From positions 186,001-250,000 of the forward strand of contig NZ_PDWQ01000005.1 in the NCBI RefSeq assembly GCF_010211745.1: DNA of 64,000 bases. Direction: 5' to 3'. The stretch's first letter is position 1; the number at the start of each line of letters is the position of its first letter. Shown piece by piece: positions 1-64,000 of this stretch. The notes under the pieces are model-generated. The model was not told where the DNA came from. It searched no databases and worked only from the letters and a program-made list of their open reading frames with translations. The stretch is from Pseudoxanthomonas kalamensis DSM 18571 (GTDB lineage: Bacteria; Pseudomonadota; Gammaproteobacteria; Xanthomonadales; Xanthomonadaceae). Position numbers and translations under genes: made by a program.

Positions 1-1
1 C

Positions 2-1177
2 GCCGCCGAGGCCATGTTTACCCCGGAGATGGCCGCGGCCGTGCCCGCCGACAAGCTGGGCGCGCTGTGGGAATCGCTGCCAGCCCAGGTCGGCGCCGCC
101 CGCGGTCGCGGCCCGGCCACGGTCGCCGCCCATGAACAGACCCAACTGGTGACCGTGCCGTTGCACTATGCCAATGCCGTCCTGCTGGCGCAGGTCGCGG
201 TCGAGGCCGACGGCAGGATCTCCGGCTTTTTCATCCGCCCGGCGCCGCCGCCGGCTGCCGCGGCGGTGGACACCGATGCCGGTTTCGGTGAACGCGATTT
301 CGCCGTCGTCACCGATCGCGGCGAGTTGCCGGGCACGCTGGCGATGCCGAAGGGCGCCGGCCCCTTCCCCGCCGTGGTGCTGGTGCACGGCTCCGGGCCG
401 CAGGACCGCGACGAAACCATCGGCGCCAACCGGCCGTTCCTCGACATCGCCCGCGGCCTGGCCGCGCAGGGGATCGCGGTGCTGCGCTACGAGAAGCGGA
501 CCAAGGTGCGGCCGCAGGATTTCGCCGAGGGCGACTACACGATGGACGAGGAAACCACCGACGACGCGGTGGCGGCCATCGCCACGCTGGCGTCCGCGCC
601 CGATGTCGATCCGGCGCGGCTGTTCGTACTCGGACACAGCCAGGGCGGCATGCTGGCGCCGCGGATTGCCGTCCGCTCCGGCAAGGTCGCCGGGCTGATC
701 CTGCTGGCCGCGCCCGCACGCTCGCTGCTCGACCTGCTGCCGGAACAGAATCGCTACCTGTTCGGTCTGGACGGCCAGGTTTCCGCCGAGGAAACCGCCT
801 TCCTCGACCGGCTCGACGCGCAGATCGCAGCCGTCCGCGACGATGGCGAAGTCGCCGCCGCCGATTCCCCACTGGGCCTGCCGGCCGGCTATTGGCGCGC
901 CTTCGAACGCGTCGATCCGGTCGCCGACGCCAAGGCGCTGCAACTGCCGCTGTTGCTGTTGCAGGGCGGGCGCGACTTCCAGGTCGTCGATGCCGACTGG
1001 CAGCGCTGGCAGGCCGCCTTCGGCAAGGATCCCCGCGTCACCCTGCGCCACTACCCGGCGTTGAACCATCTGGGCATCGCCGGGCAAGGCCCCGGTTCGC
1101 TGGCCGAATACCAGCAGGCCGGCCATGTCGATCCGCAACTGATCGACGATGCCGCCGCATGGATCAAGACGCACTGA
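2..1177 (+). CDS. alpha/beta hydrolase, DUF3887-like N-terminus (5' partial)
   Basis: This is a serine hydrolase of the alpha/beta fold; the substrate cannot be read from sequence. The frame is open to the left edge, and the first readable Met (position 14) already lies inside what looks like a DUF3887-type domain, so the true start is outside the window. Counting from that Met, the oxyanion segment HGSGPQDRD is at about 125-133, the nucleophile elbow GHSQGG has Ser209, and a late LNHLGI segment supplies the likely catalytic His. The stop lies one base before the next start, so the two genes are probably co-transcribed. The family is commonly exported, but the signal region is not visible here. 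Confidence 0.85.
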   Translation, partial: AAEAMFTPEMAAAVPADKLGALWESLPAQVGAARGRGPATVAAHEQTQLVTVPLHYANAVLLAQVAVEADGRISGFFIRPAPPPAAAAVDTDAGFGERDFAVVTDRGELPGTLAMPKGAGPFPAVVLVHGSGPQDRDETIGANRPFLDIARGLAAQGIAVLRYEKRTKVRPQDFAEGDYTMDEETTDDAVAAIATLASAPDVDPARLFVLGHSQGGMLAPRIAVRSGKVAGLILLAAPARSLLDLLPEQNRYLFGLDGQVSAEETAFLDRLDAQIAAVRDDGEVAAADSPLGLPAGYWRAFERVDPVADAKALQLPLLLLQGGRDFQVVDADWQRWQAAFGKDPRVTLRHYPALNHLGIAGQGPGSLAEYQQAGHVDPQLIDDAAAWIKTH

Positions 1178-1178
1178 C

Positions 1179-1727
1179 ATGGGCGAGAAGCAGGAATTCG
1201 CCGTCGTCCCGCCATCGCCGGCGCTGTACTGGGTGTTCGCGGCGATCTGGCTGGCGCTGACGGCCGTGGTCCTGTTGCGCACCGACGCCAGCGCCTGGCA
1301 CGCGGACCCGCTGCCGTGGTGGCTGGTGCCTCCGTTCGCCTGCGCGCTGGTGGTGATCGGCCCGGTGATCCTGCTGCTGCGCCGGCACATTTCCATCGAG
1401 AACGAAACACTGGTCGTGGGCGCCGGCCTCAACACCCGCAAACAGCCGATCGCCGACTTGGTGCTGGAACAGGCGCGCATCCTCGACCTGGACGAGCACG
1501 TCGAGCTCAAGCCCATGCTGAAACTGTTCGGCGCCGGCCTGCCGGGCTACCGGACCGGGCACTACCTGCTGCGCAACCGCAGCCGCGCCTTCTGCCTGCT
1601 CACCGATCGCAGCCGGGTGCTGGTCCTGCCGCAACGCGACGGCAAGTACCTGCTGCTCAGCGCGGAAAAACCGCGCGAACTGCTCGACCGGCTGCGCGAT
1701 CTGGCATCGCCTGCCGCACGCGGCTAA
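1179..1727 (+). CDS. membrane protein with PH-like domain
   Basis: Protein of 182 aa and unknown function. Two hydrophobic segments (about residues 12-32 and 48-70) are followed by a soluble domain of beta-strand character that resembles bacterial PH-like (bPH/DUF304) domains: an I-E-N-E-T-L-V start and a late V-L-V-L-P-Q-R-D-G strand. The ATG at 1179 was chosen because it directly follows the stop of the hydrolase gene; a longer reading from 1149 overlaps that gene and adds a non-hydrophobic tail. It probably forms an operon with the hydrolase upstream and the carboxypeptidase downstream. Confidence 0.7.
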   Translation: MGEKQEFAVVPPSPALYWVFAAIWLALTAVVLLRTDASAWHADPLPWWLVPPFACALVVIGPVILLLRRHISIENETLVVGAGLNTRKQPIADLVLEQARILDLDEHVELKPMLKLFGAGLPGYRTGHYLLRNRSRAFCLLTDRSRVLVLPQRDGKYLLLSAEKPRELLDRLRDLASPAARG

Positions 1728-1736
1728 GCTGCGCCG

Positions 1737-2540
1737 ATGCGCGGCAGCCCCCGGATCCTGATCAACACTCCCGAAATCGAACTGTGGCCGGCATCGCTGC
1801 TGCGCGCCTGCAGCAACGCCGATGCGCGCCTGCTGGCCGGCGCTTCCAATGTATTGCGCCGCAAGCGCGACGGCCGCTATCTGGCGGCCCTGCTGCCGAG
1901 CGGCGCGATGCCGTTGCAGCCGCGATGGCTGCACGAACCGGGGATCGGAGCCGCGCTCGACGCGGCCGAGGCCATGGGCGATGCCTGCTTTGCGTTCACC
2001 GCCGATCCGGAGCCGCTGCCGCTGCACCACCTGCACGAACGGTTGCGGCGCCTCGACATCGACGCCGACGCCTATGCCGAACGTACCGGCCTGGCGCTGG
2101 TCGCCGAGCCGGCATGGCTGGCCTTCGCCGGCTTCGACCGCTACCGGCGCCCGTTGTGGCTGCATCCGCGCGCCGCGCGCGCCTGGGAACGTCTGTGCCG
2201 CTCGGCACGTGCCGACGGCATCTCCCTTGAGGCGATCTCCGGCTACCGTAGCCACGACTACCAACTGGGCATCTTCGAACGCAAACTCGCGCGCGGGCAG
2301 ACCCTGCCGCAGATCCTGCAGGTCAACGCCGCGCCCGGTTTCAGCGAACACCACAGCGGCCTGGCGCTGGACATCAGCAGTCCGGGCGAACCGCCGGCCG
2401 AGGAGTCGTTCGAACACACCCCCGCCTTCGCCTGGCTCGGCGCGCACGCCGCCGGGCACGGTTTCGCGATGAGCTATCCGCGCGACAATCCGCACGGCAT
2501 CGTCTACGAACCGTGGCACTGGCGCTATCACCCGGACTGA
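1737..2540 (+). CDS. M15B D-alanyl-D-alanine/LD-carboxypeptidase (VanY/LdcB type)
   Basis: Zinc carboxypeptidase of 267 aa that trims peptidoglycan stem peptides. The M15B signature SEHHSGLALD spans residues 203-212, giving zinc ligands His205 and Asp212, and EPWHW near the end gives the third ligand, His261. Gly169-Tyr-Arg-Ser is the usual substrate-loop motif before the zinc site. No signal peptide is visible, although the N-terminal 100 residues are extra relative to the minimal domain; it may be cytoplasmic (recycling LD-carboxypeptidase) or reach the periplasm another way. It starts 9 bp after the PH-like gene and ends 56 bp from the convergent glycosylase gene. Confidence 0.85.
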   Translation: MRGSPRILINTPEIELWPASLLRACSNADARLLAGASNVLRRKRDGRYLAALLPSGAMPLQPRWLHEPGIGAALDAAEAMGDACFAFTADPEPLPLHHLHERLRRLDIDADAYAERTGLALVAEPAWLAFAGFDRYRRPLWLHPRAARAWERLCRSARADGISLEAISGYRSHDYQLGIFERKLARGQTLPQILQVNAAPGFSEHHSGLALDISSPGEPPAEESFEHTPAFAWLGAHAAGHGFAMSYPRDNPHGIVYEPWHWRYHPD

Positions 2541-2596
2541 TCTGGCAGGACGACGGCAGGCTCCGACGAAACACGCGCCGCGTGTTCCTTGAAGAA

Positions 2597-3271
2597 TCAG
2601 TCCTGCGAGCGGTTGGTCGCGGCCTTGGCCTCGCTGGCGAAATCGGCGATGCGCCACAGGTACAGGCTGGCATAGGTCCGGTACGGGCCCCACTTCTCGC
2701 CGCGCGCCAGCAGTTCCTTCGGCGTCGGCATCGCGTCGCGCTTGTCCACCAGCTGCGCGCCCTTGCGCACGCCAAGGTCGTCGACCGGCAGCACGTCCGG
2801 GCGCCCGAGCCGGAACATCAGCATCATTTCCACCGTCCAGCGGCCGATGCCGCGGATCGGGATCAGCGCGGCCACGATCTCGTCCTCGTGCATCCGCGAC
2901 ATCTGCCGCAGGTCGGGTACTTCGCCGCGCGCCTCGCGCAGGGCCAGATCGCGCAGGGCCAGGGTCTTGTTGCCGGAGACACCGCAGGCGCGCAGGCCTG
3001 GGTCGTCGATCCGCGACAGCGTGTCGGCATGCAGGCGCCGGCTGCCGATGGCAGCTTCGACCCGGCCGACGATGGTGCCGGCCGCCTTGCCGCTAAGCTG
3101 CTGGAACAGGATCGCGCGGGCCAGCGCATCGACCGGGTCGAACGAACGTCGCCAGCGCGGCTCCGGCTCGATATGGCCGATCTTGCACATCCAAGTGCCC
3201 AGCTTGCGGTCGCGGCGACTCAGGTGGTCGTAGGCGGCTTCGGTATCGAATCCGCGCGGATGACGGGGCAT
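2597..3271 (-). CDS. DNA-3-methyladenine glycosylase II (AlkA-like, HhH-GPD)
   Basis: Base-excision repair enzyme of 224 aa that removes alkylated bases from DNA. The helix-hairpin-helix is LIPIRGIGRWTVEMM (about 136-150), followed by LPVDDLGVRKG in which Asp165 is the expected catalytic aspartate. AILFQQLSGKAA (53-64) is the conserved helix of this family. The ATG at 3271 begins MPRHPRGF; a longer frame from 3307 overlaps the upstream DUF423 gene and looks spurious. The 8-bp gap to DUF423 suggests co-transcription. It lacks the AlkA N-terminal domain, so it is the compact form of the family. Confidence 0.9.
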   Translation of the reverse strand: MPRHPRGFDTEAAYDHLSRRDRKLGTWMCKIGHIEPEPRWRRSFDPVDALARAILFQQLSGKAAGTIVGRVEAAIGSRRLHADTLSRIDDPGLRACGVSGNKTLALRDLALREARGEVPDLRQMSRMHEDEIVAALIPIRGIGRWTVEMMLMFRLGRPDVLPVDDLGVRKGAQLVDKRDAMPTPKELLARGEKWGPYRTYASLYLWRIADFASEAKAATNRSQD

Positions 3272-3279
3272 ATCAGGGA

Positions 3280-3648
3280 CTACCTGCGCAAGGCATCGAC
3301 GGCCCACAGCAGCCAGCCCAGCATCAGGCAGATGCCACCGACCGGGGCCAGTCGGGTGCCGATCTGGAAAAACGCATTGAACGCCAGGCTGCCGGAAAAC
3401 AGCAGGGTGCCCAACAACAGTAACAGCAGGCCGCCGCGCCCCATCCGTCGCGTGGTGCCCGAGGCCAGCGCCGCCAGCGCGATGCCGTGACCGAACGCGA
3501 ACAGCGCGGCCGATTGCAGGTGCGAGCGCGCCAGTTCGGCGAACGCACCGTGCGCGGCGTAGGCGGACAGGCCGACGGCGATGCTGGCCAGCAGACCTCC
3601 GGCGAACACCAATGCCGATGGCTTGCGCTGGCGACGGTCATGGAACAT
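3280..3648 (-). CDS. DUF423 family inner-membrane protein (YgdD-like)
   Basis: Small integral membrane protein of 122 aa with four hydrophobic helices. The family hallmark AYAAHGAF lies after the first helix, and SGSLAFNAFF and LAPVGGICLMLGWLLW mark the third and fourth helices. The function of DUF423 proteins is not established. The start at 3648 (MFHDRRQRK) is chosen because a GGGAG ribosome site precedes it and because the longer in-frame extension is charged and non-conserved in character. It lies just upstream of the alkA-like gene. Confidence 0.85.
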   Translation of the reverse strand: MFHDRRQRKPSALVFAGGLLASIAVGLSAYAAHGAFAELARSHLQSAALFAFGHGIALAALASGTTRRMGRGGLLLLLLGTLLFSGSLAFNAFFQIGTRLAPVGGICLMLGWLLWAVDALRR

Positions 3649-3710
3649 GGTCAGGACTCCCTCGGACAAGGCGCTCCGGCCAGGACGGCGGAATTCCTGT
3701 TCCGCATGCG

Positions 3711-3737
3711 CGACGCGCCGCAAGATGCGGCGCGTCG
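3711..3737 (-). terminator. hairpin 3' of the SRPBCC gene
   Basis: An 11-bp perfect inverted repeat, CGACGCGCCGC / GCGGCGCGTCG with loop AAGAT, lies between the SRPBCC gene and the DUF423 gene, both on the minus strand. It could end or stabilise the SRPBCC transcript. No T-run follows on the minus strand, so intrinsic termination is not assured. Confidence 0.45.
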
Positions 3738-3775
3738 GCGTGTTTCAGGTTGCGGCGTGCGCAGGCTGCACGGGC

Positions 3776-4906
3776 TTACTGCTTGACCGCCCAGAACACC
3801 TCGAACTCGCCATCGGCAGTGAACGAGCCATCGACACCGCTCTTCCACGACTCGAACGGGCGGTCGGTGACCTCGTAGCCGTTGGTCAGCGCCCAGGCGC
3901 GCAGCGAGTTGCGCACCACGTCCAGTTCGGCCATGTAGCCGGTGTACTTGGCATGCGCGGACGGATGCGCGGCGATGTGGACGTATTCCACCGGCGTGCC
4001 CTTCAGGTCCAGCTTGAGCGGCTCCGAGCTGCCGGCGACGCCGAGGCCGCCTTCAGGCTGCGCGGCGCCCTTCTTGCGCACCGGCTGGGCCACGTCGAAG
4101 GCATAGCGCTCGACGCCGAAATCGGTGGTGACGATGCGCAGCGGACCGGCGGCTTCCAGACCATTGGCCTCCATCGCGCGCTTGATCCATTCCTGGTTCG
4201 ATTTGATCGAGGCCTTGATCGCTTCGTTGTTGCGCTCGATGTTGCCGGCGTTGACGAACAGCATGTCGATGTCCGGCAGGTTGACGATCTTCAGCTCGAC
4301 CAGCCTGCTGCCCTCGATGCGGTAATCGAAGTTGGGCACCGTGGCCAGCAGCGTGGTCAGCCTGGACAGGCTGGACTTCATCACGTCGCCGATGTTGCGG
4401 CTGACGTACATGCCCATGTAGCGCCCGATCAGGTCGAAACCATAGCTGACGTCGTAAGCCTGGGTGATCTTGACGTTGCGGTTGTTCTTGCCGGTCGGCT
4501 CGAGGGTGAAAGTGGTGTGCTTGTTCTTGCCCTTGCTGCCGTCCTCGATGGCATAGACCACCTTGCCCGGATCGCCGGCGATCTGCGGCGCCTCGCTCTC
4601 GGTGATGGTCCAGCTGCCCTTGTGCCAGTTCTTGTAGCTGTTGGAAGCGAAATCGACCCGCGCCCCGACCCCGGAATTGGACTCGTCACCGCCGGAGTAG
4701 TTCAGCTCGGCCGGATTGCGCGGCAGCATCTGGTTCCAGTCCTTCAGGCGACGGACGTTGTTCACCGTGTCGTACACAATCGTCATCTTGCGATTGCTTT
4801 CCACGCTTTCCACCAGGTGGCGCTTGGAGGGCAATACCAGCCCCACCAGCAGGAACAACACGAGCACCAGTGCCAACGCAATCAGGATCTCAAGCAAGCG
4901 AGTCAT
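3776..4906 (-). CDS. membrane-anchored SRPBCC (START-like) protein
   Basis: Protein of 376 aa with one N-terminal membrane helix (about 4-26, LLEILIALALVLVLFLLVG), then a SRPBCC/polyketide-cyclase-like fold (about 35-180): an opening strand SNRKMTIVYDTV, D-W-N, then a W-T-I-T-E-S strand, typical of these hydrophobic-ligand pockets. The C-terminal half resembles a GyrI-like/bacterial effector-binding region. Ligand and role are unknown; it should face the periplasm or sit on the inner leaflet. It is a single gene with its own upstream region and nothing co-oriented close by except, after a hairpin, DUF423. Confidence 0.65.
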   Translation of the reverse strand: MTRLLEILIALALVLVLFLLVGLVLPSKRHLVESVESNRKMTIVYDTVNNVRRLKDWNQMLPRNPAELNYSGGDESNSGVGARVDFASNSYKNWHKGSWTITESEAPQIAGDPGKVVYAIEDGSKGKNKHTTFTLEPTGKNNRNVKITQAYDVSYGFDLIGRYMGMYVSRNIGDVMKSSLSRLTTLLATVPNFDYRIEGSRLVELKIVNLPDIDMLFVNAGNIERNNEAIKASIKSNQEWIKRAMEANGLEAAGPLRIVTTDFGVERYAFDVAQPVRKKGAAQPEGGLGVAGSSEPLKLDLKGTPVEYVHIAAHPSAHAKYTGYMAELDVVRNSLRAWALTNGYEVTDRPFESWKSGVDGSFTADGEFEVFWAVKQ

Positions 4907-4957
4907 TCAACAAGTCTCCGGCGGGTCCTGGCCGTCTGAACGACGGCACAAGTCCCA

Positions 4958-4987
4958 ATCGTAGCAGGCTTGGCAGGCCGTGGTCAG
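4958..4987 (-). promoter_or_regulatory. possible sigma70 promoter of the SRPBCC gene
   Basis: Read on the minus strand, CTGACC (4982-4987) and TACGAT (4958-4963) are separated by 18 bp and lie about 52 bp before the ATG. Both boxes match the sigma70 consensus only moderately. Confidence 0.3.
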
Positions 4988-5139
4988 CCTCTCCGAATCC
5001 GGTGAACGGAATTCTTACATCTGCGCCCGAAGCCTCTCATTTGTAACTTTCACGGCTGGGTGGACCTGTATCAGACCAGCTGCAACTCGAAGGCCATCAG
5101 CACCGCCCGGGTTCGATCGCGCACCCCGAGCCTGGACAG

Positions 5140-5220
5140 GGCAAGCGGCCGTCGCCTGCGAGCCATCGGCTCGCGCGGCCGCGAGCGCCCGGCGCGCTGC
5201 GCCGGGCCGGACATCTTGCC
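5140..5220. repeat. REP/MITE-like palindromic element, copy A
   Basis: An 81-bp GC-rich element bounded by 6-bp terminal inverted repeats (GGCAAG at 5140-5145, CTTGCC at 5215-5220). Inside are hairpins GCGAGCC-atc-GGCTCGC (5158-5174) and CCCGGCGC-gct-GCGCCGGG (5188-5206), with an alternative pairing GCTCGCG/CGCGAGC (5169-5175, 5180-5186). It encodes nothing. It resembles repetitive extragenic palindromes, but no REP-associated transposase is in the window. Confidence 0.6.
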
Positions 5221-5291
5221 GGTCAGACCAATTGCAATTCGAATGCCTTCAGCACCGCCCGGGTACGGTCGCGTACGCCGAGCTTGGACAG

Positions 5292-5372
5292 GGCAAGCAG
5301 CCGTCGCCTGCGAGCCATCGGCTCGCGCGGCCGCGAGCGCCCGGCGCGCTGCGCCGGGCCGGACATCCTGCC
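5292..5372. repeat. REP/MITE-like palindromic element, copy B
   Basis: Second copy of the 81-bp element, with 2 substitutions from copy A; one changes the right terminal repeat CTTGCC to CCTGCC. It sits directly after the stop codon of the response-regulator gene, so its hairpins could act as that gene's transcript end. Confidence 0.6.
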
Positions 5373-5374
5373 GG

Positions 5375-6016
5375 TCAGACCAATTGCAATTCGAATGCCT
5401 TCAGCACCGCCCGGGTACGGTCGCGCACCCCGAGCTTGGACAGGATGTTGGAGACGTGGTTCTTGATGGTGCCTTCGGCCACGCCCAGCGAATTGGCGAT
5501 TTCCTTGTTGGAAAAGCCGCTGGCCATCAATCGCAGAATCTCGGTTTCGCGATCGGTCAGCGGGTCGGGCCGGTCCAGGCTGGTGAAGTCGTTGCGCATG
5601 TTCTCCAGCCCCGACAGCAGGCGCTGGGTCACCGCCGGCTGCACCAGCGATCCGCCCTCGGCCACCGTGCGGATCGCACCGACCAGTTGCTCCAGCGATA
5701 CATCCTTCAGCAGATACCCCTTGGCGCCGGCCTTCAGTCCGGCCAGCACCAGCTGGTCATCGTCGAAGGTGGTCAGGATGATGCTGGGCGGCAACTGCTG
5801 ACTGCGGGCCAGCATCTGCAACGCCTCCAGTCCGGACATCACCGGCATCCGCATGTCCATCAGCACCACGTCCGGACGCAGCTGCGGGATCAGTTCCACC
5901 GCCTGCTTGCCGTCAGCGGCCTCGGCCACCACCTCGATGCCGTCGTCCAGCGCCAGCAGGGAGCGGATGCCCTGGCGCACCAGGGTCTGGTCGTCGACCA
6001 GGCACACTCGGATCAT
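5375..6016 (-). CDS. NarL/FixJ-family response regulator
   Basis: Two-domain transcription factor of 213 aa. The receiver domain (1-118) has the acidic pair Asp8/Asp9, phospho-acceptor Asp54 (VLMDMRMP), Thr82 and Lys104. The LuxR-type helix-turn-helix (about 150-205) contains LTDRETEILRLMASG and SNKEIANSLGVAEGTIKNHV. Partner is the histidine kinase immediately upstream, overlapping by 4 bp, in the DesR/LiaR style. The target genes are unknown; the upstream stimulus is probably a membrane signal. Its last 22 codons are repeated twice just downstream, so this 3' end has taken part in recombination. Confidence 0.93.
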   Translation of the reverse strand: MIRVCLVDDQTLVRQGIRSLLALDDGIEVVAEAADGKQAVELIPQLRPDVVLMDMRMPVMSGLEALQMLARSQQLPPSIILTTFDDDQLVLAGLKAGAKGYLLKDVSLEQLVGAIRTVAEGGSLVQPAVTQRLLSGLENMRNDFTSLDRPDPLTDRETEILRLMASGFSNKEIANSLGVAEGTIKNHVSNILSKLGVRDRTRAVLKAFELQLV

Positions 6017-7233
6017 TCCACACCTCCACTGATCGGTTCCGCATGGGTGTCGGCCACCGGCTGCAGGGCGTCCTCGGCCGGGATCCGCAGGGTCAGCCGG
6101 AAGCCTCCGCCGGCGCGCGTGGCGATCGTCATGTCGCCACCGTACTGGTTCAGGCGCTCACGCAGGCCGCGCAGGCCGTTGCCGGACGTGACCTGCTCGG
6201 CCCCGCGTCCGTCGTCGCGGGCCCGGACGACAATATGCCCGTCCTCGCGCCGGCACTCCAGCCACAGGTTGCGCGCGCCGGAATGGCGAACCGCATTGGT
6301 GATGATTTCCTGTGTGCAGCGCAATAGGACATGGGCACGCTGGGGGTCGTTCAGGGTCAGCGTGTCCTCGATATCCATATGGATGTCCAGCCCGGGTACC
6401 CCCTCGGCCAGCGGCAGCAGTGCGGCCGCCAGGCTCATGGCGCCGTCCTCGCGCAGCTGGCTGACGGCCTCGCGCACGTCGGTCAGCAGCAGCCGAGCCA
6501 GAGTGTGGGCCTGGCGGACATGCTCCTGGGCCCGCCCCTCGGTGATGTGGCTGGCCACTTCCAGATTCAGACTCAGGGCGGTCAGATGATGTCCCAGCAG
6601 GTCATGCAGTTCGCGGGAGATGCGCGTGCGCTCGTTGGCCCGGGCGCTTTCGGCCAGCAGCACCCGGGTCGCGCGCAGTTCGGCGTTCAACCGCCGCTGC
6701 TCCTCGCGCGCAGCCGCCTGCTGCCGGGCCACATAGGTCGTGACCAGCACGAACACGGCGAAACCGACGTAGAACGAGGCCTGGAACACCGCCTCCCAGA
6801 AGTTGAAGATGCCCAGTGCCATGAACGAAGGCACCAGGAACACGTGCGCCAGCACCAGCCAGACCACCGCATTGCGCAGGCTCAGCAGCCACGGCAGCAC
6901 CCCGGCCACGATCAGCATCAGCAGCGCGCCCAGGCCGGTCTTGGTGAACAGCCCCACCGCCACCGCCGCCGCAGTCAGCAGCAGCAGCAGGATGATGTCC
7001 GCCGGCGCGGTGCGGACCACACGCGGCGCCCCCAGCGAGCGCGTGGCCAGCCAGTAGCTCAGGCCGAAGACCAGATAGGACACCACCGCCATCGGCACGT
7101 TGATGCCGTCCTCGTCGACCCCGCTGGACGGGGGCAGGAACCAGGCATTGCCGATGATCGGGATCCCCACCAGGGCCCAGGTGTACAGGCCGGCGGCACG
7201 CAACAGGCGGGTATGGCTCAGGCGGGACCACAT
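6013..7233 (-). CDS. sensor histidine kinase, HisKA_3 type
   Basis: Membrane sensor kinase of 406 aa. Residues 13-168 form about five or six hydrophobic helices with no sizeable periplasmic domain, so it probably senses membrane state or an intramembrane cue. A coiled linker (170-200) leads to the HisKA_3 box ISRELHDLLGHH with phospho-acceptor His210. The HATPase_c domain has the N box around Asn313 (EIITNAVRHSG), DDGRG (340-344) and GNGLRGLRERL (351-361). The architecture matches the DesK/LiaS group. It is co-transcribed and translationally coupled with the response regulator. Confidence 0.92.
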   Translation of the reverse strand: MWSRLSHTRLLRAAGLYTWALVGIPIIGNAWFLPPSSGVDEDGINVPMAVVSYLVFGLSYWLATRSLGAPRVVRTAPADIILLLLLTAAAVAVGLFTKTGLGALLMLIVAGVLPWLLSLRNAVVWLVLAHVFLVPSFMALGIFNFWEAVFQASFYVGFAVFVLVTTYVARQQAAAREEQRRLNAELRATRVLLAESARANERTRISRELHDLLGHHLTALSLNLEVASHITEGRAQEHVRQAHTLARLLLTDVREAVSQLREDGAMSLAAALLPLAEGVPGLDIHMDIEDTLTLNDPQRAHVLLRCTQEIITNAVRHSGARNLWLECRREDGHIVVRARDDGRGAEQVTSGNGLRGLRERLNQYGGDMTIATRAGGGFRLTLRIPAEDALQPVADTHAEPISGGVE

Positions 7234-7308
7234 GCCGGCATCTTACGGGTCCCGCCGAGCTCCGGCCCCGGACCGGAAGTCATGCCCGCCCCCGCCCCGG
7301 CCGCCCAT

Positions 7309-7316
7309 GCGATAAT
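7309..7316 (+). promoter_or_regulatory. extended -10 promoter for GNAT-minCDE
   Basis: TGCGATAAT is an extended -10 element (TGn plus GATAAT at 7311-7316). It predicts a start near 7323 and a leader of about 40 nt before the GNAT gene. No clear -35 box is present, as is common for extended -10 promoters. Confidence 0.45.
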
Positions 7317-7363
7317 CTGCCGTTGCACCGCGTAGCGGTTGGTTTTCCCCCCGGAGTCAAGGA

Positions 7364-7960
7364 ATGTCGATCCTCATCCGCGACGTGCGCGAGCACGAGC
7401 TGGATTCCGTACTGGCCCTCAACAACAACGCCGGCTCGGCCATCCTGCCGCTGGATCAGGTCCGCGCGCGCCGGTTCTACGAGCAGGCCGAATATTTCCG
7501 CGTCGCCGAGCGCGACGGCAACCTGGCCGGGTTCCTGGCCGGGTTCGGCGCGTCCGCGGACCACGACAGCAGCAACTTTGCCTGGTTCCGCCAGCAGTAC
7601 CCGGATTTCTTCTACATCGACCGCATCGTGGTCGCCAGCCGCCGTCGCGGCGGCGGCGTCGGTCGCGCCCTGTACGCCGACGTGCAGAGCTATGCCGAGC
7701 TCCGCTATCCGCAGCTGTGCTGCGAAGTGTTCCTGGACCATGGCGCCGACGCCGCCCTGCTGTTCCACGGCAGCTTCGGCTTCCGCGAAGTCGGCCAGCA
7801 CGTCATGCCGGAAGTCGACGTCCGCGCCTGCATGCTGACCAAGGAACTGTGCAGCTATCCCTGGGTTCGCGACACCTACGGCGACGCCCTGCCCGACCTG
7901 CCCTGGACCCGTGCCCGCATGGCCGATATCGCGCAGGCCGCGAGGGCGAACCCGGCATGA
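7364..7960 (+). CDS. GNAT family N-acetyltransferase
   Basis: Acetyl-CoA-dependent N-acetyltransferase of 198 aa; the substrate is unknown. The acetyl-CoA pyrophosphate loop is the R-x-x-G-x-G/A motif in SRRRGGGVGRAL (about 92-103), preceded by the strand FFYIDRIVV. A sound ribosome site (GGAGTCAAGGA) fixes the ATG. Its stop codon overlaps the start of minC (ATGA), so it is translationally coupled to the division-site genes. Confidence 0.88.
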   Translation: MSILIRDVREHELDSVLALNNNAGSAILPLDQVRARRFYEQAEYFRVAERDGNLAGFLAGFGASADHDSSNFAWFRQQYPDFFYIDRIVVASRRRGGGVGRALYADVQSYAELRYPQLCCEVFLDHGADAALLFHGSFGFREVGQHVMPEVDVRACMLTKELCSYPWVRDTYGDALPDLPWTRARMADIAQAARANPA

Positions 7961-8718
7961 GTGCGACGGTCACGACCCGCTACGAGCAGGCCGGCGAGCT
8001 GAAGATCGGCCAGGTCGGCATCGCCAACCTGCGGGTGCGCACGATGGACGTGGCGCAGCTGGTGCAGGAGATGCGCGAACGCGTGCAGCGCGCGCCCAAG
8101 CTGTTTGGTCGCGCCGCGGTCATCGTCGATTTCGGCGGACTGGCCCAGGTCCCCGACTTCAACGCCGCCACCCAGCTGCTGGACGGACTGCACGAAGCCG
8201 GCGTCATCCCGGTAGCGCTGGCCTACGGCACGCCCGAGATCGACCGTCTGGCCGAACAGCTGAACCTGCCGCTGCTGGCCAAGTTCCGCGCCCAGTACGA
8301 GCGCAGCGAACCCGCGCCGCCACCGCCGCCCGCCGAGCCGCCGCCCGCACCCAAGGCGGCGCCGAAAGCAGCCCTGCCGGCCGCCACCCAGCCGGGTCTG
8401 GTGCAGAAGACCCCGGTGCGCTCCGGCCAGCAGCTGTACGCGGAAAACCGCGACCTGACCGTACTCAGCGCCGTCGGCGCCGGCGCCGAAGTGATCGCCG
8501 ACGGCTCCATCCACATCTACGGCAGCCTGCGCGGTCGCGCCCTGGCCGGCGCGCGCGGCAACGAAGAGGCGCGGATCTTCTGCCGCGAGTTTCACGCCGA
8601 ATTGGTCGCCATTGCCGGACACTACAAGGTACTGGACGACTTGCCGAAGGACGTGGTGGGCAAGCCGGTGCAGATATGGCTGGAAGGCGAACAACTCAGG
8701 GTCGAGATCAGCGATTGA
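7957..8718 (+). CDS. minC: septum site-determining protein MinC
   Basis: FtsZ polymerisation inhibitor of 253 aa that blocks division away from mid-cell. The N-terminal FtsZ-binding domain (about 10-112) and the C-terminal beta-helix domain that binds MinD (about 151-250, with RSGQQLYAENRDL and GSIHIYGSLRGRALAG) are both present. They are joined by a long Pro/Ala linker (about 115-150, EPAPPPPPAEPPPAPK), longer than that of E. coli. The start at 7957 overlaps the stop of the GNAT gene by 4 bases. It heads the standard minC-minD-minE order. Confidence 0.95.
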   Translation: MSATVTTRYEQAGELKIGQVGIANLRVRTMDVAQLVQEMRERVQRAPKLFGRAAVIVDFGGLAQVPDFNAATQLLDGLHEAGVIPVALAYGTPEIDRLAEQLNLPLLAKFRAQYERSEPAPPPPPAEPPPAPKAAPKAALPAATQPGLVQKTPVRSGQQLYAENRDLTVLSAVGAGAEVIADGSIHIYGSLRGRALAGARGNEEARIFCREFHAELVAIAGHYKVLDDLPKDVVGKPVQIWLEGEQLRVEISD

Positions 8719-8763
8719 ACCGATCGTCCGCAAAATCGACCGAATCATCCAAGGAGAACAGCA

Positions 8764-9573
8764 TTGACTGAAATCATCGTCGTAACGTCCGGCAAGGGTG
8801 GCGTCGGCAAGACCACCTCCAGCGCCAGCATCGCCTGCGGGCTCGCGCGTCGCGGCAAGAAGGTCGCGGTCATCGACTTCGACGTCGGCCTGCGCAACCT
8901 CGACCTGATCATGGGCTGCGAGCGCCGCGTGGTCTACGATTTCGTCAACGTCACCCAGGGCGAGGCCACGCTGAAACAGGCCCTGATCAAGGACAAGCGT
9001 TTCGACACGCTGTACATCCTGGCCGCCTCGCAGACCCGCGACAAGGACGCGCTGACCAAGGAAGGCGTCGAGAAGGTGCTGAAGGACCTCGCCGCGGACG
9101 ACTTCGACTACATCGTCTGCGACTCGCCGGCCGGCATCGAGAAGGGCGCCTACCTGGCCATGTACTTCGCCGACCAGGCGGTGGTGGTGGTCAACCCCGA
9201 AGTCTCCAGCGTGCGCGACTCCGACCGCATCCTCGGCCTGCTCGACTCCAAGACCCGCAAGGCCGAGGAAGGCAAGACGCTGAAGGCCAACCTGCTGCTG
9301 ACCCGCTACAGCCCGGCGCGGGTGGAAACCGGCGAGATGCTCAGCATCAAGGACGTGGAGGAAGTGCTGGGACTGAAGACGGTGGGCGTGATCCCCGAAT
9401 CCGGCGACGTGCTCAACGCTTCCAACAAGGGCGAGCCGGTCATCCTGGATCTGGAATCCAATGCCGGCCAGGCCTACGACGACACCGTCGCCCGCCTGCT
9501 CGGCGAGGACCGCCCGATGCGCTTCATCACGCTGGAGAAGAAGGGCTTCTTCAACAAGCTGTTCGGGGGTTGA
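8764..9573 (+). CDS. minD: septum site-determining ATPase MinD
   Basis: Membrane-binding ParA/MinD ATPase of 269 aa that recruits MinC and oscillates with MinE. The deviant Walker A motif is [10 protein letters not shown] (9-18) with Lys11 and Lys16. The C-terminal amphipathic helix [11 protein letters not shown] is the membrane-targeting sequence. Translation probably starts at TTG (8764), preceded by a good ribosome site (CCAAGGAGAACAGC). It lies 45 bp after minC and nearly abuts minE. Confidence 0.97.
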
Positions 9574-9575
9574 GC

Positions 9576-9830
9576 ATGGGACTTTTCGATTTCCTGAAAG
9601 CCAAGAAGAACACCGCCGAAACCGCCAAGAACCGCCTGCAGATCATCATCGCGCAGGAGCGTACTTCGCGCGGCGCCCCGGACTACCTGCCGCTGCTGCG
9701 CCGCGAACTGCTCGAAGTGATCAAGAAGTATGTCAACGTCGATGCCGAAGCAGTCAAGGTCGATGTCATCAAGGACGGCGACAACGACGTGCTGGACATC
9801 TCGGTGGCGCTGCCCGAAGCCAACGGCTGA
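9576..9830 (+). CDS. minE: cell division topological specificity factor MinE
   Basis: Protein of 84 aa that stimulates MinD ATPase and drives pole-to-pole oscillation. The N-terminal membrane anchor MGLFDFLK, the MinD-contact helix ([16 protein letters not shown]) and the C-terminal dimer domain ([15 protein letters not shown] onward) are all present, and length is normal. The ATG at 9576 is used; a TTG two codons earlier is in frame but overlaps the minD stop. Confidence 0.96.
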
Positions 9831-9875
9831 GTCGCGACGCGGGCGCAACCGCGCCGCGCAACCACCTCATCCGGC

Positions 9876-10373
9876 ATGAATCCGGCGACTGATCTCGACG
9901 CCTCGTCCGCGCAGGCCTGCGTGCTGTGCGTGCGCGACGTGCCGTTAGCGGCGCTGCACGCCCTGCTGACCCGCTTCGGCCTGCGCCTGCATCGCATCGA
10001 CGACGGCGCCGCCATTCCCGGCAGTTACTGGGGCGAGCCGGAAGCCGGGGTCATCGCCAGCGACGTCTACGCGCGCGACGACACCCCCGTGCATTCGCTG
10101 CTGCACGAGGCCTGCCACCTGATCGTGCTGTCGCCGGAGCGGCGCGCGCGCGTGCACACCGACGCCACCGATTCGGACATCGAGGAAGACGCCACCTGCT
10201 GCCTGCAGGTGATCCTGTCCGACGACATCCCCGGCGTCGGCCGCCAGCGGCTGATGGCCGACATGGACGCCTGGGGCTATTCGTTCCGGCTCGGCTCGAC
10301 CCGTGCCTGGTTCGAGCACGATGCCGAAGACGCGCGCGAATTCCTCCGCCAACGCGGCCTTGCCCACCGCTGA
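9876..10373 (+). CDS. small conserved-looking protein with HExxH motif
   Basis: Protein of 165 aa without a signal peptide. It contains HEACH at residues 77-81 (HSLLHEACHLIVL), the zincin zinc-binding pattern, followed about 20 residues later by acidic DSDIEEDATC (99-108), where a third ligand could sit. The C-terminal part (MADMDAWGYSFRLGS, then WFEHDAEDAREFLRQRG) is helical. It could be a small metallopeptidase-like enzyme, but I do not recognise a characterised family. It lies 45 bp after minE and may be read from the same transcript. Confidence 0.7.
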   Translation: MNPATDLDASSAQACVLCVRDVPLAALHALLTRFGLRLHRIDDGAAIPGSYWGEPEAGVIASDVYARDDTPVHSLLHEACHLIVLSPERRARVHTDATDSDIEEDATCCLQVILSDDIPGVGRQRLMADMDAWGYSFRLGSTRAWFEHDAEDAREFLRQRGLAHR

Positions 10374-10469
10374 GCCGCGCCCGCCCGCCGCCGCTGCGGC
10401 GCGGCTTGCGTGCCGCTGCGGCACGCACTAGCCTGCGGTTCCCGCTTCGCATACCGCCCGGAACCGCCC

Positions 10470-12434
10470 ATGAAATCGCGTCGCCTCCTGCTTGCGCTGG
10501 CCGTCAGCGCCTCCCTGATCGCCCTGTCCGCCTGCAAGAAGGAGCCCGCCGGCACCGGCACGGCCACGCCCGAACCGCCGAAGGGGGAAACGGCCGACGA
10601 GTTCATCGTCCGCGTCAACGACGAACTGCGCGCCATGTATCCCGAGCTGACCTCGGCGCAATGGCTGTCCAATACCTACATCAACGACGACAGCCAGCTG
10701 CTCGCCTCCAAGGCCAACGAACGCTACCTGAGCCAGCTCAACGACTGGATCGAGCAGGCACGCAAGTTCGAAGGCCAGCCGATGTCGCAAGAAACCGCCC
10801 GCGCCATCCACCTGCTCAAGCTGATGACCGCAATGCCCGCGCCGAAGGACCCGGCCAAGCTGAGCGAACTGGCGCAGATCGCCACCCGCATGGAAGGCAT
10901 GTACGGCGCCGGCAGCTACTGCACCGGCGAAGGCGATGGGAAGCACTGCCGTGACATCGGTCAACTGTCCGAAGTGCTGGCCAAGAGCCGCGACTACGAC
11001 AAGCAGCTCGACGCCTGGCGGGGCTGGCACACCATTTCGGTGCCGATGCGCGCCGACTACACCCGCTTCGTCGAACTGGTCAACGAGGGCGCCAAGGACC
11101 TCGGCTACGCCGACGCCGGCGAGATGTGGCGCAGCGGCTACGACATGAGCCCGGCCGAGATCGCTGCCGAAACGGACCGCCTCTGGGGCCAGGTCAAGCC
11201 GCTGTACGAACAGCTGCACTGCTACACCCGCAACAAGCTGGTCGCGCAATACGGCGCCCGCGGCCAGGTCGAAGGCGGCTTGCTGCCGGCGCACCTGATG
11301 GGCAACCTGTGGCAGCAGGACTGGGGCAACCTGTGGGACATCCTGGAGCCGTTCAAGAACGCCGGCAGCCTGGACATCACCGGCGCACTGGAAAAGCAGT
11401 ACCAGCAGAACTACAGCCGCGAACTGGCCAAGGCCGGTCCGGGGCCGACCACCGACGCCATCTTCCAGGCCGAGCGCGCCGCGCAACTCGACACCGCCAA
11501 GCAGATGACCGAGCGCGCGCAGGATTTCTACACCAGCCTGGACATGCCCAAACTGCCCGGCAGCTACTGGAACAAGACCCAGTTCATCAAGCCGCTGGAT
11601 CGCGACGTGGTCTGCCACGCCAGCGCCTGGGACATGAACATGGCCGGCGACGTGCGCACCAAGATGTGCATCAAGCCCAACGAGGAAGAGTTCACCACCA
11701 TCTACCACGAACTCGGCCACGTCTATTACTACCTGGCCTACAACAAGCTGCCGCCGCTGTTCCAGGGCGGCGCCCACGACGGCTTCCACGAGGCCATCGG
11801 CGACACCATCGTGCTGGCGATGACGCCGGAATACCTGAAGTCGGTCGGCCTGATCGACGGTCAGGAGCAAAGCCAGCAGGCGCTGATCAACGCGCAGATG
11901 CGCATGGCTCTGGCCAAGGTCTCGTTCCTGCCGTTCGGGCTGATGATCGACCGCTGGCGCTGGGGCGTGTTCGACGGCAGCATCAAGCCCGCGGACTACA
12001 ACAAGGCGTGGTGGGAGCTGAAGGCGAAGTACCAGGGCGTGGCGCCGGCCAGCCCGCGCGGCGAGGAGTTCTTCGATCCGGGCGCCAAGTACCATGTGCC
12101 CGGCAACACGCCGTACACGCGCTACTTCCTCTCGCACGTGCTGCAATTCCAGTTCTACAAGAGCCTGTGCGATGCCTCGGGCTACAAGGGGCCGCTGTAC
12201 GACTGCACTTTCTATGGCAACAAGGCCGCCGGTCAGAAGTTCTGGGCCATGCTGGAAAAAGGCGGCAGCCAGCCCTGGCAGGCCACGCTGAAGGAAATGA
12301 CCGGCAGCGAGCAGATGGACGCCAGCGCCGTGCTGGAATACTTCTCGCCGCTGCAGCAATGGCTGAAAGAGCAGAACGAAGGCCAGACCTGCGGCTGGCA
12401 GGAGCCGGACTCCGCCGAAGCGACTGCAAAGTAA
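10470..12434 (+). CDS. M2 family peptidyl-dipeptidase A (ACE homologue), lipoprotein
   Basis: Zinc dipeptidyl carboxypeptidase of 654 aa, the bacterial counterpart of angiotensin-converting enzyme. The first 22 residues form a lipoprotein signal (LIALSAC with Cys as the lipobox), so it is anchored in the cell envelope. The M2 zinc site is YHELGH with His413, Glu414 and His417, and GFHEAIGD supplies the third ligand Glu441. The size fits a single-domain ACE. The start at 10470 begins at the signal peptide; a longer frame from 10410 is a GC-rich artefact. It probably removes C-terminal dipeptides from periplasmic peptides. Confidence 0.93.
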   Translation: MKSRRLLLALAVSASLIALSACKKEPAGTGTATPEPPKGETADEFIVRVNDELRAMYPELTSAQWLSNTYINDDSQLLASKANERYLSQLNDWIEQARKFEGQPMSQETARAIHLLKLMTAMPAPKDPAKLSELAQIATRMEGMYGAGSYCTGEGDGKHCRDIGQLSEVLAKSRDYDKQLDAWRGWHTISVPMRADYTRFVELVNEGAKDLGYADAGEMWRSGYDMSPAEIAAETDRLWGQVKPLYEQLHCYTRNKLVAQYGARGQVEGGLLPAHLMGNLWQQDWGNLWDILEPFKNAGSLDITGALEKQYQQNYSRELAKAGPGPTTDAIFQAERAAQLDTAKQMTERAQDFYTSLDMPKLPGSYWNKTQFIKPLDRDVVCHASAWDMNMAGDVRTKMCIKPNEEEFTTIYHELGHVYYYLAYNKLPPLFQGGAHDGFHEAIGDTIVLAMTPEYLKSVGLIDGQEQSQQALINAQMRMALAKVSFLPFGLMIDRWRWGVFDGSIKPADYNKAWWELKAKYQGVAPASPRGEEFFDPGAKYHVPGNTPYTRYFLSHVLQFQFYKSLCDASGYKGPLYDCTFYGNKAAGQKFWAMLEKGGSQPWQATLKEMTGSEQMDASAVLEYFSPLQQWLKEQNEGQTCGWQEPDSAEATAK

Positions 12435-12452
12435 CAGGATTTTCCCGCATCG

Positions 12453-12475
12453 GCCGCCGGCTTCATGCCGGCGGC
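12453..12475. terminator. convergent hairpin between M2 peptidase and MFS genes
   Basis: A 9-bp perfect inverted repeat, GCCGCCGGC-ttcat-GCCGGCGGC, lies between two convergent genes and overlaps no coding sequence. It lacks a T-run but is the only structure in the 45-bp gap, so it may serve both transcripts. Confidence 0.45.
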
Positions 12476-12479
12476 GATG

Positions 12480-13757
12480 TCATTCGGAAGCGGTCATGTC
12501 GGACGTCGCTGCCGGTTTCGACAGCCGCATCTCCCAGCGCCAGAACGTCCAGCCCAGCAGCATCAGCACCGTCGCCCCCAGCGTCAGATGGACGATGTCG
12601 TCGCTGAGCAGCGGCGACAGCACGCCGGCAATCAGCGCGTTCAGCGCCAGCCCGGTGAAGGCTTGCATCGACGAGGCCGAGCCGCGCTGATGCGGGTACA
12701 TGTCGAGGATTTCCAGCGTCACGATCGGAAACACCAGGGCGATGCCGAACGCGTTCAGCGTCATCGGCAGTACCGCCCACGGCACTTTCGGCGCCTCCGC
12801 CAACACGCTGTAGCCGAGATTGCAGGCCACCGCCACCGCACAGCAGAGGAAACCGATATTGGCCAGCTGCACCCGTGAAATGCGCCCGGCCGTGCGCGCC
12901 GACACGAAGGAGCCAGCCATCATCCCGCTGATCATCGGGATGAAGAACCAGCCGAACTGACGCTCGCCCAGGCCGAGGATGTCGACCACGAAGGCCGGCG
13001 CGGAAGCGATGAACAGGAACAAGGCGCCGAAGTTGAACGCCGCGGCGGCCGCCAGGCGCTGGAAGCGCGGACTGAAGAAGATCGAGCTGTAGTCCCACAG
13101 CAGCATCTTCGGCCGCAGCGAGATGCGCGAAGCCTTCGGATGCGTTTCCGGCAGCCACGCCCAGGTGGCCAGCAGCAGGAATACGCTGAACACGACCAGG
13201 AACCAGAAGATCAGCGTCCAGCGCCCCCAGCCCAGCAGCCAGCCGCCGACCACCGGCGCCAGCGCCGGGGCGACGCCGAAGATCATCGTCACCTGGCTCA
13301 TCATGCGCTGCGCGGCGTCGCCCTGCAGCACGTCGCGGATCACCGCGCGGCCGACGATCATGCCCACCCCGGCCGACAACCCCTGCAAGGCGCGGAAAAT
13401 CAACAACGTCGACAGGTCGCCCGCCAGCGCGCAACCCACCGAGGCCAACACGAACACGACCAGCCCGGCCAGGATGATCCGCCGGCGGCCGAGCGCATCG
13501 GACAGCGGGCCGTGCACCAGGCTCATCAGCGCAAACGACAGCAGATAGATCGATACCGTCTGCTGCATCGCCAGCTTGTCGGCGCCGAGATCGGCGGCGA
13601 TCGCGGGAAACGCCGGGAAGATGGTGTCGATGGAAAATGGGCCGAACATCGCCAGCCCGGCCAGCAACACGGTCAGGCGCGGGATGGATACGGCGGGGGC
13701 GGACTTCATCGCGATGGCCGCCGTGGACGGCGGCGGAGGCTGGGGAGGGCCGGTCAT
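12480..13757 (-). CDS. Bcr/CflA family multidrug efflux MFS transporter
   Basis: Drug/proton antiporter of the DHA1 Bcr/CflA subfamily, 425 aa with about 12 membrane helices. The MFS motif A is GPLSDALGRRR (83-93), and FGPFSIDTIFPAFP in helix 1 is typical of Bcr. Helix 5 carries GLSAGVGMIVGRAVIRD, the motif C-like antiporter segment. The start at 13757 is chosen because the longer frame runs back through the glycine riboswitch. It is transcribed away from gcvP. Confidence 0.9.
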   Translation of the reverse strand: MTGPPQPPPPSTAAIAMKSAPAVSIPRLTVLLAGLAMFGPFSIDTIFPAFPAIAADLGADKLAMQQTVSIYLLSFALMSLVHGPLSDALGRRRIILAGLVVFVLASVGCALAGDLSTLLIFRALQGLSAGVGMIVGRAVIRDVLQGDAAQRMMSQVTMIFGVAPALAPVVGGWLLGWGRWTLIFWFLVVFSVFLLLATWAWLPETHPKASRISLRPKMLLWDYSSIFFSPRFQRLAAAAAFNFGALFLFIASAPAFVVDILGLGERQFGWFFIPMISGMMAGSFVSARTAGRISRVQLANIGFLCCAVAVACNLGYSVLAEAPKVPWAVLPMTLNAFGIALVFPIVTLEILDMYPHQRGSASSMQAFTGLALNALIAGVLSPLLSDDIVHLTLGATVLMLLGWTFWRWEMRLSKPAATSDMTASE

Positions 13758-13810
13758 GGTAGCTGCTTTCCTGCCATCGCCGCAGTCGCGCAACCGCAGC
13801 CGCGGCCGGC

Positions 13811-13816
13811 TATAAT
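13811..13816 (+). promoter_or_regulatory. promoter -10 of the gcvP riboswitch transcript
   Basis: A perfect TATAAT lies about 15 bp before the first aptamer, giving a transcription start near 13823 and a leader of about 270 nt. The expected -35 position (around 13788-13793) is poorly conserved. Confidence 0.6.
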
Positions 13817-13830
13817 CGATCCGCAGCATC

Positions 13831-14026
13831 TGGTGGGAGAAGCGTCGGGCCTCGGCCTGCCGCTGCCGAAGGCGCAACCGCCCGTAATCGCTCAGGCCCG
13901 ATACCACCACGGCTACAGACACTCTGGAGAGACCGGAACCGCCTCGGCGGCACCCGGCGCCGAAGGGGCACGAAGCACGGACCACGTCCGCGCCTCCAAA
14001 CTCTCAGGCAAAAGGACAGAGGGGCA
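13831..14026 (+). promoter_or_regulatory. tandem glycine riboswitch
   Basis: Two glycine aptamers in series precede gcvP. Aptamer 1 (about 13832-13908) opens GGTGGGAGA and closes CGCTCAGGCCCGATACCACC, so GGTGG/CCACC form the closing stem, with GCCGAAGGCGCAA between. Aptamer 2 (about 13919-14025) has GGAGAGACCGGA, GCCGAAGGGGCA and the signature CTCTCAGGCAAAAGGACAGA. Both match the conserved glycine-riboswitch core. In most bacteria such tandems switch glycine-cleavage genes on when glycine is high. About 65 nt separate aptamer 2 from the gcvP start and form the expression platform. Confidence 0.93.
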
Positions 14027-14091
14027 CACTGCCGGTCTTCAGGACCGTCCCGGTTGCGGGACGCCTCCTGCCCGGCATCGCCCCCTTCCGG

Positions 14092-16995
<2,904 letters not shown>

Positions 16996-17062
16996 ACGAT
17001 CGCGCGGACTTGGGCACAATGGCGGGAGACGACCGCTCCCGCCCCCATACCGACATACGCCC

Positions 17063-18037
17063 ATGTCCCTCGTATCCCGTTTCCTCTGCTGGTTCGCACT
17101 GGCGTTCGCCCTGAACGCCGCTGCGGCCGAACCCGACCGCCGCATCGCTGTCACCATCGACGATCTGCCCTGGCAAGGCATCGGGAATACTCCGGAAGAC
17201 CAGCTGCAGGCGCGTCACGCGGCACTGATCGCGCAACTGAAGCTGGCCGGGGTACCGATCACCGGTTTCGTCAACGAGGGCAAGCTGGAAGTCGATGGCG
17301 AACAACAGCCATCCCGCGTCGTGATGCTGCGCGACTGGCTGGAGGCCGGCTTCGAACTGGGCAACCACACCCATGGCCACCTCGATCTGCATGAGATCGG
17401 CCTGGAGGCCTACGAACAGGACATCCTGCAAGGCGAACGCGTGTTGCGCCCGTTGCTGGCCGAGTACGGATCCGCACCGCGCTGGTTCCGCCACCCTTAC
17501 CTGCGCGCAGGCCGCACGCCCGAAGACCGCGCGACGCTGTCGGCCTTCCTGCACGATCACGGCTACCGCATCGCCCCAGTCACCGTCGACAATAGCGAAT
17601 GGATCTGGGCTTTTGCCTATGTGCGCGTGCTCGACGGCCAGGCCGATGTGCCGGATCGGGAGGCTGTGCTGGAGCGCCTGCGTCACGGCTACATCCCGTA
17701 CATGCTGAACAAGATCGACTACTACGAGCAGCAGTCGCAGGCCCTGCTCGGCTATGCCCTGCCACAGGTCTGGCTGATGCATGCCAACGAACTCAATGCC
17801 GCCACCTTTGCCGAGCTGATCGCCGCAGTGCAGCGTCGCGGCTATCGCATCGTGACCCTGGAAGACGCGCTACGCGACCCTGCCTATCGACGTGGCGAAG
17901 ATGGTTACAACGGCCGCTACGGCCCCAGCTGGCTGCACCGCTGGGCAATGGCCGAGAACAAGCCGCGCGAGTTCTATGCCGGGGAGCCCACGGTACCGCA
18001 ATGGGTCCTGGACCTGGCCGGAGTGGCGTCCGAGTAA
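17063..18037 (+). CDS. secreted polysaccharide deacetylase (NodB-like)
   Basis: Carbohydrate esterase 4 family protein of 324 aa with a signal peptide (about 1-22, ending ALNAAAAEP). NodB motif 1 is AVTIDDLP with Asp33/Asp34, and motif 2 is GNHTHGHLDL with His102 and His106 as metal ligands. RWFRHPYLRAG is motif 3. A later WLMHANELNA segment supplies the motif 5 His. Deacetylation of a cell-surface or peptidoglycan amino sugar in the periplasm is likely; the exact substrate is unknown. Transcribed from its own upstream region after gcvP. Confidence 0.85.
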   Translation: MSLVSRFLCWFALAFALNAAAAEPDRRIAVTIDDLPWQGIGNTPEDQLQARHAALIAQLKLAGVPITGFVNEGKLEVDGEQQPSRVVMLRDWLEAGFELGNHTHGHLDLHEIGLEAYEQDILQGERVLRPLLAEYGSAPRWFRHPYLRAGRTPEDRATLSAFLHDHGYRIAPVTVDNSEWIWAFAYVRVLDGQADVPDREAVLERLRHGYIPYMLNKIDYYEQQSQALLGYALPQVWLMHANELNAATFAELIAAVQRRGYRIVTLEDALRDPAYRRGEDGYNGRYGPSWLHRWAMAENKPREFYAGEPTVPQWVLDLAGVASE

Positions 18038-18102
18038 GCCGTCAACGCGCTTCCCGCTAGACTTGCCGTGTCGGATGCCCGTCACGGGCACAGGAAACCC
18101 AC

Positions 18103-19356
<1,254 letters not shown>

Positions 19357-19403
19357 TTTCAGGGAACCGTCGGGACGCGCAGCATTCCGTCCGCCCGACT
19401 CGA

Positions 19404-19769
19404 TCACGCATAACGTCCGCCACTCACCAGTCTCGAAGGCAGGAACAACGTCGCTGCCGTCACCGCAAGCGCCAGCACAAGCCACGGCAACCCGTAGTCG
19501 GCAGCGATACCAGCGATGTATTGCAGTTGCCCATCCAGCGCGTCGACGGCGGCCGGATCGCGCAACAGGCCAAGCCCCTGCTGGCAAACCGCGGCCAGCG
19601 CCACCACCAGCGCCAGCAGGCCGGGCCATGCCCGCGCCCAGGGAAATGCCAGCGACGGCCGGGTTGCCGATTCCCGCTCCACCGCATCCATCACCGAGGC
19701 AACGAACCCCGGCGATGGGGTAATCGTGTCCTCGCTGGCCAGCAGTCTGTCGATGTCTTCGCGATTCAT
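19404..19769 (-). CDS. probable anti-sigma factor (membrane protein)
   Basis: Protein of 121 aa with a short cytoplasmic N-terminus (MNREDIDRLLASED, about 1-44) and two predicted membrane helices (about 47-64 and 93-111). It has no HxxxCxxC zinc motif, so it is not a ZAS-type anti-sigma factor. The role is inferred from position: its start overlaps the stop of the ECF sigma gene by 4 bases (ATGA), the usual arrangement. The E-D-I-D-R-L-L start and the P-x-P-G-F-V segment before the first helix are common in such two-helix partners. Confidence 0.65.
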   Translation of the reverse strand: MNREDIDRLLASEDTITPSPGFVASVMDAVERESATRPSLAFPWARAWPGLLALVVALAAVCQQGLGLLRDPAAVDALDGQLQYIAGIAADYGLPWLVLALAVTAATLFLPSRLVSGGRYA

Positions 19770-20305
19770 AGCCGTTGCCTCAGTTTCGATTCGAGGAAAT
19801 TCCGTCCGCGCGACAATCTGGCCTTGACCGTGCCCTCCGGCAGTCCAAGGCTGCGCGCCGTTGCCGCAATGTCCTGTTCGTGAAAATAGAACAGGACCAG
19901 CGGATCGCGATACTTCGGCGGCAGCGACTGTACCGCGCGCTGCACCAGCGCACGACGACCGGCTTCGTCGACCGCATCCTCCACCGATCCGGCCAGCGCC
20001 ATCTGTTCGTCGACCGGCACCATCTCCGGGCCGGATCGACGCAACTCGTCGCGGTACGCATTGGTCGCCAGTGCGAACAGCCAGGTGGAGAATGCGGCAT
20101 CGCGTCGCCACGAGCGCAGACGACGAAATGCCCGCAGGAAGGCCTCCTGGGCCATGTCCTCCGCCTTGCCGCGGTCACGACAGAACCGGTAGGCGAGATT
20201 CACCAAGGGACCCTGCCAACGCTCGACGATGGCGGAAAAGGCTGCCGTGTCCCCTTCCAAGACACGCTCGACTGCGATCCGGTCGTTTTCCCGCTCATGT
20301 GCCAT
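19766..20305 (-). CDS. ECF RNA polymerase sigma factor
   Basis: Group IV sigma factor of 179 aa with no C-terminal extension. Region 2 runs about 24-90 (LVNLAYRFCRDRGKAEDMAQEAFLRAFRRL, then STWLFALATNAYRDELRR), and region 4 about 125-175 (LPPKYRDPLVLFYFHEQDIAATARSLGLPEGTVKARLSRGR). The ATG at 20305 has an AGGAGG site 7 nt upstream; a TTG one codon earlier is less likely. It is translationally coupled to the anti-sigma gene. The promoter upstream has the same boxes as the one driving the divergent membrane gene, which indicates autoregulation. Confidence 0.93.
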   Translation of the reverse strand: MAHERENDRIAVERVLEGDTAAFSAIVERWQGPLVNLAYRFCRDRGKAEDMAQEAFLRAFRRLRSWRRDAAFSTWLFALATNAYRDELRRSGPEMVPVDEQMALAGSVEDAVDEAGRRALVQRAVQSLPPKYRDPLVLFYFHEQDIAATARSLGLPEGTVKARLSRGRNFLESKLRQRL

Positions 20306-20327
20306 CAACTGCCCTCCTGTCCCGTGA

Positions 20328-20353
20328 GACGGGCATTCGGGGAGGCCGGTTGC
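20328..20353 (-). promoter_or_regulatory. ECF-type promoter of the sigma/anti-sigma operon
   Basis: Reading the minus strand, AACGCAACC (-35 core GCAACC at 20353-20348) is followed by 16 nt and CGTC (20331-20328), the AAC/CGTC pattern of ECF promoters. The predicted start is about 16 nt before the ATG, close behind the AGGAGG site. Its boxes and spacing are identical to the divergent promoter. Confidence 0.7.
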
Positions 20354-20383
20354 GTTATTTTCAACGCGCCGCCAGGAAATAAT

Positions 20384-20409
20384 GCAACCGTGGTGGAAGC
20401 AGCCTCGTC
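20384..20409 (+). promoter_or_regulatory. ECF-type promoter of the divergent membrane gene
   Basis: GCAACC (20384-20389), 16 nt, then CGTC (20406-20409), preceded by AAATAAT. With its mirror image, the -35 regions form a 13-bp inverted repeat (20348-20360 and 20377-20389, one mismatch). It predicts a start near 20417 and a leader of about 38 nt. Confidence 0.7.
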
Positions 20410-20454
20410 AAACGAAGCAGATACACCCACTTGGCATCCGAGGAGATTCTCACA

Positions 20455-20832
20455 ATGATGGCATTCTGGCTGATGATCGCCGTCGTCGTCGCAGCAGCGC
20501 TGGCGTTCATTTCGGTATTGGCCTGGCTCGACGGCCGGCGCAAGGAACGCGAAGCGCACTATCGCAATGAAATGGCACGGCGGATCGCCGAGGCCAGCGA
20601 CCCGGCTCCGGTGCTGGAATACATCGGACGGATCGAGCAGGCCGAAGCCGCGCAGACGCGAACCAAGGCGCGCGTGAGCGGCCTGATCACCCTGGCAACT
20701 GGCGCAGCGCTGATGATCTTCCTGCACCAGATTGCACCGGGCACGGCCGTCTACCTCGTCGGCCTGATCCCGTTGCTGGTAGGCGTGGTGCTACTGGTCT
20801 CCTCCGAACTCTTCATGCGGACAAGAAAGTAG
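20455..20832 (+). CDS. small three-helix membrane protein, likely ECF target
   Basis: Protein of 125 aa with one helix at the N-terminus (about 4-24), a cytoplasmic charged stretch with DGRRKEREAHYRNEMARR, and two further helices (about 76-91 and 98-118). It resembles the DUF6249-type membrane proteins often found beside ECF sigma genes. Function unknown. ATG codons at 20455 and 20458 are adjacent; GAGGAGA 8 nt upstream favours the first. Its promoter matches that of the sigma operon, so it should be part of the same stress regulon. Confidence 0.75.
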   Translation: MMAFWLMIAVVVAAALAFISVLAWLDGRRKEREAHYRNEMARRIAEASDPAPVLEYIGRIEQAEAAQTRTKARVSGLITLATGAALMIFLHQIAPGTAVYLVGLIPLLVGVVLLVSSELFMRTRK

Positions 20833-20900
20833 GTCGATAGCCGGGATGAGTGCGCAGTCCACGCCCCTTGCATGACCACCGTGGGCAAGGGGTTCCCGGA

Positions 20901-22352
<1,452 letters not shown>

Positions 22353-22418
22353 TTATCCGGGTTTTGTGCAACAGCGGCTACCCCGCCGCCCGTAGACTGC
22401 ACGCAGGGCCGCATCGCC

Positions 22419-22466
22419 ACGGAAGCGCCCGCCGCCGGGAGAGAGCGGCGGCGGGCGCGCTTCCGT
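22419..22466. repeat. large GC-rich hairpin overlapping the comEA-like stop codon
   Basis: ACGGAAGCG-CCCGCCGCC / GGCGGCGGG-CG-CGCTTCCGT, 17 paired bases with a small bulge and a 10-nt loop. It begins at the stop codon of the ComEA-like gene and has no T-run; the true terminator is at 22312-22349. It may protect the mRNA 3' end. Confidence 0.6.
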
Positions 22467-22804
22467 CAGCGGCGTGCCACCGGCCTGGCCTTCGGCGCCA
22501 CCGCCGACACCGGCTTGCGCGACGCCGGGGCCGTGCGGCCGACCTCGATCCGGTCGCGGTTCTTTTCCACCGTTTTCAGGCCGATACCCTTGACCATGGC
22601 CAGTTCGTCGGCGCTCTTGAACGGGCCGTTGGCCTTACGGTACTCGATGATGGCCTGGGCCTTGGCCGGGCCGACATTGATCAGCACCGCGTCCAGGGTG
22701 GCCGCGTCGGCAGTGTTGATGTTGACCTTGTCCGCGGCGAAGGCACTGGTGGCCAGCAGCAGCGACAGCACGACCGCCTTGATCAAATGTGAAAAATGCT
22801 TCAT
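22466..22804 (-). CDS. ComEA-like helix-hairpin-helix DNA-binding protein
   Basis: Exported protein of 112 aa: signal peptide about 1-23 (cut near SAFAADK) followed by a pair of helix-hairpin-helix motifs (VNINTADAATLDAVLINVGPAKAQAI, then LAMVKGIGLKTVEKNRDRI). This is the architecture of the periplasmic DNA receptor ComEA used in natural transformation, here without the N-terminal anchor domain found in Gram-positives. It ends with a basic, Pro/Ala-rich tail (about 90-112). The start at 22804 has AAGGAG 7 nt upstream. Confidence 0.85.
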   Translation of the reverse strand: MKHFSHLIKAVVLSLLLATSAFAADKVNINTADAATLDAVLINVGPAKAQAIIEYRKANGPFKSADELAMVKGIGLKTVEKNRDRIEVGRTAPASRKPVSAVAPKARPVARR

Positions 22805-22943
22805 TTCCATGCTCCTTGCGATGAATGGGGATGTCCCCGGTCCGCTTCCGCTCTGCGGCCGGCAGGGACAGTTTTCCGCATCGAATGGGGGCAGGCTACC
22901 GGGGCTGCGCCGGTGTTTCTGCCGGGAAATGCCGCTGCGCCCT

Positions 22944-22959
22944 GTAGGAAAAGTCCTAC
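22944..22959. promoter_or_regulatory. palindrome GTAGGA-aaag-TCCTAC, candidate operator
   Basis: A perfect 6-bp-arm inverted repeat in the 203-bp divergent region between the comEA-like gene and the M20 peptidase. It overlaps the expected -35 position of a TAGAAT -10 (22973-22978) that would serve the peptidase gene, so a bound factor there could block it. Confidence 0.4.
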
Positions 22960-23007
22960 CGGTGGCAGGGCGTAGAATTGCAGCCACGTTCGCCACCGGA
23001 AATCGCC

Positions 23008-24498
23008 ATGGACTCCAGCCGCCTCGACCGCTACGTCGCCGAAAAATGGGACGACGACATCATCCCGCAGTTGGTCGACTACATCCGCATCCCCAACAAG
23101 TCGCCGATGTTCGACAAGGACTGGGTGGCGCACGGTTACATGGACGACGCGGTGGCGCTGATGGAGCGCTGGGCGCGCAGCCAGCCGATCGCCGGCATGC
23201 AGCTGGAAGTCGTCCGGCTGGAAGGCCGTACCCCGCTGATCTACATCGAAATCCCGGCCAGCGACCCCACCAGCGGCGAGGACAGCGTGCTGCTGTACGG
23301 CCACCTGGACAAGCAGCCGGAGATGACCGGCTGGGACAGCGATCTCGGGCCGTGGACCCCGGTGATCAAGGGCGACCGGCTGTACGGACGCGGCGGCGCC
23401 GACGATGGCTACGCGATCTTCGGATCGCTGGCCGCGATCCTGGCGCTGCAGGAACAGGGCCTGCCGCACGCGCGCTGCGTGGTGCTGATCGAGGCCTGCG
23501 AGGAATCCGGCAGCTACGACCTGCCGGCCTACGTCGACCATCTGGCCGCGCGCATCGGCAAGCCGTCGCTGGTGGTCTGCCTGGATTCGGGCTGCGGCAA
23601 CTACGACCAGTTGTGGTGCACCACCTCGTTGCGCGGCATGGCCGGCGGCAATTTCGGCGTCAAGGTGCTGTCCGAAGGCGTGCATTCCGGCGACGCTTCC
23701 GGTGTGGTGCCGTCCAGCTTCCGCATCCTGCGCCAGCTGCTGTCGCGGCTGGAGGACGAGGCCAGCGGCAGGATCCGCATCGAGGGCCTGTTCGCCGAAA
23801 TTCCGGACGAGCGCCGCGACCAGGCAAGCAAGGTCGCCGAGGTGCTGGGCGACGAGGTCTACAGCAAGTTCCCGCTGCTGCCGGGCATGCGCCCGATGTC
23901 CGACGATCTGACCGAGCTGGTGCTCAATCGCACCTGGCGCCCGGCGCTGTCGGTGACCGGCGTGGACGGCATGCCACCGCTGGAATCGGCCGGCAACGTG
24001 CTGCGCCCGCACACCGCGGTCAAGCTGTCGCTGCGACTGCCGCCCACCCTGGACGGCACCGCCGCCGGCGAGCTGCTCAAGCAGGTGCTGCTGAGCGACC
24101 CGCCGTATGGCGCACAAGTCGAACTGAAACTGGAGAAGGCTTCCACCGGCTGGAATGCCCCGGCGATGTCGCCGTGGCTGTCTTCGGCCATCGAGGACGC
24201 CTCGCAGGCGGTGTTCGGCAAGCCGGCCATGTACATGGGCGAAGGCGGCACGATCCCGTTCATGGGCATGCTGGGGGAGAAGTTCCCAGGCGCACAGTTC
24301 ATGATCACCGGCGTGCTGGGCCCGCATTCCAATGCGCACGGACCGAACGAATTCCTGCATATCCCGATGGGCAAGCGGATGACCGCCTGCGTGGCCCGGG
24401 TGATCACCGAGCATCATGCCGCCAGCCTGCGCGGCGAGACCGCCGGAATCGCCGCCGTGGCCGGGGGCAGCCAGCATGGCGAACACGGCTGCTGCTGA
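23008..24498 (+). CDS. M20 family zinc dipeptidase
   Basis: Two-zinc aminoacyl peptidase of 496 aa. Zinc and catalytic residues: His99 and Asp101 in LLYGHLDKQPE, Asp132 in YGRGGADDGYA, and the Glu165/Glu166 pair in EACEESGS; a distal His lies in PHSNAHGPNEF. Length and the lid domain (about 210-370) fit the M20 CNDP/dipeptidase group. Cytoplasmic, no signal. The C-terminus ends with GGSQHGEHGCC, a His/Cys-rich tail not expected for this family that could bind metal. It is transcribed alone from its own promoter region. Confidence 0.9.
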   Translation: MDSSRLDRYVAEKWDDDIIPQLVDYIRIPNKSPMFDKDWVAHGYMDDAVALMERWARSQPIAGMQLEVVRLEGRTPLIYIEIPASDPTSGEDSVLLYGHLDKQPEMTGWDSDLGPWTPVIKGDRLYGRGGADDGYAIFGSLAAILALQEQGLPHARCVVLIEACEESGSYDLPAYVDHLAARIGKPSLVVCLDSGCGNYDQLWCTTSLRGMAGGNFGVKVLSEGVHSGDASGVVPSSFRILRQLLSRLEDEASGRIRIEGLFAEIPDERRDQASKVAEVLGDEVYSKFPLLPGMRPMSDDLTELVLNRTWRPALSVTGVDGMPPLESAGNVLRPHTAVKLSLRLPPTLDGTAAGELLKQVLLSDPPYGAQVELKLEKASTGWNAPAMSPWLSSAIEDASQAVFGKPAMYMGEGGTIPFMGMLGEKFPGAQFMITGVLGPHSNAHGPNEFLHIPMGKRMTACVARVITEHHAASLRGETAGIAAVAGGSQHGEHGCC

Positions 24499-24523
24499 CG
24501 CTTTTCCGGACCAAAAGGGCTGC

Positions 24524-24529
24524 TAGGAT
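24524..24529 (+). promoter_or_regulatory. promoter -10 of the GlsB/YeaQ gene
   Basis: TGCTAGGAT is an extended -10 (TGn plus TAGGAT) about 36 bp before the ATG. Confidence 0.35.
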
Positions 24530-24565
24530 AGGCCTTCCATCCCACCCTCGCGCGAGAGGAACCCC

Positions 24566-24805
24566 ATGTTCGACGGAGTCTTCGGCTACATCATCGGCGG
24601 TGCCGTGATCGGCATCCTCGCCCGCTTCATCAAGCCCGGTGCGGACCCGCTGGGCTGGATCCTGACCATCCTGCTCGGCATTGCCGGTGCCTACATCGGC
24701 GGCTACTTTGTCCCCGGCGGCGGCTGGCTGGCCTGGGTCGCGGCGATCGGCGCGGCCATCGTGCTGCTGTTCCTGTACGAGATGGTGCGCAAGAAGAAGA
24801 AATGA
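24566..24805 (+). CDS. GlsB/YeaQ/YmgE family stress-response membrane protein
   Basis: Very small inner-membrane protein of 79 aa with three glycine-rich helices: IIGGAVIGILARFI (about 7-20), GWILTILLGIAGAYIGGYF (about 29-47) and WVAAIGAAIVLLFLYEMV (about 56-73), then a basic KKKK tail. The pattern is that of transglycosylase-associated GlsB/YeaQ/YmgE proteins, induced by envelope or acid stress; the molecular function is unknown. AGAGGAACCCC ribosome site fixes the start. It is followed by a strong terminator. Confidence 0.88.
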   Translation: MFDGVFGYIIGGAVIGILARFIKPGADPLGWILTILLGIAGAYIGGYFVPGGGWLAWVAAIGAAIVLLFLYEMVRKKKK

Positions 24806-24823
24806 CCGCGAGCGCATGCCACA

Positions 24824-24857
24824 CGAGAAACGCCCCGTTTGGGGCATTTCTCGTTTA
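24824..24857. terminator. intrinsic terminator after GlsB/YeaQ gene
   Basis: CGAGAAACGCCCC-gttt-GGGGCATTTCTCG followed by TTTA: a 13-bp stem with one mismatch. It lies between convergent genes and can also serve manC from the other side. Confidence 0.75.
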
Positions 24858-24878
24858 CGCATCCCGGTCGCGCCGGAC

Positions 24879-26285
24879 TCAGCCGCTGCGCCCGTATACA
24901 TCCTCGAAGCGGACGATATCGTCCTCGCCCAGGTAGCTGCCGGACTGCACCTCGATCAGTTCCAGCGGCACCTTGCCGGGATTCTCCAGCCGGTGCTTGA
25001 CCCCCAGCGGGATGTAAGTGCTCTCGTTCTCGCTCAGCAGCAGGATGTCCTCGCCCCGAGTCACCTTCGCCGTACCGCTGACCACGATCCAGTGTTCGGC
25101 GCGGTGATGGTGCATCTGCAGGCTCAGCGCAGCGCCCGGATTGACGGTGATGCGCTTGACCTGGAAACGCTCGCCCATGTCGATGGAGTCGTAGGCGCCC
25201 CACGGCCGGTAGACCTTGCGATGCAGGACCGCCTGGCTGCGTTGCTCGGCCTTCAGCTGCGCGACCACCTGCTTGACCTCCTGCACGCGGTCCTTGCGCG
25301 CCACCAGCACCGCATCGTCGGTCTCCACCACCACCACGTCGTCGACGCCGACCAGGGCGACCATGCGCTGCGCGTAGGCGTAACTGTTGCGGCTGTCCAC
25401 CGCGATCACGTCGCCGTGGTGCGCATTGCCGTCGGCATCGCGTTCGGCCACCTCCCACAGCGCCGACCACGAACCGACGTCGCTCCAGCCGATGTCCACC
25501 GGCAGCACCATCGCATGCGCGGTCTTTTCCATGACCGCGTAGTCGATCGAATCGGAAGGGCCGGCGGCGAAAGCGGCCTTGTCCAGGCGGACGAAATCGC
25601 CGTCATGGCGCGCCGCGGCGAAGGCCACGCGCACGGCATCGAGGATGTCCGGACGAAATTGCTTCAATTCGTCGAGGAAGCGACCGGCACGGAATAGGAA
25701 CATGCCGCTGTTCCAGTAATAGCCGCCGGCATCCAAATACGACTGCGCCGTCGCCGCATCGGGTTTCTCGACGAAGCGCAGGACCTTGCGCAGACCCTTG
25801 CCGGACTCGGCCTGGATGTAGCCGAACCCGGTTTCCGGTGCATCCGGGACGATGCCGAAGGTGACCAGGGCGCCTTCGGCCGCCGCCGGCATCGCCGCGC
25901 GCACGGCGACCTGGAACGCCGCTGCATCCCGGACCACGTGGTCGGAAGGCAGCACCAGCAGCAGCGGATCTTCGCCGCCGGCCATCGCCTGCAGGGCTGC
26001 GGCCGCGATCGCCGGCGCGGTGTTGCGACCGACCGGCTCCAGCAGGATCGCCGGGGTCGGCGCCCCCAGCTGGCGCAGTTGTTCGGCCGCCAGAAAGCGA
26101 TGCTCCTCGTTGGCCACCACCAGCGGCGGCAGGTCCCCCAGCGGCGCGACCCGGCGCCAGGTCTCCTGCAACAGGCTCTCTTCCCCGATCAACGGAAGGA
26201 ACTGCTTGGGATAGGCCTCCCGCGACAACGGCCACAGCCGCGTACCGGACCCACCGGACAACAGGACGGGTTGCAGTTTGTCCAT
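24879..26285 (-). CDS. manC: mannose-1-phosphate guanylyltransferase / mannose-6-phosphate isomerase
   Basis: Bifunctional enzyme of 468 aa making GDP-mannose for exopolysaccharide and LPS (called xanB in xanthomonads). The N-terminal nucleotidyltransferase starts with [21 protein letters not shown] (8-28), and PSDHV is the metal site. The C-terminal cupin domain (about 355-468) holds the PMI activity, with [19 protein letters not shown] and a [16 protein letters not shown] metal-binding stretch. It stands alone here, without phosphomannomutase, and is divergent from amgK. Confidence 0.95.
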
Positions 26286-26355
26286 GCGCTACTCTCAGAC
26301 CGATAATGTGTCAGTTTACCCTCTGGGACGATGGACCCGATTCCGACCGCAGCGC

Positions 26356-28118
<1,763 letters not shown>

Positions 28119-28149
28119 TCGGCGGACGGACCCAACGCGGAAATCGGCG

Positions 28150-28635
28150 CTACTTGGCGCAGCGGGCGCACAGCCCGTGCACTTCCAGCGTCTGCGCCTG
28201 CGGGTGGAAGCCCAGGGCCTTGGCGCGCGCGTCCAGTTGTGCGACCACGTCGCGGTCTTCCAGCTCCACTGCGTTGTGGCAGCGGTCGCAGATCAGGAAC
28301 GGCACTGAATGCTGCGCGCTGCTGGGATGATGGCAGGCGACGTAGGCGTTGACCGATTCCAGCTTGTGCACGAAGCCGTTGGCCATCAGGAAATCCAGCG
28401 CGCGGTACACCGTCGGCGGTGCGTCGGCGCCGACGCCTTTCTCGGCGCGCACCCATTCCAGCAGTTCGTAGGCCTTGACCGGCTTGCCGGCCTTGGCGAT
28501 CAGTCCCAGCACCCGCGCACGGATCGCGGTCAGGCGCAGCCCGCGCTCGCGGCATGCCTGTTCCACCGCCGAGACGAAGCCGTCGGCGTCGTCGACGTGG
28601 TGCTTGGGATCGGTGCAGGCGCGTTGCCGAACCAT
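28150..28635 (-). CDS. zur: Fur-family zinc regulator Zur
   Basis: Metal-responsive repressor of 161 aa. The winged helix covers about 15-85 (LRLTAIRARVLGLI and PPTVYRALDFLMANG). The dimer/metal domain has HHPSSAQHSVPFLICDRCHN and a terminal HGLCARCAK, so two CxxC pairs form the structural zinc site. An extra His-rich N-terminus (DPKHHVDD) and the double CxxC favour Zur over Fur or PerR. It starts 7 bp after gltX and probably shares its transcript. Confidence 0.85.
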   Translation of the reverse strand: MVRQRACTDPKHHVDDADGFVSAVEQACRERGLRLTAIRARVLGLIAKAGKPVKAYELLEWVRAEKGVGADAPPTVYRALDFLMANGFVHKLESVNAYVACHHPSSAQHSVPFLICDRCHNAVELEDRDVVAQLDARAKALGFHPQAQTLEVHGLCARCAK

Positions 28636-28642
28636 GGGCGAA

Positions 28643-30049
28643 TCATGCCTCCTTCGGCAACAGGATGAGGGCAGCGTCGATCCGCTTCAAGGCTTCGCCC
28701 TGTCCGGCCAGATAGACCGTGTGCGAGATGTCGGGGCTGACCTGGGTGCCGGTGATCGCCACCCGCAGCGGTTGCGCCACCTTGCCCATGCCAATCTCCA
28801 GCGCCTCGGCGACCCGGTGCAGCGCGGCCGATACCGCTTCCACGTCCCACGCCGGCAGTGCCGCCAGCAGCTCGCGTGCCTTCGACAGCGGTGCGGCGGC
28901 GGCAAGCTTCAGGTGCTTGGCCACCGCGGCCTCGTCGTAGATCTCCAGCGGCCGGTACCAGACCTGCGCCTTCTCGGCCATTTCCTGCAGGGTCTGCACC
29001 CGCTCGCGCAGGGCGATGACCACATCGACCGATGCCGGACCGGTAGCCGGGTCGATGTCCAGCCGTCGCAACTGATACTCCAGTTGCGGCGCGATCGTCG
29101 CCGGGTCGTCATTCTTCAGATAGTGCTGGTTGACCCAGCCCAGCTTGGCCATGTCCAGCCGCGCGGCCTTGGAATTCACGTCCTTCACGTCGAACAGGTC
29201 GATCAGCTCCTGCCGCGAGAACAGTTCCTGGTCACCATGCGACCAGCCCAGCCGCGCCAGGTAGTTGATCAGCGCGTGCGGCAGGTAGCCGGCGTCCTTG
29301 TACTGCATCACGTCGGCCGCGCCGGTACGCTTGGACAGCTTGGCGCCCTGCTCGTCCAGGATCATCGGCATGTGCGCGAACTTCGGCACCAGCGCACCCA
29401 GCGCTTGGTAGATATTGATCTGTCGCGGCGTGTTGTTGATGTGATCGTCGCCGCGAATCACTTCGGTGATGCCCATGTCCCAATCGTCCACCACCACCGC
29501 GAAGTTGTAGGTGGGGTAACCGTCCGGACGGAAGATCACCATGTCGTCCAGTTCGCTGTTGGCGATCTCGATGCGGCCCTTGATCAGGTCATCGAAGGCC
29601 ACCACGCCGCCGAGCGGATTCTTGAAACGGATGACCCGGTTGGGATCGTCGCGGTACGGCAGGCCCAGATCGCGCGCGGCACCGTTGTAGCGCGGCTTCT
29701 CCTGCTTCGCCATCGCTGCCTCGCGCATGGCGTCCAGCTCTTCCCGTGTCTCGTAGGCGTAGTAGGCCTTGCCGGCCACGACCAGCTGTTCGGCCACTTC
29801 ACGGTAGCGGGCCACCCGATCGGTCTGGTAGACCGGACCCTCGTCGTAGTCCAGGCCCAGCCAGTCCATCGCCTCCAGGATGGCGTCGATGGCCGCCTGG
29901 GTACTGCGCTCGCGGTCGGTGTCCTCGATCCGCAACACGAACTGCCCGCCGCGGTGGCGCGCCTCCAGCCAGCAGTACAGCGCCGTGCGCGCGCCGCCGA
30001 TATGCAGGTAGCCGGTGGGACTGGGGGCGAAGCGGGTACGGCAGGTCAT
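28643..30049 (-). CDS. gltX: glutamate--tRNA ligase
   Basis: Class I aminoacyl-tRNA synthetase of 468 aa that charges tRNA-Glu. The HIGH-type motif is [11 protein letters not shown] (9-19) and the KMSKS-type motif is KLSKRTG (about 239-245). The C-terminal half holds the anticodon-binding helices. The full length makes it the true GltX rather than a GluQ-type paralogue. The start at 30049 is fixed by the conserved beginning TRFAPSPTG; no strong ribosome site precedes it. Followed at once by zur. Confidence 0.96.
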
Positions 30050-30171
30050 GAGGAGCTGGGCGGCAGTGGAGGCCATCCATTTTAACGAAGCCGGATTCGG
30101 CCTGCTGCGGGCGGGCCACACCTCCCATCGCCGTCAATCGCCCCGGGCGGCCGCCATGCCGGAACCGCGAC

Positions 30172-30184
30172 TACAATTCTCACA
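30172..30184 (+). promoter_or_regulatory. -10 box placing the lpxH start site at its ATG
   Basis: TACAAT (30172-30177) lies only 6 bp before the lpxH ATG, so the predicted transcription start coincides with the start codon. No Shine-Dalgarno sequence fits in between. This predicts a leaderless lpxH mRNA. Confidence 0.45.
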
Positions 30185-30924
30185 TGACCACCCTGTTCAT
30201 CTCCGACCTGCACCTGGACGCCGAACGCCCGGACACCACCGAGCTGTTCGGCGCCTTCCTGCGCAACCAGGCGCGGCGCGCCGAGGCGCTGTACATCCTG
30301 GGCGACCTGTTCGAGACCTGGGTCGGCGACGACGACGATTCGCGGGTCGGCGCCTGGGTCGCCGCGCACCTGCGCGAACTGGCCGACAGCGGCGTACCGG
30401 TGCACTTCATCCGCGGCAACCGCGATTTCCTGCTCGGCTCCGCCTATGCCCGCCATGCGGGATTCCGCATCCTGCCCGATCCGGCGGTGATCCTGCTGTA
30501 CGGCACGCCGGTGCTGCTGCTGCACGGCGACCTGCTGTGCAGCGATGACACCGCCTACCAGGCGTTCCGTGCGCAGACCCGCGACCCGGCCTGGCAATCG
30601 GCCTTCCTCGCCCAACCGCTGGCGGCGCGCCAGGCCTTCGCCGCGCAGGCACGCGCGGCCAGCCAGGCACGGCAATCCGAGCTGAAAGACGGCGGCATGG
30701 GCAATTTCGAAACCATCACCGACGTGACCCCGGCGACGGTGGAAGCGACCTTCGCCCGCTACGGTATCGACACCATGATCCACGGCCATACCCATCGCCC
30801 GGCCGTACACCGGCTGCAGGTCGGCGGCCGCGAATGCCATCGCATCGTGCTGGGCGACTGGTACGAACAGGGATCGGTACTGCGCGTCGATGCCGAGAGC
30901 ATGAAACTGGAAAGCCTGCTGTAG
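30184..30924 (+). CDS. lpxH: UDP-2,3-diacylglucosamine diphosphatase LpxH
   Basis: Lipid A pathway pyrophosphatase of 246 aa that makes lipid X on the inner face of the cytoplasmic membrane. Metallophosphoesterase motifs in order: ISDLHLD (Asp8, His10), [13 protein letters not shown] (Asp41), IRGNRDF (Asn79), [11 protein letters not shown] (His114) and HGHTHRP (about 199-205). All the Mn2+ ligands are visible and length is standard. Divergent from gltX and preceded by a -10 box so close that the message may be leaderless. Confidence 0.95.
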
Positions 30925-30963
30925 CAGCAGCGGCGTCAGCCGCGACCGTGGTCCTGATCGCGG

Positions 30964-31761
30964 CTACGGCGCTTCCAGCGCCGCCAGTTCGTCCTCGTCG
31001 AAACCGGCCTGCAGCCGCGCCTGCAGGTTGAACGGCCCGCGCAGGTAGCCGCTGGCGTATTCGCGCAGCAATTCGCGGAATCGCTGTAGCGGCTCGATGC
31101 CGCGCTGCGCGCAGTACCAGCGGAACCAGCGCGAACCGGCAGCCACGTGCGCGACTTCCTCACGCAGGATGATCTCCAGAATGCCGGCGGTGGCCTCGTC
31201 ACCCAACTCGCGCAACCTGACGATCATGCCCGGGGTCACGTCCAGCCCACGCGCCTCCAGCACCCGCGGCACCAGCGCCATCCGCGCCAGGCCGTCGTGC
31301 GCGGTCTTTTCGCACATCTCCCACAGGCCGTTGTGGGCGTCGAAATCGCCGTAGTCGTAACCCAGTTCGCGCAGGCGGTCGCGCAGCAGGACGAAATGCC
31401 GCGACTCGTCATGGGCCACGCCGATCCAGTCCGCGTAGAACTCCGCCGGCAGCCCGCGGAAGCGGTACACCGCGTCCCAGCCGAGGTCGATGGCATTCAG
31501 TTCGATGTGGGCGATGGCATGGATGAAGGCCCCCCGGCCCTCGACGCTGCCAAAGCCGCGGCGCGGCAGCTCGCGCGGATGCACCAGCCGTGGCTTCGCC
31601 GGCCGCCCCGGCATCCGGATCGGTTGCGGCGGCGGGGCATCGGACGGGATCTCCAACTCGCCGCGCGCGAACGCGGCCGCGCGGCGTTGCGTCAGCGCGA
31701 CCTTGTCGGCCGGGTCGGCGGCGGCCAGGCACTCGGCCGCGGCGGCGAACAGCGAAGTCAT
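30964..31761 (-). CDS. DUF455 family ferritin-like protein
   Basis: Protein of 265 aa of the DUF455 family, which folds as a four-helix ferritin-like bundle. Likely di-iron ligands are visible in helix motifs AFIHAIAHIELNAID (E and H), ADWIGVAHDESRHF (D-E-x-x-H) and ILEIILREEVAHVAAG (E-E-x-x-H). The function is unestablished; relatives include tRNA hydroxylase-like (MiaE) proteins, so an oxygenase role is possible. It is preceded by a pair of REP-like inverted repeats that separate it from purF. Confidence 0.8.
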   Translation of the reverse strand: MTSLFAAAAECLAAADPADKVALTQRRAAAFARGELEIPSDAPPPQPIRMPGRPAKPRLVHPRELPRRGFGSVEGRGAFIHAIAHIELNAIDLGWDAVYRFRGLPAEFYADWIGVAHDESRHFVLLRDRLRELGYDYGDFDAHNGLWEMCEKTAHDGLARMALVPRVLEARGLDVTPGMIVRLRELGDEATAGILEIILREEVAHVAAGSRWFRWYCAQRGIEPLQRFRELLREYASGYLRGPFNLQARLQAGFDEDELAALEAP

Positions 31762-31776
31762 GATCCGTTCCCGTTC

Positions 31777-31876
31777 GTCATTCCCGTGAAGGCGGGAATC
31801 GCTTGTGCATCCGCGATCGCCACCTGCGTCATCACAGCGGAACGCAAGGCGGGATCCCGGCTTTCACCGGGATGAC
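31777..31876. repeat. paired REP-like inverted repeats
   Basis: GTCATTCCCGTGAAGGCGGGAAT (31777-31799) and, about 50 bp on, CGGGATCCCGGCTTTCACCGGGATGAC (31850-31876) in opposite orientation. Each folds alone and the pair frames a 50-bp spacer, like a bacterial interspersed mosaic element. No coding potential. Confidence 0.7.
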
Positions 31877-31927
31877 GACAACAGGGAAACACGGCATCGA
31901 CGCCACGCCCGCGGAGTCGCAGCGGGA

Positions 31928-33403
31928 TCAGGACATCGCCCGCCGCTTGCGCTTGGCCTCGTCCGAACGCATCTGCTGGATGCGCTCGAAATAACCCGGG
32001 TCGATGCCGGTGACGTAGTTGCCGTCGAAGCAGGACGAGTCGAACGTCTTCAGGTCCAGGTTGCCTTCGCGCACGGCCATCTCCAGGTCTTCCAGGTCCT
32101 GGTAAATCAGCCAGTCGCAACCGAGCAGCTTCTCGATCTCCTCGATGCTGCGGCCGTTGGCGACCAACTCGTCGGCCGCCGGCATGTCGATGCCATAGAT
32201 GTTGGGGTGGCGGACCGGCGGCGCAGCACTGGCCAGATAGACCTTGCGCGCACCGGCGTCACGCGCCATCTGCACGATCTGCTGGCTGGTGGTGCCGCGG
32301 ACGATGGAGTCGTCCACCAGCAGCACCACCCGGTTGCGGAATTCCAGATGGATCGGGTTGAGCTTGCGGCGCACCGACTTCACCCGTTCGCCCTGTCCCG
32401 GCATGATGAAGGTGCGGCCGACGTAGCGGTTCTTGACGAAGCCCTCGCGGTATTTCACGCCCAGCACGTTGGAGATTTCCAGTGCCGCGTCGCGCGAAGT
32501 GTCGGGGATCGGGATCACCGTGTCGATGTCGTGGTCCGGGCGCAGGCGCAGGATCTTCTCGCCCAGCTTGATGCCCATGCGCATGCGCGCCTTGTGCACC
32601 GACACGTTGTCGAGCATCGAGTCCGGGCGCGCGAAGTACACGTATTCGAAGATGCACGGCGTGTGCTCCTGCGGCGCCGCGCACTGCTCGGCGAACAGGT
32701 CACCGCGCGCGGTGATCACCAGCGCCTCGCCGGGCTGCACATCGCGCACGCGCTGGAAGCCGAGGATGTCCAGCGCGGTGGATTCGGACGCCACCGCGTA
32801 TTCGGTGTTGCCATCGGCGTGTTCGCGCTTGCCCAGCACCAGCGGACGGATCCCGTGCGGGTCGCGGAACGCCACCAGCCCCAGCCCCAGCACCACGCTG
32901 ACCACCGCATAGCCGCCCTTGCAGCGGCGGTGCACGCCGGCCACCGCGCGCATCACTGCCTCCGGGGTCAGCATGCGCTGCGCGTCCAGTTCGTAGGCGA
33001 ACACGTTCAGTAGCACTTCGCTGTCCGAGTCGGTGTTGATGTTGCGGCGATCGGCCTCGAACACCTGCTGGCGCAGCGCCTCGGTGTTGATCAGGTTGCC
33101 GTTATGGGCCAGGGCAATGCCGTAGGGCGAATTGACGTAGAACGGCTGCGCCTCGTCCATGCCTTCGGAGCCGGCGGTCGGATAGCGGCAATGGCCGATG
33201 CCGACCCGGCCCTCCAGCACGCTCATCGTCTTGGCGTCGAACACGTCGCGCGCCAGCCCGTTGCCCTTGTGCACCCGCAGCCGGGTGCCGTCGGCGGTGG
33301 CGATACCGGCCGCGTCCTGTCCTCGATGCTGCAGCACGGTCAGGCCGTCGTACAGCAGGCCTGCGACATTCTGGTTGCCGACGATGCCGACGATGCCGCA
33401 CAT
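31928..33403 (-). CDS. purF: amidophosphoribosyltransferase
   Basis: First enzyme of purine synthesis, 491 aa, transferring glutamine amide to [13 protein letters not shown] at the start gives the N-terminal nucleophile Cys2 after Met removal. The PRPP-binding motif is [15 protein letters not shown] (about 362-376). It contains no long propeptide, as in E. coli PurF. The start at 33403 is set by Cys2. It is last of the conserved folC-dedD-cvpA-purF order, 25 bp after cvpA. Confidence 0.97.
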
Positions 33404-33428
33404 GGGCGTTCTCCAATGCGATGGCGCT

Positions 33429-34022
33429 TCACTCGTCGGAAGCGGTTCGGGGCTGGGAATCTTGCGGGACGCCTTCGTCCAGCGGCACTGGCAACCTGTC
33501 TTGGCCGCCATTATCGCCGTTCGGCGCCGCATTGCCAAAATCGACCTGCTGCGCCGCCCAGTCCGGCAGCCAGCCGCGCAGCCATTCGGCCCCCGGCAGC
33601 AAGGTCCGCACCACCGCCGATTGCCGCCACGAAGGCTCCTGCGGCATGCCGGTGAAGCCCAGCAGCAGCAGCAGGCAGCAGGCGATGAAGCCGCCGCGCA
33701 GCAGGCCCAGGCCGAGCCCCAGCACCCGGTCCAGCCCGGACAGGCCGATCGACTTGACCAGCTTGCGCACGATCCAGCCGACCAGACCCACGCACAGCAT
33801 CACCACGACAAAGCTCAGCGCGTAGCCGCCCAGCAGTTCGGAGGCGTTCGGGGTGCCGTCGTCGGCCAGCCACCAGGCGACTTCGGCGCCGAAGCCGAAC
33901 GCGGCCCAGCCGGCCAGCAGCCAGGCAGCGATCGAGGCCAGTACGCCGATGAAGCCGCGCATCAGGCCGAACAGCGCCGAGAGTCCGATGATCGCCAGCA
34001 GGCTGAGGTCGGTGATGCCCAT
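33429..34022 (-). CDS. cvpA: CvpA family membrane protein
   Basis: Inner-membrane protein of 197 aa with four hydrophobic helices in the first 130 residues ([29 protein letters not shown] and [17 protein letters not shown] among them) and a soluble C-terminus. CvpA was named for colicin V production and contributes to envelope integrity; the mechanism is unknown. The position between the SPOR gene (11 bp) and purF (25 bp) is the conserved arrangement across gammaproteobacteria. Confidence 0.9.
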
Positions 34023-34033
34023 CGGCCGCGGGA

Positions 34034-34966
34034 CTACGGGTGCGACCGCACCATGCCGGCGATGCCGGTCTTGGCCGCGATCTGCGCCTTCAGCTTCTCC
34101 GCTTCGTCACGACTGGCGACCGGGCCGACGCGCACGCGCTGCAGGGTGCCCTTGTCGGTGCGCACCGGTTCGACGAAGGCGCTGAAGCCGGCACCGCGCA
34201 CGCGGTCGCGCAGGGCATTGGCGTCGCTGGCGCTGGCGAAGGCGCCCAGTTGCACGGCAAAACCGACCGTGGCCGTCGATCTGGCAGGTTCCGGTGCCGG
34301 CTTCGGCGGCGCAGCGGTGGCCGGAGCCGCAGCAGCCGGCTTGGGCGGCTCGGATTTGACGGCCGGGGCCTCGGTCGCGGCGACCGCGACCTGCGGCGAG
34401 GCCGGCGGCGATTCGGGCTCGGCATCCAGCGCAATGACCTGGGCGTTGACGTCGCTGCGCACCTTGACCGCCTGCAGGCGCACCACCTCGGCTTCGGCAC
34501 GGTCGGCATAGGGTCCGATCCGGACCCGGTACACGGTCTTGCCGTTCAGCGTATCGGCAACCCGAAAGCCCGGCAGTTGCGATTGCTTCAACCGCGCCAC
34601 CACCGCGTCGGCGTCGGACGTGGTGGCGTAGGCGCCGAAACTGACCGCATAGTCGCCGGCGGCCGTGGCCGCCGGCAGCATCGGCGCCTGCGCGCCGGGC
34701 GTCGCGACCGCGTCAGTGGCCGGCGTCGCCGTCACCGTGGCCGGTGCGCTCGGGTCCAGCCCCACCGCGCCGCCCTGCGGTAGTTCGCCGACCGGTCCCA
34801 GCGGGATTTCCACGAAATCGTCGGCCGGCGCATCCGGCACCCGCATCGACACGTCGGAAACGCCGCTGTCCGGCGCCGGCCCCTTGATCAGCATCGGCAG
34901 GAAGATCACGGCCAGCGCGATCAGGACGACGGCGCCGATCAGGCGTTGCTTCAGGGATGAGTCCAT
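34034..34966 (-). CDS. DedD-like protein with two SPOR domains
   Basis: Bitopic inner-membrane protein of 310 aa. A short cytoplasmic N-terminus and one helix (about 9-25, LIGAVVLIALAVIFLPM) precede a Pro/Ala-rich periplasmic stretch. It then has two SPOR domains, about 104-180 (AVSFGAYATTSDADAVVARL...YRVRIGPY) and about 233-310 (FAVQLGAFASASDANALRDRV...RVRVGPV). SPOR domains bind denuded glycan at the septum. E. coli DedD has one such domain; here it is duplicated. Gene order supports the DedD assignment. Confidence 0.85.
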   Translation of the reverse strand: MDSSLKQRLIGAVVLIALAVIFLPMLIKGPAPDSGVSDVSMRVPDAPADDFVEIPLGPVGELPQGGAVGLDPSAPATVTATPATDAVATPGAQAPMLPAATAAGDYAVSFGAYATTSDADAVVARLKQSQLPGFRVADTLNGKTVYRVRIGPYADRAEAEVVRLQAVKVRSDVNAQVIALDAEPESPPASPQVAVAATEAPAVKSEPPKPAAAAPATAAPPKPAPEPARSTATVGFAVQLGAFASASDANALRDRVRGAGFSAFVEPVRTDKGTLQRVRVGPVASRDEAEKLKAQIAAKTGIAGMVRSHP

Positions 34967-35028
34967 TGAAACCGGGGGATGCGGCGAAAGGCCATCGGAT
35001 TATACGGCCCGCTTCGCCACGCTCGCCG

Positions 35029-36297
35029 TCACTGGCCTGAATGCAGGAACGTCAGCGCCTCGGCCGCGGTATGGAAGGATCCCAGCACCAGGAGGCGGTC
35101 GCCGGCAGACGCCGCCCGCAAGGCCGCCTGCACGGCCTGCGCCACCGTCGCATGGGGTTCGCCGTTGCCGGCCGCCGTACCGGCCAACTGCGCCGCCAGC
35201 GCCTGCACGTCCTGTCCGCGTCCGTCCTGCCCCTCCAGTCCGGCCAGGAACCAGCGGGCGATCCTGCCTTCAAGCGCCGCGACCACGCCGGCCACGTCCT
35301 TGTCGGCCAAGGCGGCCAACACCGCCAGGTTGGTGGCTACTGGCGGCTGCAAATCCAGCCATTGCGCCAGCGCGGCGGCGGCCTGCGGGTTGTGACCGAC
35401 ATCGACGACCACCTCGACCCCATCGCGACGGAAGCGCTGCAGGCGCGCCGGTACCCGTGCCGCAGCCACGCCTTCGGCGAAGGCGGAAAGCGGGATATCG
35501 GCATCCAGCGCACGCAACGCCGCAATCGCGGTGGCCGCGTTAGCGCGCTGCACCGGCGCTTCCAGCGCCAGGTTCGGCAACGTCATTTCGAAACCGATCT
35601 CGCGCCAGCGCCAGTGACCGGCATCGACCGCCTCGTGGAAGAAATCGCTGCCGGCGCGGATCGCGCTGGCGCCGATCGCATAGGCATGCCGCAACACGCT
35701 GGACGGCGGGTCGTCTTCGCCCAGCACCAGCGGCTTCCAGGCGCGGGCGATGCCGGACTTCTCGCGTCCGATCGTCTCGCGGTCCGCGCCCAGCCAGCCG
35801 ACGTGGTCGATATCGACGGTGACGATCACCGCCGCGTCCGGATCGACCAGGTTGACCGCATCCAGACGTCCGCCCAGCCCCACTTCCAGCACCGCCAGAT
35901 CCAGCGCCGACTGTTCGAACAGCCACAGCGCCGCCAATGTGCCGAATTCGAAATAGGTCAGCGGCGTATCGCCACGCGCGGCGTCCACCGCCTCGAAGGC
36001 GCGGACCAGCGCATCGTCGTCCGCGTCGCTGCCGTCGATGCGTACCCGCTCGTTGTAGCGCAGCAGGTGCGGCGAGGTATAGGCACCGACCTTCCAGCCT
36101 GCCGCGCGCGCGATGGCCTCGACGAAGGCCACGGTAGAGCCCTTGCCGTTGGTGCCGCCGATGGTGACGACATGCTTCGCGGGCTTGCCGAGGCCAAGCC
36201 GCGTGGCGACTTCGCGCACGCGCTCCAGCCCCATCTCGATGGCGCGGGGATGCTGGCGCTCGATATGGTCGAGCCAGTCCTGCAGATTCCGGCTCAT
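35029..36297 (-). CDS. folC: bifunctional dihydrofolate/folylpolyglutamate synthase
   Basis: ATP-dependent ligase of 422 aa that adds glutamate to dihydropteroate and to folates. The P-loop is IGGTNGKGST (46-55), and YTSPHLLRYNERVRI is the conserved Omega-loop region. The C-terminal domain has DVGHNPQAAAAL, typical of Mur-ligase relatives. It overlaps no neighbour; the phosphatase upstream ends 16 bp before its start and the SPOR gene begins 62 bp after its stop. Confidence 0.95.
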   Translation of the reverse strand: MSRNLQDWLDHIERQHPRAIEMGLERVREVATRLGLGKPAKHVVTIGGTNGKGSTVAFVEAIARAAGWKVGAYTSPHLLRYNERVRIDGSDADDDALVRAFEAVDAARGDTPLTYFEFGTLAALWLFEQSALDLAVLEVGLGGRLDAVNLVDPDAAVIVTVDIDHVGWLGADRETIGREKSGIARAWKPLVLGEDDPPSSVLRHAYAIGASAIRAGSDFFHEAVDAGHWRWREIGFEMTLPNLALEAPVQRANAATAIAALRALDADIPLSAFAEGVAAARVPARLQRFRRDGVEVVVDVGHNPQAAAALAQWLDLQPPVATNLAVLAALADKDVAGVVAALEGRIARWFLAGLEGQDGRGQDVQALAAQLAGTAAGNGEPHATVAQAVQAALRAASAGDRLLVLGSFHTAAEALTFLHSGQ

Positions 36298-36313
36298 GCA
36301 GCGTGCGTTCCGC

Positions 36314-36958
36314 TCAGAGCGCCCGGTGCTTGGCCTCGCCGAAGAACGGCGTGTGGTGGGCGCAATCGTTCAGCCGCACCACTTCCAGCGCTTCGACCGA
36401 CGGGCCTTCCAGCAGGTTCAGCGTGGTCGGGGCCTGACGGAAACTCCACAGGCGGGCGATCGGCAGACCGAGAATGCGGCACAGGATGACCCGGTTGACC
36501 GCATCGTGCGCGACCAGCAGCAGGGTGTCGTCGTCGCCCAGGTCCTCGCAGGCGCGCGCCAGTCCGCGCCAGGAACGGTCCAGCACCTGCCGCAGCGATT
36601 CGCCGCCGGGCATCATCACCGTCTCCGGCTCCTCGCGCCAGGCGCGCAGGCGGGCCGGATCCTTGTCGTTGATCTCGCTGGCCAGCAACCCTTCCCACTC
36701 GCCATGGGCGATTTCCTGCAGATCGATGTCCTGGGTCAGCATCTCCGCGCGCGCCGATCCAAGCGCCAGTTGCGCGGTGCGCGTGGCGCGCGACAGCGGC
36801 GACGCCACCGCGCGGGTGATCCCGACCTCGGCCAGGCGCGTGCCCAGCGCCTGCGCCTGGGCCTCGCCCACGGGGGAAAGCGGGATGTCGATCTGGCCCT
36901 GGTAGCGGCCTTCGGCGTTCCACGGCGTTTCGCCGTGACGGGCAAGCAGGATGCGCAT
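36314..36958 (-). CDS. histidine phosphatase family protein (GpmB/CobC-like)
   Basis: Phosphoglycerate-mutase-fold phosphatase of 214 aa. The catalytic phospho-His is His8 in LLARHGETPWN, and the second catalytic His is His151 in LLLVAHDAVNR; Arg57 or Arg60 in SPLSRATRTAQ and Glu89 in HGEWEG complete the pocket. The substrate is unknown: alpha-ribazole phosphatase, a PGM-like or a broad phosphatase are all possible, and no cobalamin genes are near. It precedes folC by 16 bp and probably shares its transcript. Confidence 0.85.
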   Translation of the reverse strand: MRILLARHGETPWNAEGRYQGQIDIPLSPVGEAQAQALGTRLAEVGITRAVASPLSRATRTAQLALGSARAEMLTQDIDLQEIAHGEWEGLLASEINDKDPARLRAWREEPETVMMPGGESLRQVLDRSWRGLARACEDLGDDDTLLLVAHDAVNRVILCRILGLPIARLWSFRQAPTTLNLLEGPSVEALEVVRLNDCAHHTPFFGEAKHRAL

Positions 36959-37011
36959 GCGTGGATTCCGGTAGGGGTACGACCGCCACCGTCCGGAGCG
37001 CCGAAACGGAA

Positions 37012-37038
37012 GCGGGAGCGGATGATACCCGCTCCCGC
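37012..37038 (-). terminator. hairpin 3' of the S46 peptidase gene
   Basis: GCGGGAGCGG-atgatac-CCGCTCCCGC: a perfect 10-bp stem 37 bp beyond the peptidase stop. Only a few scattered T residues follow on the minus strand. Confidence 0.5.
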
Positions 37039-37074
37039 CTGTTCCCGACCCGGAACCTGCCGCGTCGAACCAGC

Positions 37075-39243
37075 TCAGTCGTCCAGACCGGCTTCCTTCA
37101 GCAACTGCGGCGCGGGTGCAACTTCCTGCATGATCCAGCGCAGGTAGCGCCCGTCGACGGCGATCATGCGGGTCATCGCCGAATCGAACACCCAGTTGCT
37201 GCTGACCGATTCCCAGTTGCCGTCAAAGGCCAGTCCGACCAGCCTGCCGTGCGCATCCAGCACCGGCGAACCGGAGTTGCCGCCGGTGATGTCCAGATCG
37301 GACAGGAAATCCACCGGCACGCTGCCCAGGCGCTCGTCCTCCAGCCCGCCATAGCGCTTGGCCGCGACCGCCTCCAGCAAGGCCTTCGGCGAATCGAACG
37401 GATCCTCGCCGGTCTCCTTGGCGGCCACGCCTTGCAGCGTGGTGAACGGGGTGTATTCGACGCCGTCCTTCGGCGAATAGCCCTTCACGTTGCCGAAGGT
37501 GATCCGCAGCGAACCGTTGGCGTCCGGATACACGTACTCGCCCTGGCTCTTCTTGTAGTCGGCCAGCGCTTGCAGGTAGACCGGGCGGTACTTGAGCTGT
37601 TCGCCGGTCTCGGCCTTGTCGTGCTTCTCGATCTCCAGCAAGGCCGGCATCACCGCCACGGCGTAGCGGATCGCCGGATCGTCGCTGCCTTCGAACGCGG
37701 CGCGGTCGGCCTGCAGCCACTTCAGGCGCTCGTCGGTACCGCCGAGCCCGGTGGCGGCAAGCCTCTCGACCGCAGCCTGCACCGCCGCCGCATCGTCCTT
37801 GCCCAGCCAGGCGTCGATCGCCTCGATGCGCTGGCCGGCCGGCAACTTGACGTACTGGTCCAGCCAGTAGCGCTGCAACTGCGCGTCCATCGCCGGCACG
37901 TAACGCCGCTCCATCTGTTTCATCGAGCCCTCGATACCGGGGATGTCGCGCTCCTGATAGCCGGATTCGCGCTCGGCGTCGGGCTTGGCGCGCTCGATCG
38001 ACAGGCGGTACAGGCTCACCGCCGCGCCGAGCACTCCGGTGCGATTGAGCTGGCGCAGCACCAGGTCGCGCTGCTGGGTGGCCTTGCCCTGTTCGACCAG
38101 GCCGACCAGGGCATCGTGCGCCTGCAAGGCCGGCTTGCCGGCGACGCCCTGCCGCTTCAGCCAGTCCAGCACCGCGGTTTCCTCGGCGCGCTTCTGCCCT
38201 TCGGCATCAATGCGCGCGAACCCTTCCAGCTGCCCGCGATAGTTCTTGCTGGTGTTGTTCCAGCCGGCCATGGTGCTGGCGTACTTCACCCGGATGTCGG
38301 GATCCTGCTTGCCGGCGGCCTCGACCAGCGCGATCAGGTTTTCGTAATGTGCGGCGACCGTCGGATAGGCCCATTGCGCGGTGTTCTCGAACTCGGAGAC
38401 CAGCGCATAGCGGTTGGTGCGGCCGGGGTAGCCGGCCACCATCACGAAGTCGCCCGCGCCCAGCGGCTGATCGGCGAATTTCAGCCAGTGCTTCGGCTTG
38501 TACGGCACGTTGTCCTTCGAATACGGCGCCGGCTTGCCGTCCTTGCCGACGTAGACGCGCAGGAACGAGAAATCGCCGGTGTGCCGCGGCCACATCCAGT
38601 TGTCGATGTCGCCGCCGAACTTGCCGACGCTGCCCGGCGGCGCGTAAACCAGACGCACGTCCTTGATTTCCAGGTTGCGGAACAGCCGGTAGGTGTTGCC
38701 GCCGGAAAAGCTGTACAGACGGCAGCGGTAACCGGCTTCGGCTTCGCAATCGGCAATCCGCTGCTTCTGGAACGATTCCAGCGCCTGCGTGCGGGCCAGC
38801 GCATCCTCGCCAGCCGCGGCAATCGCGGCCTTGGCATCGACGGTCACGTCGGTGATCCGGTCGAGCACGTACACGCGCCCATTCGGGCCGGCGCTGAGCT
38901 CATCGCCCGGCTTGGGCGCATTGAAACCATCGACGATCAGGTTGCGCTGCGCGGTCGAGTTCAGCTGGATGGCGCCGTAGGCGCAGTGGTGGTTGGTGAC
39001 CACCAGGCCGTCCGGCGAAACGAAGCTCGCCGTGCAGAAGCCCAGCGACACCACTGCTCCCATCGGTTCGCCGGACAGGTCGGCCAGCTGTTCCGGCGAC
39101 AGTTTCAGGCCGGCCTGCTCCAGCGGGCCGGCGATTTCCGGCAACTGCTGCGGAACCCACATGCCCTCTCCGGCCAGGACCGAGGGCGCAACGGACAGGG
39201 AAAACGGAACGGCCATCGCCGCGACCAATCGCACAAAACGCAT
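37075..39243 (-). CDS. S46 dipeptidyl-peptidase (DAP BII / DPP7 type)
   Basis: Periplasmic serine exopeptidase of 722 aa that cuts N-terminal dipeptides. Signal peptide about 1-24. The catalytic triad falls at the same numbers as in dipeptidyl aminopeptidase BII of Pseudoxanthomonas mexicana: His86 (TNHHCAYG), Asp224 (PRHTGDFSF) and Ser657 (TGGNSGSPV). Asn215/Trp216 in GDIDNWMWP bind the N-terminus. The S1-defining residue is Gly675 (AFDGNWES), which marks the DPP7-like enzymes that prefer hydrophobic P1; DPP11 has Arg there. Its own upstream region is AT-richer than the surroundings. Confidence 0.95.
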   Translation of the reverse strand: MRFVRLVAAMAVPFSLSVAPSVLAGEGMWVPQQLPEIAGPLEQAGLKLSPEQLADLSGEPMGAVVSLGFCTASFVSPDGLVVTNHHCAYGAIQLNSTAQRNLIVDGFNAPKPGDELSAGPNGRVYVLDRITDVTVDAKAAIAAAGEDALARTQALESFQKQRIADCEAEAGYRCRLYSFSGGNTYRLFRNLEIKDVRLVYAPPGSVGKFGGDIDNWMWPRHTGDFSFLRVYVGKDGKPAPYSKDNVPYKPKHWLKFADQPLGAGDFVMVAGYPGRTNRYALVSEFENTAQWAYPTVAAHYENLIALVEAAGKQDPDIRVKYASTMAGWNNTSKNYRGQLEGFARIDAEGQKRAEETAVLDWLKRQGVAGKPALQAHDALVGLVEQGKATQQRDLVLRQLNRTGVLGAAVSLYRLSIERAKPDAERESGYQERDIPGIEGSMKQMERRYVPAMDAQLQRYWLDQYVKLPAGQRIEAIDAWLGKDDAAAVQAAVERLAATGLGGTDERLKWLQADRAAFEGSDDPAIRYAVAVMPALLEIEKHDKAETGEQLKYRPVYLQALADYKKSQGEYVYPDANGSLRITFGNVKGYSPKDGVEYTPFTTLQGVAAKETGEDPFDSPKALLEAVAAKRYGGLEDERLGSVPVDFLSDLDITGGNSGSPVLDAHGRLVGLAFDGNWESVSSNWVFDSAMTRMIAVDGRYLRWIMQEVAPAPQLLKEAGLDD

Positions 39244-39357
39244 GGAAACCCCTTGATGGACAATACGTTACGTTACATTGTAACAAGCACGACACGCACG
39301 TGCCCGTGCCATTGGGCCTACTCCCCTCTCACGGGGAGGGTTGGAAACGCTGGCGCT

Positions 39358-39363
39358 TATAAT
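39358..39363 (+). promoter_or_regulatory. promoter -10 of tdh
   Basis: A perfect TATAAT about 33 bp before the tdh ATG; the expected transcription start is near 39370. No good -35 box at 17 bp. Confidence 0.5.
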
Positions 39364-39395
39364 TCGCGCCTTCCCGAATACCGCAGGCCACGCCG

Positions 39396-40430
39396 ATGGC
39401 GCAAACGATGAAAGCTCTGGTCAAGCGCGAAGCCGCCAAGGGCATCTGGATGGAGGAGGTGCCAGTACCGGTGCCGGGCGCCAACGAGGTGCTGATCAAG
39501 CTGGAGAAGACCGCGATCTGCGGTACCGACCTGCACATCTACCTGTGGGACGAATGGAGCCAGCGCACGATCCGCCCAGGCTTGGTGATCGGCCACGAGT
39601 TCGTCGGCCGCATCGTCGAACTCGGGCCCGGCGTCGGCGGCTACCGCATCGGCCAGCGCGTGTCGGCGGAAGGCCACATCGTCTGCGGGCATTGCCGCAA
39701 CTGCCGTGCCGGCCGCCAGCACCTGTGCCCCAACACCATCGGCATCGGCGTCAACCGCGACGGTGCGTTCGCCGAGTACCTGGTGATGCCGGCCAGCAAC
39801 CTGTGGCCGATCCCGGACCAGATCCCGTCCGAACTGGCGGCCTTCTTCGACCCGTTCGGCAACGCCGCGCACTGCGCACTGGAATTCGACGTGATCGGCG
39901 AGGACGTGCTGATCACCGGCGCCGGCCCGATCGGCGTGATCGCCGCGGGCATCTGCAAGCACATCGGCGCCCGCAACGTGGTGGTCACTGACGTCAACGA
40001 CTACCGACTGAAGCTGGCCGCCGACATGGGTGCCACCCGGGTGGTCAACGTAGCCGACACCTCGCTGAAGGACGTGATGGCTGACCTGCATATGGAAGGC
40101 TTCGACGTCGGCCTGGAGATGAGCGGCAACCCGCGCGCCTTCAACGACATGCTCGACTGCATGTACCACGGCGGCAAGATCGCCCTGCTCGGCCTGCTGC
40201 CGAAAGGCGCCGGCGTGGACTGGGACCGGATCATCTTCAAGGGCCTGACCGTGCAAGGCATCTATGGCCGCAAGATGTACGAGACCTGGTACAAGATGAC
40301 CCAGCTGGTGCTGTCCGGATTCCCGCTGGGCAAGGTGCTGACCCATCAGTTGCACATCGACGATTTCCAGAAGGGTTTCGATCTGATGGAAAGCGGCCGC
40401 GCCGGCAAGGTCGTGCTGAGCTGGAACTGA
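39396..40430 (+). CDS. tdh: L-threonine 3-dehydrogenase
   Basis: Zinc medium-chain dehydrogenase of 344 aa that oxidises threonine to 2-amino-3-ketobutyrate with NAD+. Catalytic zinc ligands are Cys42 (CGTD), His67 and Glu68 (GHEFVG). The structural zinc is held by Cys97, Cys100, Cys103 and Cys111 ([15 protein letters not shown]). The Rossmann motif is [14 protein letters not shown]. Its partner kbl is 2.4 kb downstream on the same strand, separated by two porin genes on the other strand, unlike the usual adjacent pair. Confidence 0.96.
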
Positions 40431-40445
40431 AACCAATCCTGCAAT

Positions 40446-40474
40446 GAAGAAAGGCGCCAACATGGCGCCCTTCT
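40446..40474 (+). terminator. terminator after tdh
   Basis: GAAGAAAGGCGCC-aacat-GGCGCCCTTCTC followed by a short T-containing stretch (AATTT). It lies between convergent tdh and the TorF-type porin gene. Confidence 0.65.
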
Positions 40475-40496
40475 CAATTTGCCCGATCTAGAGTGC

Positions 40497-41189
40497 TTAC
40501 GGGCCCGAAACGGAAATGGCGAACACGATTCGGCTGTCGGCCATCGGGTCATCGTCGACATCGGTGTCGTAGTAGGTCAAGCTCAACGAAGCAGGTCCGA
40601 CATCCTTGCTCAGGCCCAGCGACCAATCGGTGTAGTCTTCACCGAAATCGTCGTCAAACATGCTGCGACCGGCACTGGCAGACAGGCCGAAGTCACCCGG
40701 CAGGCTCCACTCGCCGCCCACCGCTGCGTATATGGCATCGGTCTTGCTGTTCACGAAATTGTCCGTATACGCAAGAGTCAGGCTGTAATTCTCGTAGAAG
40801 GTACCCGTGGCGATCAGTTCACCGAAGTCGCCGGTAATCTCGTCTCCCGGATAGCTGTAGTAGTTGTACATGATGTCGAAATTGACATTTTCATTGATGT
40901 CGGTGTTGTAGCCGACGTAGTAGTCGTTCTCCCAGTCGCCGGCGCCGCCGAAATTGACGTTGGAGGCCCAAGCGCCGACATAGATTCCGACCGGCGTGGT
41001 ATAGGACAGCCCCGCCTGGATGGCCGGATCCTCTCCGGTCTGGCTGTAACCACGCCAGACGTAATCGCTGGTCAGCGCCAGATCCCAAGCCCAAGGCGAA
41101 GATTCTTCTTCGGCATCCTGTGCAAACGAGATCATCGGCATTGCGGCCAATACGGCGGCGAGGGCGAAACTGAGCTTGGCGTGCTTCAT
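40497..41189 (-). CDS. TorF family putative outer-membrane porin
   Basis: Outer-membrane beta-barrel protein of 230 aa. Signal peptide about 1-23 (FALAAVLAAMPMISFAQDA). The mature chain starts with W-A-W-D-L-A-L-T-S-D-Y-V-W-R-G, the TorF-family opening strand, and it continues with alternating aromatic strands to a C-terminal strand IVFAISVSGP. The function is uncertain; relatives are annotated as porin-like. AGGAGG lies 8 nt before the ATG at 41189. Base composition around it is lower in GC than the window average. Confidence 0.85.
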   Translation of the reverse strand: MKHAKLSFALAAVLAAMPMISFAQDAEEESSPWAWDLALTSDYVWRGYSQTGEDPAIQAGLSYTTPVGIYVGAWASNVNFGGAGDWENDYYVGYNTDINENVNFDIMYNYYSYPGDEITGDFGELIATGTFYENYSLTLAYTDNFVNSKTDAIYAAVGGEWSLPGDFGLSASAGRSMFDDDFGEDYTDWSLGLSKDVGPASLSLTYYDTDVDDDPMADSRIVFAISVSGP

Positions 41190-41296
41190 CCGGCTTTCCT
41201 CCTGGTGGGGGGTGTCTGACTGGGCTTGCGTCAACCGGCGGCTTCGTCTGTTTGTAGCAAAACGATAACCGCAAGTTCACGATTTTTTAACCCAAC

Positions 41297-41317
41297 CGAT
41301 ATTGCGGTGCAATATCG
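41297..41317. promoter_or_regulatory. palindrome upstream of the TorF porin gene
   Basis: CGATATTGC-ggt-GCAATATCG, a perfect 9-bp inverted repeat, about 108 bp before the TorF start in an AT-rich 270-bp gap between the two porin genes. It is a candidate operator; no regulator can be named. Confidence 0.45.
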
Positions 41318-41459
41318 CGGGACGTCAAGTGCTGACGGAAACTTTTTTCATGGCTTGTTGCCAATGCTTCACGTGTAATGGCCAAAACCGCACTGCACTT
41401 CCAGGAAATCCATATTTCCAGACACTTCTGGTTGCAATGGAAACCAATGCTGCGGACTC

Positions 41460-42734
41460 TCAATAGGCCATTTGTGCCCGCACAAACACCGCCCGCTCGT
41501 CCGCGCGATCGCCATTCGCCGCGGCGCCTTCGAAACGGGTTTCCAGATAATTGAGAACCAGCTTGAAATTGCCGGTGAGGTACCAGTTCACCCCCACCAG
41601 CCGGGTGCTGGCTTCGCCCGCAGCGACGGCCGGGTCCGCGTACAGCGGGAAGGCGTCGTCATCGACATCCAGCACGCCGTAGCGGCCGACCAGTTCGAAC
41701 GCACCCCAGTTGCCCGTGCCCGGCTTCACCGGCCATGCCGGCTTCACGCCCTTGTAGCTGGCGGCCTCGCCGGTCAGCACGTAGCTGGCGGTCGCTTCCC
41801 AGGCGCGGTTGTCCAGCGTCGCGCGCGCATCGCTGTTGCCAACCCGCTGCCTGGAAACCACGTATTCGGCCATCAGTCCGAACCGGTCGCGGTAGTAATA
41901 CCCCTGCGGGGAAATGCGGGTGCGTCGGCCCGCGGCGGCAACGTCGGCGCGGTACGAGAAGAACTGCTTCTGCCCCGCGCTGCGATAGCGTGGCAGGTAG
42001 TCGTTGCCTGCGCCCACGGTATCGCCGGTGCTGGCGCCGATGCCGAAGCCGAGACCGGACCATGCATTCTCCTGCCCGCGAAACGGCTCCAGGAACAGGC
42101 GGCCCGCCCATTCGTAACGATCATCCGGATTCGACGCCACCACGTCGCGGCCATCCACGCTGCCGTAGAACACGCCGAATGCGTAACTCGCCTGTTGCCA
42201 TCGCAGGCGGCCCTGAAGTTGCAGGCCGATGTCACGGTTCGGCGCCAGTTCGCTGGCCGTCGAGCGTTCCATCATCGGCAGCGAAGACGAGGACTGCAGC
42301 CGTTCCAGCCCGACCGGAGAGGTGAACTTGCCGATCCGCAGCGCATGCCCACCGCCGAGCCGGAGGTCCGCATAAGCGTCCACGATGTTGGTACCGCTGC
42401 CCGCAAGTTCCGGCGTCAGACGGAAGTCCACTCGACCGGCCAGCGTCCCTTCGATGATCGGCCGCGCAGTACGCCAGAGGAAAGTATCGTCGGCACCCGA
42501 ATAGAAGCGGCCATCGCCCTGCAGCAAGCCGCGCAATCGGATCTCGTACTCTCCATCGGTGGATCGCCATGCCAGCCCGCCGCCATCGACCTTGAACGCC
42601 GATGCCTGCGGGACCGGTTCTGCATCCTGCGCCGCCACAGCCGACGCTTGCGGACTGGCCCACAGCGGCAGCGCGACCAATCCGGCCGCCAACCACAGCG
42701 CCATTGCCGCCCATCCGGTTTGCCTGCGCAACAT
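41460..42734 (-). CDS. OprO/OprP-type phosphate-selective porin family protein
   Basis: Outer-membrane porin of 424 aa. A signal peptide (about 1-28, ALWLAAGLVALPLWASPQA) precedes a barrel with the Porin_O_P signature strands: IRLRGLLQGDGRFY, ARPIIEGTLAGRVDFRL, ADLRLGGGHALRIGKFTSPVGLERLQSS. The last residue of the barrel is Tyr (RAQMAY), close to the usual aromatic end. Two close ATGs at 42740 and 42734 are possible; GGAAGGGG spacing favours 42734. No Pho box was seen upstream, so phosphate specificity is not supported beyond family membership. Confidence 0.85.
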   Translation of the reverse strand: MLRRQTGWAAMALWLAAGLVALPLWASPQASAVAAQDAEPVPQASAFKVDGGGLAWRSTDGEYEIRLRGLLQGDGRFYSGADDTFLWRTARPIIEGTLAGRVDFRLTPELAGSGTNIVDAYADLRLGGGHALRIGKFTSPVGLERLQSSSSLPMMERSTASELAPNRDIGLQLQGRLRWQQASYAFGVFYGSVDGRDVVASNPDDRYEWAGRLFLEPFRGQENAWSGLGFGIGASTGDTVGAGNDYLPRYRSAGQKQFFSYRADVAAAGRRTRISPQGYYYRDRFGLMAEYVVSRQRVGNSDARATLDNRAWEATASYVLTGEAASYKGVKPAWPVKPGTGNWGAFELVGRYGVLDVDDDAFPLYADPAVAAGEASTRLVGVNWYLTGNFKLVLNYLETRFEGAAANGDRADERAVFVRAQMAY

Positions 42735-42826
42735 CCCCATTCCCCTTCCCGCCTCGATCCGGCACCGCAGGGTCCATCCGCGAGCGTGCATCTGGTTAAG
42801 ATGGCACTTTTCCACGATCCGGCGCC

Positions 42827-44026
42827 ATGTCCAACTCCCTGACCGACCGCTATACCGACGAACTGGTCGCACTTCGCGAACAGGGCCTGTTCAAGTCCGA
42901 GCGCATCATCGCCAGCCCCCAATCCGCCGAAATCGTGCTGGCGGACGGTCGCAAGGTACTGAACTTCTGCGCCAACAACTACCTGGGCCTGGCCGATCAT
43001 CCCGACATCATCGCCGCGGCCAAGGCGGCGCTGGATACCCACGGCTTCGGCATGGCCTCGGTGCGCTTCATCTGCGGCACCCAGGACCTGCACAAGCAGC
43101 TGGAACGGACCATCGCCGATTTCTTCGGTACCGAGGACACCATCCTGTACGCCGCCTGCTTCGACGCCAACGGCGGCCTGTACGAACCGTTGCTCGACGA
43201 GAACGACGCCATCATCTCCGACGCGCTCAACCATGCCTCGATCATCGACGGCGTGCGTCTGTGCAAGGCCAGGCGCTACCGCTACGCCAATTGCGACATG
43301 GCCGATCTGGAAGCGCAGTTGCAGGCGGCCGATGCCGCCGGCGCACGGACCAAGCTGATCTCCACCGACGGCGTGTTCTCGATGGACGGCTTCATCGCCC
43401 CGCTGGACCAGATCGTCGCGCTGGCCGAAAAGTACAACGCGCTGGTGCACATCGACGAATGCCACGCCACCGGCTTCCTCGGCCAGGGCGGCCGCGGCTC
43501 GGCCGAGGTCAAGGGCGTGCTGGAGCGGATCGACATCTTCACCGGCACCCTGGGCAAGGCGATGGGCGGTGCCTTGGGCGGCTTCACCACCGCGCGCAAG
43601 GAGGTCGTCGAACTGCTGCGCCAGCGCTCGCGGCCCTACCTGTTCTCCAATTCGCTGCCGCCGCACGTGGTGGCCGCCGGAATCAAGGCCTTCGACATGC
43701 TCGATGCGGCCGCCGACCTGCGCGAACGGCTGGCGGACAACACCCGCCATTTCCGCGAACGCATGGCCGCCGCCGGTTTCGACCTGAAGCCCGGCTCGCA
43801 TCCGATCTGCCCGGTGATGCTGTACGACGCACCGCTGGCTCAGCGTTTCGCCCAGCGCCTGCTGGAAGAAGGCATCTACGCGATCGGCTTCTTCTTCCCG
43901 GTCGTGCCCAAGGGGCAGGCGCGCATCCGCACCCAGATGAGCGCCGCGCACACCCGCGAACACCTGGATTTCGCCATCGATGCGTTCACCCGCATTGGCC
44001 ACGAACTCGGCGTGCTGAAGCGCTGA
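42827..44026 (+). CDS. kbl: glycine C-acetyltransferase (2-amino-3-ketobutyrate CoA ligase)
   Basis: PLP enzyme of 399 aa that cleaves 2-amino-3-ketobutyrate with CoA to glycine and acetyl-CoA. The PLP lysine is Lys244 in [14 protein letters not shown], and [12 protein letters not shown] carries the conserved Asp and His of alpha-oxoamine synthases. Length is standard and the N-terminus lacks any extension. It completes the threonine route begun by Tdh; the glycine product can be removed by GcvP at 14 kb. Divergent from the OprO/P gene with a 92-bp gap. Confidence 0.96.
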
Positions 44027-44050
44027 TCGCAGCGACGGAACAGGATCACC

Positions 44051-44836
44051 TCATGTGGATGGCTTGGCCAGCGCCGAGACTTCCTCGGCCGACAGCCATC
44101 GCCACTGCCCCTTGCTAAGCGTGCCCAGAGGCAGGTCGCCGATCGCGACCCGAACCAGCCGCAACACGGCCACGTCGAAGGCCGCCAGCAGGCGCCGGAT
44201 CTGCCGGTTGCGGCCTTCGTCCAGCACAATCTCCAGCCAGGCATTACGCTCGCCGACACGCAACAACGTGGCTCGACGCGCGGACAGTCGCTCGCCATCG
44301 ATCTGCACACCTTCTTCCAGCGCGTGTAACAAATCGCTGTCCGCCAGACGATCGATCTGCACGTGGTAGGTCTTGTCCGGCCCGTGGGCCGGATCGGTGA
44401 TCCGTGCCGCCCACCGCGGATCATTGGAGAACAGCAGCAGGCCTTCGCTGGCCTTGTCCAGCCGACCGACCGGTGCGATCCAAGGCAGCCCGGCACCTTC
44501 AAAGCAAGCATAGACGGTGTCGCGGCCACGCTCGTCGCGCGAGGTGGTCACCAGCCCGCGCGGCTTGTTCAGCATCAGGTACAGGGACTGCGCTGAATCC
44601 ACCGGCACGCCATCGATCGACAGTCGCGCCGTGTCCCGCATGATCGGAAACTCGGGATCGAACACGATCCTGCCATCGACGGCCACGCGACCGGCACGTA
44701 CCCGACGCTCGGCTTCGCTGCGTGAACAGATGCCCCGCTTGGACAGTACGCGGGCAAGGCCGTGGCGAGGCGCCATTCCCTCGTCATTGCACACGCTGTT
44801 CCGGCGCGCTGGCCGGACCGGTCGCTTGCCGGTCAT
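44051..44836 (-). CDS. RsuA/RluB/RluE family rRNA pseudouridine synthase
   Basis: Enzyme of 261 aa. An S4 RNA-binding domain (about 22-68, HGLARVLSKRGICSRSEAERRV) precedes the RsuA-type catalytic domain with VGRLDKASEGLLLFSND, where the Asp is the catalytic residue; Thr of the GRLDxxTxGL signature is replaced by Ser. LMLNKPRGLVTTSRDERGRDTVY and RKNRQIRRLLAA-like GRNRQIRRLLAAFD are also typical. It is closest in style to RluB/RluE, acting on 23S rRNA, but I cannot assign the site. Start could be 44836 or the ATG at 44776. Confidence 0.85.
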   Translation of the reverse strand: MTGKRPVRPARRNSVCNDEGMAPRHGLARVLSKRGICSRSEAERRVRAGRVAVDGRIVFDPEFPIMRDTARLSIDGVPVDSAQSLYLMLNKPRGLVTTSRDERGRDTVYACFEGAGLPWIAPVGRLDKASEGLLLFSNDPRWAARITDPAHGPDKTYHVQIDRLADSDLLHALEEGVQIDGERLSARRATLLRVGERNAWLEIVLDEGRNRQIRRLLAAFDVAVLRLVRVAIGDLPLGTLSKGQWRWLSAEEVSALAKPST

Positions 44837-44876
44837 GCGCTGCCGAAAGGACGACAGAAACCCTGCCGCGGGCTCC

Positions 44877-45377
44877 TCAGTCCTTCTTGGCCGATTCGGC
44901 CGGCGCCGTCTCGGCGACAGGCGTCGCGGCAGGCGCGCCCTTGGCGACGCGTACGCCACGCGCCTTCATCCAGGCATCGAACTCTTCGGCAGTCATGCGC
45001 TTGCCGTTCTGGCTCATGTCGAAGCGCCACGGCGTATTGTCGTACTGGGTCTTGGGCTGGTATCCAGCCGCCGCACCGACTGCCGCGGACGCAGGCGTCG
45101 CCATGGCGAGCTTCTCGCAGCCTTCCAGCCGCAGCCGATACAGCACCCGGTCCACCGACTGTGCTTCGTCGAATGCCTGCGCCAACACTCCACTGGGGGT
45201 GCCAAGTTGGCTGGTACGCGCGAAGAGTTCCGAGGACACCGGCGATATCACCGTCGGCCGCGCTCCGTCCGCCGCGGAAGGGACGGCAGCCCCGGTCGCG
45301 CAATTCCCGACCTGCTGGGCATGCAGCAGAGGAGTCGCTCCGAAGGCGAGCAAACCAACCAGTAGCAGGCGACGCAT
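44877..45377 (-). CDS. hypothetical exported protein
   Basis: Protein of 166 aa with a clear signal peptide (MRRLLLVGLLAFGATPLLHAQQ, cut after HAQ or near residue 20). The mature part has two Cys (Cys26 and Cys87), and near its end a segment RMTAEEFDAWMKARGVRVAKG followed by an Ala/Pro/Glu-rich tail ending AESAKKD. I do not recognise a domain. The gene lies 40 bp upstream of the pseudouridine synthase and may share its transcript, but no functional link is apparent. Confidence 0.75.
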   Translation of the reverse strand: MRRLLLVGLLAFGATPLLHAQQVGNCATGAAVPSAADGARPTVISPVSSELFARTSQLGTPSGVLAQAFDEAQSVDRVLYRLRLEGCEKLAMATPASAAVGAAAGYQPKTQYDNTPWRFDMSQNGKRMTAEEFDAWMKARGVRVAKGAPAATPVAETAPAESAKKD

Positions 45378-45486
45378 GTGAGAACTCCATCGGAATCATT
45401 CGGCGAGCCGAGTGTATGGAGCCATACCGTCACTGGCAAGCGGCGCGAACCGCTTCACACTTTCGTACACGCATAGTCCAAAAAAG

Positions 45487-45515
45487 CAAAACCCGGCACA
45501 AAGCCGGGTTTTGCG
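45487..45515. terminator. terminator after ompA
   Basis: GCAAAACCCGGC-acaaa-GCCGGGTTTTGC preceded on the plus strand by a run of six A, so the minus-strand transcript ends TTTTTT. A clean intrinsic terminator of the OmpA gene, 22 bp beyond its stop. Confidence 0.88.
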
Positions 45516-45536
45516 ATTCCACTGAAGGACGTCCGA

Positions 45537-46649
45537 TCAGTTCTGGACGTTCAGCTCGGTGCGACGGTTGCGCGCACGGCCTTCCTTGGTGGAGTTGCTG
45601 TCGATCGGACGGCTCTCGCCGAAGCCGGTCGGGCCCACCAGACGCGAAGCGTCGATGCCGTTGTCGGTCAGGTACTTGTAGACCACATCGGCGCGGCGCT
45701 GCGACAGACCCTGGTTGTAGGCTTCGGTACCGATCGAGTCGGTGTGACCGGCCACTTCCACCCGCAGGTCGGGGTAACGCTTCAGGATTTCCACAGCTTC
45801 GCCCAGGATGGCGACCGCATCCGGACGCAGCGTCGACTTGTCGAAATCGAAGTTGACGCCCTTCAGGTCGATCGACAGCGGAACCGGGCAACCGTCCGGA
45901 CCGATGGCCTGACCGGCCTGCGAACCCGGGCACTTGTCGTCGCAGTTGTTGACGCCGTCGCCGTCGTCATCCAGATCGGCGCAGCTCGGAGCCACCACCG
46001 GGGCCACCACGGCCGGAGCAGCCGCGGCCAGCGGACCCAGCGGGATGATCACACCGACCGACGCCAGAATGTCGCCGAAATAGCTCTCTTCCATTCGATG
46101 CGGATAGCCCGAGTTGTCGGTGCCGCCACCAGCCGCATAGCTCTGGTCGTCGAAATCGGCGCGATAAGCGATTTCCGCACGGATGGCCGCACGCTTGTCG
46201 AAGGTACCCTGAATACCGGCACCGAACTTGGCGGCCAAGTTGCCTTCCTCACGTTGCGCCGGAGAGTTCGGGCTAGAAATTACGTACTCTTCCTCGGAGC
46301 GCTGATAACCGATGCCGGCCAGCAGGTACGGGTTCCACGCACGGCCTTCCGAGATGAAATGGCGGCGCAGGTCTAGCGAAACGCCATACTGACTCCAGTT
46401 CAAATCATTGTTATGCGCGAAAGTCGGCTTCTGATAGTTGACCTCGCCATCAACCGACCAGTTCGGGCTGATGAACTTGCCCAGACCCAGAGTGCCAAAT
46501 GCAGCATCTTCGGTACGGCGGTCCGAATCCTGCATGTTGTAGCCAACCGATCCGGTCAGGTACCAGCGGTCGTCGAAATCCTGGGCCGCGGCAGCCTGCG
46601 CTACGCCCAGTCCGGCCAGCAATGCGGCGCAGAGAAGCTTCTTGTTCAT
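45537..46649 (-). CDS. OmpA family outer-membrane protein
   Basis: Outer-membrane protein of 370 aa that links the outer membrane to peptidoglycan. Signal peptide about 1-22, then an OmpA-like eight-strand barrel (about 25-200, RWYLTGSVGYNM, LGLGKFISPNWSVDGEVNY). A calcium-binding thrombospondin type 3-like linker follows (CADLDDDGDGVNNCDDKCPG), then the OmpA C-terminal domain (about 260-370) with FDFDKSTLRPDA and VEVAGHTDSIGT, NQGLSQRRADVV, the diaminopimelate-binding core. AAAGGAG fixes the start at 46649. A strong terminator follows. Confidence 0.94.
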   Translation of the reverse strand: MNKKLLCAALLAGLGVAQAAAAQDFDDRWYLTGSVGYNMQDSDRRTEDAAFGTLGLGKFISPNWSVDGEVNYQKPTFAHNNDLNWSQYGVSLDLRRHFISEGRAWNPYLLAGIGYQRSEEEYVISSPNSPAQREEGNLAAKFGAGIQGTFDKRAAIRAEIAYRADFDDQSYAAGGGTDNSGYPHRMEESYFGDILASVGVIIPLGPLAAAAPAVVAPVVAPSCADLDDDGDGVNNCDDKCPGSQAGQAIGPDGCPVPLSIDLKGVNFDFDKSTLRPDAVAILGEAVEILKRYPDLRVEVAGHTDSIGTEAYNQGLSQRRADVVYKYLTDNGIDASRLVGPTGFGESRPIDSNSTKEGRARNRRTELNVQN

Positions 46650-49132
<2,483 letters not shown>

Positions 49133-49443
49133 AACATCCGCCGGGAATTCAGCGACTTGCGTGAAACAAGTCATCCGAAACTCCATTCCGGATCAATCAT
49201 TTACGCCTAAAGTCAAGCTTCCGGGTTCAGCCCCGGTTAGGAATCCGGGCCGTACCTTGCGCGCACTTTCCGGCCCGCCCCCATCACGATTGGGCAGGCC
49301 GCTCCGGCCAACCCACGACTCGGCCGGTACCGGGCAGCCCGCAAGTACGGCTGCCTCCCCATAACGCCACGCCAGGTTCCACACGGTGCTGTCAGCGATC
49401 TGGACAGGACCGGAACCGGGTGCAGACGGAGCAAGGAGTTCAC
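49133..49443. other. 311-bp intergenic region upstream of the SleB-like gene
   Basis: Non-coding. It contains a sequence resembling a sigma28 promoter at 49213-49239 (TCAAGCTT, 11 nt, CCCGGTTA) but no good sigma70 boxes. No other element was recognised. Confidence 0.4.
49213..49239 (+). promoter_or_regulatory. possible sigma28 (FliA) promoter
   Basis: TCAAGCTT (49213-49220), 11 nt, CCCGGTTA (49232-49239). The -35 side matches the TMAAGTTT consensus at 7 of 8 positions, the -10 side matches GCCGATAA at 5 of 8, with the right spacing. It would give a leader of about 195 nt for the SleB-like gene. Weak evidence. Confidence 0.22.
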
Positions 49444-49905
49444 ATGAAACTGGCCTGGATCCTTTGGCTGTCCTCGAACGTGCTGCCGCAACCGGCGGCC
49501 GATTCGCTGTGCCTGAGCACCACGGTCTATCTGGAGGCCCGCGACCAGAGCCTGCGCGGCCAGCAGGCGGTGGCCGAGGTCGCCCTGCGTCGCCGCGACA
49601 GCGGCCTGTGGGGGGACTCGGTCTGCGAGGTGGTCACCGCCCGCAAGCAGTTCGCCCCCAGCATCGTCTCGCCCAATACCCGGCTGCAAAACCCGAAAGC
49701 ATGGTCGGCTTCGGTCAAGGTGGCCTTGGACGCCGAGAACAACTGGTCCCTGCCTCCGGGCCAGCGCAAGGAAATCGTACCCGGCGCCAGCCACTTCCTG
49801 GCCCATCGCATCGCCTCGCCGAGCTGGCGCAACGCCTATCAGGTGGCGACCATCGGCGACCACACCTTCCTGCGGGTACAAAGGCTCAAGCCCCGCTCCA
49901 GTTGA
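49444..49905 (+). CDS. SleB-type cell wall hydrolase (Hydrolase_2)
   Basis: Peptidoglycan hydrolase of 153 aa of the SleB/CwlJ catalytic family. The conserved opening LSTTVYLEARDQSLRGQQAVAEVALRR (about 24-50) contains the predicted catalytic Glu31. A weak hydrophobic N-terminus (about 1-19) may act as a signal peptide. It lacks the peptidoglycan-binding domain of spore SleB, as expected in a non-sporulating Gram-negative. AAGGAG fixes the ATG. It is convergent with the channel gene, 27 bp away. Confidence 0.82.
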   Translation: MKLAWILWLSSNVLPQPAADSLCLSTTVYLEARDQSLRGQQAVAEVALRRRDSGLWGDSVCEVVTARKQFAPSIVSPNTRLQNPKAWSASVKVALDAENNWSLPPGQRKEIVPGASHFLAHRIASPSWRNAYQVATIGDHTFLRVQRLKPRSS

Positions 49906-49932
49906 TGTCTTCTCGCCCTTGGTCCGTGCGGA

Positions 49933-50409
49933 TCAGTCCTCGCGGCGCCAGTAGCGCGACATCTCCAGATAGGTGAACGAGGCCGACCAGGTCACCAGCA
50001 GGAACCCGGTCAGCGACTCCATGCCCACCACCAGGCGGATCGCCCCGACCGGCGCCATGTCGCCCAGTCCCAGCGTGGTGTAGGTGGTAGCCGAGAAATA
50101 GATGGCATCGAACACCGTGCGCATGCCCTGCTCGCCGAGCACGAAGCCGGTATCGGCCACCTGCAGCAACCCCCAGTACGACAGGCCGTAGCACCAGATC
50201 TCGGCAATGTGCAGCGCCAGCAGGGCGAAGATGATCCGCAGCATGACTCGCCGGCGCCGCCGCGTGCGCTTGCCGGAATAGCGCTGCGCCAGCTTCTTCA
50301 ATCCTTCGTAATGGATCACCACCACCAGCGCGGTGACCACGCTGACCACCCCGGTGACCAGGAGATGCTCGGCCCATTGTCCGGGCGGGATAAGCCAGGA
50401 AAGATCCAT
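49933..50409 (-). CDS. two-helix ion channel (Ion_trans_2, K+ channel-like)
   Basis: Protein of 158 aa. Helix candidates lie at about 16-34, 57-80 and 122-146, with a pore loop between the last two: AIYFSATTYTTLGLGDMAP. The selectivity-filter stretch is TTLGLGD (111-117), where a standard potassium channel has TVGYGD; Leu replaces the conserved Tyr. No regulatory RCK or cyclic-nucleotide domain is attached, only an arginine cluster (49-54) after helix 1. A longer frame to 50565 is rejected because its extra N-terminus is low-complexity. Confidence 0.78.
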   Translation of the reverse strand: MDLSWLIPPGQWAEHLLVTGVVSVVTALVVVIHYEGLKKLAQRYSGKRTRRRRRVMLRIIFALLALHIAEIWCYGLSYWGLLQVADTGFVLGEQGMRTVFDAIYFSATTYTTLGLGDMAPVGAIRLVVGMESLTGFLLVTWSASFTYLEMSRYWRRED

Positions 50410-50575
50410 GCCCTGCTTCCGGCGGGTAGGCTGCCAGCATACACAGGTGACAACCCATACAGGCACCGTGAGTCTGCCCGGACACCTGCGACCCGCCCCG
50501 TAGACGGAGACTCCACGCACGCGCTTGCCGTCGGGCAGTCGATATCCGCGCAACGTCCACTTCACCCGAACGGCG

Positions 50576-50607
50576 AAGGCCGCGCTCGAAGCGCGGCCTT
50601 CTTCTTT
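50576..50607. terminator. terminator after prpC
   Basis: AAGGCCGCGC-tcgaa-GCGCGGCCTT, a 10-bp perfect stem in the 214-bp gap after prpC, followed on the plus strand by CTTCTTT. On the minus strand the tail is less T-rich. Confidence 0.6.
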
Positions 50608-50623
50608 GATCCGGACCGATGAA

Positions 50624-51781
50624 TCAGCCGCGCTGGTCGATCGGCACGAACGCCTGGTCCTCGGGTCCGGTGTAGTTGGCGGACGGACGGATGATCTTGC
50701 CGTCGATGCGCTGTTCGATCACGTGCGCGCTCCAGCCGGAAGTGCGCGAGATGACGAACAGCGGGGTGAACATGTCGGTCGGCACGCCCATCATGTGGTA
50801 GCTGACCGCGCTGAACCAGTCCAGGTTCGGGAACATCTTCTTGATGTCCCACATCACCGACTCCAGACGCTCGGCGATATCGAACATGCGGGTGCTGCCC
50901 GCTTCTTCCGACAGTTCCTTCGCCACCTGCTTGATGACCTTGTTGCGTGGATCGCCGACGGTGTACACCGGATGGCCGAAGCCGATCACCACTTCCTTGC
51001 GCTCGACGCGCGCCTTGATGTCGGCCTCCGCCTCGTCCGGGCTGTCGTAGCGCTTCTGCACTTCGAACGCCACTTCGTTGGCGCCGCCGTGCTTGGGCCC
51101 GCGCAGCGCGCCGATGCCGCCGGCGATCGCGCTGTACATGTCCGAGCCGGTGCCGGCGATGACGCGACAGGTGAAGGTGGACGCGTTGAATTCATGTTCC
51201 GCGTACAGGATCAGGCTGGTGTGCATGGCGCGCACCCAGCTTTCCGGCGGCGTGGTGCCGTGCAGCAGGTGCAGGAAATGGCCGCCGATGCTGTCGTCGT
51301 CGGTTTCCACTTCGATCCGCTTGCCGTTGTAGGCGTAGTGGTACCAGTACAGCAGCATCGAACCCAGCGACGCCATCAGCTTGTCGGCGATGTCGCGCGC
51401 GCCCGGATGATTGTGGTCGTCCTTCTCCGGCTTGACGCAGCCCAGCACCGAGACGCCGGTGCGCATCACGTCCATCGGATGACTCGACGGCGGCAGCTGC
51501 TCCAGCGCGGTCTTGACCGCTGCCGGCAACCCGCGCAGCGACTTCAGCTTGGCCTTGTACGCGGCCAGCTCGGCGCGGGTCGGCAGCTTGCCGTGCACCA
51601 GCAAGTGGGCGATTTCCTCGAACTCGCTGGTGGTGGCCAGGTCGAGGATGTCGTAACCGCGGTAGGCCAGGTCGTTGCCGGTACGGCCGACGGTGCACAG
51701 CGCGGTGTTGCCGGCGGCGGTGCCGGACAGGGCGACCGACTTCTTCGGCTTGAACGCCGTGGCAGGGGTGGCTTCGCTCAT
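50624..51781 (-). CDS. prpC: 2-methylcitrate synthase
   Basis: Citrate-synthase-family enzyme of 385 aa that condenses propionyl-CoA with oxaloacetate. Active-site residues: His196 ([10 protein letters not shown]), His231 (GPKHGGAN) and Asp321 ([10 protein letters not shown]); [14 protein letters not shown] and RPSANYTG bind the substrate. RGYDI and [13 protein letters not shown] style are typical of PrpC rather than GltA. It follows prpB by 206 bp on the same strand, with a strong hairpin between. The usual acnD/prpF or prpD gene is not downstream. Confidence 0.95.
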
Positions 51782-51919
51782 GGTGGTGTCTCCCGGTTTG
51801 CGTGTAATTGGAACGCGGACAGCAGGCGTAGCGCTGCCGCGCGATGGCCGCTAGGGCGATGGCGGCACGTTGGAAGGAAAGAAGCGGCTGGGAAGCCGCG
51901 CCTGCACGCGCCGGAGGCT

Positions 51920-51947
51920 ACCGGACATGGCGCAAGCCATGTCCGGT
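51920..51947. repeat. perfect 12-bp hairpin between prpB and prpC
   Basis: ACCGGACATGGC-gcaa-GCCATGTCCGGT lies in the 206-bp gap. Transcribed from prpB into prpC, it gives a very stable stem with a UUGC loop and no T-run. It may set the prpB:prpC ratio by RNA processing or partial termination. Confidence 0.6.
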
Positions 51948-51987
51948 CCGCCGGCCGACCACGGCTGCCGACGCGGCGCGGCCAGGG

Positions 51988-52872
51988 TCATGGCTTGCCC
52001 GCGAACAGCGCATCGAGCTTCTGCTCGAAGGCGTGGTAGCCGATGCGGTCGTACAGTTCGTCGCGCGTCTGCATCATGTCGACGACGTTCTTCTGATGAC
52101 CGTCGCGGCGGATCGCTTCGTACACGGTCTCGGCGGCCTTGTTCATTGCCCGGAACGCCGACAGCGGATACAGCTGGATCGCCACCCCGGCCGAGGCCAG
52201 TTCCTCGCGGGTGAACAGCGGCGTCTTGCCGAACTCGGTGATGTTGGCCAGCACCGGCACCTTCACCGCCTCGACGAACCGACGGTAGGTGTCGAGGTCG
52301 TAGGCAGCCTCGGCGAAGATGCCGTCGGCGCCGGCCTCGACACAGGCGATGGCGCGTTCGATTGCTGCGTCCACGCCGTCGACCTGGATCGCGTCGGTGC
52401 GCGCGATCAGGAAGAAGTCCGGGTCGGTCTTCGCATCGGCGGCTGCCTTCACCCGGTCGGCCATTTCGCCCTGCGAGACGATTTCCTTGCCGGGACGGTG
52501 GCCGCAACGCTTGGCGCCGACCTGATCCTCGATGTGGCAGGCGGCCGCGCCGGCCTTGATCAGCGACTTGACCGTGCGCTCGATGTTGAACGCGCTGGGG
52601 CCGAAGCCGGTGTCGATGTCCACCAGTAGCGGCAGGTCGCAGACATCGGTGATGCGGCGCACATCGACCAGCACGTCGTCCAGGGTGTTGATACCCAGAT
52701 CCGGCAGGCCGAGCGACCCGGCGGCAACACCGCCGCCGGACAGGTAGATGGCGCGGTAGCCGGCGCGCTTGGCCAGCAGGGCGTGATTGGCGTTGATCGC
52801 GCCGATGACCTGCAGCGGGGATTCTTCGCTGAGGGCGACGCGGAATCGCGCGCCCGGGGTGGGACTGCCCAT
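51988..52872 (-). CDS. prpB: 2-methylisocitrate lyase
   Basis: Isocitrate-lyase-superfamily enzyme of 294 aa that splits 2-methylisocitrate into pyruvate and succinate. The KKCGH-type signature is KRCGH (121-125) with catalytic Cys123, and DIDTGFG (85-91) holds metal-binding Asp residues. [14 protein letters not shown] is the conserved substrate loop. The ATG at 52872 is preceded by AAGGAG; a longer frame covers the divergent promoter region. First gene of the prpB-prpC transcript, divergent from the HTH-citrate synthase gene. Confidence 0.95.
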
Positions 52873-53000
52873 TTGCCTTGACTCCTTGATGCGGGAATGC
52901 GGCCTGCGTGACCGCAACGATAGAGGTAAGCGGAGCGACGGGCCGACCGCATTGCCCTGCCCTCCACAAGACGGTGCACAATCTGGCACCATCCGATGCA

Positions 53001-53020
53001 TTGATCAATCTTGATGGATT
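53001..53020. promoter_or_regulatory. TTGATCAA palindrome in prpB / HTH-CS divergent region
   Basis: A perfect 8-bp palindrome (53001-53008) overlapping AATC-ttgatg-GATT (53007-53020), within the 161-bp gap between prpB and the fusion gene. It is a candidate operator for the fusion protein itself. Confidence 0.4.
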
Positions 53021-53033
53021 CAGTCAACCTGTC

Positions 53034-54266
53034 GTGAACGATCCCGACTTCATCCCCGCAGCCGAAGCCTGCGAAATCCTCGGCATCAGCGCCGCCACCC
53101 TGTACGCCTATGTCAGCCGCGGATTGCTGGAATCGCGCCCCGGCCGGGACCACCGCAGCCGCGCCTACCGGCGCCTGGACGTGGAACGGCTGGCGCAGCG
53201 CAAGCGGATCGGACGCGGCGCCGCGCGTGGTGCGGCGCAAAGCCTGGACCGCGGATTGCCGGTGCTGGAAACGCGGATTTCGCTGATCCAGCCGGACGGC
53301 CCCTACTACCGCGGCCGCGCCGCCGTGGCCCTGGTCCGCGAAGGTTCGTCGCTGGAGGACACCGCGCGCCTGCTGTGGGACTGCGGCGACAGCAACCCCT
53401 TCGCCGAACCGCTGCCGGCGCACTGGCCGCAACGGGTCGCCGCCATTGCCACCGATGCCGGCCTGCCGCCGCTGGAGCGCGCCATGTCGGCCATTCCGCT
53501 GCTGGGGCTGGAGGTGCGGCATTCGTTCACTTCCTCGCAACCGGTGCGCCAGCAGATCGCCGCCCGCCTGTTGCGCCACAACGCCGCCCTGCTGGTCGCC
53601 ACCCAGCCCTCGAAACAACCCGTGCACCGTTTGCTCGCCCGCCAGTGGCGCGAGGGCGATGCGCGCTTCGCCGAACTGGTCCGCGCCGCGCTGGTGCTGT
53701 GCGCCGACCATGAGCTGAACGTGTCGGCCTTCGCCGCGCGTGTGGTCGCCTCCACCGGCGCCCACCTGCATGCCACCGTCTGCAGCGGCCTGGCCGCGTT
53801 GTCCGGGCCGCGTCACGGCGCCACCACCGCGCGCGCCCATCACCTGATCCGGGCCGCGACCGAAAGCGGCGACCCGCACGACTACATTGCCCAGCGCTGG
53901 CGACACGGCGACGACCTGCCGGGTTTCCGTCACGCGCTGTATCCGGACGGCGACCCGCGTGCGGCCGAACTGCTTGCGATGCTGCGCGATGCCGGGCCGG
54001 ATGCGGCACGGCTGGCGGACGTCGAGGCGGTGGTCGCCAGCGCCGAGGACGCCAGCGGGCAGCGGCCGAACATCGACTTCATGCTGGCGGCGATCTGCCA
54101 TGCCTACGCCCTTCCGGCGCCGCCGGCGCTGGTGATGTTCGCTGCCGGCCGGCTGGCCGGCTGGCTGGCGCATGCGCTGGAACAGCAGGCGCTGGGACGG
54201 CTGATCCGCCCGCGCGCCAGCTATACCGGCGTGCGTCCGGGCGAAGCGGTGCCGGCGCCGGAATGA
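53034..54266 (+). CDS. HTH-methylcitrate/citrate synthase fusion protein
   Basis: Protein of 410 aa with a DNA-binding head and a citrate-synthase body. Residues 7-35 form a MerR/excisionase-like helix-turn-helix (IPAAEACEILGISAATLYAYVSRG). Residues about 75-400 are a citrate-synthase fold that keeps the active site: His226 (CADHELNVSAF), His261 (LSGPRHGATT), Asp348 (PNIDFMLA), His300 with DPR (FRHALYPDGDPRA) and RPRASYTG at 392-399. It is divergent from prpBC and convergent with prpE. A regulator sensing 2-methylcitrate or propionyl-CoA is the likeliest role (inference); catalysis is also possible. GTG at 53034 is preferred, though TTG 53001 and GTG 52908 are in frame. Confidence 0.85.
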   Translation: MNDPDFIPAAEACEILGISAATLYAYVSRGLLESRPGRDHRSRAYRRLDVERLAQRKRIGRGAARGAAQSLDRGLPVLETRISLIQPDGPYYRGRAAVALVREGSSLEDTARLLWDCGDSNPFAEPLPAHWPQRVAAIATDAGLPPLERAMSAIPLLGLEVRHSFTSSQPVRQQIAARLLRHNAALLVATQPSKQPVHRLLARQWREGDARFAELVRAALVLCADHELNVSAFAARVVASTGAHLHATVCSGLAALSGPRHGATTARAHHLIRAATESGDPHDYIAQRWRHGDDLPGFRHALYPDGDPRAAELLAMLRDAGPDAARLADVEAVVASAEDASGQRPNIDFMLAAICHAYALPAPPALVMFAAGRLAGWLAHALEQQALGRLIRPRASYTGVRPGEAVPAPE

Positions 54267-54282
54267 AGCGGAGCCGCGCGGC

Positions 54283-56181
54283 TCAGCCGCCAACGTCGGG
54301 GCCGCGCGCCAGCGCCTGCTTCACTTCCTCCAGCGCGCCCGGATCGTCCAGCGTCGACAGGTCACCAGGATCGGCACCCTGCGCCAGCGCCTGCAGCGAG
54401 CGTCGCAGCAGCTTGCCCGAGCGCGTCTTCGGCAATGCGTTGACGATGTAGACACGGGCCGGCCGCGCCACCGCGCCGAGATTGTGTTCGACTGTCTGGC
54501 GCATGCCCTTGGCCGCCTCGGCACGCGCGGCATCGTCACCGGTCTGGCGCAGGGTGGCGAATACCACCGGCACCTGCCCTTTCAGTTCGTCGCTGACGCC
54601 GATCACCGCTGCCTCGGCGACCGCGCCGTAGCTGGACACCGATTCCTCGATCTCGCGCGTGCCCAGGCGATGGCCAGCAACGTTGATGACATCGTCGGAA
54701 CGGCCGAGGATGAAGGTGTAGCCGTCCTCGTCGCGGATCGCCCAGTCCAGCGAACTGTACAGCGGCTGCTTGAAATGGCCGAAATAGCCGGCGAGGAAGC
54801 GTTCGTCGTTGCCCCAGATCGTGCTCAGGCAACCCGGCGGCAATGGTGGCTCGATCACCAGCACACCCTTCTCGTGGGCGGCCGCGTCCTCGCCGGTGGT
54901 TTCGTCGATCACCCGCAGGCGGTAGCCGGGCGTCGGCAGGCCGGGCGAGCCCAGCTTGGTCGGTTTCATCTCCACGCCCGGCATCAACGACAGCACCGGC
55001 CAGCCGGTTTCGGTCTGCCAGTAGTTGTCGATGACCGGCTTGCCCAGCGCGTCCTGGATCCATTGCGCAGTCGGCTCGTCCAGCGGCTCGCCGGCCAGGA
55101 ACAGGTATTGCAGCGCCGACAGGTCGTGGCGGCGGATGTAGTCGGCGTCGAACTTCTTCAGCGCCCGCACCGCGGTCGGCGAGGAGAACATCGTGCGTAC
55201 CCCGTAGCGCGCGCAGATGTCCCACCACACGCCCGGATCTGGCACGGTCGGCAGGCCTTCGTACAGGATCGTCGTCGCCCCGGCCAGCAGCGGCCCGTAG
55301 ACGTTGTAGGAATGCCCGACCACCCAGCCCACGTCCGAGGTGGAGAACATCACCTGCCCGGGGCCGACGTCGTAGATCATCTTCATCGACAGCATCAGCG
55401 CCACCGCATAGCCGCCAACGTCGCGCTGCACACCCTTCGGCTTGCCGGTGGTGCCCGAGGTGTACAGGATGTAGCCCGGCTCGTTGGATTCCAGCCACTG
55501 CACCGGCACGTCGGCGTTCGCGTGCGCCGTGCTGGCCGTGGCGTAATCGACATCGCGGCCCGGCGTCATCGGCGACTGCGGATCCAGCCCGCGATTGATG
55601 ACCAGCACGTGCGGCGGCGGCGCCGAGGACAGTTCCAGCGCCTCGTCGACCAGCGGCTTGTACGGGATGACCTTGCCACCACGGCTGCCGGCATCGGCGC
55701 AGATCAGCAGCTTCGGCTGCGCATCGTCGATCCGCAGTGCCAGGTTGTGCGAGGCGAAGCCGCCGAACACCACCGAGTGGATCGCGCCGATGCGCGCGCA
55801 GGCCAGCATCGCCACCGCCGCTTCCACCGTGTGCGGCAGGTAGATCACCACCCGGTCGCCCTTGCCCACGTCCAGCGACTGCAGCACCGCGGCGAAGGTG
55901 TTCACCTCGCGGTACAGGTCGCGATACGTCAGTTCGCGGGTCTGCCCGGTTTCGGTGGAGACGCCGATGATGGCCAGTTGGTCGCCGCGCGCGGCCAGGT
56001 GGCGGTCGACCGCGTTGTGGCACAGATTGGTCTCGCCACCGACGAACCAGCGCCGGAACGGCGGGCGCGAGTAGTCCAGGATCTGCTTCGGCGGCGTGCG
56101 CCAGTGGATCGCCCGCGCCTGCTCGGCCCAGAAGGCCTCCGGCTGCTCGATCGAATGGCGGTAGATCGCTTCGTAGCCCAT
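54283..56181 (-). CDS. prpE: propionate--CoA ligase
   Basis: AMP-forming acyl-CoA synthetase of 632 aa of the acetyl/propionyl-CoA synthetase group. The adenylate motif is ILYTSGTTGKPKGVQRD, and the C-terminal PKTRSGKLLRRSLQAL has the catalytic Lys. The assignment as PrpE rather than Acs rests on the N-terminus (EAFWAEQARAIHW) and the adjacent prpBC and regulator genes. It supplies propionyl-CoA for PrpC. Start at 56181; the longer frame extends into the intergenic region. Confidence 0.92.
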   Translation of the reverse strand: MGYEAIYRHSIEQPEAFWAEQARAIHWRTPPKQILDYSRPPFRRWFVGGETNLCHNAVDRHLAARGDQLAIIGVSTETGQTRELTYRDLYREVNTFAAVLQSLDVGKGDRVVIYLPHTVEAAVAMLACARIGAIHSVVFGGFASHNLALRIDDAQPKLLICADAGSRGGKVIPYKPLVDEALELSSAPPPHVLVINRGLDPQSPMTPGRDVDYATASTAHANADVPVQWLESNEPGYILYTSGTTGKPKGVQRDVGGYAVALMLSMKMIYDVGPGQVMFSTSDVGWVVGHSYNVYGPLLAGATTILYEGLPTVPDPGVWWDICARYGVRTMFSSPTAVRALKKFDADYIRRHDLSALQYLFLAGEPLDEPTAQWIQDALGKPVIDNYWQTETGWPVLSLMPGVEMKPTKLGSPGLPTPGYRLRVIDETTGEDAAAHEKGVLVIEPPLPPGCLSTIWGNDERFLAGYFGHFKQPLYSSLDWAIRDEDGYTFILGRSDDVINVAGHRLGTREIEESVSSYGAVAEAAVIGVSDELKGQVPVVFATLRQTGDDAARAEAAKGMRQTVEHNLGAVARPARVYIVNALPKTRSGKLLRRSLQALAQGADPGDLSTLDDPGALEEVKQALARGPDVGG

Positions 56182-56354
56182 GTGTCGCCCTCCGGCTTGC
56201 GTGGCCCGGCGAGCATAGCCGCTGGCGGCAAATACCACATTGATACCTTTGTCGTACGCTGTGCCGGCGACATGCTGTGCCCGCACACCGCTATCTCCTT
56301 CCGGCACACCGGACAGGCCCCGCCCGGGCAATCTGCTTATCTACTGCGCCCTGG

Positions 56355-57989
56355 TCAGCCGGGGCTCGCCGGCGTCTTGACCCGTTCCCGCAACTGGAAT
56401 TTCTGCACCTTGCCGGTGGTGGTACGCGGCAGCGCCCCGAACACGAAGCTCCCGGGCACCTTGAAATGAGCCATGTGCTCGCGGCAGTAGGCCTTCAGCG
56501 CATCGGCATCCAGCGAACTGCCCTCGCGCAATTCGATGAAGGCGCACGGCGTTTCGCCCCATTTCTCGTGTGGCTTGGCTACCACGGCCGCACTGAGGAT
56601 CGCCGGGTGCTTGCACAGGATGTCCTCGACCTCGATTGAGGAGATGTTTTCGCCACCGGAGATGATCACGTCCTTGGAACGGTCGCGGATCTTCACGTAA
56701 CCGTCCGGATACACCACCGCCAGATCACCGGTGTGGAACCAGCCACCACGAAAGGCTTCGGCCGTGGTGGAAGGATTCTTCAGATAGCCCTTCATGCTGA
56801 TATTGCCGCGGAACATGATCTCGCCGATGCTGGCGCCATCGGCACGCACCTCGCGCATCGTGGCCGGATCCAGCACGCGCATGTCTTCCTGCAGAAGGCA
56901 GGCCACGCCTTGGCGACTGTTGAGTTCGGCGCGCTCATCCACCGGCAGCGACTGCCACTCCTCGCGCTGCACGCACAGCGATGCCGGGCCATAGACCTCG
57001 GTCAAGCCGTAGACATGGGTGATCTCGAACCCCATGCGTTCCATGCCCTCGATCACCGCTGCCGGCGGTGCGGCGCCCGCAATCTGGCCCTTGATGCCGG
57101 TCAGGCCCTGCTTCCACTCCTGCGGAGCCGCGGCCAGCGTGCTGTGGATGATCGGCGCGCCGCAGAAATGGGTAACCCCGTGCCCGCGCATCAATTCGAA
57201 CACCTGCCGCGCATCGAACTTGCGCAGGCAGATATTGACGCCGGCCGCCGCCGCCAGCGTCCACGGAAAGCACCAGCCGTTGCAATGGAACATCGGCAGC
57301 GTCCACAGGTAGACCGGGTGTTGCGGCATCGACCAGTCGATCACGTTGGCAACCGCGTTGAGATAAGCGCCGCGATGGTGATAGACCACGCCCTTGGGGT
57401 CGCCGGTGGTGCCAGAGGTGTAGTTCAGCGTGATGGCATCCCACTCGTCGGGCGGCAGTTTCCATTCGAAGGCCGGCTCGCCGCCTTGCAGCAGTTGCTC
57501 GTATTCGATCTGGCCGATCAACTCCCCGCCTTCGGCCATCGGATCGTCTACATCCACCACCAGCAACGGACGCCTGACCCGCTTCAGGGCCTCGGCGACC
57601 ACCGCCGAATGCTCGCGATCGGTGAACAGGATTTTGGCCTCGCCGTGATCCAGCATGAAGGCCAGCGCCTCCGGATCCAGACGGGTGTTCAGCGTATTCA
57701 ACACCGCGCCCAGCATGGCCGGACCGAAATGCAGTTCGACCATGGCCGGCACGTTGGGCAGCATGGCAGCCACCGTGTCGCCGCGGCCGATGCCCCGCCG
57801 CTGCAATGCCGAAGCCAGTTGCCGGCATCGCGTGTAGACCTGCGACCAGGTCAGTCGGCGTTCGCCATGCACCACCGCCAGCCGCTGCGGGTGCACGGCC
57901 GCCGCCTTGCGCAGGAACGACAACGGCGACAGTGGGGTGTAATTGGCGGGGTTGCGGTCCAGGTCGGTGTCGTAGATCGACGCGGTCAT
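56355..57989 (-). CDS. medium/short-chain acyl-CoA synthetase (AMP-binding)
   Basis: ANL-superfamily ligase of 544 aa. The adenylation motif is LNYTSGTTGDPKGVVYHHRG and the hinge/C-terminal region includes VKIRDRSKDVIISGGENISSIEVED and a late GKVQKFQLRE with the catalytic Lys. The pattern resembles DmdB/methylmercaptopropionate-CoA ligase and other medium-chain acyl-CoA synthetases. It shares orientation with prpE, 173 bp upstream, but has its own gap; the substrate is not known. The start MTASIYDTDLDRNPANY at 57989 is typical for this group; an upstream ATG pair at 58004/58007 is possible. Confidence 0.88.
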   Translation of the reverse strand: MTASIYDTDLDRNPANYTPLSPLSFLRKAAAVHPQRLAVVHGERRLTWSQVYTRCRQLASALQRRGIGRGDTVAAMLPNVPAMVELHFGPAMLGAVLNTLNTRLDPEALAFMLDHGEAKILFTDREHSAVVAEALKRVRRPLLVVDVDDPMAEGGELIGQIEYEQLLQGGEPAFEWKLPPDEWDAITLNYTSGTTGDPKGVVYHHRGAYLNAVANVIDWSMPQHPVYLWTLPMFHCNGWCFPWTLAAAAGVNICLRKFDARQVFELMRGHGVTHFCGAPIIHSTLAAAPQEWKQGLTGIKGQIAGAAPPAAVIEGMERMGFEITHVYGLTEVYGPASLCVQREEWQSLPVDERAELNSRQGVACLLQEDMRVLDPATMREVRADGASIGEIMFRGNISMKGYLKNPSTTAEAFRGGWFHTGDLAVVYPDGYVKIRDRSKDVIISGGENISSIEVEDILCKHPAILSAAVVAKPHEKWGETPCAFIELREGSSLDADALKAYCREHMAHFKVPGSFVFGALPRTTTGKVQKFQLRERVKTPASPG

Positions 57990-58076
57990 TGCGGATTCCG
58001 GCATCATGCGAAAGTCGCAGGCGAGCGTACTACGCCCGCACTGCAACATGCCGCTGTACTTTCGTAGGATTGGCGC

Positions 58077-60581
58077 TCAGCGCGCGGCCGCCTTTCCATC
58101 GTCCGCAGCATCGCGCGCGGGCGCATTTTTCACGTAGCGATCGAACCACTCCAGCATCTCGGCGACGAAATGCTCGTTGGATTCGCGCGCCGTGTACCAG
58201 TGCGGCTCGAACGGCAGCATGACCAGCCGGGTGGTACCGCCGTTACCGCGGATCGCCTGGAACAACCTCGGCGACTGGGTCGGCTCGGTGCCCGGATTGG
58301 CGTCGTCGATGCCGTGCACCAGCAACAACGGCTCGTTGATGGTGTCGGCATGGAAAAAGGCCGATGCCGCATCGTATACCTCGGGCGCTGTCCAGAACGA
58401 ACGCCGCTCGTTCTGGAAACCAAATGGCGTCAGCGTCTTGTTGTAACCACCGCTGGAGGCCACGCCGGCGCGGAACAGATCGGTGTGCGCCAGCAGGTTG
58501 GCGGCCATCAGCGCCCCGTGGCTGTGGCCGGTGACACCGATCCGGTCCGGATCGACCACGCCCAGTTCTACCGCCTTGTCCACCGCAGCCTGCGCGTTTG
58601 CGACCAACTGCTCCAGATAGGTGTCGTAGGCGTTCTTCGGGTCGCCGACGATCGGGAACGCGGCATTGTCGATGATCGCGTATCCGGCCAGCAGCAGGGT
58701 GCGGTAATTGGTCAGCCGGGTGAAGGTCTGTTCCGAACCGCTGACCTGCCCGGCCTTGGACGGGTCGGCGTAATCCAGCGGGTAGGCGTACAGGATCGCC
58801 GGTACGCGCTGGCCCGGCACGTAGCCCGGCGGGGTGTACAGGGTGAACGACAGGTCCACGCCGTCGGCACGCTTGTAACTGACCAATTGCTTCTTGATCT
58901 GCCGCACCAGCGGCGTCGGGTCGGGGAAATCCGTGACTGGCGCGAGGGTGGAAGCGAAGACCGCCTCGCCATCGGCCGCGGCGTCGAGCGGCGCGTCCAG
59001 CGTGCGCAGGAACAGGTTGGGCGGATCGTCCGGCGACTGGTGCCAGGTCAGCAGCTTGCCGGTGTCTTCGCCGGCGAAACCGACGAAGACCTCGTAAGCC
59101 GCGGCATCGCTGCGGAACAGGCGCTCGGACTTGCCGGTGGCTAGGTCATAGCGGTCCAGAAACGGACGATCACCCTGCGGCGAAGCGCCGGAACCGCTGA
59201 GGAACAGCGCGCCGTTTTCCTCGTGCAATACCCATTCGCCGTTCGGCAGCACCTTGTACTCGGGGCTGCCGGGGTCGGCGTAGCGCTCGTCCATCGACAG
59301 GTCCCACAGCACGCGCCCGGCCTGCTTCGGTCGATCCGCGTCCAGCAAGGTCGTGGTCTGCCAGTTGCGGTTGGCGTCGTACTCGGTCGCCAGCACCCGC
59401 GACCCGCTCTCGAACCAGCCCAGCCCGCCATAGCGCTGCTTCAGACGGGCGAACTCCCTGGGTTTGCTGGTAAACGGCGCGGGCAACGTCATCAACTTGT
59501 CGCGCGCCGGTACTTCGCTTTTCCAGTCGCCTCCATCCAGCGCCTTGGCCCAGACCAGGGTCGCCGGCTGATTGGCGCGCCACGAAAAACTGCGCGGGCC
59601 GGTCGGCACGCCGCGCACCGGGACCCGATCGGCCACCGGCAGGCGGGCGATCGTCTGCACCTTGCCGCTGTCCAGATCCAGCACCGACACGTCCTGCGCG
59701 AACCGGCTCCAGGTGGTGACATAGGAATACGGGCGCTGCAGCGCATTGACGCGCACGTGGCGCGCATCCGGCGCGATGTCGAGGCCGGCCAGCACCGCCG
59801 GCGCGCCGATCTTCTTCACTGCCCCGCTTGCCGTATCGACCACAGCCAGTTGCGAGGTCGCGTAATACTCGAACAGCGTTTCGTCTTCCGGACTGGACAG
59901 GGTGTCGCGCGCTTCATAGGTGCTGCTCTCGCCGCCACCGGCCGTGGTCGCGTCCTTGGTTTCCGGCCCCGGCGGCACCGCGGCACGCTGCGGCGCGGCG
60001 CCCAATGCATCCGGAAGCAGTTTCACCAGCAATTCGTCGCGCCCACCGCGCCATTGCAGCTCGCCGCCCAGGATCGTGTTGAGCCGAACCCCGTCGATGC
60101 GTCGCACGCTGCCGTCGGCCACTTGCCCGACCCACAGCTCCACCGTGCTGTCGGTGGTGTTGGCGAAGGCGAACTGCTGTCCGTCGGGCGACCAGGCCGG
60201 CTGCGAAGGACAGGCGCCTTCGGGCAGCGTCACCGGCGTTTCCTTGCCGCTGGCCACGTCCAGCAGGCTGAACCCGTCAAGGCAGGTGCGAATGCCGTAG
60301 CCATTGGAGCGGTCGTGGCGGCTGTGGTTGCGCGGTTCCACACGCACCCCGGCCAGTTTGAGATAGGGCTCGGCCACGCGCTCGATCGGCGGGTACAGCG
60401 ATTGCCGGACCAGCAGCAGGGTGGTACCGGTGGGATCGATGCGCGGCGAAGGATTCAACGGTGCGCGCAACACGCCCAGCAAGGGCTCCGGCGGCTGTTT
60501 GTAACCGCCTTCGGTGGCGCCGGCGACAACGGCCGGCAGGCAGAGCAAGGCGAACGTCAAGACGAATCGGCGCGACTTCAT
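58077..60581 (-). CDS. S9 family prolyl-oligopeptidase-type peptidase
   Basis: Exported serine peptidase of 834 aa. Signal peptide about 1-22 (FVLTFALLCLPAVVAGATE). A long beta-propeller-like N-terminal domain (about 40-560) is followed by an alpha/beta hydrolase domain with the nucleophile GHSHGALMAA, acid in VHGIDDANPGTEP and catalytic His in LPFEPHWYTARE. The long PQS-type insert and the GTEPTQS acid loop resemble the S9D/glutamyl endopeptidase group; specificity is not certain. ATG at 60581 begins the signal peptide. Confidence 0.88.
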   Translation of the reverse strand: MKSRRFVLTFALLCLPAVVAGATEGGYKQPPEPLLGVLRAPLNPSPRIDPTGTTLLLVRQSLYPPIERVAEPYLKLAGVRVEPRNHSRHDRSNGYGIRTCLDGFSLLDVASGKETPVTLPEGACPSQPAWSPDGQQFAFANTTDSTVELWVGQVADGSVRRIDGVRLNTILGGELQWRGGRDELLVKLLPDALGAAPQRAAVPPGPETKDATTAGGGESSTYEARDTLSSPEDETLFEYYATSQLAVVDTASGAVKKIGAPAVLAGLDIAPDARHVRVNALQRPYSYVTTWSRFAQDVSVLDLDSGKVQTIARLPVADRVPVRGVPTGPRSFSWRANQPATLVWAKALDGGDWKSEVPARDKLMTLPAPFTSKPREFARLKQRYGGLGWFESGSRVLATEYDANRNWQTTTLLDADRPKQAGRVLWDLSMDERYADPGSPEYKVLPNGEWVLHEENGALFLSGSGASPQGDRPFLDRYDLATGKSERLFRSDAAAYEVFVGFAGEDTGKLLTWHQSPDDPPNLFLRTLDAPLDAAADGEAVFASTLAPVTDFPDPTPLVRQIKKQLVSYKRADGVDLSFTLYTPPGYVPGQRVPAILYAYPLDYADPSKAGQVSGSEQTFTRLTNYRTLLLAGYAIIDNAAFPIVGDPKNAYDTYLEQLVANAQAAVDKAVELGVVDPDRIGVTGHSHGALMAANLLAHTDLFRAGVASSGGYNKTLTPFGFQNERRSFWTAPEVYDAASAFFHADTINEPLLLVHGIDDANPGTEPTQSPRLFQAIRGNGGTTRLVMLPFEPHWYTARESNEHFVAEMLEWFDRYVKNAPARDAADDGKAAAR

Positions 60582-60628
60582 CGGCATTTCCATACGGAAC
60601 GGAAGGAAGCCGGAAGCTATCACAGCAC

Positions 60629-60659
60629 GAAAAAAACGGGGCGACCCGAAAGTCACCCC
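60629..60659 (-). terminator. intrinsic terminator of mdh
   Basis: On the minus strand GGGGTGAC-tttcgg-GTCGCCCC is followed by GTTTTTTT. It ends about 30 bp downstream of the mdh stop. Confidence 0.88.
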
Positions 60660-60689
60660 GCCATGGGACTCGCCGGAATGACGGAACGA

Positions 60690-61676
60690 TCAGCCCAGCA
60701 GATGAGCCACGCCGCTGCGCTCTTCTTCCAGTTCGGCCAGGGTCTTGTCCATCGCGGCACGGCTGAAGTCGTCGACCGGCAGGCCTTCGATGCGGGTGTA
60801 CTCGCCGTTGGCGCAGGTCACCGGCACCCCGTAGATGATGCCTTCGGGGATGCCGTAGCTACCGTCGGACGGCACGCCCATCGTCACCCACTTGCCGTCG
60901 GTACCCAGCACCCAGTCGTGGACGTGGTCGATGGCGGCATTGGCGGCCGAGGCGGCCGAAGACAGGCCACGCGCTTCGATGATCGCCGCGCCGCGCTTGC
61001 CGACCTTGGGGATGAAGTCGTTGGCGTTCCAGTCGTCGTCGCCGATCTTGTCCTTCAGCGAGGCGCCATCGACGGTGGCGAAGCGGTAGTCGGGGTACAT
61101 GGTCGGGCTGTGGTTGCCCCACACCACCATCTTCTCGATGTCGCCCACCGCCACTCCAGCCTTGGCGGCCAGCTGCGACAGCGCGCGGTTGTGGTCCAGG
61201 CGCAGCATGGCGGTGAAGTTCTTCGCCGGCAGGTCCGGCGCCGACTTCATCGCGATGTAGGCGTTGGTGTTGGCCGGGTTGCCGACCACCAGCACCTTGA
61301 CGTCGCGGCTGGCGACCTTGTTCAGCGCCGCGCCCTGGGCGGTGAAGATCTTGGCGTTTTCCAGCAGCAGGTCCTTGCGCTCCATGCCGGGGCCGCGCGG
61401 ACGCGCACCGACCAGCAGGGCGACGTCGGCATCCTTGAACGCCACTTCCGGATCGTCGGTGCCGACCATGCCGGCCAGCAGCGGGAACGCGCAGTCTTCC
61501 AGCTCCATCATCACGCCCTTCAGCGCGGCCTGGGCCTTCTCCATCGGCAACTCCAGCAGCTGCAGGATGACCGGCTGGTCCTTGCCGAGCATTTCGCCGG
61601 AAGCGATGCGGAACAGCAGAGCATAGCCGATCTGGCCGGCGGCGCCGGTCACGGCAACACGAACGGGGGCTTTCAT
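60690..61676 (-). CDS. mdh: malate dehydrogenase
   Basis: TCA-cycle enzyme of 328 aa that interconverts malate and oxaloacetate with NAD+. The Rossmann loop is [13 protein letters not shown] (about 8-20), the substrate loop is [14 protein letters not shown] and the catalytic His is in [13 protein letters not shown]. The length and the R-P-R-x-P-G-M-x-R signature place it in the LDH-like/cytosolic MDH group, common in these bacteria. Terminated by a strong intrinsic terminator. Confidence 0.97.
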
Positions 61677-61797
61677 CTACGGGATCTCCTGAGGGGAACG
61701 GTGCGGACACGGCTCCGACGACGATCCGCGTCCGGGAAATGCGGTCTGCGATTTTATCACGCGCGCCGGTGCCGGCCGGTTACACCAAAGTCGATGA

Positions 61798-61818
61798 CGC
61801 CCGGCTCTCGGCCGGGCG
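61798..61818 (-). terminator. hairpin 3' of the cyclophilin gene
   Basis: CGCCCGGC-tctcg-GCCGGGCG, a perfect 8-bp stem 24 bp after the cyclophilin stop; weak T content downstream. Confidence 0.5.
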
Positions 61819-61841
61819 CCGGGGCGCGGAACGGCGGCGGT

Positions 61842-62336
61842 TCAGGCCGACAGGGCCCGGTTCCACTCGGCCACGCGGTCGGCCTTCGCAGCCAGCACGG
61901 CATCGGCATCGCCTTCGATCACCACCGACTCGATGGTGTCGCCCTGGGCCACGCTGTCGACCACGTCCAGGCCTTCGAGCACCTTGCCGAACACGGTGTG
62001 ACGACCGTCCAGCCACGGAGTGGCGACGTGGGTGATGAAGAACTGGCTGCCGTTGGTGTTGGGACCGGCGTTGGCCATCGACAGCACGCCGCGCTCGTGA
62101 GCCACACCGTTGCCGGTCTCGTCCTCGAAGCGATAGCCGGGACCGCCGGTGCCGGTGCCGTTGGGACAACCGCCCTGGATCATGAAGTCGGCGATCACGC
62201 GATGGAAGTTCAGGCCATTGTAGAAACCGCGCTTGGCCAGGTTGACGAAGTTGGCCACGGTCAGCGGCGCCTTGTCGGCCAGCAGTTCGATCTTGATCGG
62301 GCCGCGGGAGGTGTTGAAGGTGGCGGTCAGGGACAT
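61842..62336 (-). CDS. ppiB: cytoplasmic peptidyl-prolyl cis-trans isomerase (cyclophilin)
   Basis: Cyclophilin-type isomerase of 164 aa. Catalytic Arg46 is in [16 protein letters not shown], and the Gln54 and Phe51 positions follow as in PpiB. There is no signal peptide, so it is the cytoplasmic PpiB type. [18 protein letters not shown] is the family's usual beginning. Its stop is followed by a hairpin and a 165-bp gap before mdh. Confidence 0.93.
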
Positions 62337-62432
62337 GCGGACATCCGGGGAGTGGAAAACGGGCGCCACCCTACCACGAACCCGCGCCCTTCCCCGGCCT
62401 GCGGGAAAGGGGCGGAACCACGGTCGGGCCGT

Positions 62433-62924
62433 TCAGACCGGCTCGTCGGCCTTCATGCCCTGATGATAGGTGGTGTAGACGATCACCGGAATCTGCAGGT
62501 CGCCCAGGGCCTCTTCCAGTAGCGGCCGCACCTGTTCCCACTCCAGGCCGCCGACCCCGGTCGCCAGCCGCGGCAGGGCCAGGCTGCGGAAGCCTTCCGA
62601 TTCGACCTCGGCGCGCAGCGCCTTCAAGGCGTGGCGGACGTTCTGCAGGCTGGCCCGGCCGGGCGTTCCGCCGTGGCGGGATTCGCCCTCGTCCTGGGTG
62701 AACAGGCTGACCACGTAGCGGCCGTCGGCCCCGGCCCAGGTCCACAGGCCGCCCGCCGAGGGGTGGGTCTGCTGGCAGTAGTGGCGGAAATCCTTGTACA
62801 GCGCCGGCGAATGCTCGCGCAGGGCCAGTGCCAGACCGGAATGGAAGTTGTCGTTGGGGGCCACGCCATGGGCGATGGCGTGGGCCTGGCTCAGCAGGAT
62901 GTCGCCGCTGACTTCATGGATCAT
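62433..62924 (-). CDS. macro domain protein
   Basis: Single macro domain of 163 aa, a fold that binds or hydrolyses ADP-ribose and its derivatives. MIHEVSGDILLSQAHAIAHGV is the typical opening and SLALPRLATGVGGLEWEQVRPLL the ligand loop (G-V-G-G-L). It resembles stand-alone bacterial macro proteins related to the antitoxin macro domain of DarG and to TARG1, but no DarT-like toxin gene is adjacent. A housekeeping role in clearing ADP-ribose adducts is possible. Confidence 0.82.
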   Translation of the reverse strand: MIHEVSGDILLSQAHAIAHGVAPNDNFHSGLALALREHSPALYKDFRHYCQQTHPSAGGLWTWAGADGRYVVSLFTQDEGESRHGGTPGRASLQNVRHALKALRAEVESEGFRSLALPRLATGVGGLEWEQVRPLLEEALGDLQIPVIVYTTYHQGMKADEPV

Positions 62925-63022
62925 GGGAGCTTGCCTCGTTGCGTTCAGGATGCGGGTATTCTGCCCGCCGGTCGGCCCGTTCGTCCTTGTCCCCAGTCAT
63001 CGCCCGGACGGCGGTCGCGGCG

Positions 63023-63028
63023 TATAAT
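63023..63028 (+). promoter_or_regulatory. promoter -10 of typA
   Basis: A perfect TATAAT about 56 bp before the ATG; expected start near 63035 with a leader of about 49 nt. Confidence 0.5.
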
Positions 63029-63083
63029 TGGCAGTCATCCCCAACACCTTTCGGCCGCCCGCCGGCGCGGCCCTGCCTTCCCC

Positions 63084-64000
63084 ATGTCCATCGAGAACCT
63101 GCGCAACATCGCCATCGTCGCCCACGTCGACCATGGCAAGACCACCCTTGTCGATTGCCTGCTGAAGCAGTCCGGCACCTTTTCCGAACGCACCGTGCTG
63201 GCCGAGCGGGTGATGGACAGCAACGACCAGGAAAAGGAACGCGGTATCACCATCCTGGCCAAGAACACCGCCATCACCTGGCAGGGCAACCGCATCAACA
63301 TCGTCGACACCCCCGGCCACGCCGATTTCGGCGGCGAGGTCGAGCGCGTGCTGTCGATGGTGGACACGGTGCTGATCCTGGTCGATGCGATGGACGGGCC
63401 GATGCCGCAGACCCGCTTCGTAACCCAGAAGGCCTTCGCGATGGGCTTCAAGCCGGTCGTGGTGGTCAACAAGATCGACCGCCCCGGCGCGCGCCCGGAC
63501 TGGGTCGTCGAGCAGGTCTGGGACCTGTTCGACCGTCTCGGCGCCAGCGACGAGCAGATGGATTTCCCGATCGTCTACGCCTCGGCGCTGAACGGTTATG
63601 CCAGCCTCGACCCGGAAGCCCGTTCCGGCGACATGACGCCGCTGTACCAAGCGATCATGCAGCACACGCCGAAGCCCGACGTGGACCCCGAAGGCCCGTT
63701 CCAGATGCGCATCAGCCAGCTGGACTACAGCAGCTTCGTCGGCGTGATCGGCATCGGCCGCATCCAGCGCGGCACGCTGAAGAAGAACATGCCGGTGACG
63801 GTGATCGACCGCGAAGGCAAGAAGCGCCAGGGCAAGGTGTTGCAGGTGCTGGGCTTCCTGGGCCTGGAACGGATCGAACAGGAAACCGCCGAGGCCGGCG
63901 ACATCGTGGCCATCTCCGGCATCCAGGAGCTGACCATTTCCGACACGGTCTGCGCGCTGGACGCGCCCGAAGCGCTGCCGGCGCTGACGGTGGACGAGCC
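63084..64000 (+). CDS. typA: translational GTPase TypA/BipA (3' partial)
   Basis: Ribosome-binding GTPase; the first 305 codons are in the window and the gene continues beyond it. The G1 P-loop is AHVDHGKTT (13-21), the switch region EKERGITI and DTPGHADFG (G3), and [11 protein letters not shown] (G4) follow. SALNG is G5. The beta-barrel domain 2 begins about residue 200. TypA acts in ribosome assembly and stress growth. Its start at 63084 is followed by the conserved [18 protein letters not shown]; the family is conserved enough to make this secure. Confidence 0.96.

Follow-up and report, generated by a model that had tools for sequence, protein, structure and literature searches.

An HTH-citrate synthase fusion protein as a putative one-component regulator of methylcitrate cycle genes

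Can the fold of a citrate synthase serve as the sensor of a transcription regulator? This question is raised by a gene of Pseudoxanthomonas kalamensis DSM 18571 that encodes an N-terminal helix-turn-helix (HTH) joined to a citrate synthase (CS) domain and that lies beside the propionate genes prpB, prpC, and prpE, within a stretch of 64,000 nucleotides that we analyzed (hereafter the window). Sigma54-type PrpR is a regulator of prp genes. A sequence-only reading of the window had proposed that the fusion protein, here called HTH-CS, is a one-protein sensor controlling prpBC, with the fold of the pathway enzyme as its ligand-binding domain. A one-protein prpBC regulator with a CS-fold effector is strongly supported by our comparison of gene order, a putative operator, a second site at acnD, matched presence across genomes, and a contrast between recognition-helix classes. 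From these comparisons, we consider it highly probable that HTH-CS is a one-component transcription regulator of prpB/prpC and acnD that uses the CS fold for dimerization and ligand sensing.

Results

Domains and active site of HTH-CS

The open reading frame and its Pfam matches bear out the fusion of an HTH to a complete CS domain (Table 1). HTH_17 was the best HTH model (E 9e-8, 32.7 bits against a cut-off of 27), MerR_1 also passed (24.3 bits against 21.6), MerR (PF00376) stayed under its cut-off (23 bits against 28.2), and Citrate_synt matched at E 1.2e-62 (212.5 bits against 27). HTH and CS models were the only Pfam models matched, with no PrpR_N domain. The Pfam run used a longer reading of 452 amino acids from 52908. 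That longer frame is unlikely to be the gene, judging from start and stop positions in 80 relatives: an ATG or GTG lies ∼3 to 27 nt upstream of the matched stretch in most of them, in-frame stops occur 12 to 60 nt upstream in many, and the GTG at 53034 could well be the start codon.

Table 1. Features of the HTH-CS locus in window coordinates
Feature	Position	Strand	Basis
HTH-CS gene, putative one-component regulator of methylcitrate genes, 410 aa	53034..54266	+	ORF, Pfam, gene order in relatives
HTH_17/MerR-like DNA-binding domain, ∼residues 6-58	53049..53207	+	HTH_17 and MerR_1 pass Pfam cut-offs
Recognition-helix segment TLYAYVSRG, residues 22-30	53097..53123	+	Comparison with distant members
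Citrate-synthase-fold effector domain (putative)	53250..54215	+	Pfam Citrate_synt; Foldseek to CitA and PrpC structures
His226 and Asn229 codons, active site	53709..53720	+	Alignment
His261 codon, active site	53814..53816	+	Alignment
His300 codon, active site	53931..53933	+	Alignment
Arg309 codon	53958..53960	+	Alignment
Asp348 codon, active site	54075..54077	+	Alignment
Arg373 codon	54150..54152	+	Alignment
Arg392 codon	54207..54209	+	Alignment
prpB, methylisocitrate lyase, putative target	51988..52872	-	NF008455, 530.7 bits
prpC, 2-methylcitrate synthase, putative target	50624..51781	-	NF009006, 724.7 bits
prpE, propionate-CoA ligase, tail-to-tail with HTH-CS	54283..56181	-	TIGR02316, 1128.5 bits
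Putative operator TTGATCAATCTTGAT-N7-RTCAA, one mismatch (GTCAA for ATCAA, last half-site)	53001..53027	+	Pattern search, intergenic comparison
Predicted prpB -35 element TTGATC, inside operator	53003..53008	-	17-bp spacing to -10
Predicted extended -10 of prpB, TGC-CAGATT	52980..52988	-	Conserved spacing; consensus

Retention of the main active-site residues, as first read from the sequence, was confirmed: His226, Asn229, His261, His300, Arg309, Asp348, Arg373, and Arg392 are all present and match the neighboring PrpC. We take the roles of these eight residues from known citrate synthases, and Arg309 is presumably, by homology, the arginine for the substrate carboxylate. An alignment of the window protein with 29 of the 80 relatives showed no change at any of the eight positions (30 of 30 sequences). 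The domain had also been described as methylcitrate synthase-like, which holds for the CS fold, but the domain is not a close copy of such an enzyme. HTH-CS reached the curated cut-off of none of the 21 NCBIfam models that it matched (best, 158 against 332 for NF009005; 133 against 421 for TIGR01800; 112 against 550 for NF009006), it shares 31% identity with the neighboring PrpC over the C-terminal half, and its best PDB matches by both sequence and fold are mycobacterial CitA. Foldseek placed the HTH-CS model on CitA and PrpC structures with TM-scores of 0.54 to 0.68 among the 50 matches listed; the HTH alone had no PDB match at E up to 0.1. The structure model (mean pLDDT, 79.8) contains helices and two short strands that resemble a winged HTH at moderate confidence. 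We make no claim based on domain arrangement, because pLDDT is low in the domain linker (63-91, below 50) and in the HTH blocks (59 to 79).

The view that the CS domain derives from the pathway's own PrpC found no support in the tree. In a quickly built tree of 57 rows, made without the HTH columns and without mycobacterial CitA proteins and carrying a long-branch warning, a branch with SH-aLRT 100 separated 37 of 37 HTH-CS rows from the PrpC and CitA-type rows, and the HTH-CS, PrpC, and CitA-type rows formed separate branches (SH-aLRT 100, 99, and 97, respectively). On the strength of this separate branch and of the NCBIfam scores below cut-off, we rejected the reading of HTH-CS as a recent copy of PrpC.

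A near-invariant motif between prpB and HTH-CS

NCBIfam equivalog matches identify prpB, prpC, and prpE and confirm that HTH-CS lies head-to-head with prpB and tail-to-tail with prpE. Is this arrangement conserved? When one genome per species was scanned, 229 encoded a relative, and we examined the best 80 of these, mostly from Lysobacteraceae genera such as Pseudoxanthomonas, Luteimonas, Lysobacter, and Stenotrophomonas. prpB was divergent from and adjacent to HTH-CS in all 80, with an intergenic gap of ∼0.09 to 0.19 kb, and acnD lay downstream of prpC in at least 39 of these 80 loci.

Between the two genes lies a near-invariant putative operator, CAATMTTGAT-N7-ATCAAY. Across 81 intergenic regions (the window and the 80 relatives), the consensus was TTGATCAATCTTGAT-N7-ATCAA, with little else conserved except an adjacent CAATCTGGCACC-like block, and the 10-mer GATCAATCTT was present in 80 of the 81. 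On the prpB strand, the spacing between TTGATC and a TGN-CANATT-like element was exactly 17 bp in every locus that could be scored (80 of 80), when the best of spacers 14 to 20 was taken; L027 was the one unmatched locus of the 81. Read against what we take to be the sigma70 consensus, these elements predict a sigma70-like prpB promoter with an extended -10. An inverted repeat, TTGAT-N7-ATCAA, lies just upstream of the predicted -35, centered at ∼-46, and a further half-site overlaps the -35. A sigma54 reading of TGGCACC-N, judged against our assumed sigma54 consensus, was rejected: by eye, the -12 GC is not conserved, and it is the 17-bp sigma70-like spacing that is. On the opposite strand, the distance from the end of the operator to the HTH-CS start ranges from a few to a few tens of bases, which suggests autoregulation. 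In one genome, the gap between prpB and HTH-CS contains two operators, separated by 218 bp (L249:3828 and 4046, plus strand).

A second site in front of the unlinked acnD

Genome-wide, the long pattern TTGATNAATCTTGAT-N7-ATCAA occurred twice at up to 3 mismatches in the 3.03-Mb genome to which the window belongs, and the reversed control gave no site. One site is the prpB/HTH-CS promoter. The other lies on another contig in front of acnD, which encodes the Fe/S-dependent dehydratase of the methylcitrate cycle (TIGR02333, 1759 bits); it has 0 mismatches, stands ∼0.1 kb from the likeliest acnD start, and carries the same flanking promoter block. In this genome acnD (L156:4395-7112, minus strand) is unlinked from prpBC and divergent from the sigma-32 gene rpoH (L156:7316-8215, plus strand). 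With a shorter, looser pattern at up to 3 mismatches, the acnD site again had 0 mismatches and the prpB site 1; twelve more sites appeared at 2 to 3 mismatches, all distant from prpE, and the reversed control again gave none. Neither genome-wide pattern search found an operator in front of prpE at up to 3 mismatches.

Does the acnD site recur? At up to 1 mismatch, the shorter pattern was present in 34 of 38 genomes of the genus and absent from 4. Nine genus genomes had more than one operator site, and in all nine a second composite site lay directly upstream of acnD. Third sites in L250 and L251 (1 mismatch) lacked the composite and had no prpB, prpC, prpE, acnD, or HTH-CS match; we take them as chance. 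The predicted 17-bp promoter spacing was found at 10 of 10 scored acnD copies, including that of L143, where HTH-CS itself is divergent from acnD-prpF. The candidate place of acnD in the HTH-CS regulon had been missed by the sequence-only reading, as had the sigma54 PrpR genes found beside prpB elsewhere in the family.

Matched presence of operator and HTH-CS in the family

Among 119 genomes of the family, 25 carried the operator at up to 2 mismatches, and the identical 25 encoded HTH-CS (E up to 1e-60); the operator occurred in none of the 94 genomes without HTH-CS, and the reversed control was 0 throughout. Part of this co-occurrence is linkage, as the two occupy adjacent positions, and the unlinked tests are acnD and the loci L125, L259, and L260 described below. 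prpC was over its cut-off in 117 of the 119 genomes. Nearly all of the 94 genomes without HTH-CS thus have prpC, which argues that the operator is not a general feature of prpB promoters.

Sigma54 PrpR, recognized by its PrpR_N domain, was found in 12 of the 119 genomes and in none of the 25 with HTH-CS, nor in the window genome. This mutual exclusion is suggestive only (Fisher P = 0.07). Of the 10 PrpR loci read, 8 (L182 to L187, L189, and L190, from family members without HTH-CS) had prpB beside the sigma54 PrpR gene within the 3.5 kb covered, which indicates that two unrelated regulators use the same place. As 82 of the 119 genomes have neither HTH-CS nor PrpR_N, the idea that one or the other is needed wherever prpC occurs was ruled out.

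HTH-CS beyond the propionate genes

How far does the architecture extend? A 30-row profile searched at E up to 1e-40 matched in 14 of 151 genomes of the order and in at least 47 of 398 genomes of the phylum, where at most 4 candidates per genome were scored and members may be missed. The match started within the first seven profile positions, with the HTH included, in 13 of 14 order matches and 46 of 48 phylum matches. From these we compared 32 further loci, five on the prp branch (L143 to L146 and L151) and 27 outside it. In the five prp-branch loci, HTH-CS is faced by prpB in four and by acnD in one. Elsewhere the partners differ. A CitA-type citrate synthase gene lies head-to-head with HTH-CS in 16 of the 32 loci (15 tree rows and L142; four were checked against NCBIfam), a class III CoA-transferase gene faces it in four, and single loci show a 2-hydroxyacid dehydrogenase (L134, with L138 alike by eye) or a methyltransferase (L140). 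In L141, whose close sister in the tree is L147, the first divergent gene encodes a MipA-like protein and the next a CitMHS citrate transporter. In L142 (7968-9202, minus strand), HTH-CS is split into two open reading frames, as if frameshifted, and the operator is intact.

Despite these different neighbors, 28 of the 32 further loci had the operator immediately upstream of HTH-CS with at most 1 mismatch; outside the prp branch, the count was 23 of 27. The core TTGAT-N7-ATCAA alone likewise gave 28 of 32 at up to 1 mismatch. None of 444 control upstreams, taken from other open reading frames of at least 300 codons in the same loci, had the operator at up to 2 mismatches; the pattern letters M and Y were widened after some of the further loci had been seen, and the controls used the longer pattern alone. 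The expectation that the architecture always stands beside prpB/prpC therefore held for the 80 close relatives examined and failed for 27 of the 32 further loci, which lie away from propionate genes. Their placement is not random: with the same operator upstream in 23 of these 27, and with CitA-type synthase, CoA-transferase, 2-hydroxyacid dehydrogenase, methyltransferase, or transport genes as the neighbors identified, the architecture looks like a general and widespread family of one-component regulators with a putative CS-fold sensor, of which the prp regulator would be one branch.

In L125, the operator is missing from the HTH-CS promoter, and two copies stand nearly 3 kb away, at a divergent promoter flanked by a 2-hydroxyacid dehydrogenase gene and a short-chain dehydrogenase gene. 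The plasmid relatives L259 and L260 show the same arrangement, there with a D-glycerate dehydrogenase gene, and again have two copies each and none at their own promoter. In L134 and L263, kin of these three, such a dehydrogenase gene is faced directly, with the operator between. Where the putative target lies elsewhere, as in L125, L259, and L260, the operator thus sits with the target. Outside Pseudomonadota, HTH-CS was seen on a Deinococcus plasmid (L252), where it faces a pyruvate carboxyltransferase gene, and on an Embleya plasmid (L253).

Recognition helix, operator, and catalytic residues

If the HTH reads the operator, do helix and operator change together? We compared 46 members outside the close set (the 32 loci and 14 plasmid loci), five of them on the prp branch. 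The TLYAYVSRG helix class, small variants included, occurred in 41 of the 46; the variant TVYAYVSRK of L138 keeps the operator. Among these 41, which include the five prp-branch members, 38 had the operator somewhere in the locus at up to 2 mismatches, compared to 0 of the 5 members with other helices (GRK in L141, L147, and L257; TYVSRG in L255 and L258); the rows are related by descent, and the contrast is not to be read as a probability. The three common-helix members without an operator at up to 2 mismatches were L130, L252, and L253, of which, by eye, L252 has a version one base shorter and L253 a partial one. Inspection by eye also showed another palindrome, AGATCGAT-N6-ATCGATCT, upstream of HTH-CS in both L255 and L258, and AAATCTGTAC there in L141, L147, and L257 in place of the common operator.

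All five GRK- or TYVSRG-helix members have lost both His261 and Asp348. L255 and L258 face operons for ring-hydroxylating (Rieske) dioxygenases, and L257 faces a porin and an MFS transporter. In some branches, then, a regulation-like divergent layout survives the loss of catalytic residues. All eight active-site residues were kept in 29 of 45 aligned members outside the close set, and the other 16 include seven in which only Asn229 is replaced, by Thr. Taken together, sequence comparison shows the architecture, the putative operator, the predicted promoter spacing, the candidate regulon members, the joint change of helix and operator, and the loss of catalytic residues.

Discussion

A candidate mechanism and its alternatives

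How might HTH-CS act? The N-terminal HTH would bind the near-invariant motif in the shared prpB/HTH-CS promoter and before the unlinked acnD. Citrate synthases are dimers, and the CS-fold domain may provide both dimerization and ligand sensing; we infer direct binding, the ligand, and the dimer. A dimer would sit on the inverted repeat, and a ligand in the CS pocket would alter its grip on the DNA or its contact with RNA polymerase. With its active site intact, the protein should be able to bind a substrate or product of the methylcitrate synthase reaction. Propionyl-CoA, oxaloacetate, and 2-methylcitrate are the candidates for the prp branch, and the evidence favors none of them. As to the sign of control, we lean slightly toward a ligand-dependent activator of prpB and acnD that would also repress its own gene; the lean comes from the inverted repeat at ∼-46, the half-site overlapping the -35, and the poor -10.

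The same protein could instead be a plain repressor of prpB and acnD that its ligand releases, and we place this close behind, at rather less than an even chance. The predicted prpB and acnD -35 (TTGATC) lies inside the operator, where bound protein could block RNA polymerase, but the operator is mostly upstream of the -35, with the center of the inverted repeat at ∼-46, and CAGATT fits the sigma70 -10 consensus poorly, as at activator-dependent promoters. Repression does have a parallel at this gene: in the relevant part of a report on Xanthomonas citri (PMC12153269), PrpR represses prpB, and the authors compare it with Salmonella PrpR. Could HTH-CS instead be a trigger enzyme that still makes (methyl)citrate and reports its own catalysis, or that forms mixed dimers with the neighboring synthase? 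The eight residues look like those of an active enzyme in all 30 aligned prp-branch sequences and persist in the 29 of 45 members outside the close set, and a CitA-type synthase gene lies head-to-head in half of the 32 further loci. A sensor that only binds would keep the same pocket, however; no synthase model cut-off is reached; and members without His261 and Asp348, as well as others with Asn229 or His300 replaced, still hold divergent, regulator-like positions. We regard the trigger enzyme as improbable on balance.

Still simpler readings fare worse. An ordinary citrate synthase with an incidental HTH, some other factor using the operator, would agree with the citrate synthase annotation in the annotated plasmid records listed and with the intact active site; it is very hard to reconcile with an operator that none of the 94 family genomes lacking HTH-CS carries, although nearly all of them have prpC, that accompanies HTH-CS across classes despite different neighbors, and that changes together with the recognition-helix class. 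That the motif is merely a conserved core promoter, as the -35 inside it might suggest, is scarcely credible: conservation reaches ∼20 bp past the -35 as an inverted repeat, and the motif recurs before distant HTH-CS genes with unrelated neighbors while being absent from the 444 other upstreams at up to 2 mismatches. Returning to HTH-CS as a regulator, we offer one broader scenario, tentatively and with more doubt than belief. A complete citrate synthase may have been turned into a sensor in a widespread family; its prp branch may be a trigger enzyme that carries out or initiates the pathway reaction and in this way senses propionyl-CoA and oxaloacetate jointly; and in sister branches the active site would have decayed while the DNA-binding part was re-aimed at new operators and targets, such as citrate transport and Rieske dioxygenases.

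Relation to known regulators

MerR family operators lie between the -35 and -10, with a spacer of 19 to 20 bp. HTH-CS differs in that the predicted spacer is 17 bp and the operator overlaps and extends upstream of the predicted -35. Suvorova, Ravcheev, and Gelfand are said to have treated prp regulation in proteobacteria in 2012; their work may cover Xanthomonadales and is the main threat to the novelty of these findings. An HTH-citrate synthase regulator was not described among the matches listed from open-licence PMC papers, and the relevant passages of PMC7324645 and PMC12542777 describe none. The HTH-CS family with its putative enzyme-fold sensor appears undescribed in the open-licence literature searched.

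GabR is a precedent for a regulator built from an HTH and an enzyme fold, according to the relevant passages of PMC6917764. The MocR/GabR proteins presented there resemble the proposed HTH-CS regulator in having an N-terminal HTH, a metabolic-enzyme fold as ligand-binding domain, and control over the pathway of the ligand. They combine a GntR winged HTH with an aminotransferase fold, whereas HTH-CS combines an HTH_17/MerR-like domain with a citrate synthase; neither a GntR HTH nor an aminotransferase domain was found in HTH-CS by Pfam at E up to 0.001, and we claim no shared descent. Mycobacterium tuberculosis PrpR, in the portion of PMC6765138 that describes it, activates methylcitrate genes, binds CoA or short acyl-CoA, and contains a [4Fe4S] cluster; it controls methylcitrate genes, as proposed for HTH-CS, and differs from HTH-CS in structure. 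The X. citri PrpR motif given in the part of PMC12153269 that concerns it, GTTGCAA-N2-TTGCAAC, differs from the HTH-CS operator, although sigma54 PrpR shares the place beside prpB. Structures of mycobacterial CitA (PDB 6wgy and 8s9d) and of PrpC share the CS fold with HTH-CS, with no HTH reported in the aligned range.

With HTH-CS in at least 47 of 398 sampled genomes of the phylum, many proteins labeled citrate synthase may be regulators. For Lysobacteraceae without PrpR, HTH-CS is a candidate propionate regulator. With a defined operator, with regulons already inferred, and with recognition helices, operators, and active sites that vary in nature, the family opens both its DNA specificity and the transition from enzyme to sensor to direct tests. 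In the annotated plasmid records, HTH-CS is labeled citrate synthase or citrate synthase family protein. One example with the latter label is ATU_RS25370 of Agrobacterium fabrum plasmid pAt, which has the HTH-CS architecture and the operator at 0 mismatches; unlike in the window, a citrate synthase/methylcitrate synthase gene takes the divergent position in place of prpB.
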